From the NCBI GenBank assembly GCA_020851595.1, contig JADZCK010000016.1, forward strand, positions 1 through 55,197: DNA of 55,197 bases. The letters are read 5' to 3'. A model generated the notes under the pieces. That model did no database searches. It had not been told where the DNA came from and saw only the letters and a program-made list of their open reading frames with translations. The translations under genes and the position numbers were made by a program. Shown here piece by piece: positions 1 through 55,197 of the stretch (its first letter is position 1; every line of letters starts with the position of its first letter). Source of the DNA: Candidatus Nomurabacteria bacterium (lineage in GTDB: Bacteria > Patescibacteriota > Minisyncoccia > Phycocordibacterales > UBA9973).

Positions 1-2
1 AG

Positions 3-263
3 TTCCCCGACAATCGGAAGGGGAAGAGGATCGTCACGGGTCGGATCAGGCACTTCGGAAAGGAGATGAGTCAGGAGGCCATCGACAAGTGGGCGAGCGA
101 CAACAACAAGGTGCTCGCCCGTCCGAAGGAGCTGATCGATTTCAGCCGGGCCTTTCCGAGGCCCGCGCTTGACAATGACATGCCCCTCGCTGCCCCCGGT
201 CAGTTCTGGCTGTCCGCCGACGGTTTTCGCCGCTTCCTTTCCCTCCGTCGGAACGGCGCGTAG
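3..263 (+). CDS. DGR target protein, 5'-truncated by window edge; reading frame interrupted by TAG at 261-263 inside the VR (frame would otherwise continue to TAA at 339-341)
   Basis: Open frame runs off the left edge; the C-terminus coincides with the VR; GC-rich; followed by a terminator hairpin. Confidence 0.7.
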   Translation, partial: FPDNRKGKRIVTGRIRHFGKEMSQEAIDKWASDNNKVLARPKELIDFSRAFPRPALDNDMPLAAPGQFWLSADGFRRFLSLRRNGA

Positions 264-333
264 CGCGTTCTCAACCGCGTCTGGATCAACCCGAGCGGAC
301 AGTGGAGCGCCTACTGGAGGTTCCTCGTCCTCG
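204..333 (+). repeat. DGR variable region (VR)
   Basis: Gapless 130-nt match to 669-798; 20 mismatches, all at TR adenines; identical 3' end ctggaggttcctcgtcctcg. Confidence 0.95.
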
Positions 334-384
334 ACAAGTAACTTTGGTATCGGCCACTGTGCTCTTTTACGACACTTTGGCCTT

Positions 385-416
385 GGGCCCTGCATTCGCG
401 TGCGGGGTCCTTTTAA
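385..416 (+). terminator. Intrinsic terminator after DGR target gene
   Basis: gggccctgc/gcggggtcc stem (with G-U pairs) followed by ttttaatttt. Confidence 0.6.
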
Positions 417-668
417 TTTTGCTAAAATAAAAATGGTAGTAGGTGAATACGTGAGCGATCAAGGTTGCTCGCTACCGAAACCAGTATCCATGCATCCAGA
501 ATATGCTTGACCAAGGTTGGGCGTAGCGTGGTGCATGCAGAACTTCATTAAAAAATGAAAATACTTGGTGCGAAATACTGGAGGATTTTTATCCCAAATA
601 ATATACAGCACGATCTTTGGTATTAAATTATGCTCAGGTCGGCAGTGAAATAGATGGTATTTCGTACA

Positions 669-798
669 TTCTGGCTGAACACCGACGGTAATCGCAACTT
701 CCTTTACCTCAATCGGAACGACGCGAAGCGCGAACTCAACAACGTCTGGATCAACCCGAGCGAACAGTGGAACGACAACTGGAGGTTCCTCGTCCTCG
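669..798 (+). repeat. DGR template repeat (TR)
   Basis: Invariant partner of the VR; rich in AAC/AAT codons; non-coding context between target gene and RT. Confidence 0.95.
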
Positions 799-807
799 CA
801 ACTTTTT

Positions 808-1173
808 TCATTTCTCTCCCGACTTTTTGTCTGGAGAGTTTTGTTTTATAAGTTGTCCACTCCATCCACCCAGCATTTTGCCAACCTCATCAATTTTTTC
901 CGATAATGCAATATATTTTTTATCGTCAATCGATTTGCTTTCCCATAAAACCAACAAAAGTATTTTTGAGGTGTCTACTTTTCTGATTGCTAACCTTACC
1001 CAAGGATGTTTTTCTTCCCGAGAAAGGAAAGTGGCAATAGAAATCGCTTCTATAATTTCTATAAATAAGTTATCGATTTTTAATCCAAGTGAGTGTCGGT
1101 GTATTTTTGGCAGTTTCTGATAAAAAGTGATCCAAGCTAAATAGCAACTCTTAACTTTTGCCAGGAGTGGCAA
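808..1173 (-). CDS. avd: DGR accessory variability determinant (Avd-like four-helix bundle protein)
   Basis: LPKIHRHSLGLKID...FLSREEKHPWVRLAIRKVDTSKILLLVLWESKSIDDKKYIALSEKIDEVGKMLGGW resembles the Avd/four-helix-bundle family; adjacent to DGR RT; TTG start likely. Confidence 0.85.
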   Translation of the reverse strand: MPLLAKVKSCYLAWITFYQKLPKIHRHSLGLKIDNLFIEIIEAISIATFLSREEKHPWVRLAIRKVDTSKILLLVLWESKSIDDKKYIALSEKIDEVGKMLGGWSGQLIKQNSPDKKSGEK

Positions 1174-1205
1174 AAGTTGGGGGGGGGAGTAATATTATTG
1201 ATACT

Positions 1206-2213
1206 ATGTCCCGAATTAAATTTATTCATACCTACGATAATATCATTTCTTTAGAAAATCTGCTTTTGGTCTGGGCTGAATTTAAAAAAGGTAAGAAGTA
1301 TCGCAAGGACGTAGAGGAGTTTGAAAGAAATTTGATGGGAAATATTATTTCTCTACATGAAAGTCTCAAAAATAAAACATATATCCACGGTGGATACTAT
1401 GCGTTTAATATATCTGATCCAAAACCAAGAAATATTCATAAAGCCACAGTGCGAGACAGACTCCTGCATCATGCACTCTATCGAGTACTGTATCCGTATT
1501 TTGATAAAAAATTCATACACGACTTGTATTCTTGCAGGACGAATAAAGGAACACATAAGGCAATAAACAGATTTCGTGATTTCTCTAGAAAAGTTTCAAG
1601 AAATAACACTTGTACATATTGGGTGTTAAAATGCGACATAAAAAAGTTCTTTGCAAATATAGATCATGAAGTTCTTAAAAGCATACTGTCAAAGACCGTC
1701 TTTGACGCAAATGTACTTTGGCTCCTCGATAGAGTTATTGACAGTTTTTCTTCCAACCCCATAGGTCTTGCCTGTGGGGTAAAGGGTTTGCCACTAGGAA
1801 ACCTAACTTCCCAGCTTCTGGTAAACATTTACATGAATGAATTTGATCAATTTGTAAAAAGGGAATTAAAAGTAAAATATTATATACGATATGCAGATGA
1901 TTTTGTTGTTTTGCATAATGACAAAATGTATCTGGAAACTATTTTGGGACAAATGAAAGACTTCTTAGAAACCAAATTAAAATTACAAATGCACCCAGAT
2001 AAAGTTTTTATTAAAACACTCGCCTCCGGTATAGATTTTCTTGGTTGGGTTAACTTTCCATACCATAGAGTGCTACGAACTGTTACCAAGAGAAGAATGT
2101 TGAAGAATTTAAAAGAGAATTCTAAAAAAGAATCAAAGCAGTCGTATTTGGGGATGTTGAAACATGGGAATGCACACAAGCTTGAATTGTCTATAGGAGA
2201 CCTTTTTAATTGA
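1206..2213 (+). CDS. DGR-type reverse transcriptase
   Basis: RT motifs: LKCDIKKFFANIDH, GLPLGNLTSQLLVNIYMNEFD, YIRYADDFVV; LGNLTSQ fits the DGR GxxxSQ motif. ORF track starts at TTG 1158; ATG 1206 preferred (purine-rich upstream). Confidence 0.93.
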   Translation: MSRIKFIHTYDNIISLENLLLVWAEFKKGKKYRKDVEEFERNLMGNIISLHESLKNKTYIHGGYYAFNISDPKPRNIHKATVRDRLLHHALYRVLYPYFDKKFIHDLYSCRTNKGTHKAINRFRDFSRKVSRNNTCTYWVLKCDIKKFFANIDHEVLKSILSKTVFDANVLWLLDRVIDSFSSNPIGLACGVKGLPLGNLTSQLLVNIYMNEFDQFVKRELKVKYYIRYADDFVVLHNDKMYLETILGQMKDFLETKLKLQMHPDKVFIKTLASGIDFLGWVNFPYHRVLRTVTKRRMLKNLKENSKKESKQSYLGMLKHGNAHKLELSIGDLFN

Positions 2214-2238
2214 TTACTTTTTATGCTATTATGTTTTT

Positions 2239-3318
2239 ATGCCCACGAGAAATGACGTAACTCATATTTCTATTACTACAGGTACGATGGTTCGAGCTGT
2301 TTTGATTTTTCTCTCTATTTTTTTAATATGGTTCTTGCGTGATTTACTCTTAGTTATTTTGACTGCTATTGTTATAGCTTCTTTTATGGAATCATCAGTT
2401 CCACATTTTGAGAAAATTGGTATTGGAAGAATTCCAGGAATTGTGATTGTCTACGTGATTTCTATGTCTTTTCTTGCGGGAATGTTTTATCTTTTTGCCC
2501 CACTTCTTATCACAGAAGTTTATAATTTTGCAAACTTTATGTCATCTTATGCGCCAGGTTTTTCTTTCTTGAATTATTTTCAAAATGAAGCATTTTCTGG
2601 CGCAAAAGATGTGGTAAAAGCCTTGTCCGGGAATTTCTCTGTAGCTTCTCTTTTGACTGTTTCAAAAACTTTTATTACAAATCTTTCTGGAGGATTTTTC
2701 CAGGTTCTATCTGTGACATTTGGAAGTATTTTCAACTTTATATTGATAATCATTCTTTCCTTCTATCTTTCAATTCAGGAAAAGGGGATAGAAAATTTAT
2801 TAAAGATTGTTATACCAGTGCATTATGAGAGTTATGTAGTTGATCTGTGGAATAGATCTAGCCGAAAAATAGGTCTTTGGGTAAAGGGCCAACTATTGTT
2901 AGCTTTTGTCGTAGGTGTTTTGATCTATCTGATTCTCTCTCTTTTGGGTGTAGGTTATGCACTTCTTCTTGCCATAATTGCAGGATTAATGGAGATGGTT
3001 CCTTATGGTATTTTGGTTGCCCTTGTTCCTACTTTTGCTTTTTCTTATATTTCTGATGGTTTTGGTAGCGCACTTATGGTTACAGGTGCGTATATAATTG
3101 TCCATGAATTTGACGTCTTTCTTTTTACTCCTCTTATTATAAAAAAGGTTGTAGGTCTTTCTCCTATTGTTATAATCCTTTCTGTGGTTATGGGTTTTGA
3201 GCTTGGTGGTTTATGGGGAGCAGTGCTAGCTATACCTGTAGCTGTGATATTTATGGAATTTTTGAATGATATAGAGAAAGATAAAATTTTATCAAAAACA
3301 AACACTGAATCTCAGTAA
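2239..3318 (+). CDS. AI-2E family (PerM/YdiK-like) transporter
   Basis: Multi-TM protein with the typical family C-terminus (GLSPIVIILSVVMGFELGGLWGAVLAIPVAVI). Confidence 0.88.
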   Translation: MPTRNDVTHISITTGTMVRAVLIFLSIFLIWFLRDLLLVILTAIVIASFMESSVPHFEKIGIGRIPGIVIVYVISMSFLAGMFYLFAPLLITEVYNFANFMSSYAPGFSFLNYFQNEAFSGAKDVVKALSGNFSVASLLTVSKTFITNLSGGFFQVLSVTFGSIFNFILIIILSFYLSIQEKGIENLLKIVIPVHYESYVVDLWNRSSRKIGLWVKGQLLLAFVVGVLIYLILSLLGVGYALLLAIIAGLMEMVPYGILVALVPTFAFSYISDGFGSALMVTGAYIIVHEFDVFLFTPLIIKKVVGLSPIVIILSVVMGFELGGLWGAVLAIPVAVIFMEFLNDIEKDKILSKTNTESQ

Positions 3319-3323
3319 AATAA

Positions 3324-4766
3324 ATGGGAAAAAAGAGTTTTTATATAACAACCACGCTGCCTTATGTAAATGCGCCTCTCCATATGGGGCATGCGCTTGA
3401 ATTCGTACGCGCAGATACTATCGCAAGACACAAAAAGCTCCAAGGTTTTGATGTGTTTTTTAATACTGGCACAGACGAACACGGGATGAAAATCTACGAA
3501 AAGGCCATCGAAAAAGGTTTGAGCCCTAAAGAATTTACTGATCAAGGGTTTGAAACTTTCAAAGAACAATTGAAAATGTTTGGAGTGAGCGACGATGTGC
3601 ACTTTGTTCGCACTACAGATATGCATCACGAGATGGCAGCCCAAGAATTCTGGAAAAGAGTTAAAAATAATGGATATATTTATAAAAAGAATTATCAGGC
3701 GAAATATTGTGTTGGCTGCGAAAGCGAAAAAACAGATTCTGAATTGGTAAACGGAGAATGTCCACTGCATCCTGGGCGCGCGCTTGAACTCATAAGCGAA
3801 GAGAATTATTTCTTTAAATTTTCCGAATTTGGAAAAAAACTCTTGGAATTCTATGAAAAGAACCCGGTTTTTGTCGTACCTGATTTCCGTTTGAATGAAA
3901 TGAAGAATTTTATCAAAAACGGCTTGCAAGATTTTTCAATTTCAAGATTAAAAGAAAAGATGCCTTGGGGTATAGAGGTGCCCGACGATAAAGAGCACGT
4001 GATGTACGTATGGTTTGATGCTTTGGTAAATTATATATCTACTCTGGGTTGGCCTGATCAGATGGAGAACTTTGAAAAATATTGGGGAAATGGTAATCCC
4101 ACACAGTATTGTGGTAAAGATAATACTCGTTTTCAATCTGTGATGTGGCAAGCGATGCTCATGGCAGCAAACGTTCCAAATTCGCATCAAATAATCGTGA
4201 ACGGTTTTATCACAGCAGATGGTGGGGTCAGAATGTCTAAAACATTAGGAAATGTAGTCGACCCGAGAGATGTCGTAAAAGAATATGGCACAGATGTGCT
4301 TCGTTACTTTTTACTTAGAGAAATTTCTTCTTTTGAAGATAGTCCTTTTACCATAGAAAGATTTAAAGATGCTTACAATTCTGGCTTGGCAAACGGCTTA
4401 GGGAATTTAACTTCACGAATTTTAACCCTTTCAGAAAAATATTTAGAAAAATGTCCTGAAGTTGAAAAAGAATTTGATTTTCCGCAATTTTTTGAGTTTC
4501 TTGAACAATTTGATATACAAAAAGCTACTCATCATATATGGAATGAGGTTACAGATTTAGATAAATTTATTCAGGAGACAGAACCATTTAAGGTTGTAAA
4601 AGTTGATGAGAAAAAAGGAAAAGAATTAATTTCTGATATGGTTGTACGTTTATGCAAAATAGCGCAAATGTTGAATCCTATAATGCCAGAAACCAGCGTA
4701 ACTATTTTACATTTAATCAAAGCAAACAAAAAACCCGAGAAGCCTTTATTTTTAAGAAAAGAATAA
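3324..4766 (+). CDS. metG: Methionyl-tRNA synthetase
   Basis: TTLPYVNAPLHMGHALE, NTGTDEHGMKI, GFITADGGVRMSKTLGNVVDP. Confidence 0.96.
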   Translation: MGKKSFYITTTLPYVNAPLHMGHALEFVRADTIARHKKLQGFDVFFNTGTDEHGMKIYEKAIEKGLSPKEFTDQGFETFKEQLKMFGVSDDVHFVRTTDMHHEMAAQEFWKRVKNNGYIYKKNYQAKYCVGCESEKTDSELVNGECPLHPGRALELISEENYFFKFSEFGKKLLEFYEKNPVFVVPDFRLNEMKNFIKNGLQDFSISRLKEKMPWGIEVPDDKEHVMYVWFDALVNYISTLGWPDQMENFEKYWGNGNPTQYCGKDNTRFQSVMWQAMLMAANVPNSHQIIVNGFITADGGVRMSKTLGNVVDPRDVVKEYGTDVLRYFLLREISSFEDSPFTIERFKDAYNSGLANGLGNLTSRILTLSEKYLEKCPEVEKEFDFPQFFEFLEQFDIQKATHHIWNEVTDLDKFIQETEPFKVVKVDEKKGKELISDMVVRLCKIAQMLNPIMPETSVTILHLIKANKKPEKPLFLRKE

Positions 4767-4767
4767 A

Positions 4768-5613
4768 ATGCCTAAATACATCGACATACATAGCCATGTG
4801 AATTTTACAGCTTTTGACGCTGATAGAGATGAGGTTATCAAACGTGCCTTAGAAAATGATACTTGGGTTATAAACGTCGGCACACAGATAGACACTTCTA
4901 AAAAAGCAGTAGAGCTCGCAAGTAAATACAAAGAAGGTGTGTATGCTGTCATCGGTTTACATCCCATACACACAGGCGCTTCGTTTCACGATGCTAAAGA
5001 ACTGGGCGAGGGAGGAAAAGAATTTACTTCGCGTGGAGAAGTTTTCGACAAAAATGCTTACAGGGAACTTTTAAAAAATCCAAAAGTTGTTGCGATAGGG
5101 GAATGCGGTTTGGATTATTACCATTGCACAGAAGAATCTATTGCTAAACAAAAAGAAGCTTTTATTGCGCAGATAGAGCTTGCGAATGAATTTAATAAAC
5201 CACTAATGCTCCATATTCGAAATTTGCCCATTGGCAGGCAAGTGGTTCAGGGATCTTATTTTGATACCATTGATTTACTTAAAGCACATGCAAAAGTAAA
5301 AGGGGACGTGCATTTTTTTGCTGGTACTTGGGACGAAGCAAAAGCATTTTTGGACTTAGGTTTTAATCTGTCTTTTACTGGAGTAATAACTTTTACCCAT
5401 GATTATGATGAAGTTATACGAAACACCCCCCTTGATATGATAATGACAGAAACGGATTCTCCTTATGTAGCCCCTGTTCCATATAGAGGCAAGCGAAATG
5501 AACCTTTGTATGTAAAGGAAGTTGTTAAAAAAATTGCCGAAATTAAGAATTTATCTGAAACTGAAGTCGCCGAGGCTATCATAAAAAACGCAAAAAGACT
5601 TTTTGACATATAG
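4768..5613 (+). CDS. tatD: TatD family hydrolase/DNase
   Basis: YIDIHSHVNF, AIGECGLDYY, METDSPYVAPVPYRGKRNEP. Confidence 0.93.
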   Translation: MPKYIDIHSHVNFTAFDADRDEVIKRALENDTWVINVGTQIDTSKKAVELASKYKEGVYAVIGLHPIHTGASFHDAKELGEGGKEFTSRGEVFDKNAYRELLKNPKVVAIGECGLDYYHCTEESIAKQKEAFIAQIELANEFNKPLMLHIRNLPIGRQVVQGSYFDTIDLLKAHAKVKGDVHFFAGTWDEAKAFLDLGFNLSFTGVITFTHDYDEVIRNTPLDMIMTETDSPYVAPVPYRGKRNEPLYVKEVVKKIAEIKNLSETEVAEAIIKNAKRLFDI

Positions 5614-5631
5614 GTCAAAAACTGCTATTCT
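5603..5631 (+). promoter_or_regulatory. Sigma70-like promoter for rpsF-ssb-rpsR
   Basis: TTGACA - 17 nt - TATTCT. Confidence 0.65.
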
Positions 5632-5638
5632 GTTGGTG

Positions 5639-5687
5639 TCTCATTTGAACTGGCAATGAAACCAGTTCACAAAGGTCCAAGGTGAGA
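5639..5687 (+). promoter_or_regulatory. Candidate structured 5' leader of rpsF mRNA
   Basis: tctca...tgaga outer pairing enclosing gaactgg/ccagttc hairpin, placed at the predicted transcript 5' end. Confidence 0.4.
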
Positions 5688-5720
5688 TTTTATTAAAAAA
5701 TAATAGTTTTTGTTAATTCA

Positions 5721-6200
5721 ATGGAAAATAATGAAGAAAACGCAGTTTCTAACTCTCGCGTTTATGAGGTTGGTTATCTTTTGGTGCCTACTCTTTCTGA
5801 AGAAGAGGTGCCAGCTGTCTATGGCAACATCAAAGAATTGGTTTCTTCCTTTGGGGGAGAGATGATTGCTGATGAAATGCCAAGAATGATGCCACTTGCT
5901 TATAAAATGGTAAAGGTGGTAGCGAATGTTCGTAATAAATTTGATTCAGCTTATTTCGGCTGGGTTAAGTTTAATATGGATGGGGGCAAGGTTGTAGATC
6001 TCAAAAAAAAGCTTGATCTGGACCCAAAGATTATTCGCTTTTTAGTTCTAAAAACAGTTAAAGAAAACACTATTGCTGCAAAAAGATTTGTACGCGGAAG
6101 TGTTGATAAAAAACCAAGAACAGCAAAAAACGAAAACGAAGAAGCAACTCCTATAAACAAAGAGGAGATAGATAAAGAGATCGACGCATTAATAGCTTAA
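5721..6200 (+). CDS. rpsF: 30S ribosomal protein S6
   Basis: YEVGYLLVPTLSEEEV..., operon with ssb and rpsR. Confidence 0.92.
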   Translation: MENNEENAVSNSRVYEVGYLLVPTLSEEEVPAVYGNIKELVSSFGGEMIADEMPRMMPLAYKMVKVVANVRNKFDSAYFGWVKFNMDGGKVVDLKKKLDLDPKIIRFLVLKTVKENTIAAKRFVRGSVDKKPRTAKNENEEATPINKEEIDKEIDALIA

Positions 6201-6233
6201 CTTTTCCTGCTTCGGCGGGATGAAAAAATACTT

Positions 6234-6683
6234 ATGTATTTAAATAAAGCAATTGTTATCGGAAATCTTACTCGTGATCCAGAGCTTCGTTCTTTGCCTT
6301 CAGGGATAAAGGTTTGCACATTTTCTTTAGCCACAAATCGTGTTTGGAAAGATAAAAATGGAGCCAAACAAGAATCTGCTGATTATCATAATATTGTGGT
6401 GTTTGGGAGACAAGCAGAAACAGTAGCGCAATATATGAAAAAAGGTAATTCTATTCTTGTCGAGGGCAGAATGCAGACAAGAAGTTGGGAAGACAAGGGA
6501 AGTGGAGAAAAGAAATATCGTACAGAAATAGTCGCTGATCGTACGCAATTTGGTCCAAAAGGTAATACTAACGGAACAAATACAACAAGCGCAGGCTCCA
6601 AGGTCCCTGCTTCTGAAAGTGAAGGGGTTGATTCTATAGAATATCCAGAGGAGGATATAAATCCAGAAGATATACCTTTCTAG
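6234..6683 (+). CDS. ssb: Single-stranded DNA-binding protein
   Basis: MYLNKAIVIGNLTRDPELRSLPSG..., acidic tail ending EDIPF. Confidence 0.96.
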   Translation: MYLNKAIVIGNLTRDPELRSLPSGIKVCTFSLATNRVWKDKNGAKQESADYHNIVVFGRQAETVAQYMKKGNSILVEGRMQTRSWEDKGSGEKKYRTEIVADRTQFGPKGNTNGTNTTSAGSKVPASESEGVDSIEYPEEDINPEDIPF

Positions 6684-6727
6684 TTAAAATTCCTTAAAGT
6701 TATAAAGATTAAAAATTAAAAACAATT

Positions 6728-6928
6728 ATGAAACAAGATTATTTTTCAGCAAACAATATAAAATATATCGACTATAAAGATGTTGAAATTCTAAAGAAAT
6801 TTCTAAATCCAAATGGTAAGATAATGAACCACAAGAAAACTGGTGTTACCTCAAAGAACCAACGCGCTTTAGCTTCGGCTATCAAGCACGCGAGATTCCT
6901 CGGTTTACTTCCTTTTGTGATCAAATAG
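6728..6928 (+). CDS. rpsR: 30S ribosomal protein S18
   Basis: IDYKDVEILKKFLNPNGKI...RALASAIKHARFLGLLPF. Confidence 0.95.
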   Translation: MKQDYFSANNIKYIDYKDVEILKKFLNPNGKIMNHKKTGVTSKNQRALASAIKHARFLGLLPFVIK

Positions 6929-6940
6929 ATAGTTATTAAA

Positions 6941-7020
6941 CAAAAAAGAACAAAATTTTGCGGATTACTCCAATCTACGATTGGAACCTTCCCCGCCAAA
7001 TTTTGTTCTTTTTTGTTTTT
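6941..7020. terminator. Bidirectional terminator between rpsR and efp
   Basis: aaacaaaaaagaacaaaattttgcgg / ccgccaaattttgttcttttttgttt, about 26 bp with one mismatch; nested ccaatc/gattgg hairpin. Confidence 0.85.
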
Positions 7021-7600
7021 ACACTCTTTCTACGTATTCTCCAGTTTCGGTATTTACGCTTATTTTATCTCCATCTTTTATAAACATCGGAGCGTTTAGG
7101 GTAGAACCATTTTCTAGAGTGATTATCTTCATACCACCTTTTGAAGTGTCTCCGCGTACTGCTGGGGGAGCTTCTTTGACAACAAATTCCATCTTGATTG
7201 GAAGAGTTATTTTGATTATTCTCTCTTCATCTTCGTCATTTGTCCAGACTAGAGCCGTAACATTGCTATTTTGTTTCAAAAATTTTGTGGAATTTCCTAT
7301 AAGCGCAGCGTCGAGCTTGAATCTGTTGCTTTTGTCTACAGGATCACAGAACCAATATTCTCCGCGATTTTCGTATAAGAAAGTTACATCTTTTTTGGTT
7401 ACATCCGCTTCGTCGGCTGAATCAGAAACGTGATAAGTAGCAGGGAAGACCTTTCCAGAAATCAAACTTCTCAATTTGACTTGGTTTTGAGGTTTTCTTT
7501 GTTGAGTTCTAGCTACGTGGGACTCTACGACTTCACAAGGTTCGTCGTCATGAATAATTATTTTCTTTTCGCGAATTTCGCTGTATTCTAATTGTGACAT
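7019..7600 (-). CDS. efp: Elongation factor P
   Basis: MSQLEYSEIREKKIIIHDDEPCEVVESHVARTQQRKPQNQVKLRSLISGKV...; start placed at the internal Met. Confidence 0.85.
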   Translation of the reverse strand: MSQLEYSEIREKKIIIHDDEPCEVVESHVARTQQRKPQNQVKLRSLISGKVFPATYHVSDSADEADVTKKDVTFLYENRGEYWFCDPVDKSNRFKLDAALIGNSTKFLKQNSNVTALVWTNDEDEERIIKITLPIKMEFVVKEAPPAVRGDTSKGGMKIITLENGSTLNAPMFIKDGDKISVNTETGEYVERV

Positions 7601-7683
7601 AAAATCTATACTAACAGAATAATTTATAAAATCAACACACAAATATATTTTAGGATTTTTATCCTAATTTTTATAGTATTTTT

Positions 7684-8724
7684 CTATTCTTCCTCTGCGA
7701 ATTTTTTCTTGATTTCTTTTAGTATTTCTTTTGAGATTTTTTCGTTTTCTTTTAAGAATGTGCGAGTGTTGTCGTATCCTACGCCAAGTTTTATTTTCTC
7801 AGCTTTTTCACCTTCACCTTTGTAGAAATATGAATTACCAGTTTTTTCTATTATTTTAAATTTCTCTCCAAGGGCCATAAGTTCTCCTTCTTTTGAGATA
7901 CCTTCATTGTAAATAATATCAAATTCTGTTTGTTTAAATGGTGCAGCGACTTTGTTTTTTACTACTTTTACTCGCGTGCGTCCACCTACTACATCTTCTC
8001 CTTTTTTTATCTGAGCAATTTTGCGTATGTCTAAGCGAACAGAAGTGTAGAATTTCAAAGCTTTTCCTCCTGGAGTTGTTTCTGGATTGCCAAACATCAC
8101 GCCTATCTGCATTCTGATCTGGTTTATAAAAATAACAACTGTTTTTGACCTAGATACTATCGCGGTAAGCTTACGAAGTGCTTGAGACATAAGACGAGCC
8201 TGTTTTCCGACATGATATGCGCCCATATCGCCCTCGATTTCATCTTTTGGAGTAAGGGCAGCCACAGAGTCGATGACTACGACGTCTATTTTGCCTGTTC
8301 GCACCAAGCTTTCTACTATTTCGAGAGCTTGTTCACCATTGTCTGGTTGAGAAATAAGTAAATCATTAATATTTACACCGAGTTTCTTTGTGTATTCAGG
8401 ATCCATCGCGTGTTCAGCATCGATGTATGCGCAGATTCCACCAAGCTTTTGTGCTTCAGCCACAATATGTAAGGAAAGGGTAGTCTTTCCAGAAGACTCT
8501 GGTCCAAATATTTCTATAATTCTTCCTCGTGGAATACCACCAATACCTAAAGCCATATCGAGGCCGATAGAACCTGTAGGTATGACGTTTACATCTACTT
8601 TTGGTGAATCACCGAATTTCATTATCGAACCTTCTCCAAATTTTGTCTGGATAGCTTTCAGTGTGTCGCTAAGTACTGCTTCACCGACTGTCTTGTCTTC
8701 TTTCTTTTCTTTTTTCTTCATCAT
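7684..8724 (-). CDS. recA: Recombinase RecA
   Basis: [57 protein letters not shown]. Confidence 0.98.
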
Positions 8725-8737
8725 ATGATTTCTTTGT

Positions 8738-9082
8738 TTAATGCATTAATTTATAATTTTTTTCATCTGTATACCCAAATTTGTCTTCCGCTTTTATGGT
8801 GACTATATTATACCCCAATAAAAGGGAAATGGTCTCATTGAAATTTCCAGCTTGATCTATTGAAATTTCTCGTCCATTTAAGGTCAAATTTACAGCATTT
8901 TTAGCGTTTCCAGTTATTTTTATCACATTTTCTGATATTGTAGTGCCGTCTTGTATGTTTACATTTCTTATTTTTACTCCAAAAATTAAATCTTTAGATA
9001 TAAAAAAGGCGTAAATTATGATAAATATAAAAAAAATAGAAAGACTGCTTACTTTGACTATTTTCTTTATATCGTTACTCAT
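8738..9082 (-). CDS. Hypothetical membrane-anchored protein
   Basis: N-terminal TM segment plus short beta-rich extracellular domain. Confidence 0.6.
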
Positions 9083-9096
9083 TTTAAGGTTTTTTG

Positions 9097-11310
9097 CTAA
9101 ATTACGTTTTCACCAGTTTCTGTGTGTTCCATTTTTTCGAGCACTTCTCGTGGTTTTGCGCCTTCACCTGGGCCTATTACTCCGCGTTCTTCTAGTTTAT
9201 CCATCAAGCGTGCTGCTCTAGCATAGCCTAATTTTAATTTTCTTTGCAAATATGAGGTCGAAGCCTTTCCCGCTTCTATCACACAAGCTCTGGCTTCTTC
9301 ATACATCTCGTCATCGTCTTCCATACTTTCATCTTCGAGAGAGCTTTCAAAAATACTTTTATCGGGGGAGATAGAGCCAGCCGTTAGGGTTATTTCTTCT
9401 GTTATTTCATCTTTATATGCGTCTATGAGGTATTTAACAACCTTTTTTACCTCTGCTTCTGATATAAATGCGCTTTGTAGGCGTTCTGGTTGTGCTTCAC
9501 CTGAAGAATAGAGCATATCGCCGGCACCTAACAGCTTTTCTGCACCTCCTGCATCGAGAATAGTGCGTGAGTCTATCTGTGAAGATACTTTTAACGCTAT
9601 ACGAGCAGGGACGTTTGCTTTAATAAGACCAGTAATGACGTTTACTTCAGGACGCTGGGTAGAAAGTATAAGGTGGATACCAACGGCGCGGGACATTTGT
9701 GCAAGACGAACGATAGCTGCTTCGAGTTCTCTAGGATACGTGCTCATTATATCTGCCAACTCGTCTATAATAATGACAATATATGGCATGCGATCTGCAT
9801 TTACTTCTTCCTCTACTCCTTCGCTGTTTGTTTTGGTTTTCTTGGGGGTCTTACTGAATACGTTGTTGTGGTAGGACTCTATATCTCGTACAGATTCTGC
9901 TTCCAAAATATCGTAACGTCTGTCCATTTCTTTTGCCGCCCATTTCAAGGCAAGAATTGTTTTCTTGGCTTCGGTAATGACAGGGGTCAGAAGGTGAGGA
10001 ATATTGTTGTAAAGAGTTAGCTCTACGCGTTTTGGATCTATTAGGATGAATTTCAAATCATCTGGGCCGTTTCTATACAAAAGGGAAGTAATCATAGAAT
10101 GGATTGTGACAGACTTACCAGAACCAGTAGTGCCTGCTACTAGAGCGTGTGGCATTTTAGCTAAATTACCGAATACCGCTTTGCCAGAGATAGAACGACC
10201 GAGAGCGGTAGTAAGAGGTTTTGGAGAATTCTGGAATTTTTCATCTGCAAGAAGAGTAGCAAGACCGACGATTGATTTTGATTTATTTGGAATTTCAATA
10301 CCGACGAGCGATTTGCCTGGTATCGGAGCTTCTATGCGGATAGGATGCGCAGCTAGAGATAGGGCGAGGTCATTTTGCAAACCAACGATGCGAGAGAGTT
10401 TGATACCCTCAGCTGGTTTTAATGCATAACGAGTGACCGTAGGTCCGACAGTGATCTCATCCATTTCTACTTCTATGCCGAAGTTTGCGAGGGTACGTTT
10501 GATGATGTTTGCATTTGCTTTGATGTCGCCGGTGTTTGGCTTACCCTTGTCTTCTTCAAGAAGCGAAAGTGGGGGAGGAACGTAAGTAGACACGAGCCCA
10601 CCTTTTCTTTTCTTTATCAGCATTTCTTCTTCCTCTTCTTTTTTCTCTGCTGGTTGTTCGTTCTTTTTACCGACTCCCAATGCATTTTTGATTTTCTCTT
10701 TTGTTGTCTCTTCCTCTTCTTCTGAAGTAGATTTTTCTACTTCTTCGATTTCTTTTTCACTTAGGTCTGTATCCGGAACTTCTTTTTCTTTCCTTGCAAA
10801 AAAAGACCAGATCTTTTTAAAGAATGGTATGAGGTCAAGCTTTGCATCAAACATTATCAAAATTGAAATTATCAAAAATGCTCCGAGGAAAACGAGACTT
10901 GCGTATTTATCAAACAATGACACGAAAGGCAAAGCAAAAATTTCCCCAAAAAATCCTCCCTTGTGATCTGCTGAGGCGATGTCTATTATTCCTAAGCTAG
11001 AAAGTAAAAACATCGCGCTACTCATTACTCGTGTCCATCCGATATTTGGCACTTCTGATTTTATAAAAGATATGCCAAGTAAAATAAAAAGTGTTGGTAA
11101 CAATATGTATCCTACGCCAAGTAAATAAAATAATTTTTCATAAGTAAATTCGCCTGCTACACCAGCAATACTAAATGGTGGCATAGACATTAGAAAAAAT
11201 AACGCAAAGACAAAAAAAATAACAGCAACAATGCCGTGTTTTGTGTGGTCTTTTAATCCAACAGCAGAATTTTTTTTGTCGTTTCTTTTCTCGTTTTGAT
11301 TTTTCGCCAT
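9097..11310 (-). CDS. ftsK: DNA translocase FtsK/SpoIIIE
   Basis: N-terminal TM region, VAGTTGSGKSVTIHSMI, FILIDPKRVELTLYNNIPHLLTPV, C-terminal gamma winged helix. Confidence 0.96.
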   Translation of the reverse strand: MAKNQNEKRNDKKNSAVGLKDHTKHGIVAVIFFVFALFFLMSMPPFSIAGVAGEFTYEKLFYLLGVGYILLPTLFILLGISFIKSEVPNIGWTRVMSSAMFLLSSLGIIDIASADHKGGFFGEIFALPFVSLFDKYASLVFLGAFLIISILIMFDAKLDLIPFFKKIWSFFARKEKEVPDTDLSEKEIEEVEKSTSEEEEETTKEKIKNALGVGKKNEQPAEKKEEEEEMLIKKRKGGLVSTYVPPPLSLLEEDKGKPNTGDIKANANIIKRTLANFGIEVEMDEITVGPTVTRYALKPAEGIKLSRIVGLQNDLALSLAAHPIRIEAPIPGKSLVGIEIPNKSKSIVGLATLLADEKFQNSPKPLTTALGRSISGKAVFGNLAKMPHALVAGTTGSGKSVTIHSMITSLLYRNGPDDLKFILIDPKRVELTLYNNIPHLLTPVITEAKKTILALKWAAKEMDRRYDILEAESVRDIESYHNNVFSKTPKKTKTNSEGVEEEVNADRMPYIVIIIDELADIMSTYPRELEAAIVRLAQMSRAVGIHLILSTQRPEVNVITGLIKANVPARIALKVSSQIDSRTILDAGGAEKLLGAGDMLYSSGEAQPERLQSAFISEAEVKKVVKYLIDAYKDEITEEITLTAGSISPDKSIFESSLEDESMEDDDEMYEEARACVIEAGKASTSYLQRKLKLGYARAARLMDKLEERGVIGPGEGAKPREVLEKMEHTETGENVI

Positions 11311-11368
11311 ATGAAGTTATTTTAACATATTTTTATATAAAATATTAAGAATAGTTTTTTTTAAAATA

Positions 11369-11460
11369 CAAAAAAGAAGTTTAGTATTTTATTCAGGTCC
11401 TCGGTTCTCCGGGTCCCTATCCCGGCCAGACCGTTCATAAATTACTAAACTTCTTTTTTG
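11369..11460. terminator. Bidirectional terminator with nested GC hairpin between ftsK and 11503 gene
   Basis: caaaaaagaagtttagtattttat / ataaattactaaacttcttttttg; inner ccggg/cccgg and ggtc/gacc. Confidence 0.7.
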
Positions 11461-11502
11461 TTTGGCGCTTGCATTTTTTATTGTCCTATATATAATGGAC
11501 AT

Positions 11503-12345
11503 ATGTTTGGAGAAGAAAAAAATCTCAAGGACTCCTCAACTAACACAAATATAGTCATAAAAGACACAGCAACTTCTATTTCCTATAAAAAGACAAATAA
11601 GCTTGTCACTGCTTTGTATATGGTTACGGACATAATGGACAAAGACGAACCATTAAGAAATAAATTAAGGACACTAGGCATAAGTATCATATCAGACATC
11701 AGTTCTACTCCACATCATGCTTCGGGTAAAGTATCAGACACGATGTCCTTTTTAGATATAGCTAGAACGATAGGTATAATTTCAGATATGAATTACAGTA
11801 TACTCAAAAAAGAATTCATATTTCTCGATCAGTCTATAAGAGAATATACGGGTAATATTCAAAGTCTAAACAGAGAAATTAATCTAACGGAATTATTTAA
11901 GGAAGAAATACAAAATTCAGAAGAAAATTCAACAGAACAAAATAATTTTTCTAAAGGACATTATAATTCTATCGGACATCATGCACCAACCAGAATAGGA
12001 GTTCAAAAAGGCAGTACACTCTTGAAAGCTTTGTCCGATAAGAGGTTATTTACATCTACAAAAACTTCAAATATGCCCAATAGAAATGCTCCAGATTTAA
12101 ATAAAAATAATTTTGATTTATTAAAGAAACAAAGGCGTTTTGAGATCATAAATATGATAAAAAATTCTGGAGGAAATGCCACAATATCGGACATAAAAAA
12201 TGCAGCTCAAAAGACACCAGCAAATGCAGAATCTCTGGTGTCCTGTAGCGAAAAGACGTTACAAAGAGAACTCGTGTCTATGATATCAGACGGTGTCCTT
12301 TATAGAACAGGAGAGAAACGTTGGAGTAAATATTCTATAAAATAG
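11503..12345 (+). CDS. Hypothetical protein with C-terminal winged-helix-like domain
   Basis: C-terminus RRFEIINMIKNSGGNATISDIKNAA...SEKTLQRELVSMISDGVLYRTGEKRWSKYSI resembles a wHTH. Confidence 0.7.
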   Translation: MFGEEKNLKDSSTNTNIVIKDTATSISYKKTNKLVTALYMVTDIMDKDEPLRNKLRTLGISIISDISSTPHHASGKVSDTMSFLDIARTIGIISDMNYSILKKEFIFLDQSIREYTGNIQSLNREINLTELFKEEIQNSEENSTEQNNFSKGHYNSIGHHAPTRIGVQKGSTLLKALSDKRLFTSTKTSNMPNRNAPDLNKNNFDLLKKQRRFEIINMIKNSGGNATISDIKNAAQKTPANAESLVSCSEKTLQRELVSMISDGVLYRTGEKRWSKYSIK

Positions 12346-12730
12346 CCTCTGAAATAGGCGGGTGATCAAAACTACGGGCTTGCTTTTTTGGTTAAAATAT
12401 GAGAGTATATACCTCGTGGATATCGCCTTACTTTTTTTAGCGAAAACTCGAATTTTTTAAGCTATTTTGCTTACTAGATTTGTGAGTTATCCACATAGTA
12501 TATTGCTCTATCTTAGTGCTCTATATTATAATGTTGTTGTGTATGTAGATCGCGTTTTTCATGTGCTCTATATTCACACAATTTGTTTTTATTTTCACTT
12601 TGTAATTGTTTGCGATTTCGTCGAAAAAATCTCAAATAATATCTGGTGGTAAATAAAAACCCATGTCTATGGCATGGTATGAAAGGTCATTGAAAATTGA
12701 ATAGAAAATTTTGTTCAGTTTTCTCCGCCA

Positions 12731-12762
12731 GATGGCGGATCCGCCTACTGGCGGAAATGTTA
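12731..12762. repeat. REP-like palindromic repeats
   Basis: tccgccagatggcgga followed by tccgcctactggcgga. Confidence 0.6.
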
Positions 12763-12933
12763 GTTTTGTCTCTGTTCATTATTTTCACAACCGCTAGCAT
12801 TATTAATTATTATTAGTTTATATGGCGGTAGAAATAATGATGGGAAAATATTACGCTTTTAGTTTTGTCCTTCGGCGAGAGCTCAGGACAAGTCGAAACT
12901 AATTAATGGCGTAGAAAAAAATTAGAAAAATTT

Positions 12934-15069
12934 ATGAGTATATTAAAATCAAAATTCTTTCTTGGAGTTATGGTTGTAGCAGTTATGCTTGTAGGCGTCG
13001 TTGCAGTTAAAGCAACTACAGCTTCAGCTGATTGTTCAATTACAACTACATTAAGAGTAGGTTCAAAAGGAGAGCAAGTTAAATGTCTCCAAGCAGGTTT
13101 GAGTCTTGTTGCTGATGGTAGCTTTGGTCCTAAGACCCAAGCAGCTGTCGTAGCTTGGCAAAAATCTATGGGATTAGTTGCCGACGGAATATTCGGTGCT
13201 AAATCTCGCGCAGCATGGACAGGAGTTTCCGTAGTTCCTGGTCTTCCAGCAGGTTGTTCATCAACAACTGGCTACAGTTCAACAACTGGTATGCCATGTT
13301 CTGGTGGATCATACCCAGCAGGATGTGCTTCAGGTTCTGGATACAGTACAACAACTGGTCTTCCATGTTCTGGAGCAGGTACATTACCAGCAGGTTGCGC
13401 TACAGCAGCAGGCTATAGTTCAACAACTGGCGTACCATGTACTTCAACTACTGGAGTAGCTCCAAGTGGTACAAACGGTTACTTGACTGATATCACAGGA
13501 GATTCTACAAACCGTGTTTCAACAGTTTATGAATCTGAAACAGATAAAGTAGTAGCCGGCTTCCGTGTTACTGCTCGCTTGGCTTCACAAACTGTTGACC
13601 GCGTTCGTGTTAAAATGAGAAACACAGATACTGGCAGTTCTTCTGCAAATCTTGCGAAATACATTTCAAGCGCATCGTTGTGGCTTGGTTCAACCAAACT
13701 TGCAACTATGTCAGTACTTGATGCTGATCGTTCAACATCAAATGACACATATACATTCAACTTCTCTGGTCTAAAGGCTTTGGTTAACAAAGATGAGATC
13801 GGTCGTTTCTATGTATCTGTATCCGCAAACGGTTCACTTGATACAACAGATGCAAGCAATGCTAACTGGGCAGTTGTATTCCCAGACGGTGGCGTAAGCG
13901 CATCATCACCAGATGGTTCGTACGATACTTATAACGTAGCAGTTGGTAACGTACCAAGCACCTCAACAGATACATCTTGGGGTTCTAACGTTGGATTTGC
14001 ATTCGGAAAATTCTCAGCAAACGGTGTTAAAGCAACTGTTGGTCTATCTTCAAGCAATCCTGCAGCCGCTACAATCGCTGTTTCATCAACAGCAGCAACT
14101 AATAACGTTACTCTTCTTAAGTTCACAGTTAAAGCTACAAACTCTAACTTGACTCTAAGAAAAGTTCCTATTCAAGTTACTTCTACAACAGCTGATGTTG
14201 CTTCAATCATTAACACAATCAAGTTGTTTAGAGGATCTACTCAAGTAGATTCAGTTGATGGTTCAGCTATCTATGACGTCAATAGCGGTGTTATCGATTC
14301 AACAGATACTACTTCTGTAGGTACAACAGGTGGATACTTGTTCTCAAACTTGTCATCTCCTGCTAACGCTATCAATTCTGGTGAGACTGTAGAATACAGT
14401 GTCGTTGCAGACTTAAAACAAGCTGATGGTAGTAACTACTCTGCTGGTGACTCACTTACAGCATCTCTTACTAATGCAGATGTTATAGTTACTGCTGGTT
14501 TGTCTGTTCTTGATGCAAACGGTGATCAACTTACAGCAGGTTCTACATACCGTGTAGGTTCAGCTGTCGGTGAAGTTCAAACACTACGTGTTAACGGTGT
14601 TAACACTGTAATGGGTACACCTTCTGTCAGCCACACTGAGAATACAAATGGTCAAATTACTTCTGTAACTTACACCATCCCTGTATCTGTAACTGCATTC
14701 GGTGATACATTATATCTTGGTCAGACAGCTCAACTCGCTTCAACAACAACTGCTTCAAACGCATTTGCTCTTGTATTCGAGAACTCATCTGCTCCAACTG
14801 TAGCTGTAACTTCATCAATGACGAACAGTATTACTCTCTCTTCAAGCAATGCTTCAATTGAGACTAACGGCTACCGTCTTGATAGTGGTACTACAAAGAA
14901 CTTCACTATTACTGTAAACCTTACAGATCCTGCAGTGTACAGTTCTTCATACCGAGTTCGCTTGGATGAAATTCGTACATTTACAGAAGCTGGCTTGGTA
15001 ACAGGTACAAATAATGATCTTCTACCACAAGCTAACTTCCGAACTGGTTTTCAATTAATTGATAACTAA
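12934..15069 (+). CDS. S-layer-like secreted protein with N-terminal peptidoglycan-binding domain
   Basis: Signal peptide; LRVGSKGEQVKCLQAGL...DGSFGPKTQAAVVAWQ; Ser/Thr-rich beta domains; three PAGC...GYSxTTGxPC repeats. Confidence 0.8.
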   Translation: MSILKSKFFLGVMVVAVMLVGVVAVKATTASADCSITTTLRVGSKGEQVKCLQAGLSLVADGSFGPKTQAAVVAWQKSMGLVADGIFGAKSRAAWTGVSVVPGLPAGCSSTTGYSSTTGMPCSGGSYPAGCASGSGYSTTTGLPCSGAGTLPAGCATAAGYSSTTGVPCTSTTGVAPSGTNGYLTDITGDSTNRVSTVYESETDKVVAGFRVTARLASQTVDRVRVKMRNTDTGSSSANLAKYISSASLWLGSTKLATMSVLDADRSTSNDTYTFNFSGLKALVNKDEIGRFYVSVSANGSLDTTDASNANWAVVFPDGGVSASSPDGSYDTYNVAVGNVPSTSTDTSWGSNVGFAFGKFSANGVKATVGLSSSNPAAATIAVSSTAATNNVTLLKFTVKATNSNLTLRKVPIQVTSTTADVASIINTIKLFRGSTQVDSVDGSAIYDVNSGVIDSTDTTSVGTTGGYLFSNLSSPANAINSGETVEYSVVADLKQADGSNYSAGDSLTASLTNADVIVTAGLSVLDANGDQLTAGSTYRVGSAVGEVQTLRVNGVNTVMGTPSVSHTENTNGQITSVTYTIPVSVTAFGDTLYLGQTAQLASTTTASNAFALVFENSSAPTVAVTSSMTNSITLSSSNASIETNGYRLDSGTTKNFTITVNLTDPAVYSSSYRVRLDEIRTFTEAGLVTGTNNDLLPQANFRTGFQLIDN

Positions 15070-15098
15070 ATAAGTTACAATTAAGCTAAAAACTTAGT

Positions 15099-15138
15099 TT
15101 AGAAAACAAAAAACCGCCCATTGGGCGGTTTTTTGTTT
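15099..15138. terminator. Intrinsic terminator
   Basis: aaaacaaaaaaccgcccattgggcggttttttgtttt. Confidence 0.85.
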
Positions 15139-15159
15139 TGTTTGCTATAATGTATTCAT

Positions 15160-17172
15160 ATGAATTTAGAGGAAAAAATATTAAAATATCTGACTTTCTT
15201 TTTGGTTTTTGTCTCTCCGCTTATTTATTGGTCGCACGGCCTGTATCCGCATATATCTTCAAAAACTTTTTTTCTATATGGTGTTACAGAAATAATCTTT
15301 TTTTATTGGATTTATCTATTGATTACAGATGCTTCGTATAGAATATCAAAAAAAGCTTTGTATTTTGCTATTCCCATGCTTCTGTTTGTGTTGTGGATGA
15401 CTATAGCAGGAATCTATGGGGTGAATTTCTCGACATCTTTTTGGTCATCACTTGCTCGGGGTACAGGGCTTCTTACTTTATACCACTGTCTCGCATTGTC
15501 TTTTGTAATTATGTCTATGGTAGAGAGAGAAGGTGAGAAATATATCATTTCATTGTTTAAGTGGTTTATCTCCGGAGCTTTTATATTAGCATTAAGCGTC
15601 TGGCTTGGGCCTGGGGGTTTTGGTTCAAAAAGTGTCGTTTTGGCTACGGAAGGAGGGCTAATGGGGAACTCATCTTTAGCTGCAGTTTATCTGGCTTTTG
15701 CTTTAGGTTTTTCTGCGTTTCTACTTTTTCACGATAAAGTTAATAAAATAGAAAAATGGTTTATTTCATTTGCAATATTTACCATTTTATTTTCCCCAAT
15801 TTTTATAAATATATCTGGGTTGTTCAATGGTTATGGATTGATGGGTAGCGCACGCGCTTCAGTACTGACCTTGCCATTATTCGTTTGTTTTTTTACTGTA
15901 TTTTATTTTCTTTTATCACAAAAAAAATCATTAAAAATTGTAGGACTTGTTTTATTTTTGCTGGGTGCTATAAGTTTTTCTTATTTTTGGGTAGAGCTTA
16001 TCAATCCTAATACATCACTCCATACCAAATTTGCTGAAGAAGCCAGAGGTAGCCGATTTATTTTTTGGAATATAGCCAGTCAAGCTATGTCTAAGCATCC
16101 ATTTACAGGGTATGGCCCGGAAAATTATTTTATAGCTTTTCAGGAAAATTTTAATCCAGATTTACTCTTGAAGGAAAACAGTATGGAGGGTTTTGACGAT
16201 AAGGCGCACAATATTTACTTTGATGTGGGAGTTTCAGGTGGATATCCAGCAATTATATTTTACACTTTCTTTTTACTGGGCATCTATTACGCGATATATA
16301 AAGCGAAGATGTCTGGAAAAATAACACAAAAACAAGCTGCTGTTTTTGGATCCCTTCTTGCTGGTTACGTGTTCCAAAATCTGTTTGCATTCGATTCCAA
16401 TCTTTCACTCATGACTTTGTCTATATTCGCTGGAATATTTTATGCGCTTGGAACCAGTGAGATAGAAAATAAAAAAAATTACAAAGAAACTAAAGACGAT
16501 TTTATTTTTGCGTTACTTGCTACTATTTCTTTTTTAGTTTGTTTTGTTTTTTTTGTTTATATGCCGGTAAAAAAATCAAAACTCTACGCGGAAACATTTG
16601 CTTCTCCTATTAATCAAAGAGCAAGTATGTATAAAAATCTTCTATCTGGTTCTCCTGTCGGTGAAGATTGGGATGTAAGCGGGCTTGCTTTTGATGTTTA
16701 TAAAAAATATTCTGCTAATGCCGTTTCTTTAAAGAATGACAAAGAAAAACTTTCTTTCGTTACAGAAGACTTAAATTCATTAATTGCTTATTTATATAAA
16801 ATTACTGAAACTAACAAGATTGATTATCGTTTGTATATAAGTATAGCTAATTTAGAAAATACTCTTACGTATTTTTCTGGTAGGTCAAGTAATGCGCAAG
16901 ATATTAATAAATTATTTTCTGTATTGCAAACAGCAGAAAAACTTGCGCCCAATAACCCAAATGTATATTGGGCTATCGCGCAAACAAAAATATGGCTTGG
17001 AGATTTTAAGGGAACCGAAGAAGCGTATAGACAGGCTCTCAATGTCGCGCCTCGTTTGCCGGGTTCGTATTCCTTATTTTTGAGATATGCTCAAGCTCTA
17101 AATAACAAGAAACTTTTTGCCGAAATTCTTGCAAAGGGGAAAGAAAATGTCCCGGGTTTTACTTTTAAGTAA
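15160..17172 (+). CDS. O-antigen ligase/polymerase-like membrane protein with C-terminal TPR-like region
   Basis: Multi-TM; SRFIFWNIASQAMSKHPFTGYGPENYFIAF; TPR-like C-terminus. Confidence 0.8.
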   Translation: MNLEEKILKYLTFFLVFVSPLIYWSHGLYPHISSKTFFLYGVTEIIFFYWIYLLITDASYRISKKALYFAIPMLLFVLWMTIAGIYGVNFSTSFWSSLARGTGLLTLYHCLALSFVIMSMVEREGEKYIISLFKWFISGAFILALSVWLGPGGFGSKSVVLATEGGLMGNSSLAAVYLAFALGFSAFLLFHDKVNKIEKWFISFAIFTILFSPIFINISGLFNGYGLMGSARASVLTLPLFVCFFTVFYFLLSQKKSLKIVGLVLFLLGAISFSYFWVELINPNTSLHTKFAEEARGSRFIFWNIASQAMSKHPFTGYGPENYFIAFQENFNPDLLLKENSMEGFDDKAHNIYFDVGVSGGYPAIIFYTFFLLGIYYAIYKAKMSGKITQKQAAVFGSLLAGYVFQNLFAFDSNLSLMTLSIFAGIFYALGTSEIENKKNYKETKDDFIFALLATISFLVCFVFFVYMPVKKSKLYAETFASPINQRASMYKNLLSGSPVGEDWDVSGLAFDVYKKYSANAVSLKNDKEKLSFVTEDLNSLIAYLYKITETNKIDYRLYISIANLENTLTYFSGRSSNAQDINKLFSVLQTAEKLAPNNPNVYWAIAQTKIWLGDFKGTEEAYRQALNVAPRLPGSYSLFLRYAQALNNKKLFAEILAKGKENVPGFTFK

Positions 17173-17220
17173 TTTTTGAGTAAACTAAGTAAGCTCTGGA
17201 TTAGAAATATATTTAAATTT

Positions 17221-18273
17221 ATGAAAAGAAAAAAGAAAGCTTTAATTACAGGTATTACGGGTCAAGATGGTTCATATTTGGCAGAGTTTTTGTTGGGTAA
17301 GGGCTATGAGGTGCACGGTGTAATCCGAAGAGCCAGTACTTTTAATACTGGCCGTTTGGATAATATTTATCAAGATATACATAAAAGTGATCGAAGGCTT
17401 TTCTTGCATTATGGTGATGTGTCTGATAGCAGTAATATAAGCCGTTTGATTGAAAAAATAAAACCCGATGAAATTTATAATTTGGCTGCGCAGAGTCATG
17501 TGCGGGTGAGTTTTGATCTGCCTGAGTACACTGGGGATGTGACTGGTCTTGGCACTGTACGAATTTTGGATGCGATTAAACACTCCGGAATAAAAACAAA
17601 ATTTTATCAGGCGTCTTCTAGTGAAATGTTCGGAAAAGTAGAAAAAAAAGATTTGCCGATTACTGAGGACACACCATTTTACCCAAGGTCTCCTTATGGT
17701 TGCGCAAAAGTTTACTCATATTGGATTACAAAAAACTACAGGGAAAGCTATAATCTTTTTGCTGTAAATGGTATTTTATTTAATCACGAATCACCACGTC
17801 GCGGAGAAACTTTTGTGACTCGAAAAATTACTCGCGGGTTGGCTCGTATAAAACTTGGCAAAGAAGATAAATTATTCTTGGGAAATTTGGATGCAAAACG
17901 TGATTGGGGATATGCGCCGGACTATGTCGAAGCGATGTATCTAATGCTTCAAGAAAAAGAACCGGATGATTATATAGTAGCAACGGGAGAGACGCATACA
18001 GTGCGAGAATTTATAGAAAAAGCTGCGTCTTGTTTGGGCATGGATTTAGTTTGGAAAGGGAGTGGTGTGAAAGAAAAAGGTATTGATAAAAATACCGGAA
18101 AAGTAATTATTGAAATTGATCCAAAATATTTCAGGCCTACTGAAGTTGATGTATTGCTCGGTGATAGTTCTAAAGCGCAAAAAAAATTGGGTTGGAAGCC
18201 GAAAGTAAAATTTGATAAACTTGTAAGCATAATGGTTGAAGCGGATTTAGAAGAAGAACAAAAAAATAAATAA
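17221..18273 (+). CDS. gmd: GDP-mannose 4,6-dehydratase
   Basis: [50 protein letters not shown]. Confidence 0.95.
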
Positions 18274-18275
18274 AT

Positions 18276-19214
18276 ATGGATAAGAATTCTAAAATTTATG
18301 TAGCTGGGCACAGAGGGCTTGCTGGATCTGCAATATTGCGTGCATTAGAAAAAGATGGATATACAAACATTGTGACAAAAACTCATTCTGAATTGGATTT
18401 GACTATAGCAGAAGATGTAAAAGAATTTTTTAAGCAAGAAAAACCAGAATTTGTATTTGTTGCAGCTGCAAAAGTAGGAGGTATTGGAGATAACAATAAT
18501 CATCCAGCAGAATTCATAACGAAAAATTTAAAAATACAAATAAATATCATTGAAAATGCATATAAAAACGGAGTAAAGAAATTATTGTTTTTAGGTAGTT
18601 CTTGTATTTATCCAAAGATGGCAGAACAGCCAATAAAAGAAGAATATTTTATGACTGGTAAATTAGAGCCGACAAGCCAAGCTTATGCTGTCGCTAAAAT
18701 TGCGGGTATAATGATGTGCCAGTCTTATACAAAAGAATACGGAATGCAAACATTAAATGTAATGCCGGCAAACTTATATGGACCGAATGATAATTTTGAT
18801 TTGGAAAAATCACATGTTTTACCTGCGCTTATTCGCAAATTTTATGAAGCCAAAGAAAAGAATTTACCAGAAGTTGTAACTTGGGGTACTGGTTCACCTA
18901 AAAGAGAGTTTTTACATGCTGATGATCTGGCTTCTGCTTGTATTTTTCTTATGAAAAATAATTCTGATTCTGAAATTATAAATATTGGTACTGGGGAAGA
19001 AATATCTATTTTTGATCTTGTTAATATGGTAAAAAACGCAGTAGGATATACTGGTAAGGTTGTGTGGGACTCTTCCAAACCAGATGGTACACCCAGAAAA
19101 GTAATGGATGTTTCTAAATTACATTCGCTTGGTTGGAAACATCAAGTAAATCTAAAAGAAGGAATTGAAAACACTTGTAAGTGGTATGGTGAAAATAAAA
19201 ATAATTTAAGATGA
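18276..19214 (+). CDS. fcl: GDP-L-fucose synthase
   Basis: [62 protein letters not shown]. Confidence 0.95.
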
Positions 19215-20047
19215 TATTTGTAAAATTAAAAGGAGGAATGGGTAATCAAATGTTTCAATATGCACTTGGGCGCGCAATGTCTTTACGTTACGGTGTGGAT
19301 TTAAGATTAGACACCTCCTTTTTTTATTTAGATTATAAAACTATAACTAAGAGAAGTTATAGTTTAGATGTGTTTAATATAAAAGCAAAAACATTTACAA
19401 TAAATAAATTTATAACGTATATTATTTCTTTTTTTAGAAAAATAATAAAAAATAAAGGAGTAGAAAAAAGTTTCCAATTTGATAAAGAAGTATTTTCTTT
19501 TGGACCAAATGTTTATCTGGATGGCTATTGGCAATCCCCAAAATATTTTGTGGGGTATGAAGATGTAATCAGAAAAGATTTTACTTTAAAAAATCCATTA
19601 AAACAAAATATTAAAAATTTAATGGACGAGATTAAAAGTAAAAATTCTATTTGTGTTCATGTAAGGAGGGGGGATTATGTTGGTAATAAAAATCATGAAG
19701 TTGTCGATGGTGAATATTATAAAAAAGCTATAGATTATATTAGCAAAATAAAAAATATAGAAAAAATCTATGTTTTTTCTGACGATATAAAATGGTGTAA
19801 GGGAAATATCTTTTTTGAATTTGAAACAATGTTTGTCGGAGAGGCATATTCTGGGGATAAATCTGAAGGGCATCTTTTTCTCATGAGCGCTTGTAAAGAT
19901 TTTATTATTCCAAATAGTTCTTTTTCTTGGTGGGCAGCTTGGCTTAGTACCAGCAATGATAAAATTGTTGTTATACCCCAAAAATGGTTTCCTGATGAAT
20001 CTATTAATACTAATGATTTAATTCCAGAAAACTGGATAAAAATATGA
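19211..20047 (+). CDS. Alpha-1,2-fucosyltransferase-like (GT11)
   Basis: [42 protein letters not shown]. Confidence 0.9.
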
Positions 20048-20871
20048 ATAAATTAGTATCAATTATTTTACCTACATACAATGGCGCTGTTAGAATATCT
20101 GATGCCATAAAAAGTGTTTTAAACCAATCATACACTAATTGGGAGCTCTTGGTGATTGATGATGGATCAAAGGATAATACAAAAGAAATTGTTGAAAATT
20201 TTACAAAAACTGACTCAAGAGTTAAGTATATAAAAAATGAAAATAATTTAGGTATACAAAAAACTTTGAACAAAGGTATCCGAGAAGCAAAAGGGGAATA
20301 TATCGCCCGGATTGATGACGATGATATATGGTGTGACCCACAAAAACTAGAAAAACAAGTTGAATTTTTAGATAAAAATAAAGATTATGTTCTTGTTGGA
20401 ACAGGGGTAATCGTGGTAGACGAGGGTGGTAAAGAATTATTTAGATATTTAGTTTCGGTCTCTGATTATGATATACGAGAGAGGCTGTTGGGAAAAAATT
20501 GTTTTGTTCACTCAAGTGTAGTATTTAGAAAAGCTATTGTTCTTGAGATTGGTGGTTATGGCGAAGGAAGTGATGTTAGGCATATGGAGGACTATGATTT
20601 ATGGCTTCGAATTGGTTTAAAAGGAAAGTTTGCGAATCTTCCGATGTATAGCATAAAATGGTGTCTCCGAAATGGAAGTTTGAGTTCTGTTAATAGGATA
20701 GATATCTTTAAAAAGATTATATATCTAATAAAAAGTTATAAAGATTTTTATCCAAATTATCATTGGGCTGTGGTAAGATCATACGTACGTTTATTTATCT
20801 ACGGTTTTGTTCTCAAACTACCTATTAAGATGTCTTTAAACAAAATAATAAGATTATATAAAGAGAGTTAA
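20044..20871 (+). CDS. Glycosyltransferase family 2
   Basis: VSIILPTYNGAVRISDAIKSVLNQSYTNWELLVIDDGSKDNT. Confidence 0.9.
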   Translation: MNKLVSIILPTYNGAVRISDAIKSVLNQSYTNWELLVIDDGSKDNTKEIVENFTKTDSRVKYIKNENNLGIQKTLNKGIREAKGEYIARIDDDDIWCDPQKLEKQVEFLDKNKDYVLVGTGVIVVDEGGKELFRYLVSVSDYDIRERLLGKNCFVHSSVVFRKAIVLEIGGYGEGSDVRHMEDYDLWLRIGLKGKFANLPMYSIKWCLRNGSLSSVNRIDIFKKIIYLIKSYKDFYPNYHWAVVRSYVRLFIYGFVLKLPIKMSLNKIIRLYKES

Positions 20872-21795
20872 TTATCTAAATATTTTTCTTAAATAATGTT
20901 TTACTACAGATTTTATGATTTGGTTCAAAATTACTGAATATATGTAAATAGATTTTATTAATATATGATTACTATCATATAGTCTTACTATTTTGTTTGC
21001 TATGTGGAAACTTATTCTTAATATTTTAGCAAGGTCGCTTGCTTTAAGATCTCCTTCTGCATGAAATTTGTAGAAAATATCGGAATACTCTAATGACCCA
21101 GTAAAAAATAAATAATTATCCTCAAATATTTTTTGCACACTTTGTTGTATTTTTTCTTTTGCTGTATTTGAATAGTTCGAATTGTGTTGTCTGTAGTCCA
21201 AAAGTATTTTTCGCATGTTTACCCCTTTGTGTTTTTTTATTGCTTTAGATAAAAATGCAAAATCTTCGCATGGTACTTCTGGATAATGGGGGATAGTATT
21301 TAATACAGAACGTCGATAGGTTACACTCGGATTACAGAAATAAATATTGCTGATAAATTTCCATCCAAGCATTAGACTATTGCTTGGATGATATATTTTT
21401 GTACCATCAGTACCATTACCAAATAACTCATATCCTCCCCCAACAATATCAACATCTTTATTTTTACTTAGAAATTCTATCTGATTTTCAAGTCTGTATG
21501 GTCTTTGTATATCATCTGCGTCTGCTTTTGCTATAAATTCGCCCGTCGCTATATCAAGTCCAGAATTTGTCGCTCCGTGTATGCCTTTGGCATATTTATT
21601 TTCTATTTTTATAATTCTTTTGTCTCTTGAAGTCCATTTTTCAATAATTTTACTTGAATTGTCAGTGGAACTGTCGTTGATTATAATAAGTTCCCAATTT
21701 TTATATGTTTGATTTAAAATACTTGCGATAGTATCATCAAGATATTTTGATGCATTATAAACAGGCATTATTATACTTACCTTTTTTTCTTTCAT
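20872..21795 (-). CDS. Glycosyltransferase family 2
   Basis: VSIIMPVYNASKYLDDTIASILNQTYKNWELIIINDSSTDNS. Confidence 0.9.
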   Translation of the reverse strand: MKEKKVSIIMPVYNASKYLDDTIASILNQTYKNWELIIINDSSTDNSSKIIEKWTSRDKRIIKIENKYAKGIHGATNSGLDIATGEFIAKADADDIQRPYRLENQIEFLSKNKDVDIVGGGYELFGNGTDGTKIYHPSNSLMLGWKFISNIYFCNPSVTYRRSVLNTIPHYPEVPCEDFAFLSKAIKKHKGVNMRKILLDYRQHNSNYSNTAKEKIQQSVQKIFEDNYLFFTGSLEYSDIFYKFHAEGDLKASDLAKILRISFHIANKIVRLYDSNHILIKSIYIYSVILNQIIKSVVKHYLRKIFR

Positions 21796-21798
21796 TTT

Positions 21799-22596
21799 TT
21801 ATATAATTTTTCTAAATATTAATTTAATTAAAAGCAATGGATTTTTTGTTTTATACAGTAATTCTAGATAAAATTTAGATAGACCAATAAATTGTTTCAG
21901 TCTGTTTTTACTAGTATTGAAAGGGTGCCTGCGTATATGCACCAATACTTTTTCCGAATAATCTATAGAGTATTTTTCGGATATCCTAAGCCACATTTCC
22001 CAGTCTTCTGCAAAACGCAAATTTTCATTAAATAAACCGACATTACGGAAAACTTCGTTTTTTATCATAACACAACTAGCACTGCCTAAAATCTTATTTC
22101 CTTCCATTAATACATTGTATGCTTTGCCTCTGTATCTTGGGTCAATTTCTATTACATTATCTTTGCTTTTTTTGCCATTTATATCTATGGTGTCATATCT
22201 ACCATATACTAAGCCCAGATTTTCAAAGCTACTTGTTGTGAATATGTTTATTTGTTCTTCTAATTTATATTCTGTCCAAACATCATCTGCGTCTAGGAAG
22301 GCCAAGAAATCAGCCTTTGAATTTTTAACTCCAATATTTCTTGCGCTATTTGGCCCAGCATTTATTTTTTTGATATAAGTAATTGGAATGATGGAACGAT
22401 CCTTGTAATTTAATACTACGCTCTCAGTATTATCTGTAGACCCATCGTTTATTATGAAAATATTTTTCGGCTTGAGGGTTTGCCTTTCTATTGATTTTAT
22501 TGCTTCTAGTATAAAGGCCCCCTGGTTATATACAGGTATTATCACATCAATAGATATTAAATTTTCTTTTTTTATATTTTCCATACCTAGTACCAA
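21799..22596 (-). CDS. Glycosyltransferase family 2
   Basis: IDVIIPVYNQGAFILEAIKSIERQTLKPKNIFIINDGSTDNTE. Confidence 0.9.
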   Translation of the reverse strand: MVLGMENIKKENLISIDVIIPVYNQGAFILEAIKSIERQTLKPKNIFIINDGSTDNTESVVLNYKDRSIIPITYIKKINAGPNSARNIGVKNSKADFLAFLDADDVWTEYKLEEQINIFTTSSFENLGLVYGRYDTIDINGKKSKDNVIEIDPRYRGKAYNVLMEGNKILGSASCVMIKNEVFRNVGLFNENLRFAEDWEMWLRISEKYSIDYSEKVLVHIRRHPFNTSKNRLKQFIGLSKFYLELLYKTKNPLLLIKLIFRKII

Positions 22597-23579
22597 TTTT
22601 TTATTGAAAAAATTTTTTCATATTTATCTAAATTTATATCTGTTAATTCTTCGTTATAAAATGTTTTACAAAAGAGGGCGTATCTGTCTAATGCACATTC
22701 TACATAAGTAGGACTTATATTTTTCGTGGATTCTTTGTTATTATAAAAATTCATTCCAGAACCAACACACGAGAAATGCGCTAATTTTCTTCCAAAATCT
22801 ATTTTATAAGGGGTAGGGAAGTTGTTTATTTCTTCAAATAAATTATTTCTCTTGCCATATTTATCGCAACCTCCCACATCGTTGAAGTCTAAGTGATATA
22901 TTTTTGCTCCGTTATCTACCATATCAAACATCACTTGATCAAAAAAATCAATAGTTTTGTATTTAAATAATGGGTATGAACCATGAATCATTTGAGCAAA
23001 AACACTCATGTGGATTCTACCTAATATTTTTCTAATATTATATTTTACTAATTTTAATACAGATTTTAAAGAAAGGTTCAATATTTTGTTTATTGGTATT
23101 TCGTTGTTTTTTTCACCTAAATAATGTTTAGATATTTTTTCTTTATTAAAAAGTATGCAATTTGTTTGACATAAGTCAGTTAGGTGCATTATTTCTTTTA
23201 TTCCTTGTGGGTTATGATGGTAGTTGCGAATGGGTCCTATTATGTCATATTCTTTTGATTTTTCTATGATTTCATCAATTATATTTTCGCGAAATATTGT
23301 GTCACTATCAAAATGAATTATGTATTTTTCTTTACATTCCCGGATCACTTTTTCCCAAAGCAATGCCGTGCCTACGTGTCCATTATTTCTATACCCGTCT
23401 ATAATCTCATTATCAACTCCGATAAGTATGTTGTTGTGGTGTGTAGTTATTTTTTCAAAGTCGGATTTAGTGCCATATACATGCACTTTTTGGTTGTGAT
23501 ATTTATGAAAAGAATCTAAGGCGATTTTCCCTATTTTCCCGCAATTTACTATCTCTGTAAAAATAAATATCTCGTTCAT
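22587..23579 (-). CDS. Putative glycosyltransferase-like protein
   Basis: HFDSDTIFRENIIDEII (DxD-like) in a glycan locus; overlaps neighbours by a few nt. Confidence 0.6.
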   Translation of the reverse strand: MNEIFIFTEIVNCGKIGKIALDSFHKYHNQKVHVYGTKSDFEKITTHHNNILIGVDNEIIDGYRNNGHVGTALLWEKVIRECKEKYIIHFDSDTIFRENIIDEIIEKSKEYDIIGPIRNYHHNPQGIKEIMHLTDLCQTNCILFNKEKISKHYLGEKNNEIPINKILNLSLKSVLKLVKYNIRKILGRIHMSVFAQMIHGSYPLFKYKTIDFFDQVMFDMVDNGAKIYHLDFNDVGGCDKYGKRNNLFEEINNFPTPYKIDFGRKLAHFSCVGSGMNFYNNKESTKNISPTYVECALDRYALFCKTFYNEELTDINLDKYEKIFSIKNWY

Positions 23580-24640
23580 TTTTTTATGTTCTTTAATGAT
23601 TTTCTAATTTTTCTTAGAAAAGAAATAGCAAAATTTTCGATTTCTGGGTTAATTGTCAATAACTTCTTTTCTGTGTCATCTTTTTGTTTGTTTGCATATT
23701 CACTTAACATGGGGAATAATTGGTATTTATCTAAAATTAATTCTTTTGCTTTTAGTATCGTGTCTTGTGTCGTTTCGTATGTATTGCTATCTATAATACA
23801 CTTTATTTTATTTATTGCCTCTTCTGGTTTTTTTATATCTATGGTTGCTAGAGAATTATTGGGAAAATAGTCATATATGTTTTTGCAACCATAATATATT
23901 GGATATGAAAGCCCTAGAAATGCATCAGCAAGTTTTTCTGTCCAGTAATCTTCCAAAGAGCTGTTTTCTATACAGATGTGATACTTGTATGGGGCTATTG
24001 CATCCCATTTATCATTTATTTCGTTAAATCCTATGCCAAAAACATCAATTTTATCACCTAGCGTTTCTTTTAATTTTCTTAGAAAAGCGAGTCTTTCTCT
24101 GTGTCCTTTTGTGAAATTTTTATTTGAAACAATTATCGATATAAGTTTATTTTTTTTAATAGAATTTATTTTCTTAAGTTCATCATAAGTTTTTGAATAT
24201 TTTTCATCGTCTGTTTTTTTATTAAATTTGTGTCCTACCAACCAAGGCAAGGCTTGTTGCTTAAGTATTAAATTGGGGTGATTCATATTTTTTTGGCAGG
24301 TTAATATCGCCGTAAACTGTTTCAAGAATCTAGTTTGGTATTTTTTTACACTAGGAGGTTCAGCTGAAATAAACAATGTGCTGTTTTTGGGGCACAAAAC
24401 TGATTCTTTTTCCATAATTTCGTCATGTATGACCCACAAATCACATTCTGGTATATTTTCGTTTATAAAGAATTGGCAGTTATCCCATACAGGATTAAAA
24501 TTTTTTAATTGCTTAATAAAAGGCTTTCCATTTGTGCCAGTAGAAATCTTTATTTTAACTAAATTTTTTGTATTATTTAGGCCATCCTTATATTTTTTTA
24601 CAACATCTTCTTCGTTCATATTTACTTTTTTACAAACCAA
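23576..24640 (-). CDS. GT10-like (alpha-1,3-fucosyltransferase family) protein
   Basis: YKYHICIENSSLEDYWTEKLADAFLGLSYPIYYGCKNIYDYFP matches the GT10 C-terminal signature. Confidence 0.75.
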   Translation of the reverse strand: MVCKKVNMNEEDVVKKYKDGLNNTKNLVKIKISTGTNGKPFIKQLKNFNPVWDNCQFFINENIPECDLWVIHDEIMEKESVLCPKNSTLFISAEPPSVKKYQTRFLKQFTAILTCQKNMNHPNLILKQQALPWLVGHKFNKKTDDEKYSKTYDELKKINSIKKNKLISIIVSNKNFTKGHRERLAFLRKLKETLGDKIDVFGIGFNEINDKWDAIAPYKYHICIENSSLEDYWTEKLADAFLGLSYPIYYGCKNIYDYFPNNSLATIDIKKPEEAINKIKCIIDSNTYETTQDTILKAKELILDKYQLFPMLSEYANKQKDDTEKKLLTINPEIENFAISFLRKIRKSLKNIKK

Positions 24641-25377
24641 AATAAACCACAGCCATATCTTTGTTTATTTGATAATTCACTAGAAGCATTTTCTATTATG
24701 CCTTTAGAAAAATCATCTGGTATTAATGAAAATTCTTTTAGCTTTAGGTCAGGGAAGTAGCTCGTGATTTGGTCATACGAATATATTCTGTGTGCATTAA
24801 ATTGTATGTTTGGTTTTCCTATTGGTGTTACAAACAAAAGATTCCCATTTGTTGTGAGTACTCTTGATAATTCTTGCATGGCTTTAATGTCTCCGTCTGG
24901 GTTAATTGGATCTCCGTATCTACCAAGTCCAATATGCTCAACAGTATGCATACAGGAAAGGGATTCAATGCTATTGGTTGCAAATGGTAGCCTGGTTAGG
25001 TCAGCTTCTTTTGATTTTAGATTAGAAAGATTAATTTTTACGGGTCTGTAGTCGTAAAATTCGACTGGTAAAAATGCAGATACTATTGTTGAAAAACTTA
25101 TAACTGAAGATATGTCCACGTGTTTTTTAGGATTTGTTTTTGCAATAATTCTAGCAGCCCAAGCTGGGTGATACGTATAGTGGTGATCAAATGGAGTGGT
25201 TGTGGTTTTGTCGAAAAGTATTGGGTATCTATTGTGCCAAGCAAGAGAAAATCTGCGGTTATTTCTCGATTTGTTTTTAAAATCAAGAAAATCACAAATA
25301 AAATTCAGATAATAATATGTCTTTCTTATTCTCAGTTTGATATAATTAGGGATTATATTTTTTAATATTTTTATCAT
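24622..25377 (-). CDS. DUF268/SAM-methyltransferase-like protein
   Basis: SLSCMHTVEHIGLGRYGDPINPDGDIKAMQELSRVLTTNGNLLFVTPIG. Confidence 0.7.
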   Translation of the reverse strand: MIKILKNIIPNYIKLRIRKTYYYLNFICDFLDFKNKSRNNRRFSLAWHNRYPILFDKTTTTPFDHHYTYHPAWAARIIAKTNPKKHVDISSVISFSTIVSAFLPVEFYDYRPVKINLSNLKSKEADLTRLPFATNSIESLSCMHTVEHIGLGRYGDPINPDGDIKAMQELSRVLTTNGNLLFVTPIGKPNIQFNAHRIYSYDQITSYFPDLKLKEFSLIPDDFSKGIIENASSELSNKQRYGCGLFWFVKK

Positions 25378-25383
25378 ATATAT

Positions 25384-26457
25384 TTATATTTTTAATTTTA
25401 ATGCTTTTGATACACATATAAAAAAATTATCAGGTAAGAATTTTTTATAATCATCACTTCCAAGAAATGAGTCGATGGCTTTTATATAATTATCGTACTG
25501 TTTCTCAGTAATACTTTCTAAAAAGAATAGTAACTCTTTGTTGTTTTTAAAATTTCTTCGGTCAATAAATGTTTCTTTGGGTATATATTTAGTTATATTC
25601 TGTGCCCCCCAATATATTGGTACTACTCTTGCGTTAAAACAGTCAAAGATTTTTTCAGTAATCCATCCATTTTCATTTTTTACATTTTCATAACATAAGC
25701 TAAATTTATATTGGGCAAGTATTTCATGCTTGTTTCTGCATTCACCTCTGTAGCTTTTGTATTTTTTGATCAAGAACGGGAATATTTTTTCGTATTTTGA
25801 AATTGGTTTATTCCAGTTATACCCAAACAAATCAAATTTTTCACCTATTTCTTTTTCAAAAAAGCTAATTGATTTTCTCCTCTCGCTATATAACTCGTCA
25901 TTGTGGTTTGAAATTTTATTTATAGATATATTTACCAGCATTTTTTTGTCACGAAACAAGACTGCAGGTTTTGGACGTTCTTTGTCAGAATATGGGTGGA
26001 AGAATTTAAAGAATTTTTTATTATCGACAAGATCATCATTCCACGTAATGATCGTATCAAATTTACCGTATGTTTCTTCCGTGTAATTGTCTGGATCTAT
26101 TGCTCTTGCTTCCCATAAAATAAGAGCCATTTTTTTTCTTAACCCCATTTTTATTGCCTCAGCATAAACATCTCGAGTATATTCTGTCTGGTTGTTTTTG
26201 TTTATGCCTAAGATTTTTTTTGCAAATGTTTTTATTTTTGAAAATCTTGTAATTTTTTTACCCAAAGTAACTTCGTCCACAAATATTATTTTCTCTGCCG
26301 TAGAAAGATCATTGTCGTCTGCTGTTTTTAGATCGTAGCCTATCGAAGCCAATTTGTTTTTTAAATATTTCCAAGGCCCATTTAAATCATCTGCGTTGTA
26401 TTTTGTAAAAATAATGTTGTTCTCAAATCCTTTAAAATTTAACAATATGTCTTTCAT
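25384..26457 (-). CDS. GT10-like (fucosyltransferase family) protein
   Basis: YKFSLCYENVKNENGWITEKIFDCFNARVVPIYWGAQNITKYIPKETFID. Confidence 0.8.
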   Translation of the reverse strand: MKDILLNFKGFENNIIFTKYNADDLNGPWKYLKNKLASIGYDLKTADDNDLSTAEKIIFVDEVTLGKKITRFSKIKTFAKKILGINKNNQTEYTRDVYAEAIKMGLRKKMALILWEARAIDPDNYTEETYGKFDTIITWNDDLVDNKKFFKFFHPYSDKERPKPAVLFRDKKMLVNISINKISNHNDELYSERRKSISFFEKEIGEKFDLFGYNWNKPISKYEKIFPFLIKKYKSYRGECRNKHEILAQYKFSLCYENVKNENGWITEKIFDCFNARVVPIYWGAQNITKYIPKETFIDRRNFKNNKELLFFLESITEKQYDNYIKAIDSFLGSDDYKKFLPDNFFICVSKALKLKI

Positions 26458-26466
26458 AAGTAAGTT

Positions 26467-27753
26467 TTATTTTAATTCTTGTATTTCCCAATTTGCATTA
26501 CTAAATACGCAACTCCAGTATGTAGAGGCCTCACCATAACTGTGCATGGTTGATCCTGCATCAATAATTTTAAACCTTATTGCATCATCTCGTATATCTA
26601 TATCTTGGACTCCTTTTTCGTGAGCATACAATCTTATTGTGTATGTATCTGGTATTAGAAAATCTCCTTTTATTTTTGTGACTGTTTTATATAAACCTCT
26701 TTTGAAAACATACACCTTGCCCCCTTCAGAATCAGATAAACTTGTAGAAGTCACATTGACACCATTTGAGTTTTTAATAGTTAAACTTATCTCAAGGGGC
26801 CAAGATTCTTTAAAGATTTCCATCTCTACATTTATATCAAAATCTTGATTGTGTAAAATCATATTAGTAGTTGCTCCATACTCCTTGTTTATCCATATCT
26901 TTTTAAAAATAAAATCTTTATTTTTATTATTATTTTCAAATTCTATTTGGCTTTTATTTTCGATAATTTTATTATTATTTTCATTGTAAATATCTAAGAT
27001 TTTATCTGTTATGTTAAACGCTTTAATCTGGCCATTTTCTATTAGTATTGTTTTTTTACAAAGTTCTTTTATTGAATTTAAATTGTGGCTTACAAAAAGT
27101 ACAGTTCTGCCTTGTTGTTTGGTTATTTCTTCCATTTTACCCAAACACTTTTTCTGAAATTCAGCATCACCCACGGCTAATACTTCATCTACTATCAATA
27201 TATCTGTTTCCATGTGTGCAGCTACAGAAAACGCAAGGCGGACATACATACCACTTGAATAATATTTCACTGGAGTATCTAAGAATTTTCCAATATCTGC
27301 AAACTCGACAATTTCGTCAAACTTTTTTGCTATTTCTTTTTTCTTCATGCCGAGAATTGCACCATTTAAGAAGATATTTTCTCTTCCTGTGAGTTCTGGG
27401 TGAAATCCTGTGCCGACCTCAAGCAGGCTGCCGACTCTTCCGTGGATTTTGATTTCTCCTGTTGTTGGGGGAGTGATCTGTGAAAGTATCTTGAGTAGTG
27501 TGGATTTACCAGCTCCATTGTGTCCAATAATCCCTATAACTTCTCCTTTTTGCACAGAGAAATTTATATCTTTTAATGCCCAAAATTCTTCTTTTGTTTC
27601 TAATCCTATGATTTGTTTGGTTTTGGTTTTTAAAAAAGAAAATGGATTTTTAAAAATGCTGGTTAGTACATCTCTCAAAGTAAGATATCCACCTCTTTGG
27701 TGGGTGATATCGTATTTTTTTCCTATGTTTTTTACTTCAATTATTGGTTTCAT
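26467..27753 (-). CDS. wzt: Polysaccharide ABC transporter ATP-binding protein with C-terminal Wzt-like domain
   Basis: GHNGAGKSTLLKILSQITPPTTGEI, YYSSGMYVRLAFSVAAH, extra beta-rich C-terminal domain. Confidence 0.9.
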   Translation of the reverse strand: MKPIIEVKNIGKKYDITHQRGGYLTLRDVLTSIFKNPFSFLKTKTKQIIGLETKEEFWALKDINFSVQKGEVIGIIGHNGAGKSTLLKILSQITPPTTGEIKIHGRVGSLLEVGTGFHPELTGRENIFLNGAILGMKKKEIAKKFDEIVEFADIGKFLDTPVKYYSSGMYVRLAFSVAAHMETDILIVDEVLAVGDAEFQKKCLGKMEEITKQQGRTVLFVSHNLNSIKELCKKTILIENGQIKAFNITDKILDIYNENNNKIIENKSQIEFENNNKNKDFIFKKIWINKEYGATTNMILHNQDFDINVEMEIFKESWPLEISLTIKNSNGVNVTSTSLSDSEGGKVYVFKRGLYKTVTKIKGDFLIPDTYTIRLYAHEKGVQDIDIRDDAIRFKIIDAGSTMHSYGEASTYWSCVFSNANWEIQELK

Positions 27754-27757
27754 TTTT

Positions 27758-28582
27758 TTAAATTATGTCTGCGAAATAACGCTCTGTTTTCTTAAACATA
27801 TAAATTCCGAATAACATTAAAATAAAAGTTGCCACAAGAGAAATAAAAACAAGTAACCAGTTTAAAACAGTAGTGCCCAAAAGCGCAGCTCTGGCGCTCT
27901 GGATGACTCCCATCATAGGATTTAGAGCTAGTATCCAAGAATATTTTCCTGCAATACCAGCTGGATAAATAACAGGAGTGACAAACATTAATATTTGTAT
28001 AAAAAATGGTAAAGCGTAACGCACATCTCTGTATTTTACATTTATCGAAGCGAGAAATAATCCAAGCCCGACAGACGCCATGAATGTTATGACTAGAAGT
28101 AATGGCAGGATAAACAATCCTACTAAGCGTGGAGCATAGCCATAATAAAACATCATACCCACAAGAATTATTGAAGCAATTCCGAAATCTATAAATTTTG
28201 TTATTACTGTAGATATTGGAAGAATTAATCTAGGGAAATAAACTTTTGTGATAATCGCTTGATTTGCAATCATTACGTTGCTTGTGTCAGAAAGCGCTCC
28301 AGAAAAAAATTGCCAGAAAAGTAGTCCTGTATAGACAAATATTGGGTAAGGGACTCCGTCTGAAGATATTTTTAATAGTCCTCCAAAAAAAACTGTAAAT
28401 ACAACCATAGTGATAAATGGTTGGAAGACTGCCCAAAGTACACCTATCGCTGTCTGTTTGTATCTGACTTTCAAATCACGCCAAGTAAAAAAATACAAAA
28501 GTTCTCGATATTCCCAGATTTCCTTTAAGTCGGAAAAACTGAAAAGTTTTTTTGGTTTTATGATCGTGGTTGGTGTTTCCAT
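27758..28582 (-). CDS. wzm: Polysaccharide ABC transporter permease
   Basis: RDLKVRYKQTAIGVLWAVFQPFITMVVFTVFFG; ABC-2 family. Confidence 0.92.
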   Translation of the reverse strand: METPTTIIKPKKLFSFSDLKEIWEYRELLYFFTWRDLKVRYKQTAIGVLWAVFQPFITMVVFTVFFGGLLKISSDGVPYPIFVYTGLLFWQFFSGALSDTSNVMIANQAIITKVYFPRLILPISTVITKFIDFGIASIILVGMMFYYGYAPRLVGLFILPLLLVITFMASVGLGLFLASINVKYRDVRYALPFFIQILMFVTPVIYPAGIAGKYSWILALNPMMGVIQSARAALLGTTVLNWLLVFISLVATFILMLFGIYMFKKTERYFADII

Positions 28583-28583
28583 G

Positions 28584-29891
28584 TTAATAAGTGAATATTT
28601 TTGCTATGGTTTTCAATATGATTAGAATATCAAAGAAAATATTTCTATTTTTTATATAATAAAAATCATACCTTAACTTTTCCTTAGCATCTTCGACCGA
28701 AGCGCCGTATTTGTAATTTACTTGCGCCCAACCAGTGAGTCCAGCTTTTACAGAATGTCTTAAATTGTAATAAAGTATATCTTTACTTAGCTTGTCCACA
28801 AATTCGGGTCTTTCAGGGCGTGGTCCGACAAACGACAATTCTCCCTTCAAAATATTTATAAGTTGAGGGATTTCGTCTAAATGAGTTCCTCTCAAAAATC
28901 TTCCTACCGGTGTAATCCTAGGATCTTTTTTATTGTCTTCTGTCCAAACTGCGCCATTTTTTTCTGAATTTAAATACATCGATCTGAATTTATAAATTAT
29001 AAACTCATTATCGTTTAAGCTTATTCTTTTGTGGCTAAACATCACCGGTCCTTTGGACGTTATTTTAATTAAAATTGCTATTATTAAAAAAATAGGAAAG
29101 AAAATTATGATAAGCAATAGTGACAAAAATACATCGATTATTCTTTTAATAAAATTAAAAATCGTTTTATTTTTACTTACATAATCTATCATAGTCTCTT
29201 TATCTATTTTTTCAGTGGCAACTTTTTGAAAAGTTTCTTCATAAAAATTATTTATTGTATAAATAGCAATTCCTTTTTTAAGGAGCGAATAAATATTATC
29301 AAAATCAATTTCTTTAATGGATTCAAGTATTATAATGTCTGGTTTGAGATCGAATATTTCTTTTTGATTAAAATTATTTAATTCTTTTATTATTTTATAG
29401 CCAATATTTTGATTATTTATAATTTCTTCTATTAGTTCATTTCTTTCGCCATTGTTTACTGCGATTATTTTTAGGCTAATTCCTTTTTTCACAAAGTATC
29501 TGCGTATAATGATTCTTGAATAAAAATCAATAACTCCAAAAATTCCAGTGAAGATGATTAAGTTTGTTTTTGGAGTTAGCTTGAAAAAAGAACCAAAAAT
29601 ATAAAATATTAAAATAGAAAAAAAGAAAGATACTATCAAACTTTTAATAAAAGAACTTGTAAATTCTGTGATGTTTTTGTTGAATCTGAAAGAATATAAG
29701 TTGAATATATAAAAAGTTAGTATATATAGTATAATTATTATTAAGAAGGGGACAAAATGTATATTTAATTGGGCAAAAAAATAATCTTTGCCGTACCTTA
29801 TAAAAATCATTAAAAATAAAGCACCAAACAACGCAGCCAAATCAGTTGCTAGAATAAAAAACATCTTAAATTTGGTTAGTAGGTTTTTCAT
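28584..29891 (-). CDS. Undecaprenyl-phosphate sugar phosphotransferase (WbaP/WcaJ-like)
   Basis: KRIIDVFLSLLLIIIFFPIFLIIAILIKITSKGPVMFSHKRI...FRSMY, LRGTHLDEIPQLINILKGELSFVGPRPERPEFV. Confidence 0.93.
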   Translation of the reverse strand: MKNLLTKFKMFFILATDLAALFGALFLMIFIRYGKDYFFAQLNIHFVPFLIIIILYILTFYIFNLYSFRFNKNITEFTSSFIKSLIVSFFFSILIFYIFGSFFKLTPKTNLIIFTGIFGVIDFYSRIIIRRYFVKKGISLKIIAVNNGERNELIEEIINNQNIGYKIIKELNNFNQKEIFDLKPDIIILESIKEIDFDNIYSLLKKGIAIYTINNFYEETFQKVATEKIDKETMIDYVSKNKTIFNFIKRIIDVFLSLLLIIIFFPIFLIIAILIKITSKGPVMFSHKRISLNDNEFIIYKFRSMYLNSEKNGAVWTEDNKKDPRITPVGRFLRGTHLDEIPQLINILKGELSFVGPRPERPEFVDKLSKDILYYNLRHSVKAGLTGWAQVNYKYGASVEDAKEKLRYDFYYIKNRNIFFDILIILKTIAKIFTY

Positions 29892-29948
29892 ATGATACTT
29901 TTATATTCATAAGCCTAATGTAGCATAAAATAGCTTTTTTTTCAGCTT

Positions 29949-30176
29949 TTGTGTTGTTTTGTTTATATGCTATTATATAAAAATAAAACTATGGGGGATA
30001 TCATTTCAAAAATAATTTTTTTTATTATCGTGTTGCCGGTGGTGATAATAAAAAGCGGTTTTGAGAAGCTCAAGAAATTTATGGAGGATAATAATTACTC
30101 TCTCCATTGGTATTATGTTTTGCTGGTGCTACTGATTATCACTCTTGCTGTTTTGCTACTGTTTGGATATAGATAA
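29949..30176 (+). CDS. Small membrane protein
   Basis: Short ORF with two hydrophobic segments between divergent genes. Confidence 0.45.
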   Translation: MCCFVYMLLYKNKTMGDIISKIIFFIIVLPVVIIKSGFEKLKKFMEDNNYSLHWYYVLLVLLIITLAVLLLFGYR

Positions 30177-30295
30177 ATCGTGCTATACTAAAAGCAATGA
30201 ATCAGCATTTTATGAAAGTGTTAACGATATTTATTATTATGATAACAATAGGGCTCATAGGGGTTTTTGTGTTTGCAAAATAAAAGTTTCGTGTT

Positions 30296-30418
30296 ATACT
30301 GTATTTACCGTAGAGAAAGTAGGCGCAGAACTTGTTCTGGTTAAGTCCTATTTAGTGGGTCGATATTCTCCGACATGGTTCGGAGAGGAAAACTTGCGGC
30401 GAAAGCCGTTTTTTTGTT
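30296..30418 (+). promoter_or_regulatory. Ribosomal protein L10 leader-like 5' UTR ending in terminator-like hairpin
   Basis: Structured leader upstream of rplJ; ttctccgacatggttcggagag, then gcggcgaaagccgttttttt. Confidence 0.6.
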
Positions 30419-30440
30419 GAAAAAATAAGAAAAACAAATT

Positions 30441-30920
30441 ATGTTACAAAAATCAAGAAAAGAAGAAATGATCAAAGACTTGGAAGGAGCCATAAAAGGT
30501 TCTGAATCTTTAGTTTTTGTTAATTTTCATGGTCTAAAAGTTAGTGATGAAACAAAACTTCGTCAAAATCTTCGCGACCAAGGCGTAAATTATAAAGTGG
30601 GCAGAAAGACATTGCTCAAGCGTGCGCTTGCTGGTAAGGCAATAGGAGAAATTCCAGAACTTACAGGCGAAGTCGCTATTGCGTATTCCAAGGATCCTAC
30701 ATCTTCACCTCGTGAAGTGTATAACTTTCAAAAAACTCACAAAGGAATGCTTAACATTCTTGGTGGAATTTTTGAAGGGAAATTCGTGGACAGCGCTTAC
30801 ATGATAGAGCTAGGAACATTACCAAGCAGAGAAGTATTGCTTTCAAAGATTGCATTCTTACTCAAATCTCCTATGCAACGTTTGGCTTTGGCTGTGAACG
30901 AGGTAGCGAAGAAAAAATAA
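30441..30920 (+). CDS. rplJ: 50S ribosomal protein L10
   Basis: KEEMIKDLEGAIKGSESLVFVNFHGLKVSDETKLRQNLRDQGVNYKVGRKTLLKRAL. Confidence 0.95.
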   Translation: MLQKSRKEEMIKDLEGAIKGSESLVFVNFHGLKVSDETKLRQNLRDQGVNYKVGRKTLLKRALAGKAIGEIPELTGEVAIAYSKDPTSSPREVYNFQKTHKGMLNILGGIFEGKFVDSAYMIELGTLPSREVLLSKIAFLLKSPMQRLALAVNEVAKKK

Positions 30921-30949
30921 AATTATTAGTTAGTTATTAAATAAATATT

Positions 30950-31324
30950 ATGTCAAAATTCGATTCATTTTTAAAAGATCTCGAAAGTGCATCAGTTCTA
31001 GAATTGAATGAATTGGTGAAAGCAATCGAAGAAAAATTTGGAGTATCTGCAGCTGCTGTAGCAGTAGCAGGTGGTGCTGGCGCCGGAGCTCCGGCAGAAG
31101 CTACTGAAGAAAAGGATGCATTTACTGTAGTCTTATCATCAGCAGGGGAAGGTAAAATTGCTGTCATGAAAGTCGTAAAGGAAACTCTTGGTCTTGGTCT
31201 TAAAGACGCTAAAGATTTAGTCGATGCTGCCCCTTCAACCTTGAAAGAGGGAATGAAGAAAGCTGAAGCTGAAGATTTGAAGAAAAAGATTGAAGCTGCA
31301 GGAGGAAAAGTTGAATTTAAATAA
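30950..31324 (+). CDS. rplL: 50S ribosomal protein L7/L12
   Basis: [19 protein letters not shown]...[56 protein letters not shown]. Confidence 0.97.
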
Positions 31325-31344
31325 ATTAATTAAAATAATTTAAA

Positions 31345-31382
31345 CTAAAAAACGGAAGCAAAGCTTCCGTTTTTTAGTTGTT
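31345..31382. terminator. Intrinsic terminator after rplL
   Basis: aactaaaaaacggaagcaaagcttccgttttttagtt. Confidence 0.85.
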
Positions 31383-31394
31383 TACTTTTCTAAA

Positions 31395-32741
31395 ATGTGG
31401 TATAATAGGGGCATGAAAAAATATACATTATATTTAGTTATTTTGATCTTTATTATAAGCTTATTAACAGTAAGTGTTGGTGTAGCTCGTGCTTACGAGT
31501 GTGAGCCAGGGCATTTGTTTAGTATTTTTACGGGTCAACCTTGCTCAACTATTTCATCAAACAACGCTAGTTTTAGCGATCTTAAAATAGGCTCAAGAGG
31601 AGAAAGAGTTAGAGCTTTTCAGCAAATGTTGAAAGATAGTGGTTTCTTGTATGGTAGAGTAGATGGTATTTATGGAAGAATTACTGACAGCGCAGCAAAG
31701 AATTATTACAGAATTTATCCACCAACACCTATCAACACAAATGCTCCAGTTGTTCATGGTGTAAGTGGTCCACAAATATTAGACGTAAATCAAGAGGGAA
31801 CATGGACTGTGACAGCTTCTGATGTAGTAGGTGGCGGAAGTCTTTCTTACACAGTGACATGGGGAGATGAAGTTTATTATTATGGTTCAGTAAGCGCATT
31901 ACAAAAACCTGCTCAACAATCTGCTACTTTTACACACAGCTATGCGACAGCTGGAACATATAACCCTACATTTACTGTTACAAATAAATATGGCCAAAGC
32001 ACAAAAACAAGTCTAAGTGTTGTTGTTGGAAATGTAAATCCGCCTACCCCTACAGATAACATTACCGTTCTTTCTCCAAATGGAGGAGAAAATTGGTTGC
32101 TCGGAAATACAGAATCAATAAGATGGTCAGACAGTACTCCTACATTGCTTTGTGTAAATTGCGGGAATATTTATGACATAAAAATACAAGCAACTTGTAC
32201 AACTTCTATGTGTACAGAAATTTATCGTCCCTTTATGTTAATTGCAAAAGGAGTAAGAGGAACATCTTATTCTTGGTCTGTCGGTAGTACTTTAGATTTT
32301 ATAGGATCAGTTACAAATGGAGCATACAAAATACAAGTCTGCCAATCTGGTACCTCAAATTGTGATTTGAGTGATAGATATTTTACGATTTCAAGCAAAA
32401 TAGTCATACAAGAAGCCCCAACCATTTCTTATCTTTCTCCTACCTATGGCCCGGTAGGGACTACTGTCACTATCACAGGTAGTGGATTTTCGGCAACTGG
32501 AAATAAAATAAGATTTGGAAATCTTGGTGTTGAAAATAGCCCAAGTTACAACAACTTGAGCTCCTCAGATGGAACACACTTAACCTTCACTGTGCCTTAT
32601 AGTAATTATTATGCTTGTTGGGATTCATATCCTGCTTGTATGATAGCTGCAAGAATGACTGCTCCTGGCATATATGCTGTTTCAGTAATTAATTCAAGTG
32701 GAAAAGTTAGTAACGAACTATCTTTCGCTGTAACTCAGTAA
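31395..32741 (+). CDS. Secreted protein with PG-binding, PKD-like and IPT/TIG-like domains
   Basis: LKIGSRGERVRAFQQMLKDSGFLYGRVDGIYGRIT; TVTWGDEVYYYGS...FTHSYATAGTYNPTFTVTN; PTISYLSPTYGPVGTTVTITGSGFS. Confidence 0.8.
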   Translation: MWYNRGMKKYTLYLVILIFIISLLTVSVGVARAYECEPGHLFSIFTGQPCSTISSNNASFSDLKIGSRGERVRAFQQMLKDSGFLYGRVDGIYGRITDSAAKNYYRIYPPTPINTNAPVVHGVSGPQILDVNQEGTWTVTASDVVGGGSLSYTVTWGDEVYYYGSVSALQKPAQQSATFTHSYATAGTYNPTFTVTNKYGQSTKTSLSVVVGNVNPPTPTDNITVLSPNGGENWLLGNTESIRWSDSTPTLLCVNCGNIYDIKIQATCTTSMCTEIYRPFMLIAKGVRGTSYSWSVGSTLDFIGSVTNGAYKIQVCQSGTSNCDLSDRYFTISSKIVIQEAPTISYLSPTYGPVGTTVTITGSGFSATGNKIRFGNLGVENSPSYNNLSSSDGTHLTFTVPYSNYYACWDSYPACMIAARMTAPGIYAVSVINSSGKVSNELSFAVTQ

Positions 32742-32776
32742 GTTGATTTTTTCTGGAAAAGCACTACAATGCATAC

Positions 32777-33358
32777 ATGGAAATTTTAGGTAAACTACTA
32801 GGGAATGAAGGCCGAGTGAAGATTATGCGATTGTTTCTCCTAAACAGAAGCAATGGTTTTACCACTAAAGAGATAATAAAAAGAAGCCGAGTGAGCGCGC
32901 TAGTAGCTCGTAGAGAATTAAGACTTCTTGCTTCTGTAAATTTTGTTAAAAAGCGTACAGATGACTGGATATTTAATCCTACTTTTAAATATGGCGAAGA
33001 ATTTAAAAATCTGTTGCTTAGCTCTGATAGTTTAAATAATCAGAATATTTTAAATTACTTTAAAAAAGCAGGTAAAGTGAAGCTTCTTCTAACTTCCGGT
33101 ATTTTTATTAAAAATCCAGACAGCAGAGTAGATATGCTTCTTGTGGGGGACAGTATGAAAAGAAGCAAAATAGAAGAAGGGGTAAAAAGGATTGAAGCCG
33201 AGATGGGCGCAGAACTTACTTACGCTGTATTTGATACTAAAGAATTTTTATACAGATTAAATATGTATGATAAATTGATTCGTGATATTTTAGATTACCC
33301 ACACGAAGTTGTTTTGCAGTCCAAAGAGTTATCCACACAAACCTTGAAGAAAGTATAA
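32777..33358 (+). CDS. Winged-helix transcriptional regulator-like protein
   Basis: MEILGKLLGNEGRVKIMRLFLLNRSNGFTTKEIIKRSRVSALVARRELRLLASVNFVKKR. Confidence 0.75.
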   Translation: MEILGKLLGNEGRVKIMRLFLLNRSNGFTTKEIIKRSRVSALVARRELRLLASVNFVKKRTDDWIFNPTFKYGEEFKNLLLSSDSLNNQNILNYFKKAGKVKLLLTSGIFIKNPDSRVDMLLVGDSMKRSKIEEGVKRIEAEMGAELTYAVFDTKEFLYRLNMYDKLIRDILDYPHEVVLQSKELSTQTLKKV

Positions 33359-33400
33359 GTTTTCGTTATATATCTTGGTTCAAAGATATATAATTAAAGC

Positions 33401-34213
33401 ATGTTTACAAAAAATAAATTGTTTTCAATTTTGTCTATACTTTTAATAGTAGCTTTTTCTTTTTCGATAAATACAAATAATGCTTCAGCATCTATTACCA
33501 ATGGTACTATAGATTCTGTTTATCATTACGCTTGGGGAGAAAATATCGGTTGGGTAGATTTTGCAAATGTAACAATTAGCGATGCTGCTTTATCAGGTTA
33601 TATTTATGGTGAAAATATAGGTTGGATAGATCTTGCTACTATCACAAATACAAATGAAGGCAATCTTTCTGGTTACGCTTGGGGAGAAAATATCGGTTGG
33701 GTAAATTTTAGTGGTGTATCTATTGGTACAGATGGTGTTTTTGTTGGTTCTGCATACGGAGAAAATATTGGATGGATTTCTTTTGGTACAGGAGACAACA
33801 AGGTTTTGACTGACTGGCGTCCACAAAGAGTTCGCCCAACTTACAATTCCGGCGGGGGCGGAGGTGGGACAAGGTCTACAGTAAACACTAATACTACACA
33901 GCAAATTGGTTTGGTGGGTGGTGTTGTTTGTAAAGAAGGAGAGAAATTTAATACTGTAAGCGGGGTACCTTGTACATCATTTGTATCAGTCGTTTCGTCC
34001 GGTTCAACAGCAAGTTGTTTGTTAACTACTACATTAAAATTGGGGAGTAAGGGTGAAGAAGTAAAATGTTTGCAAACAAAATTGAATACTCTTGCTGATG
34101 GTAAATTTGGCAAAAAGACGAAACAGGCTGTGATTGTCCTTCAGAAGAATCACGCTTTAAAAGCTGACGGTATTGTTGGCCCTGCTACGAGAAAAGTTTT
34201 AAATGGTAACTAA
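33401..34213 (+). CDS. Secreted repeat protein with C-terminal PG-binding domain
   Basis: Signal peptide; four Y(A/I)(W/Y)GENIGW repeats; CLLTTTLKLGSKGEEVKCLQTKLNTLADGKFGKKTKQAV. Confidence 0.8.
   Translation: MFTKNKLFSILSILLIVAFSFSINTNNASASITNGTIDSVYHYAWGENIGWVDFANVTISDAALSGYIYGENIGWIDLATITNTNEGNLSGYAWGENIGWVNFSGVSIGTDGVFVGSAYGENIGWISFGTGDNKVLTDWRPQRVRPTYNSGGGGGGTRSTVNTNTTQQIGLVGGVVCKEGEKFNTVSGVPCTSFVSVVSSGSTASCLLTTTLKLGSKGEEVKCLQTKLNTLADGKFGKKTKQAVIVLQKNHALKADGIVGPATRKVLNGN
33526..33703 (+). repeat. 31-nt exact direct repeat pair within GENIGW repeat region
   Basis: ttacgcttggggagaaaatatcggttgggta at 33526-33556 and 33673-33703. Confidence 0.9.
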
Positions 34214-34222
34214 ATAAAAAAT

Positions 34223-34936
34223 ATGACAAAAATATTTAAAATAATTTCTTACCTATTAGTTGCTGTTTTGGTCGGAATCACCGTATCCTTTGCCGGAAGT
34301 CTCACTCCTCCCGGCTCACCAGCAAACACAATGTACTCTCTTACAGATATATACAATCTAAGTGCAGGCACAACAACCACAGAAGGAGCAGGAACAATAC
34401 CATCTACTCCAGGTGGAGTTGCATCTACAGGTAAAACCCTTACAGAAGTCTACACAGCTATATCTGATCAAATCGCTCTTCTTGCAAACAACAAAATAGC
34501 TAAAGACATAACTGCTTTTGGTTACACTGGAACTCTTTATGGAGATACTGATCCTTCCAAAGTACTTACTACTGCTACTTATGCGGGGACGGCGGTGGCG
34601 GGAACACCTCCGACAGAGTGGGCGAATCTTGACATGTCAGGGGGTTATAAAACTTGGACTGCGGGGAATACATACTGTTTAGACCTTGTAGAAGGAGGGC
34701 ACAGTGATTGGAGGTTACCTTATCTTTGGGAATTATCTAAACTTTCAAAAGAAGGTTATACTACTGGTTCTACTGGATTAGGAGGGTCTTCTGGTTTACA
34801 AGATGATTTATATTGGTCAGATCTGATAAATCTTTTTAACTCTAATAATGCTATTTCTGTTGATATGTTATCTGGCTTAGCATACGATAGGCAAAAGGCT
34901 GATTCAAACAGTAGTTTTGTTCGTTGTGTTCGATAG
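34223..34936 (+). CDS. Secreted DUF1566/Lcl-like domain protein
   Basis: Signal peptide; YCLDLVEGGHSDWRLPYLWELSKL...YWSDLIN...FVRCVR. Confidence 0.75.
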   Translation: MTKIFKIISYLLVAVLVGITVSFAGSLTPPGSPANTMYSLTDIYNLSAGTTTTEGAGTIPSTPGGVASTGKTLTEVYTAISDQIALLANNKIAKDITAFGYTGTLYGDTDPSKVLTTATYAGTAVAGTPPTEWANLDMSGGYKTWTAGNTYCLDLVEGGHSDWRLPYLWELSKLSKEGYTTGSTGLGGSSGLQDDLYWSDLINLFNSNNAISVDMLSGLAYDRQKADSNSSFVRCVR

Positions 34937-35117
34937 TTATCCACATAGGCTTTAATGAAAATCTAAAAACTGATATATGGATTACCATATATCAATGGCT
35001 CTCGGACACCAAGCAAATTCATTTGCTTGTGCTCCTCGCTTATTGATATAATAGAGCTAGAACTTTAATAAGGTCGAAACTTAGAAAAGTATTTTTATTA
35101 TTTAACTTTTTATTATT

Positions 35118-35807
35118 ATGAATAGTATTTGGCTTACATGGGGTGAAGTTTTTAATTCTTCACTTCAAGAATTGTGGTGGAGTTTTATGCGATTCGTTCC
35201 AGGGCTCGTCGTTGCGATTATTTTGTTTGTAATTGGTTGGTTTTTGGGTTCTCTTATTTCTAAAGCTATCGAACAAGTTTTTGGTAGTTTAAAAATAGAC
35301 AATCTTTTCAGATCTGTCGGTGTTGAAAATTTTTTAAGAAAAGCCGGAGTAGGTCTTAATAGCGGATATTTTGTTGGAGAGGTCGTAAGATGGTTTGTGA
35401 TTGTTGTTTTCTTGTTGCCTTCACTTAGTCTTGTAGGTTTGACTGAAGTTTCTTCTTTCTTAAAAGACACAGTTCTAGGATTCTTACCTCAAGTTATCAT
35501 CGCAGCATTTGTTTTGATAATCGCTGCTGTTGTCTCTGAGGGTCTTTCAAAAGTAGTTTTGGCAACAGCAAAAGCTATGGATTTGAAAGCAGCAAACATG
35601 CTCTCAACTGTTGCAAAATATGCTGTTTGGATTTTTGCTATTATCATAGCTTTGGGTAAACTCGGACTCGGAGATTATATGAGTATTCTTTTCTCTGGAA
35701 TGGTAGCTATGCTTGCTCTTGCCGGTGCTCTCGCATTTGGTTTGGGCGCTAAAGATCATGCTTCAAGATTCATTTCAAAGCTTGGAGAAGAAGTATCTCA
35801 CAACTAA
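35118..35807 (+). CDS. Mechanosensitive-channel-like small membrane protein (MscS/TM-helix family)
   Basis: Hydrophobic helices, GWFLGSLISKAIEQVFGSLKIDNLFRSVGVENFLRKAG, GALAFGLGAKDHASRFI. Confidence 0.75.
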   Translation: MNSIWLTWGEVFNSSLQELWWSFMRFVPGLVVAIILFVIGWFLGSLISKAIEQVFGSLKIDNLFRSVGVENFLRKAGVGLNSGYFVGEVVRWFVIVVFLLPSLSLVGLTEVSSFLKDTVLGFLPQVIIAAFVLIIAAVVSEGLSKVVLATAKAMDLKAANMLSTVAKYAVWIFAIIIALGKLGLGDYMSILFSGMVAMLALAGALAFGLGAKDHASRFISKLGEEVSHN

Positions 35808-35835
35808 CATTTTAGGTCTATAAAACAATAGTTTT

Positions 35836-35882
35836 ATCAAAAAAGATGTCCCCAGTTTATACGGGTTGACATCTTTTTTGAT
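35836..35882. terminator. Intrinsic terminator whose 3' arm carries the rRNA -35 box
   Basis: atcaaaaaagatgtc/gacatcttttttgat, 15 bp perfect. Confidence 0.75.
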
Positions 35883-35894
35883 TTAGAATATACT
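35866..35894 (+). promoter_or_regulatory. rRNA operon promoter
   Basis: TTGACA - 17 nt - TATACT. Confidence 0.75.
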
Positions 35895-36143
35895 CTCTCA
35901 ATCAGTATGGTAAACACAAGAAACAGTTTAAGAAGGCGGCGTTAATAAGCAGACTTTCTTTTTGTCTGTAAGACCCGCCCGAAAGGCGGTTTTCTTTTTT
36001 CAGAAGGGCTTGAATATTGAAAATTTAATTCCAATCCGGCAGTTTGAAGGGTCTTTTTGTCGGCCGAGGTTGGAGAAAGTTAGGAAAATATTTTAGTAGC
36101 GAGCGGTCGTGAAAAGATATTCTGTTAAATCCTAACTTAAAAA

Positions 36144-36164
36144 TTTGTGGTTTATAAATTTCTT

Positions 36165-36172
<8 letters not shown>
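36144..36172 (+). promoter_or_regulatory. 5' arm of pre-23S processing stem (pairs with 39778-39806)
   Basis: tttgtggtttataaatttcttaacaggaa pairs with ttcctgttaagaaatttgtaaaccacaaa, 29 positions with one G-U. Confidence 0.85.
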
Positions 36173-39790
<3,618 letters not shown>

Positions 39791-39902
39791 ATTTGTAAAC
39801 CACAAAAACAATCGCAAATCAAAGTTTTATTCGCGCTCCTCCCTAAAGGGTTCCCACGCGACTCATAAAATTTTAATTTGCGATTGTTTAAAATTGAGTT
39901 TT

Positions 39903-40016
<114 letters not shown>

Positions 40017-40099
40017 AGTACTTGATTCTAGAATAGAAAACCAGTAATTATTTGCTGGCTTTTTCTATTTTATGTGGTATAATAAAATTAGGAGGGTTT

Positions 40100-40249
40100 A
40101 TGGAAATTGCTGGACTTTTCCTTGTCTTGTTTGTCTGTTGCGGTATCGTTTCTGCCGTGACGACCGGAAACTTCCGGAGGGACATCGTGAAAAAACTTCG
40201 AAAGAAGTTCGGGCGGTCACACCATCTGCTCGGACGGGGATACCGGTAG
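40100..40249 (+). CDS. Small GC-rich membrane protein
   Basis: taggaggg SD and TATAAT upstream; MEIAGLFLVLFVCCGIVSAVTTGNFRRDIVKKLRKKFG; terminator follows. Confidence 0.55.
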   Translation: MEIAGLFLVLFVCCGIVSAVTTGNFRRDIVKKLRKKFGRSHHLLGRGYR

Positions 40250-40314
40250 TATTGTCCCGCAAAAGATCAGTTTTCTCGGCTCGGCTGTTGTACAGTCGAG
40301 CTTTTTTCTTACCC

Positions 40315-40344
40315 TTGACTTTTATATACAAAGTGTGCTATAAT
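40315..40344 (+). promoter_or_regulatory. Promoter of 40371 gene
   Basis: TTGACT - 18 nt - TATAAT, followed by agaaaggaggg. Confidence 0.65.
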
Positions 40345-40370
40345 GTACTCCAGAAAGGAGGGTCAAGTAA

Positions 40371-40694
40371 ATGACTCTCTTAATTTTTTTTGTTCTGGTT
40401 GTGGCGGCTGGAGCGCTGGCTCTGGTCGCGACCGCCACATGGCTCGCGGTCGAGCCATGGCGGGAAGACCTGACCTGGCTCAGAAATGAGCTGGGTCAAG
40501 CAAGAGTTTCCTTTTCGTCTTTCGCTTCTGCTGTCAGCAGAGCGCTGGACGAAGAGGGGACTCTCACCACCCCGAAGGGTGAAGTGAAAACTTTCACGCT
40601 TCGGGGGATGCTCACCATCGTGCTCGTCTCGGTATTTTTATTTTTTGCCGGATGGGCATTCACGATTCTGTGGTTCTGTTTATCAGACCACTAA
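40371..40694 (+). CDS. Small GC-rich membrane protein
   Basis: Own promoter and SD; hydrophobic N- and C-termini. Confidence 0.6.
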   Translation: MTLLIFFVLVVAAGALALVATATWLAVEPWREDLTWLRNELGQARVSFSSFASAVSRALDEEGTLTTPKGEVKTFTLRGMLTIVLVSVFLFFAGWAFTILWFCLSDH

Positions 40695-40778
40695 TCGTAT
40701 CAAGCTCGGTTTCGTCCATAACAGGACGCGCCGGGCTTTTTTGTTTATATTTTATATTTTTAGTGTTATTATATTCTT

Positions 40779-41570
40779 ATGACATTTTTGAATTGGGCGC
40801 TTAGGCGACAAATTTTCTATGTGAGTATTTTTGTTTTATTTATCTTGGTGGTGGGGTTTTTGATAATTTCTCCAAATTTTAATAAAGCTCCAGCTTGCAA
40901 CGATGGCAGGCAAAATGGGGACGAAACAGGAGTAGATTGTGGTGGTTCTTGTATAAAAGCTTGCATAGTGCAGACGGACGATATGTCAGTATTATGGTCT
41001 CGCGCTTTTAAAGTAATCCCTGGGCGATACAATGCTGTCGCATATGTTGTAAATCATAATAAAAATAATGCAGTCAAAAAAATAAATTACAGATTTCGTT
41101 TTGCAGATAAAAATAATGTTTATATTGGCAAGCGTGACGGGAACACTTTTGTACCGGCAGGAGGAAATTTTGCGGTATTTGAACCAGCGATAGATGTGGG
41201 AAATTCTATTCCAGTGTATGTAAGTTTTGAATTTACAGAAACGCCAGTATGGCTTCAGGTAAAAGCTGATTTGCTTAATCAATTAAAACTTGATGTATCA
41301 AACATTTCACTTTCTGGCGAATCGACAAGTCCCATCTTAAATGCAAATATTAAGAATAATTCTCTTTTTACAATTTCAAACGTCGGTGTTGTTTCTATTT
41401 TGTACGACAAAAATGGAAATGCTATCTCTGCAAGTCGCACTTATCTAGAGCAATTGCCTCCTTTGCAAAATGCTGATGTTAATTTTACTTGGCCGGAACC
41501 TTTTCCAGGAAATGTAGTTACAAAAGAAATAATACCAATGTTTGATATTTTTTCTGTTAAGCTAGAATAA
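40779..41570 (+). CDS. Hypothetical membrane-anchored protein
   Basis: N-terminal TM; CNDGRQNGDETGVDCGGSCIKAC motif. Confidence 0.75.
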   Translation: MTFLNWALRRQIFYVSIFVLFILVVGFLIISPNFNKAPACNDGRQNGDETGVDCGGSCIKACIVQTDDMSVLWSRAFKVIPGRYNAVAYVVNHNKNNAVKKINYRFRFADKNNVYIGKRDGNTFVPAGGNFAVFEPAIDVGNSIPVYVSFEFTETPVWLQVKADLLNQLKLDVSNISLSGESTSPILNANIKNNSLFTISNVGVVSILYDKNGNAISASRTYLEQLPPLQNADVNFTWPEPFPGNVVTKEIIPMFDIFSVKLE

Positions 41571-41580
41571 TAATTATGTT

Positions 41581-42711
41581 ATGGCAGAAAAAGCCTTAAA
41601 AACGATAGATTGGTTGCTTGTGGCATTTATAATACCGATAATTTTGGCAGGTCTAGCTACCATGAAATCTTTTGCTTCTTTGGAATACAAAGGTGATTTT
41701 TTTAGTAAGCAAATTATTTGGGTGGTAATATCTTTATCAATATTTTTCCTTTTTTCTTTTATTGATTTTCGTTTTTTAAAACGTACAAATGTTTTAGTGT
41801 CTTTGTTTTTGTTTTTTTCTTTTCTATTGTTGTTACTTATGGTTTTGGGCAAGATTTCTAATGGAGCAAAAAGCTGGTTTGATTTTGGGATCTTTTCTTT
41901 TCAGCCAGTGGATATGATGAAATTGATTCTCGTTTTGGTTTTAGCAAAATATTTTTCTCGTCGCCACGTGGAGATAAGAGACATTAAACATCTTTTTATC
42001 TCTTTTTTATATGCTTTTATACCGCTTATTTTAGTCTTGCTTCAGCCAGATTTTGGATCAGCAATGATAGTGCTTATCATATGGTTTGGAATGGTTTTTG
42101 TTTCTGGAATTTCGAAAACACACTTAGCCTTAGTTTTATTATCTGGCGCCCTTATTTTCGCTTCGCTTTGGGTTTTTGTTTTTAAGGATTACCAGAAAGC
42201 ACGTATTTATAATTTTATAAATCCTCTTGCGGATATACACAAAACCGGTTACAATGTTTTTCAGTCAACAATTGCCATAGGTTCTGGACAGTTGGTAGGC
42301 AAGGGCTTGGGATTTGGAACTCAGTCTAGATTAAAATTCTTGCCTGTTCCTCAGTCTGATTTTATTTTTGCTGCTTTTTCTGAAGAGTGGGGTTTTGTAG
42401 GTTCTTTTACTATACTCTTGCTTTATTGTATGGTAATTTGGCGTATACTTTACAATGCTTCTTTGGGAGCATCAAATTTTGAAATACTTTTTGGTATAGG
42501 TATTGCTATTTTCTTTATGGGTCATATACTCATAAATGTTGGAATGAATTTGGGTATTTTGCCTGTTACTGGAATACCGCTTCCTTTTATGAGTTATGGC
42601 GGTTCGCATTTAGTAACAGAATTTGCGGGTCTAGGGATATTGATGAGTATGCGAAAATATGCAAGAAGCGCACACAGAGATGATATGAAAAATGAATTTT
42701 TGGGGTTGTAA
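41581..42711 (+). CDS. rodA: Rod shape-determining protein RodA (SEDS family)
   Basis: QPDFGSAMIVLIIWFGMVF, LPVPQSDFIFAAFSEEWGFVGS, GIPLPFMSYGGSHLV. Confidence 0.93.
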   Translation: MAEKALKTIDWLLVAFIIPIILAGLATMKSFASLEYKGDFFSKQIIWVVISLSIFFLFSFIDFRFLKRTNVLVSLFLFFSFLLLLLMVLGKISNGAKSWFDFGIFSFQPVDMMKLILVLVLAKYFSRRHVEIRDIKHLFISFLYAFIPLILVLLQPDFGSAMIVLIIWFGMVFVSGISKTHLALVLLSGALIFASLWVFVFKDYQKARIYNFINPLADIHKTGYNVFQSTIAIGSGQLVGKGLGFGTQSRLKFLPVPQSDFIFAAFSEEWGFVGSFTILLLYCMVIWRILYNASLGASNFEILFGIGIAIFFMGHILINVGMNLGILPVTGIPLPFMSYGGSHLVTEFAGLGILMSMRKYARSAHRDDMKNEFLGL

Positions 42712-42742
42712 TAAATTATGAATTAATAATTACGAATTACGA

Positions 42743-43606
42743 ATGCAGGTAATAGACGGAAGAAAAATTAGCGGAAATATTTTAGAGGATATAAAAAAAG
42801 AAGTAGCCAATCTTTCTTTCGTTCCAGTTTTTTGTGATGTGTTGGTGGGGGAGGACCCTTCTTCTTTGCAATATGTTGAAATGAAGAAACGCAAAGCAGA
42901 GTTTGTGGGTATATCTTTTCACAAAGCAAACTTTCCTTCGACTATAACCACAGAAGAATTAATTAGGGAAATAAAAATTTTAAATAATGTTCAAAACATG
43001 TGTGGAATTATTATTCAACTTCCTCTTCCAGAGCATATAGACAGGCAGATGGTTTTAGACAGTATTGATTCAAAACTCGACGTAGATTGTTTGGGAAAAA
43101 TAAATAGCGAAAAGTTTTATTCTAATTACGATGCGGAAAAAGACATAGCTTATCCCACAGCGCTTGCTTGTATGACAATACTTGATTCTTTCGATTTTAC
43201 AAAAAATTCTCCAGCTAAACTCGAAGAAAGAAAAATAGTTGTATTAGGTCAGGGTGTGCTTGTGGGTAGGCCTGTTACAGCATTACTCAAATATAGAGGT
43301 TTGTCTCCATTTGTAGTTACCAGTAAAACAGAAAGCAAAGAAAATGTTATTAAAAATGCAGATATTGTTATTTCTGGTATAGGGAAGGGGAAATACATAA
43401 CAGGAAATATGTTAAAATCTGGGGCCATAGTGATAGATGCTGGAACTTCAGAATCAGAGGGAAGTATTGTTGGAGATGTGGATACAGAATCATTAAATAA
43501 TATTGCTGGCTTTATTTCTCCTGTACCAGGAGGAGTCGGTCCTGTCACTGTGGCGATGCTTTTAAAAAATGTTTTAAAAGTGGCAAAAAATTTATCACAT
43601 GAATAA
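42743..43606 (+). CDS. folD: Bifunctional methylenetetrahydrofolate dehydrogenase/cyclohydrolase
   Basis: VGEDPSSLQYVEMKKRKAEFVGI, GIIIQLPLPEHI, PVPGGVGPVTVAMLLKN. Confidence 0.95.
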   Translation: MQVIDGRKISGNILEDIKKEVANLSFVPVFCDVLVGEDPSSLQYVEMKKRKAEFVGISFHKANFPSTITTEELIREIKILNNVQNMCGIIIQLPLPEHIDRQMVLDSIDSKLDVDCLGKINSEKFYSNYDAEKDIAYPTALACMTILDSFDFTKNSPAKLEERKIVVLGQGVLVGRPVTALLKYRGLSPFVVTSKTESKENVIKNADIVISGIGKGKYITGNMLKSGAIVIDAGTSESEGSIVGDVDTESLNNIAGFISPVPGGVGPVTVAMLLKNVLKVAKNLSHE

Positions 43607-44135
43607 TCAAATATTTTATTTTTTTTATAACCTAGCGCATAAGTCTGATATTCTTGATCAGGTATTTGTTTTTTTTGCAGATATTTTCCCTTATGCTGTG
43701 GTTATTTTGGCAGGATTATTTTTACTTTTTCATCATGAAGTTTTTCGGGCAGAAAGTCCATTTCAGGTGTTTTTGGAAAAGAAAAAAGAAATTTTACTTG
43801 TATTTTTCTCTAGTTTTATTGCTTATTTTTCTGCTGAAATATTAAAATATCTATTTCACACAGCACGTCCATTTTTAATATTGCCAAACGTACAGGCTCT
43901 CATTACTGAATCAAGCAATGCTTTCCCTTCGGGACACTCTGCTTTTTTCTCTGCATTAGCATTTTCTATTTTATTTCTTCATAAAAAAGCAGGGTATATT
44001 TTTATGTCTTTTGCTTTTTTAATAGGTGTCGCACGCATCACTATTGGGGTGCATTTTCCAATAGATATTCTGGGAGGTTTTGTTTTAGGGGTAACAACTT
44101 CTTACTTTGTTGCATTTATTGCGAAAAGTGTATAG
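43599..44135 (+). CDS. PAP2-superfamily phosphatase
   Basis: FHTARPF, NAFPSGHSAF, ARITIGVHFPIDILGGFVLG. Confidence 0.9.
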   Translation: MNNQIFYFFYNLAHKSDILDQVFVFFADIFPYAVVILAGLFLLFHHEVFRAESPFQVFLEKKKEILLVFFSSFIAYFSAEILKYLFHTARPFLILPNVQALITESSNAFPSGHSAFFSALAFSILFLHKKAGYIFMSFAFLIGVARITIGVHFPIDILGGFVLGVTTSYFVAFIAKSV

Positions 44136-44150
44136 AATAGCTGTACGTTT

Positions 44151-45536
44151 ATGATTAAAAAATTAATTTTAGCTTTATTAATACTTGTTTTGGGAGGAGG
44201 CATAGCTTTTTTTATTTACAAATCTGAACCTAAATTAAACAAGAATTTTGCTACTGCTCAGTCATTTTTTAAAAATCACCCGTTTCGTCTTGGTTTAGAC
44301 CTTTCTGGCGGCAGTCATTTAGTCTACAAGGCAGACATTTCAGCTGTTCCTGCTGAACAGGTAAGTGATTCTATGTCCTCATTGCGTGATGTTATAGAAA
44401 GAAGAATTAATCTTTTTGGTGTTTCAGAACCTGTGGTTCAAGTACAACATGGAGGTTTTGTATCTGGATCTGATGAAAAGTTAATTGTTGATTTGCCAGG
44501 AATTACTGATATCAAAAAGGCTATAGATATGATAGGTCAAACTCCACTTTTGGAATTTAAGATTGAGGGGCCAAAAGACAACAAGACACAAGCAGCTACA
44601 GTGGGGGAAGATGGAACCGTGGATTTAAGTGAAATAAATTTGGGGCCAAATTTTGTTTCAACAGAATTAACGGGACGATATTTGCAAAAGGCAACTTTAG
44701 AATTTGATACGAATACTCGTGAACCAAAAGTCAGTTTGCAATTTAATGATACTGGTACAAAACTTTTTGCTGATATTACCAAGAAAAATATCGGGAAAAT
44801 GGTTGCTATTTATTTAGACGGTGCTCCTATTTCTACGCCAGTTGTTCGTGAAGAAATTCCAAACGGTCAAGCTGTTATCTCTGGTAGCTTTACTCCAACA
44901 GAAGCAAAACAACTTGTAGGGAGATTGAACTCTGGAGCTTTGCCTGTTCCCATAACCTTACTTTCGACTCAGACCATCGGTGCTACTTCAGGTGATAGCG
45001 CGACGGCTGCTGGGGTAAAATCCGGAATCATCGGGTTTGTATTTATAGCATTTTTCTTGTTGTTGTGGTACAGGTTGCCTGGGTTAGTTGCGGTTTTGTC
45101 TTTGAGTATTTTTACAACCATAGTACTTGCTTTGTTTAAATTACTTCCTGTTACTTTGACTACTGCTGGTATCGCTGGATTTATTATTTCTATGGGTATA
45201 GCTGTGGATGCAAATGTTCTAATCTTTGAGCGTATTAAAGAAGAACTCCATGCTGGCAGAAATATAGGAGATGCTGCAGCTGCTGGTTTTACTCGCGCCT
45301 GGTCTTCTATTCGTGATTCGAATCTTTCTACTATCATTACAGCAATCATATTATTCTGGTTTGGTACATCTTTGATAAAAGGTTTTGCCTTGACTCTTGG
45401 TATGGGTGTAATTGTGTCGATGTTTTCAGCTATCACTATAAGTAAAATCTTTTTATCACTATTATCACTTATGCCAGAAAATAAATTTTCAAGATTTTTG
45501 TTTTCTAGTGGTTTGTCGAGTGGTAAAATAAAATAA
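44151..45536 (+). CDS. secD: Protein translocase subunit SecD
   Basis: FRLGLDLSGGSHLVYKAD, VIERRINLFGVSEPVVQ, GIAVDANVLIFERIKEEL. Confidence 0.95.
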   Translation: MIKKLILALLILVLGGGIAFFIYKSEPKLNKNFATAQSFFKNHPFRLGLDLSGGSHLVYKADISAVPAEQVSDSMSSLRDVIERRINLFGVSEPVVQVQHGGFVSGSDEKLIVDLPGITDIKKAIDMIGQTPLLEFKIEGPKDNKTQAATVGEDGTVDLSEINLGPNFVSTELTGRYLQKATLEFDTNTREPKVSLQFNDTGTKLFADITKKNIGKMVAIYLDGAPISTPVVREEIPNGQAVISGSFTPTEAKQLVGRLNSGALPVPITLLSTQTIGATSGDSATAAGVKSGIIGFVFIAFFLLLWYRLPGLVAVLSLSIFTTIVLALFKLLPVTLTTAGIAGFIISMGIAVDANVLIFERIKEELHAGRNIGDAAAAGFTRAWSSIRDSNLSTIITAIILFWFGTSLIKGFALTLGMGVIVSMFSAITISKIFLSLLSLMPENKFSRFLFSSGLSSGKIK

Positions 45537-45543
45537 TTTATTT

Positions 45544-46452
45544 ATGTTTATAATAAAATACAAAAAAATATTCGTTTCAATCTCAGCAGTACTCGTTCTG
45601 CTTTCTGTTGTCGCTATGTTTTATTTTGGTTTTAATATTGGTATTGATTTCAAGGGAGGGGCTTTGACTGAAGTGACTTATGACACAAATAGGCCAGATA
45701 AAGAAAGCCTTTCTTCTGGTATTGAAAGTTTAAAAATTGGTTCTATTTCACTTCAACCCACGGGAGAAAAGGGATATATTGTAAAGTCTCGTGATTTAAA
45801 TGATGCTGAGCATTCTTTGCTTTTGCAAGCTCTTTCAGAAAATGGAAAAGCACCTTTAAAAGAAACAAATTTTAATTCTATAGGCCCATCCGTTGGTGCA
45901 GAGCTTACCAGGAAAGCTATTGTTGCTGTTTCTCTTGTATCTATCGCTATTATTTGTTTTATTGCTTTAGCTTTTAGAAAAGTAAGTAAACCTGTTTCTT
46001 CTTGGAGATATGGAATTATCGCTGTGATTGCGCTTATCCATGATGTTACTATTTCTGCTGGTGTTTTTGTTCTGATGTCTCACTTTTTTGGCGCAGAGCT
46101 AGATGCGCTTTTCGTTGTCGCTGTTCTTACTATTTTAGGTCTTTCCGTTTCTGATACAATTGTTATTTTCGACAGAATTAGAGAGAATTCAAAAAATCAT
46201 AGCAATATTAAAGCTGATGATTTTAAAATAATTGTTGGAGATAGTTTAGATCAATCCTTCGTCAGGTCTATAGCTACTTCTATGACAGTTATATTGGTTC
46301 TTCTTTCTCTTGTTTTCTTTGGTCCAGAATCCACGAAGTATTTTGCTCTTATGCTTACTGCGGGAATGTTTTTTGGAACATATTCATCTATTTTCTTGGC
46401 TTCACCATTATTGGTTTTGACAGAAGAATGGCAAAATAAGAAAAAAAGTTAG
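45544..46452 (+). CDS. secF: Protein translocase subunit SecF
   Basis: GFNIGIDFKGGALTEV, GLSVSDTIVIFDRIREN, FVRSIATSMTVILVLLSLVFFG. Confidence 0.95.
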   Translation: MFIIKYKKIFVSISAVLVLLSVVAMFYFGFNIGIDFKGGALTEVTYDTNRPDKESLSSGIESLKIGSISLQPTGEKGYIVKSRDLNDAEHSLLLQALSENGKAPLKETNFNSIGPSVGAELTRKAIVAVSLVSIAIICFIALAFRKVSKPVSSWRYGIIAVIALIHDVTISAGVFVLMSHFFGAELDALFVVAVLTILGLSVSDTIVIFDRIRENSKNHSNIKADDFKIIVGDSLDQSFVRSIATSMTVILVLLSLVFFGPESTKYFALMLTAGMFFGTYSSIFLASPLLVLTEEWQNKKKS

Positions 46453-46536
46453 TGTATATTGACTTCCTATTTTTGGTGCTATAATTAACTAGTTTTAGAT
46501 TATTATTTTAACTACTTCGCTTCGCGGGGAAAAATT

Positions 46537-47088
46537 ATGATGTATTTTTTAATTATTTTAGGGTTAATAGTTTTAGGAGTAATACTTACTTTTAATAGTC
46601 TTGTTACGCTTCGCAATAGGACAAAAGAGGCTTGGGCAGATATTGAAGTTCAGTTAAAACGTCGTTATGATCTTATCCCAAATCTTGTAAACACCGTAAA
46701 GGGTTATGCTACGCACGAAAGTTCTGCTTTTGAAAATGTCACAAAAGCTCGAAGTGCGGCTATGAGTGCAGGAGGCAATTTAGAAGACAAGGCTGGAGCA
46801 GAAAATATGTTGACTGGTGCCTTGAAAAGCGTGTTTGCTATTGCTGAAGCTTATCCAGAATTAAAAGCTAATCAGAATTTCTTGGCATTACAAAACGAAC
46901 TTTCAGATACTGAAAATAAAATACAATCTGCTCGCAGATTCTACAATGCAAATGTTCGCGACTTGAATACCAAGATAGAAGTTTTTCCTACAAATATTTT
47001 TGCAGGAATGTTTGGTTTTACAAAAATGGAATTCTTCGATCTTGCTGATAATGATGTAGCTCAAAATCCAGTAGAAGTAAAATTCTAA
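46537..47088 (+). CDS. lemA: LemA family protein
   Basis: FNSLVTLRNRTKEAWADIEVQLKRRYDLIPNLVNTVKGYATHE. Confidence 0.95.
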   Translation: MMYFLIILGLIVLGVILTFNSLVTLRNRTKEAWADIEVQLKRRYDLIPNLVNTVKGYATHESSAFENVTKARSAAMSAGGNLEDKAGAENMLTGALKSVFAIAEAYPELKANQNFLALQNELSDTENKIQSARRFYNANVRDLNTKIEVFPTNIFAGMFGFTKMEFFDLADNDVAQNPVEVKF

Positions 47089-47106
47089 ATTTCTAGAAAA
47101 ATAAAT

Positions 47107-47997
47107 ATGGCAACTCTTTATACTGAACAATCAAAAAATGTTAGTAAAACTTGGCTACTTATGACTGTGTTTTTTTTGGTGGTTATTGGTTTTGGCTGGT
47201 TCTTTAGTTTTTATTACAACGATCCAAATATTCTTTATTTCTTTGTTATTTTTAGTATATTGATGAATATTTTTTCCTATTGGTTTTCGGATAAAATAGT
47301 CCTCAAATTGGCTGGCGCAAGAGAAGCAAATAGGCAAGAACATTTTGCTTTATTTACTAGTGTTGAAAATCTTGCTATTACTGCGGGCCTTCCTATGCCA
47401 AAAGTTTATGTCGTAGAGGATCCTGCTCCAAATGCTTTTGCTACCGGGCGTGACAAAAATCACGCTGTTGTGTGCGCTACTACCGGACTTCTGGCAATTT
47501 TGGACAAATCTGAATTAGAAGGCGTCATCGCGCACGAGCTATCACATATAGGGAACAAAGATATGTTGCTTTCTACTGTCGTCGTGGTGCTTGTCGGTTT
47601 CGTATCTATTCTTGCGGATTTCTTTAGACGTAGTTTGTTTTTTGGGGGGAATAGAGACAATGATAATAAAGGAGGGGCTTTAGTTTTGATTGGGGTTATT
47701 CTGTCTATACTAGCGCCTCTTTTTGCTGTTTTGATTCAATTAGCTATTTCAAGAAAACGTGAATTTTTAGCTGATGCCTCTGGGGCACTACTCACTCGCT
47801 ATCCGGAAGGGCTCGCTAGCGCCTTAAAGAAAATAGGAGAACATAGTGTACCTATGGTTCGTCAATCTAATGCAATTGCGCATTTGTATATAGCAGATCC
47901 AAAAGGAGATAAAAGTTCAAAAATTACTAAAAAAATTAGTAGCTTTTTTGCAACTCATCCACCAGTAGAAGAAAGAATAAAAGCTTTGGTGGGGTAG
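47107..47997 (+). CDS. htpX: Zinc metalloprotease HtpX
   Basis: VIAHELSHIGNKDML, AISRKREFLADASGALLTRYPEGLASAL, FFATHPPVEERIKAL. Confidence 0.95.
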   Translation: MATLYTEQSKNVSKTWLLMTVFFLVVIGFGWFFSFYYNDPNILYFFVIFSILMNIFSYWFSDKIVLKLAGAREANRQEHFALFTSVENLAITAGLPMPKVYVVEDPAPNAFATGRDKNHAVVCATTGLLAILDKSELEGVIAHELSHIGNKDMLLSTVVVVLVGFVSILADFFRRSLFFGGNRDNDNKGGALVLIGVILSILAPLFAVLIQLAISRKREFLADASGALLTRYPEGLASALKKIGEHSVPMVRQSNAIAHLYIADPKGDKSSKITKKISSFFATHPPVEERIKALVG

Positions 47998-48033
47998 TAA
48001 TAATAACCTTATTTAAGGATACTTTTAGTGTTG

Positions 48034-48062
48034 TTGACAGAAACCTTGTTTAGGTGTATAAT
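48034..48062 (+). promoter_or_regulatory. Consensus sigma70 promoter of second DGR-like target gene
   Basis: TTGACA - 17 nt - TATAAT. Confidence 0.85.
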
Positions 48063-48212
48063 ATAAAGATATACAGTTCTTTTAAATTAGATTACTTGCG
48101 AAACAGAAATTCGCCATAGCTTTTAGCATATAAATAAATTTGTAAGTTAAAAGCTGTGGCGAAAGCTAAACACAAACAGCAATGGCACACATGCCGTAAA
48201 GGAGATGACGAT

Positions 48213-48713
48213 ATGACGACTCAGGTTGCCATGACTCCATCTATCACGAAGCCGGCCAGTATCTCGGTGTCCACCGAGATGATCCACGTCGATCGGACTC
48301 TTCGCCCGACCTATCCCGACTGGATGGCGGAGGACGGAGTCCAACACCCCGAGCTCGAGCTTACCGGTCCTGCCGAGTTCGACGTGGCGAATCTGGAGCA
48401 GTGGATCCACCCAGAACAGGTCAACGGATGGACGACGGGGCAAGTGATCTACGATCACTTGAAGGCAAACAACATGCTCGCGGACTGTCTCGGACTCGCG
48501 GATCTTCTGGCCATCCAGGCCAAAGGCCTCGACTTCTTTCATAAGTACTTTGACGGGAAGTCTCCCTTCGGCTGGAAGGGAGCCGTTCGGCACCGCTACG
48601 GCCCCCTGTTCGTGCCTTTTCTCTTCGAGCTTGCTGGCGAGGTCGTCCTGTACTGGCGTTGGCTCGACGGCCTCTGGAGCGCGGACGGTCCGGCTCTCCG
48701 TTTCGCAAAGTAG
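48213..48713 (+). CDS. GC-rich protein with C-terminal variable-region-like domain (second DGR-type target)
   Basis: ATG 48213 preceded by aaaggag; C-terminal VRHRYGPLFVPFLFELAGEVV aligns with the downstream TR-like sequence. ORF track start is GTG 48156. Confidence 0.75.
   Translation: MTTQVAMTPSITKPASISVSTEMIHVDRTLRPTYPDWMAEDGVQHPELELTGPAEFDVANLEQWIHPEQVNGWTTGQVIYDHLKANNMLADCLGLADLLAIQAKGLDFFHKYFDGKSPFGWKGAVRHRYGPLFVPFLFELAGEVVLYWRWLDGLWSADGPALRFAK
48585..48710 (+). repeat. Candidate VR2 (aligned core 48585-48644)
   Basis: 60-nt gapless alignment to 48877-48936: 17 mismatches, 11 at TR2 adenines. Confidence 0.65.
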
Positions 48714-48784
48714 GTTCTCGGACTTTGGTCACTGTGATCTCTCAGATCCTTTGACCTTAGTCCTTCATTCGGTTTCAAATCTCT

Positions 48785-48822
48785 GACCCCGCGTCGTCTG
48801 CGACACTCGGGGTCTTTTCTTT
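48785..48822 (+). terminator. Intrinsic terminator after VR2 gene
   Basis: gaccccg/cggggtc followed by T-rich tract. Confidence 0.8.
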
Positions 48823-48830
48823 TTTAATTT

Positions 48831-48970
48831 AATTATGCTTGGGTCGGCAGTGAAAAAGATGGCATTCTATACATTCGTTCGGAACCACAACGGCAATCTG
48901 AATGTGTCCTATCTCATCGAGGATGATGTCGAGGTCGAAAATACCAAGGGTTCCGCTTGGAATTTTCGTA
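48831..48970 (+). repeat. Candidate TR2 with conserved leader; probably degenerate or partly deleted
   Basis: aattatgct..ggtcggcagtgaaa.agatgg.att leader aligns gaplessly to 626-668; aac cac aac ggc aat ctg aat A-rich codon pattern. Confidence 0.65.
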
Positions 48971-48990
48971 TTTTTTGCTATACTTTCATT

Positions 48991-49263
48991 ATGAATATTA
49001 AAGATGTTGAAAATTTGGCTGAACTGGCAAAATTAGATATGTCAGGAGAAGAAAAAGAAGCTATGCTCAAAGACATGGATAGTATTTTGGGGTATGTGAA
49101 GCAAATCGAAGAAGTAGAGGTGGGCGATGTAAAACCATCATACGATGTTTATAATGTTTGGAGAGAGGATAAAATTGAACCACGTGAATTTTCAAAAGAA
49201 ATTATTACAGAAGAATTTCCAGATAAACAAGATGGATTTTTGAAAGTGAAAAAGATTTTATAA
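48991..49263 (+). CDS. gatC: Asp-tRNA(Asn)/Glu-tRNA(Gln) amidotransferase subunit C
   Basis: MNIKDVENLAELAKLDMSGEEKEAMLKDMDSILGYVKQIEEV. Confidence 0.92.
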   Translation: MNIKDVENLAELAKLDMSGEEKEAMLKDMDSILGYVKQIEEVEVGDVKPSYDVYNVWREDKIEPREFSKEIITEEFPDKQDGFLKVKKIL

Positions 49264-49272
49264 AACAAGAAT

Positions 49273-50700
49273 ATGATTGATCTAAAAAATTTAACAATAG
49301 AAAAAGCTCATGAGAGTCTGGTAAAAGGTGAATTTACTTGTAAAGAATTAGTGGAAGCTTACCTCAAAACTATTACAGAAAAAAATAAAGAATTAAATGC
49401 GTATCTTGAGGTTTATTCTGATGCTGTTTTTCAAGCGGAAGAAGCGCAAAAAAGATTTACAAATGGCACAGCCACGATACTGACAGGTATTCCTTTTGCG
49501 ATTAAAGATAATATTTTAATAGAGGGTAAAATAGCTTCAGCTGGTTCAAAAATTTTAGAAAATTACAAAGCATCTTATGATGCCACTGTTATAAAAGATT
49601 TAAAAAAAGAGGGTGCTGTTTTATTGGGAAGAACAAATATGGATGAATTTGCTATGGGATCTTCCACTCAGACTTCGGCTTATGGAGTGACTCGTAACCC
49701 TGTCGATACTTTTAGGGTGCCAGGTGGTTCTTCTGGGGGTTCTGCGGCAGCACTTGCAGGGGATTTGACTTTAGCTGCTTTGGGTACGGAGACATGTGGG
49801 TCTGTGCGTGAACCTTCGGCCTTTTGCGGTTTGGTTGGTTTAAAACCAACTTATGGCGCCTTGTCTCGCCATGGAATTATTGCTATGGGTAACTCTTTGG
49901 ATCAGGTGTCTCCATTTGGAAAATGTGTGAGAGACACAGAAATTATTTTTAATTCTTTATCTCGATATGACAAAGAAGACGGTACCTCTGTACCTGATGT
50001 CGTAAGAAATAAAATGAAGGCTGCGCATTCTGGCGCCAAAAAAATAGGCGTACCTTGGCATTTATTTAAAGAAGGAGTAGACAAAGAAGTAGAAGAAAAT
50101 TTTAAGCAATCTTTAGAAAAATTTAAAAAAGCTGGATATGAAATAGTAGACATAGAGCTTCCTCATGCGCAGTATTCTTTGGCTGCGTATTACATAATAA
50201 TGCCAGCAGAAGTTTCCACAAACCTTTCTCGTTTTGATGGTATTCGTTATGGTTATAGCGCAAATAAAGAAGTAGACAATTTGAAAGACGTATATATGAA
50301 ATCAAGAGGTAGAGGATTTGGTAAAGAGGCTCGTCGTAGAATTCTGCTTGGCACATATGTGCTTTCTCACGGATATTATGACGCGTACTATAACAAAGCA
50401 TTGAAAGTGCGAGAAAAGATAAGAGAAGAAGTAATGAATGCATTTAAAAATGTTGATTATATACTCACTCCGACTGTGCCGATAACTGCGTTCAAGCTTG
50501 GTGAAAAAATGGATGATCCTGTGGCTATGTATTTGTGTGATATTTTCTCTGCACCGGCAAATTTGGCTGGGGTGCCGTCTATTGCTTTGCCTTCTGGAAT
50601 TTCTTCCAACAAATTGCCTTTTTCTATCCAGTTTATGGCTCCGCATTTTCACGAAAATAATCTGTTTGAGGTTGGTAAAAAGTTTGAAGAAATAAGATAA
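49273..50700 (+). CDS. gatA: Asp-tRNA(Asn)/Glu-tRNA(Gln) amidotransferase subunit A
   Basis: GIPFAIKDNILIEG, GRTNMDEFAMGSSTQTSAYGVTRNPVD, VPGGSSGGSAAALAGDL. Confidence 0.97.
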   Translation: MIDLKNLTIEKAHESLVKGEFTCKELVEAYLKTITEKNKELNAYLEVYSDAVFQAEEAQKRFTNGTATILTGIPFAIKDNILIEGKIASAGSKILENYKASYDATVIKDLKKEGAVLLGRTNMDEFAMGSSTQTSAYGVTRNPVDTFRVPGGSSGGSAAALAGDLTLAALGTETCGSVREPSAFCGLVGLKPTYGALSRHGIIAMGNSLDQVSPFGKCVRDTEIIFNSLSRYDKEDGTSVPDVVRNKMKAAHSGAKKIGVPWHLFKEGVDKEVEENFKQSLEKFKKAGYEIVDIELPHAQYSLAAYYIIMPAEVSTNLSRFDGIRYGYSANKEVDNLKDVYMKSRGRGFGKEARRRILLGTYVLSHGYYDAYYNKALKVREKIREEVMNAFKNVDYILTPTVPITAFKLGEKMDDPVAMYLCDIFSAPANLAGVPSIALPSGISSNKLPFSIQFMAPHFHENNLFEVGKKFEEIR

Positions 50701-50707
50701 AATAATT

Positions 50708-51349
50708 ATGGAAACATTTTTTGGAAATCAAAATAATGTAACGAGTGGTACTTTTCTTGATTCTCAATATTTAAATCCAGATTATTTGCTCGACAAATCA
50801 GAAAACATTTTTAGGCCAATAATATCTTTTATTGTTAGCGACCAAGCTTTTAATATATTTAAAACCCTACTTTTCTTTTTAACAATATTTTTTTTAACAA
50901 TAATTTTCTATACAATTATTCGTTTGTTTGAAATAAGAAAAAAAGAGCATGCGCACTTACATCATGAAATACACGAATATGCGCACAATAAAAAAGAACA
51001 AGAAAAAAGACTCCGCGAACAAGCTGGAGGATCTAAAAATGTTCAGTGGAGCAAAGTTTTAAGTTATCTTTTTTCCCAGCATTCCAGTGATTGGAAGCTA
51101 GCTATTGTAGAAGCGGATTCTATGCTTTTTAGTTTGATGGATTATATGGGTTTTAAAGGTGTAAGCTTGGGGGATAAATTAAAGTCTGCCGATAGAGATA
51201 GTTTTCCTGAACTCACCATCGCTTGGGAAGTTCATACCATCAGAAATAGGATAGCTCACGAAGGTATGAATTTTGAACTATCACAACACGAAGCCAAAAG
51301 AGTCATAGCTTTATATGAAGAAATATTTCATACTTATGGTTATATCTAA
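50708..51349 (+). CDS. Hypothetical membrane protein
   Basis: One TM region, charged cytoplasmic segment; directly downstream of gatA. Confidence 0.7.
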   Translation: METFFGNQNNVTSGTFLDSQYLNPDYLLDKSENIFRPIISFIVSDQAFNIFKTLLFFLTIFFLTIIFYTIIRLFEIRKKEHAHLHHEIHEYAHNKKEQEKRLREQAGGSKNVQWSKVLSYLFSQHSSDWKLAIVEADSMLFSLMDYMGFKGVSLGDKLKSADRDSFPELTIAWEVHTIRNRIAHEGMNFELSQHEAKRVIALYEEIFHTYGYI

Positions 51350-51439
51350 AAGCAGTTTGCTTTTTCGTTAATTTAAGGTAAAATGTATAGGTGCCTATAA
51401 GAGGCACTTTTTAATGGTTTTGTGGATTTTTTGTATATA

Positions 51440-51508
51440 GCGGGGTAGAGAAGAGGTATCTCGTAAGGCTCATAACCTTAAGACTCACGTTCGATTCGTG
51501 ACCCCGCA
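51440..51508 (+). tRNA. tRNA-Met(CAT)-type
   Basis: gcggggt...accccgc acceptor; taagg-ctCATaa-cctta anticodon arm; tcacg-ttcgatt-cgtga T arm. Confidence 0.8.
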
Positions 51509-51649
51509 ACACTTCGGCAAGTGACATGCCTTTATGTCCTATGCCGATGTAGCAATTGTTTAGAAAGGCGGCTCGTTTTATCTCGGATCGCCTTCATGCT
51601 TTACCTCGGTGGCATCGCCTTCGACAAAAAGCAAAGCAGTTTGCTTTTT

Positions 51650-51723
51650 GTCGGCGTAGCTCAGCCGGTTAGAGCGTGGGACTCATAAGCCCAAGGTCGG
51701 TGGTTCGATTCCACCCGCCGACA
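51650..51723 (+). tRNA. tRNA-Met(CAT)-type
   Basis: gtcggcg...cgccgac acceptor; tggga-ctCATaa-gccca; ggtgg-ttcgatt-ccacc. Confidence 0.85.
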
Positions 51724-51749
51724 CCCTCAGTAAAGAGGAATTTTGTTTA

Positions 51750-51777
51750 AGGTTTTGTAAGAAAAATGCGATCGTAG
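51750..51777 (+). repeat. 28-nt duplicate of tRNA-Asp 5' end and leader
   Basis: aggttttgtaagaaaaatgcgatcgtag, identical to 51824-51851. Confidence 0.9.
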
Positions 51778-51841
51778 TTGTTTTGGCTAGTCTAAGACCT
51801 ACGTTTGTAAAAATAAAAATGTTAGGTTTTGTAAGAAAAAT

Positions 51842-51915
51842 GCGATCGTAGCTCAATTGGTTAGAGCACCCGCCTGTCACGCGGGAGGTTGCCGGTTCAA
51901 ATCCGGTCGGTCGCG
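51842..51915 (+). tRNA. tRNA-Asp(GTC)
   Basis: gcgatcg...cggtcgc acceptor; cccgc-ctGTCac-gcggg; gccgg-ttcaaat-ccggt. Confidence 0.92.
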
Positions 51916-51985
51916 CAAGAATCAAATCTTTTATTGTGAGGTCTTTTACTGGCTTAATAGACACTAAAATTGGTATAATAAAAGT

Positions 51986-52381
51986 ATGAATATGATTTTT
52001 TCTTATATCGCTATATTAATACCACTTGTGGCACTAGATGCTTTGTGGATTTTAGTTTTGGCGAAAAATTTTTATGCGACACAGATAGGTTTTCTTTTTA
52101 GTAAATCTATTATTTTTACTCCTATCATATTTTTTTACTCAATCTATGCGTTTGGTGTGCTTATGCTTGTTGTTCTTCCAGCAATTTCAGTGGGCTCGTG
52201 GCTTCAAGCTCTTTGGCGTGGGGCACTTGTTGGTATTGTCGCATATGGAGCATATGATTTAACTAATCAAGCTACTATTAGTGGTTGGCCAACTATAGTG
52301 ACTCTTGTAGACATGTGCTGGGGTGTGATAGTAACTGCACTTACAAGCATTATCGCTTATTTCATAATCACAAATTTATAA
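51986..52381 (+). CDS. DUF2177-like membrane protein
   Basis: Four TM; GIVAYGAYDLTNQATISGWPTIVTLVDMCWGVIVTALTS. Confidence 0.88.
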   Translation: MNMIFSYIAILIPLVALDALWILVLAKNFYATQIGFLFSKSIIFTPIIFFYSIYAFGVLMLVVLPAISVGSWLQALWRGALVGIVAYGAYDLTNQATISGWPTIVTLVDMCWGVIVTALTSIIAYFIITNL

Positions 52382-52387
52382 GTTAAA

Positions 52388-52430
52388 TAAAAAAAACGCT
52401 TACACACAAAGCGTTTTTTTATTTATATTT
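52388..52430. terminator. Bidirectional terminator
   Basis: aaataaaaaaaacgcttacacacaaagcgtttttttattt. Confidence 0.8.
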
Positions 52431-55197
52431 TATTGAGTTGGTGTTTCTGGGGTAGGGGGGATTTCAGGATTTTCTGGTGTGGGTGTGGGCTCTGGGGAAG
52501 GTGTTGGGTCTGGAGAGATAACTGGGTCGGCTTGCGGTAAGCTTTCTTGTCCTAAATCTGTCGAAGGAGTAGAAGCTGGAGTTGGTGTAGGGTCTGATGT
52601 TGGAGTTGGCTCTGGGGCTGGTGTTGGGTTTGGTTCGGGAATTATCACTGAGGCAGGAGATACATTTGCATTTTGCAAGAGTACTTGAAGTTGTTCTTCT
52701 GTGACACAAGTATTGTTTATACAAAGCTTTTCTTTAGCAGTATAAGTTTCGGCAAATATACTTCCTATGCCGTTTCCTGTGTCTGCAAGCCAGGTAGCAA
52801 GTTTGCCAAAGAATCTTTCAGCAAAGGTTTGAGTAATGTTCTCTGTTGTTGTGGGAAGAGTTAAGCTTTCTAAATTGGCATTGAGTTCTTGAATAGCTCC
52901 AACCATGTAAGGGGTCATACCAGCTGTTTGCAAGAACTTTCTGGTTGTACCATCAATCCATGTGCCGTCTGTTACCAATTCTGGCATTACTTTAGCAACT
53001 TCCTGAGCGATGAATCCGTGTTTAACTTCTACTCCATCTTGATCCGTTAACCAATTGTAAGTTACTGGTCTTAGGGCTAATACTTTAGCTAAATTGTCTG
53101 ATTGAGTATTGATATTCTTTTTCAAGGTTTCGTCAGATCCGCAAGTAGGCGCTCCAGCATTTGCTGTGAAGTCACAAGTAGAGTCTGCGTCTTCGAGCCT
53201 CAAGAGGACGGTGGCGTCTGTGACAGAAGTGCTACCAACGTGCAAAAGATAACCGGGGTCTGTTGTGCCGATACCAACATTACCATTACCTAATATTGTC
53301 ATTTTTTCTGTCTGAATATTATCAGATGTGCCTGTGCTTCCTGCTGTGGTTGTAAAAAAACGAATAGAAGAAATCCCAGTGCCAGTAGAAATACCTGAAA
53401 GTAATAGTAAGCTTCCTCCATCTTTGTCTGTTGTTCCTACTGTTGATCCTCCTGCTGATATGGACAAATCTTTACCTTCAGTAGCAGCTGTAGTGTTTCT
53501 TTCTATAAAAATACTTCGCTTGTCAGTACCATCAAAAGATAAAGTACCTGATGGTTTTGTCGTGCCTATTCCAACATTACCGTTAGATAATAATGTCATT
53601 ATGTTGTTATTCAACACATCAAAATCTGTGTTAGCTAAAGAAATATCTAATCTTGTTTTAGAATCTGTACCACTATTTTCAAATCTTGACAGATTAAAAG
53701 CTGCGGCAGCTCCATAAGATTCAGATGCAGTGCCTTGTCTCGCTAACATCAGAACATTTTTAGGATCATTTAAAGTGGCTGCTGCAGTAGGGGTTTGATG
53801 AATTACCATCAATGAGTCTGCGTCGTAAGCAAAACCATTATCGTCGACTACCTTTAAACCAACCTGCATCTTAGAAGAGGGCTCAGTTGTTCCAATTCCA
53901 ACATAGCCATTGCCATCAACATTTATTCTTTGATTTCCTTGTCCATCAGCAATAATAATATTATTTGAAAGGGTAGCAGGCAATCCATTAACGTTTGCTC
54001 CAAGGATTGTGTTATTTACACCGGTTATAATTCCACGTCCTGTATTGTGACCAATTGCAATGTTATTTCCTGAACCATCATCAGCTGTGATGTCTAAATC
54101 ATAAAGAGCAGCATAACCTATTCCAATGTTGTCACTTCCCGTCGTGTTTGAAGATAGTGCTTGAAGACCGAGTGCTGCGTTGTAATTACCAGTAGTATTC
54201 ATTTTTAACGCTTCGAAACCAATTCCTGTGTTATTGAATCCTGTAGTATTGGATGTTAAAACATTTACACCAATTCCTGTGTTATAGCTTCCTTGTGATC
54301 CTGTGCTTCCTGTCATCGTAAAATTTCCAGCATTAAGACCAAGGAAAGTGTTGTACCCAGAAGTTCCGGCTAAAGCGAAATTATGAGAGAAACGATCTCC
54401 TGCTCCAGTAGCAACAATGACAGTGTTAGAAAGATCAGCCGGGAGCCCTGTAACATTTGCTCCAAGGATTGTGTTGTTTATACCAGTCACTATTCCTCGT
54501 GCAGTATTATAACCGATAGCAGTATTATTTCCAGAACCATCATCTGCTGTGATGTCTAAATCTGTTAAAGCGCTTTGCCCAACAGCTGTATTGTGATAAC
54601 CAGTAGTATTACCAGCTAAAGCTGCAAAACCAAAACCGGTATTACCGGTGCCTGTTGTGTTTGCAAAAAGAGAATAAAAACCTACGCCAGTATTATAAGA
54701 GCCAGAGACATTTGTGCGTAAAGCAGAAACTCCGTATGCAGTGTTTTGATTACCATCAGTGTTGTTTTCGAGAGCAAAAGTACCGTTTGCTGTATTATCT
54801 ACCCCAGAAGTATTAGAAAAAAGAGCGTGGTATCCAGTAGCAGTTAAACGAGTACCTGTCGTTGTTAAATTTCCTGCTCCACCCAAAAAATAAGCATTCT
54901 GAGCGGTTATAGCATATGCCATATTAATACTGTTGTATTTGTATGCAGAACCAGAAGAAATATTTGTATTTCCAGCTACATCCAGGCTATATCCTGGATT
55001 TGTAGTTCCGATTCCAACATTACCCGTACTTCCTACGTTTATTCTTTGATTACCTTGTCCATCAGCAATGATAATATTGTTTGAAAGGGTAGCAGGCAAA
55101 CCTGTAACATTCGCTCCAAGAATTGTGTTGTTGATACCTGTTACTATTCCTCTTCCAGTGTTGTAACCAAGAGCAGTGTTATTATTTGTGTTGTTTG
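52430..55197 (-). CDS. Large repeat surface/tail-fibre-like protein with Peptidase_S74 chaperone domain and Pro-rich C-terminal tail; 5' end beyond window
   Basis: SDETLKKNINTQSDNLAKVLALRPVTYNWLTDQDGVEVKHGFIAQEVAKVMPELV; repeated NNTAIGYNT.RGI.TG.NNTILGANV.GLPA.LSN; frame continues past ATG 55099 to the edge. Confidence 0.88.
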   Translation of the reverse strand, partial: NNTNNNTALGYNTGRGIVTGINNTILGANVTGLPATLSNNIIIADGQGNQRINVGSTGNVGIGTTNPGYSLDVAGNTNISSGSAYKYNSINMAYAITAQNAYFLGGAGNLTTTGTRLTATGYHALFSNTSGVDNTANGTFALENNTDGNQNTAYGVSALRTNVSGSYNTGVGFYSLFANTTGTGNTGFGFAALAGNTTGYHNTAVGQSALTDLDITADDGSGNNTAIGYNTARGIVTGINNTILGANVTGLPADLSNTVIVATGAGDRFSHNFALAGTSGYNTFLGLNAGNFTMTGSTGSQGSYNTGIGVNVLTSNTTGFNNTGIGFEALKMNTTGNYNAALGLQALSSNTTGSDNIGIGYAALYDLDITADDGSGNNIAIGHNTGRGIITGVNNTILGANVNGLPATLSNNIIIADGQGNQRINVDGNGYVGIGTTEPSSKMQVGLKVVDDNGFAYDADSLMVIHQTPTAAATLNDPKNVLMLARQGTASESYGAAAAFNLSRFENSGTDSKTRLDISLANTDFDVLNNNIMTLLSNGNVGIGTTKPSGTLSFDGTDKRSIFIERNTTAATEGKDLSISAGGSTVGTTDKDGGSLLLLSGISTGTGISSIRFFTTTAGSTGTSDNIQTEKMTILGNGNVGIGTTDPGYLLHVGSTSVTDATVLLRLEDADSTCDFTANAGAPTCGSDETLKKNINTQSDNLAKVLALRPVTYNWLTDQDGVEVKHGFIAQEVAKVMPELVTDGTWIDGTTRKFLQTAGMTPYMVGAIQELNANLESLTLPTTTENITQTFAERFFGKLATWLADTGNGIGSIFAETYTAKEKLCINNTCVTEEQLQVLLQNANVSPASVIIPEPNPTPAPEPTPTSDPTPTPASTPSTDLGQESLPQADPVISPDPTPSPEPTPTPENPEIPPTPETPTQ

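Follow-up and report, generated by a model that had tools for sequence, protein, structure and literature searches.

Adenine-directed variable regions (VRs) without an RT have been described in DGR fragments of DUSEL4 Nanoarchaeota, for which the authors considered 'fossils' or regions 'diversified remotely' as alternatives (Paul et al. 2015, PMC4372165). In Treponema denticola isolates, target genes were seen as remnants where the complete DGR was absent (PMC4891356). For the DGR of BPP-1 it is known that retrohoming requires a hairpin, formed by an inverted repeat a short distance beyond the VR (Guo et al. 2011, PMC3240598), and that the template RNA has its structured part 3′ of the template repeat (TR) (PMC12875486).

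Here we describe locus 2 (positions 48034-48990), a broken DGR cassette and a further case of the RT-less DGR remnants known from nanoarchaea and Treponema. The window, i.e., the whole stretch of DNA that was analysed, comprises 55,197 nt and represents contig 16 of a Nomurabacteria-like (Patescibacteria) assembly of 725,713 bases (~726 kb) in 57 contigs. Locus 2 shares with the DUSEL4 fragments an RT-less VR with adenine-directed change, but those fragments are archaeal, whereas the TR remnant of locus 2 could be polarised by homologous TRs and the missing parts could be identified, which favours the fossil reading. The T. denticola remnants belong to another phylum, and in contrast to them a truncated TR is still visible at locus 2. 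Lineage and a target without recognisable domain are shared with the Patescibacteria DGRs of 'clade 2' (Roux et al. 2021, PMC8144416), from which locus 2 differs by the absence of RT, Avd, and a complete TR. The hairpin after the VR, as known from the BPP-1 target site (PMC3240598), is kept, but its stem is longer and interrupted, its loop is not of the 4-nt GRNA type, and the machinery is absent. Locus 2 appears to offer a snapshot of DGR death, in which template and machinery would have been lost first and the target gene remains; in combination with the RT-less targets of sister species, the question whether cells retain a frozen variant that works becomes testable. A more novel by-product of the comparison is a conserved structured RNA that Patescibacteria DGRs carry upstream of the TR.

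Three complete cassettes and a broken one in the same genome

The genome contains three RT genes, each in a complete cassette, located at positions 1-2213 of the window (cassette A) and on the contigs C26 and C38. Locus 2 is therefore the fourth DGR locus and not the second one, for which the earlier note had taken it. By organism and RT relatives, the three complete cassettes would belong to the 'clade 2' DGRs (PMC8144416); the nearest named relatives of the window RT were mostly from Candidatus Nomurabacteria, with up to 74-76% identity. All three show the order target, terminator, TR, Avd, RT, the target of cassette A being cut by the contig start. VR and TR differed at adenines only, with 20/35 A and 0/95 non-A positions changed in cassette A, 11/32 and 0/79 in C26, and 15/30 and 0/69 in C38. 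The Avd of cassette A was recognised by the PHROG Avd family (E = 5.6e-14), and the Pfam bAvd score (36.2 bits) was just below the cut-off. This gene (808-1173, − strand) is encoded opposite to RT and TR; it diverges from the RT gene and points towards the TR, and the same arrangement was seen in C26 and C38. The RT feature is as follows.

1206-2213, + strand: RT of cassette A (RVT_1 match of the longer ORF 1158-2213, E = 1.3e-23; identity to the RTs of C26 and C38 72-76%)

At locus 2 the gene order is htpX, target, gatC, and the following features were found.

48034-48062, + strand: target-gene promoter, intact (TTGACA-17-TATAAT, 12/12 consensus matches; similar layout before the live C26 and C38 targets)
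48112-48161, + strand: 5′ leader inverted repeat (cgccatagctttta ... taaaagctgtggcg); the leader is 85% identical to the C26 leader over 114 nt
48213-48713, + strand: DGR-type target gene, intact, 166 aa (GC 0.60, GC3 0.75 versus 0.36 GC for the window)
48584-48708, + strand: VR2, the variable region at the C-terminus (full extent by homology to the C26 VR; the part matching the TR2 remnant is 48584-48645)
48720-48763, + strand: post-VR hairpin (target-site hairpin/cruciform), kept (ssDNA fold −9.5 kcal/mol, z = −3.94)
48785-48826, + strand: terminator-like GACCCCG...CGGGGTC with T-rich tail, read from the sequence
48828-48875, + strand: residual pre-TR flank, the last ~40 nt before the TR and all that remains of the pre-TR region; holds the helix 6 3′ strand (GGCATTCTATAC)
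48876-48937, + strand: TR2 remnant, comprising the initial 62 nt of the TR (11/15 A versus 6/47 non-A positions changed; its adenines are adenines in relatives' TRs)
48957-48984, + strand: gatC promoter (TTGGAA-16-TATACT), far edge of the insertion; the TTTTGCTATACT motif also precedes gatC in many relatives

The gap between htpX and gatC measures 993 nt in this genome but 28-140 nt in many relatives, and therefore the cassette was inserted at this junction. Between target and gatC neither RT nor Avd is present: the three RTs of the genome sit in the other cassettes, and a tblastn search with the C26 Avd matched the window only at 811-1173. The TR2 remnant is followed by a short hairpin and then by the gatC promoter. 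As RT, Avd, and a full TR with a 3′ IMH* end are missing, locus 2 lies outside the class of complete DGRs; it is an orphan target whose gene and TR are homologous to those of live cassettes. Further insertions at the htpX-gatC junction were observed in relatives (L159, L166, L175, L187), several of them bounded by ATCTACGC(T/C)AT(A/G)GCGTAGAT-like palindromes.

The leader inverted repeat, the reading frame, and the ribosome-binding site of the target gene are all intact, and the gene is probably still expressed from its own promoter. No match of the protein was obtained in Pfam, PHROG, or NCBIfam, nor in a search against contigs of named genomes, and it shares 46% identity with the C26 target and 46-57% with the closest targets of sister species. 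An AlphaFold model based on a two-sequence alignment had a mean pLDDT of 37.7, too poor for a comparison with the CLec fold. As dN/dS across the species' targets is near saturation (dS about 1-1.8 where computable and dN 0.4-0.6 between the orphan and its relatives) and mostly reflects the time before the loss, we make no claim on present selection. The post-VR hairpin has a counterpart in C26 (z = −4.74), and the stems change by compensation, with GGTCA/TGACC at locus 2 and GGCCA/TGGCC in C26. VR2 could thus in principle accept cDNA, yet no template fits.

An inverted repeat cgccatagcttt...aaagctatggcg is conserved in target 5′ leaders (window 48112-48161; L016, L017, L041, L043, L044), and similar repeats precede the targets of C38 and of the sister genomes G131, G122, and G144; a possible role is that of a regulatory hairpin. 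The GC content of DGR targets exceeded that of the RT in 42 of 45 loci (of L078-L157; median 0.52 versus 0.35), and in the genome studied here it is about 0.60-0.64 (window 48213-48713 and 1-342; L016, L017) compared to 0.36 for the window.

The decayed template repeat

The earlier note had aligned the end of the target gene with the sequence downstream of it, and its counts proved exact when repeated: 17 mismatches in the gapless 60 nt 48585-48644 versus 48877-48936, 11 of them at the 15 adenines of TR2 and 6 at the 45 other positions. The best local alignment covers 62 nt (48584-48645 versus 48876-48937), with a significant concentration of changes at adenines (Fisher p = 2e-5). Its A-tolerant score was 68.7, whereas the same VR compared with 95 other 1-kb windows on both strands scored at most 29.3, and 300 codon-shuffled VRs compared with the same downstream kilobase scored at most 31.3. 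The similarity is thus far above chance, and the VR/TR pair of locus 2 is genuine although RT and Avd are missing, as had been claimed; the order target, terminator, TR and the likeness of the post-stop sequence to cassette A are likewise real. The suggestion of a mismatched partner did not hold. The adenines of TR2 are adenines in relatives' TRs at 12 of 15 positions for G097 and at 8 of 8 comparable positions in the part shared with C26, and TR2 was therefore the true template of VR2; judged by its sequence, 48876-48937 is a real template repeat.

Beside the strong A bias, VR2 and TR2 differ at 12.8% of the non-A positions, compared to 0% in the live pairs of the genome and to a median of 1.1% among 71 cassettes from which pairs above 10% had been filtered out beforehand. 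This difference is probably due to decay of TR2. At position 48907 the closest TRs have C and TR2 has T, which points to a mutation in TR2. At 48897 the closest covering TR has C and some more distant TRs have T; this C to T exchange was also assigned to TR2. At 48922 an A is found in close TRs; the C of VR2 is hence adenine-directed, and TR2 later changed from A to G. At 48929, where close TRs have A or G, the T of TR2 appears derived. The polarity given by homologous TRs is ambiguous at 48903 and 48909. Changes in TR2 therefore best account for at least four of the six mismatches at non-A positions, which makes the template, more than the gene, the decayed partner, in agreement with the degeneration that the earlier note had proposed. 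Its observation of a shorter 3′ part of TR2 was correct as to the shortfall, but TR2 is not merely shorter: it is truncated, the match stopping at 48937 after 62 nt, whereas live TR/VR matches extend over about 91-153 nt, apart from one at a contig end.

A structured RNA upstream of the template repeat

By aligning the VR-TR interval of 22 cassettes, we found that Patescibacteria DGRs have a structured RNA of ~230 nt immediately 5′ of the TR, whereas the structured part in BPP-1 lies 3′ of the TR (PMC12875486). It comprises 53 pairs in 9 helices, and 40 pairs have changed on both sides among the 22 cassettes. The fraction of paired cells was 98.3%, compared to 83.6% in column shuffles and 36-48% when the structure was slid along the alignment. 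A helix of 12 bp closes onto the bases with which the TR region begins. We built a covariance model, R1, of this pre-TR RNA; of the 60 related loci in which 900 nt or more lie upstream of the RT, 59 contained a match, and the end of the match usually abutted the TR start (median −4 nt). The genome contains exactly three copies, one per live cassette.

429-674, + strand: pre-TR RNA of cassette A (R1, 206.9 bits)
L016 3673-3915 (− strand), L017 2947-3182, and 63 of the RT loci L078-L157: other copies of the pre-TR RNA

At locus 2 no match to R1 was obtained. The residual flank is 78% identical to positions 622-693 of cassette A over 72 nt, and the partner strand of helix 6, the TR-closing helix, is missing; the best partner forms 8 of 13 pairs, compared to 12 of 13 in cassette A. 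As almost all live TRs tested have the pre-TR RNA next to them and locus 2 has lost it, this RNA is probably needed for template use. In Rfam only sub-threshold chance matches were obtained, and no description of this RNA was found in the literature searched, which covered few subscription papers and not the main CPR DGR paper.

Origin of locus 2 and RT-less targets in sister genomes

In all likelihood, locus 2 is the remnant of a once complete DGR whose target survives as a frozen variant while TR2 drifts. A complete cassette with target, post-VR hairpin, pre-TR RNA, TR, Avd, and RT would once have been located between htpX and gatC, and its own RT would have copied TR2 and used it to rewrite VR2 at the positions of adenines. 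Later losses would have removed the greater part of the pre-TR RNA and all that followed TR position 62, i.e., the rest of the TR, Avd, and RT. Diversification would have ceased, TR2 would have started to drift, and the target gene would have persisted as a frozen variant, with VR2 presumably no longer changing. We infer the complete ancestor because no close strain with an intact cassette at the htpX-gatC site was found. A point against the remnant reading is that in an assembly of 57 contigs a TR could fall into a gap.

The earlier note had proposed that VR2 is diversified in trans by the RT at 1206. More generally, VR2 might still be a live target of an RT and Avd encoded elsewhere in the genome, using TR2 or another TR. 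Three complete RT/Avd sets are available, VR2 keeps its post-VR hairpin and a perfect promoter, and the intact 166-aa frame and hairpin could also mean that the site is still in use. The C26 TR is even homologous to VR2 with a bias for adenines (18/24 A). However, 12 of 67 non-A positions differ between the two, compared to none in the live pairs of the genome, and the TRs of cassettes A and C38 match VR2 over 16-17 nt only (16 nt for cassette A), so that all three were rejected as templates. TR2 itself lacks the 3′ half, the IMH* end, and the pre-TR RNA. A better TR elsewhere, for which the earlier note had suggested a search, was not found in the assembly: when the 3′ half of VR2 was searched apart from adenines with up to 3 mismatches, only VR2 itself was found. 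The VRs of RT-less targets in four sister genomes likewise matched none of their own genomes' TRs, either genome-wide (G111, G080) or among the fetched TR loci (G077, G082). We therefore consider it highly improbable that VR2 is a live target diversified in trans, and nothing was found in support of the RT at 1206 acting on VR2, now or in the past, although it may once have done so.

It is also improbable that a partial cassette consisting of the target and the start of the TR was brought here by transposition or recombination, with no RT of its own ever present at this site. Such an origin would suit a target leader 85% identical to that of C26 next to a TR flank resembling cassette A, and remote target dispersal has been described in cyanobacteria (PMC7517822), but as far as the TR the parts follow each other as in a complete cassette, and neither a transposase gene nor a repeat boundary was noticed at the site in an unsystematic look. 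That 48876-48937 is not a TR but a partial duplication of the target 3′ end diverged by ordinary mutation would fit its non-A differences and its position in AT-rich intergenic DNA, but is refuted by the TR homology: the changes concentrate at adenines conserved in relatives' TRs, and the 5′ flank, in which the 3′ strand of helix 6 is present, shows homology to the sequence preceding the TR in cassette A.

With locus 2 read as the remnant of a complete DGR, its counterparts in the genus can be compared. Relatives of the target were found in 12 sister genomes, three of which carry them in complete cassettes (G097, G131, G122). G083 (L046 1595-2330) has an intact target, the pre-TR RNA, and a 34-nt TR 3′ end with adenine changes only; its cassette holds no Avd or RT, and no RT was found in this 86%-complete genome. 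It represents a second clear broken cassette and the mirror image of locus 2. In G111, G080, G077, G088, and G082 the target is kept without a TR nearby, and a search of the whole genome yielded none in G111 and G080 either. G088 has two copies of the target, and its genome, 98% complete, contains no RT; G077, G088, and G082 are without a recognisable post-VR hairpin. The target of G144 is located near a contig end, which makes its orphan status uncertain, and G072 was dropped as an orphan target, its pre-TR RNA being cut by the contig end.

The chances seem evenly balanced that two generalisations both hold. One is that loss of the retroelement with survival of the target is a recurrent route in the genus, DGRs being temporary generators that leave fixed proteins behind. 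The other is that Patescibacteria DGRs carry a covarying 9-helix RNA 5′ of the TR, with its 12-bp helix closing onto the first TR-region bases, instead of or besides the 3′ spacer RNA of BPP-1, and that its loss disables the template.

DGR RT genes with internal stops were observed at L057 and L064 (G097), L055 (G072), and L050 (G080), possibly as a result of further DGR decay or of sequencing errors. In the G122 target (L043 / L086), a one-base insertion in the VR relative to the TR appears to shift the C-terminus out of frame.
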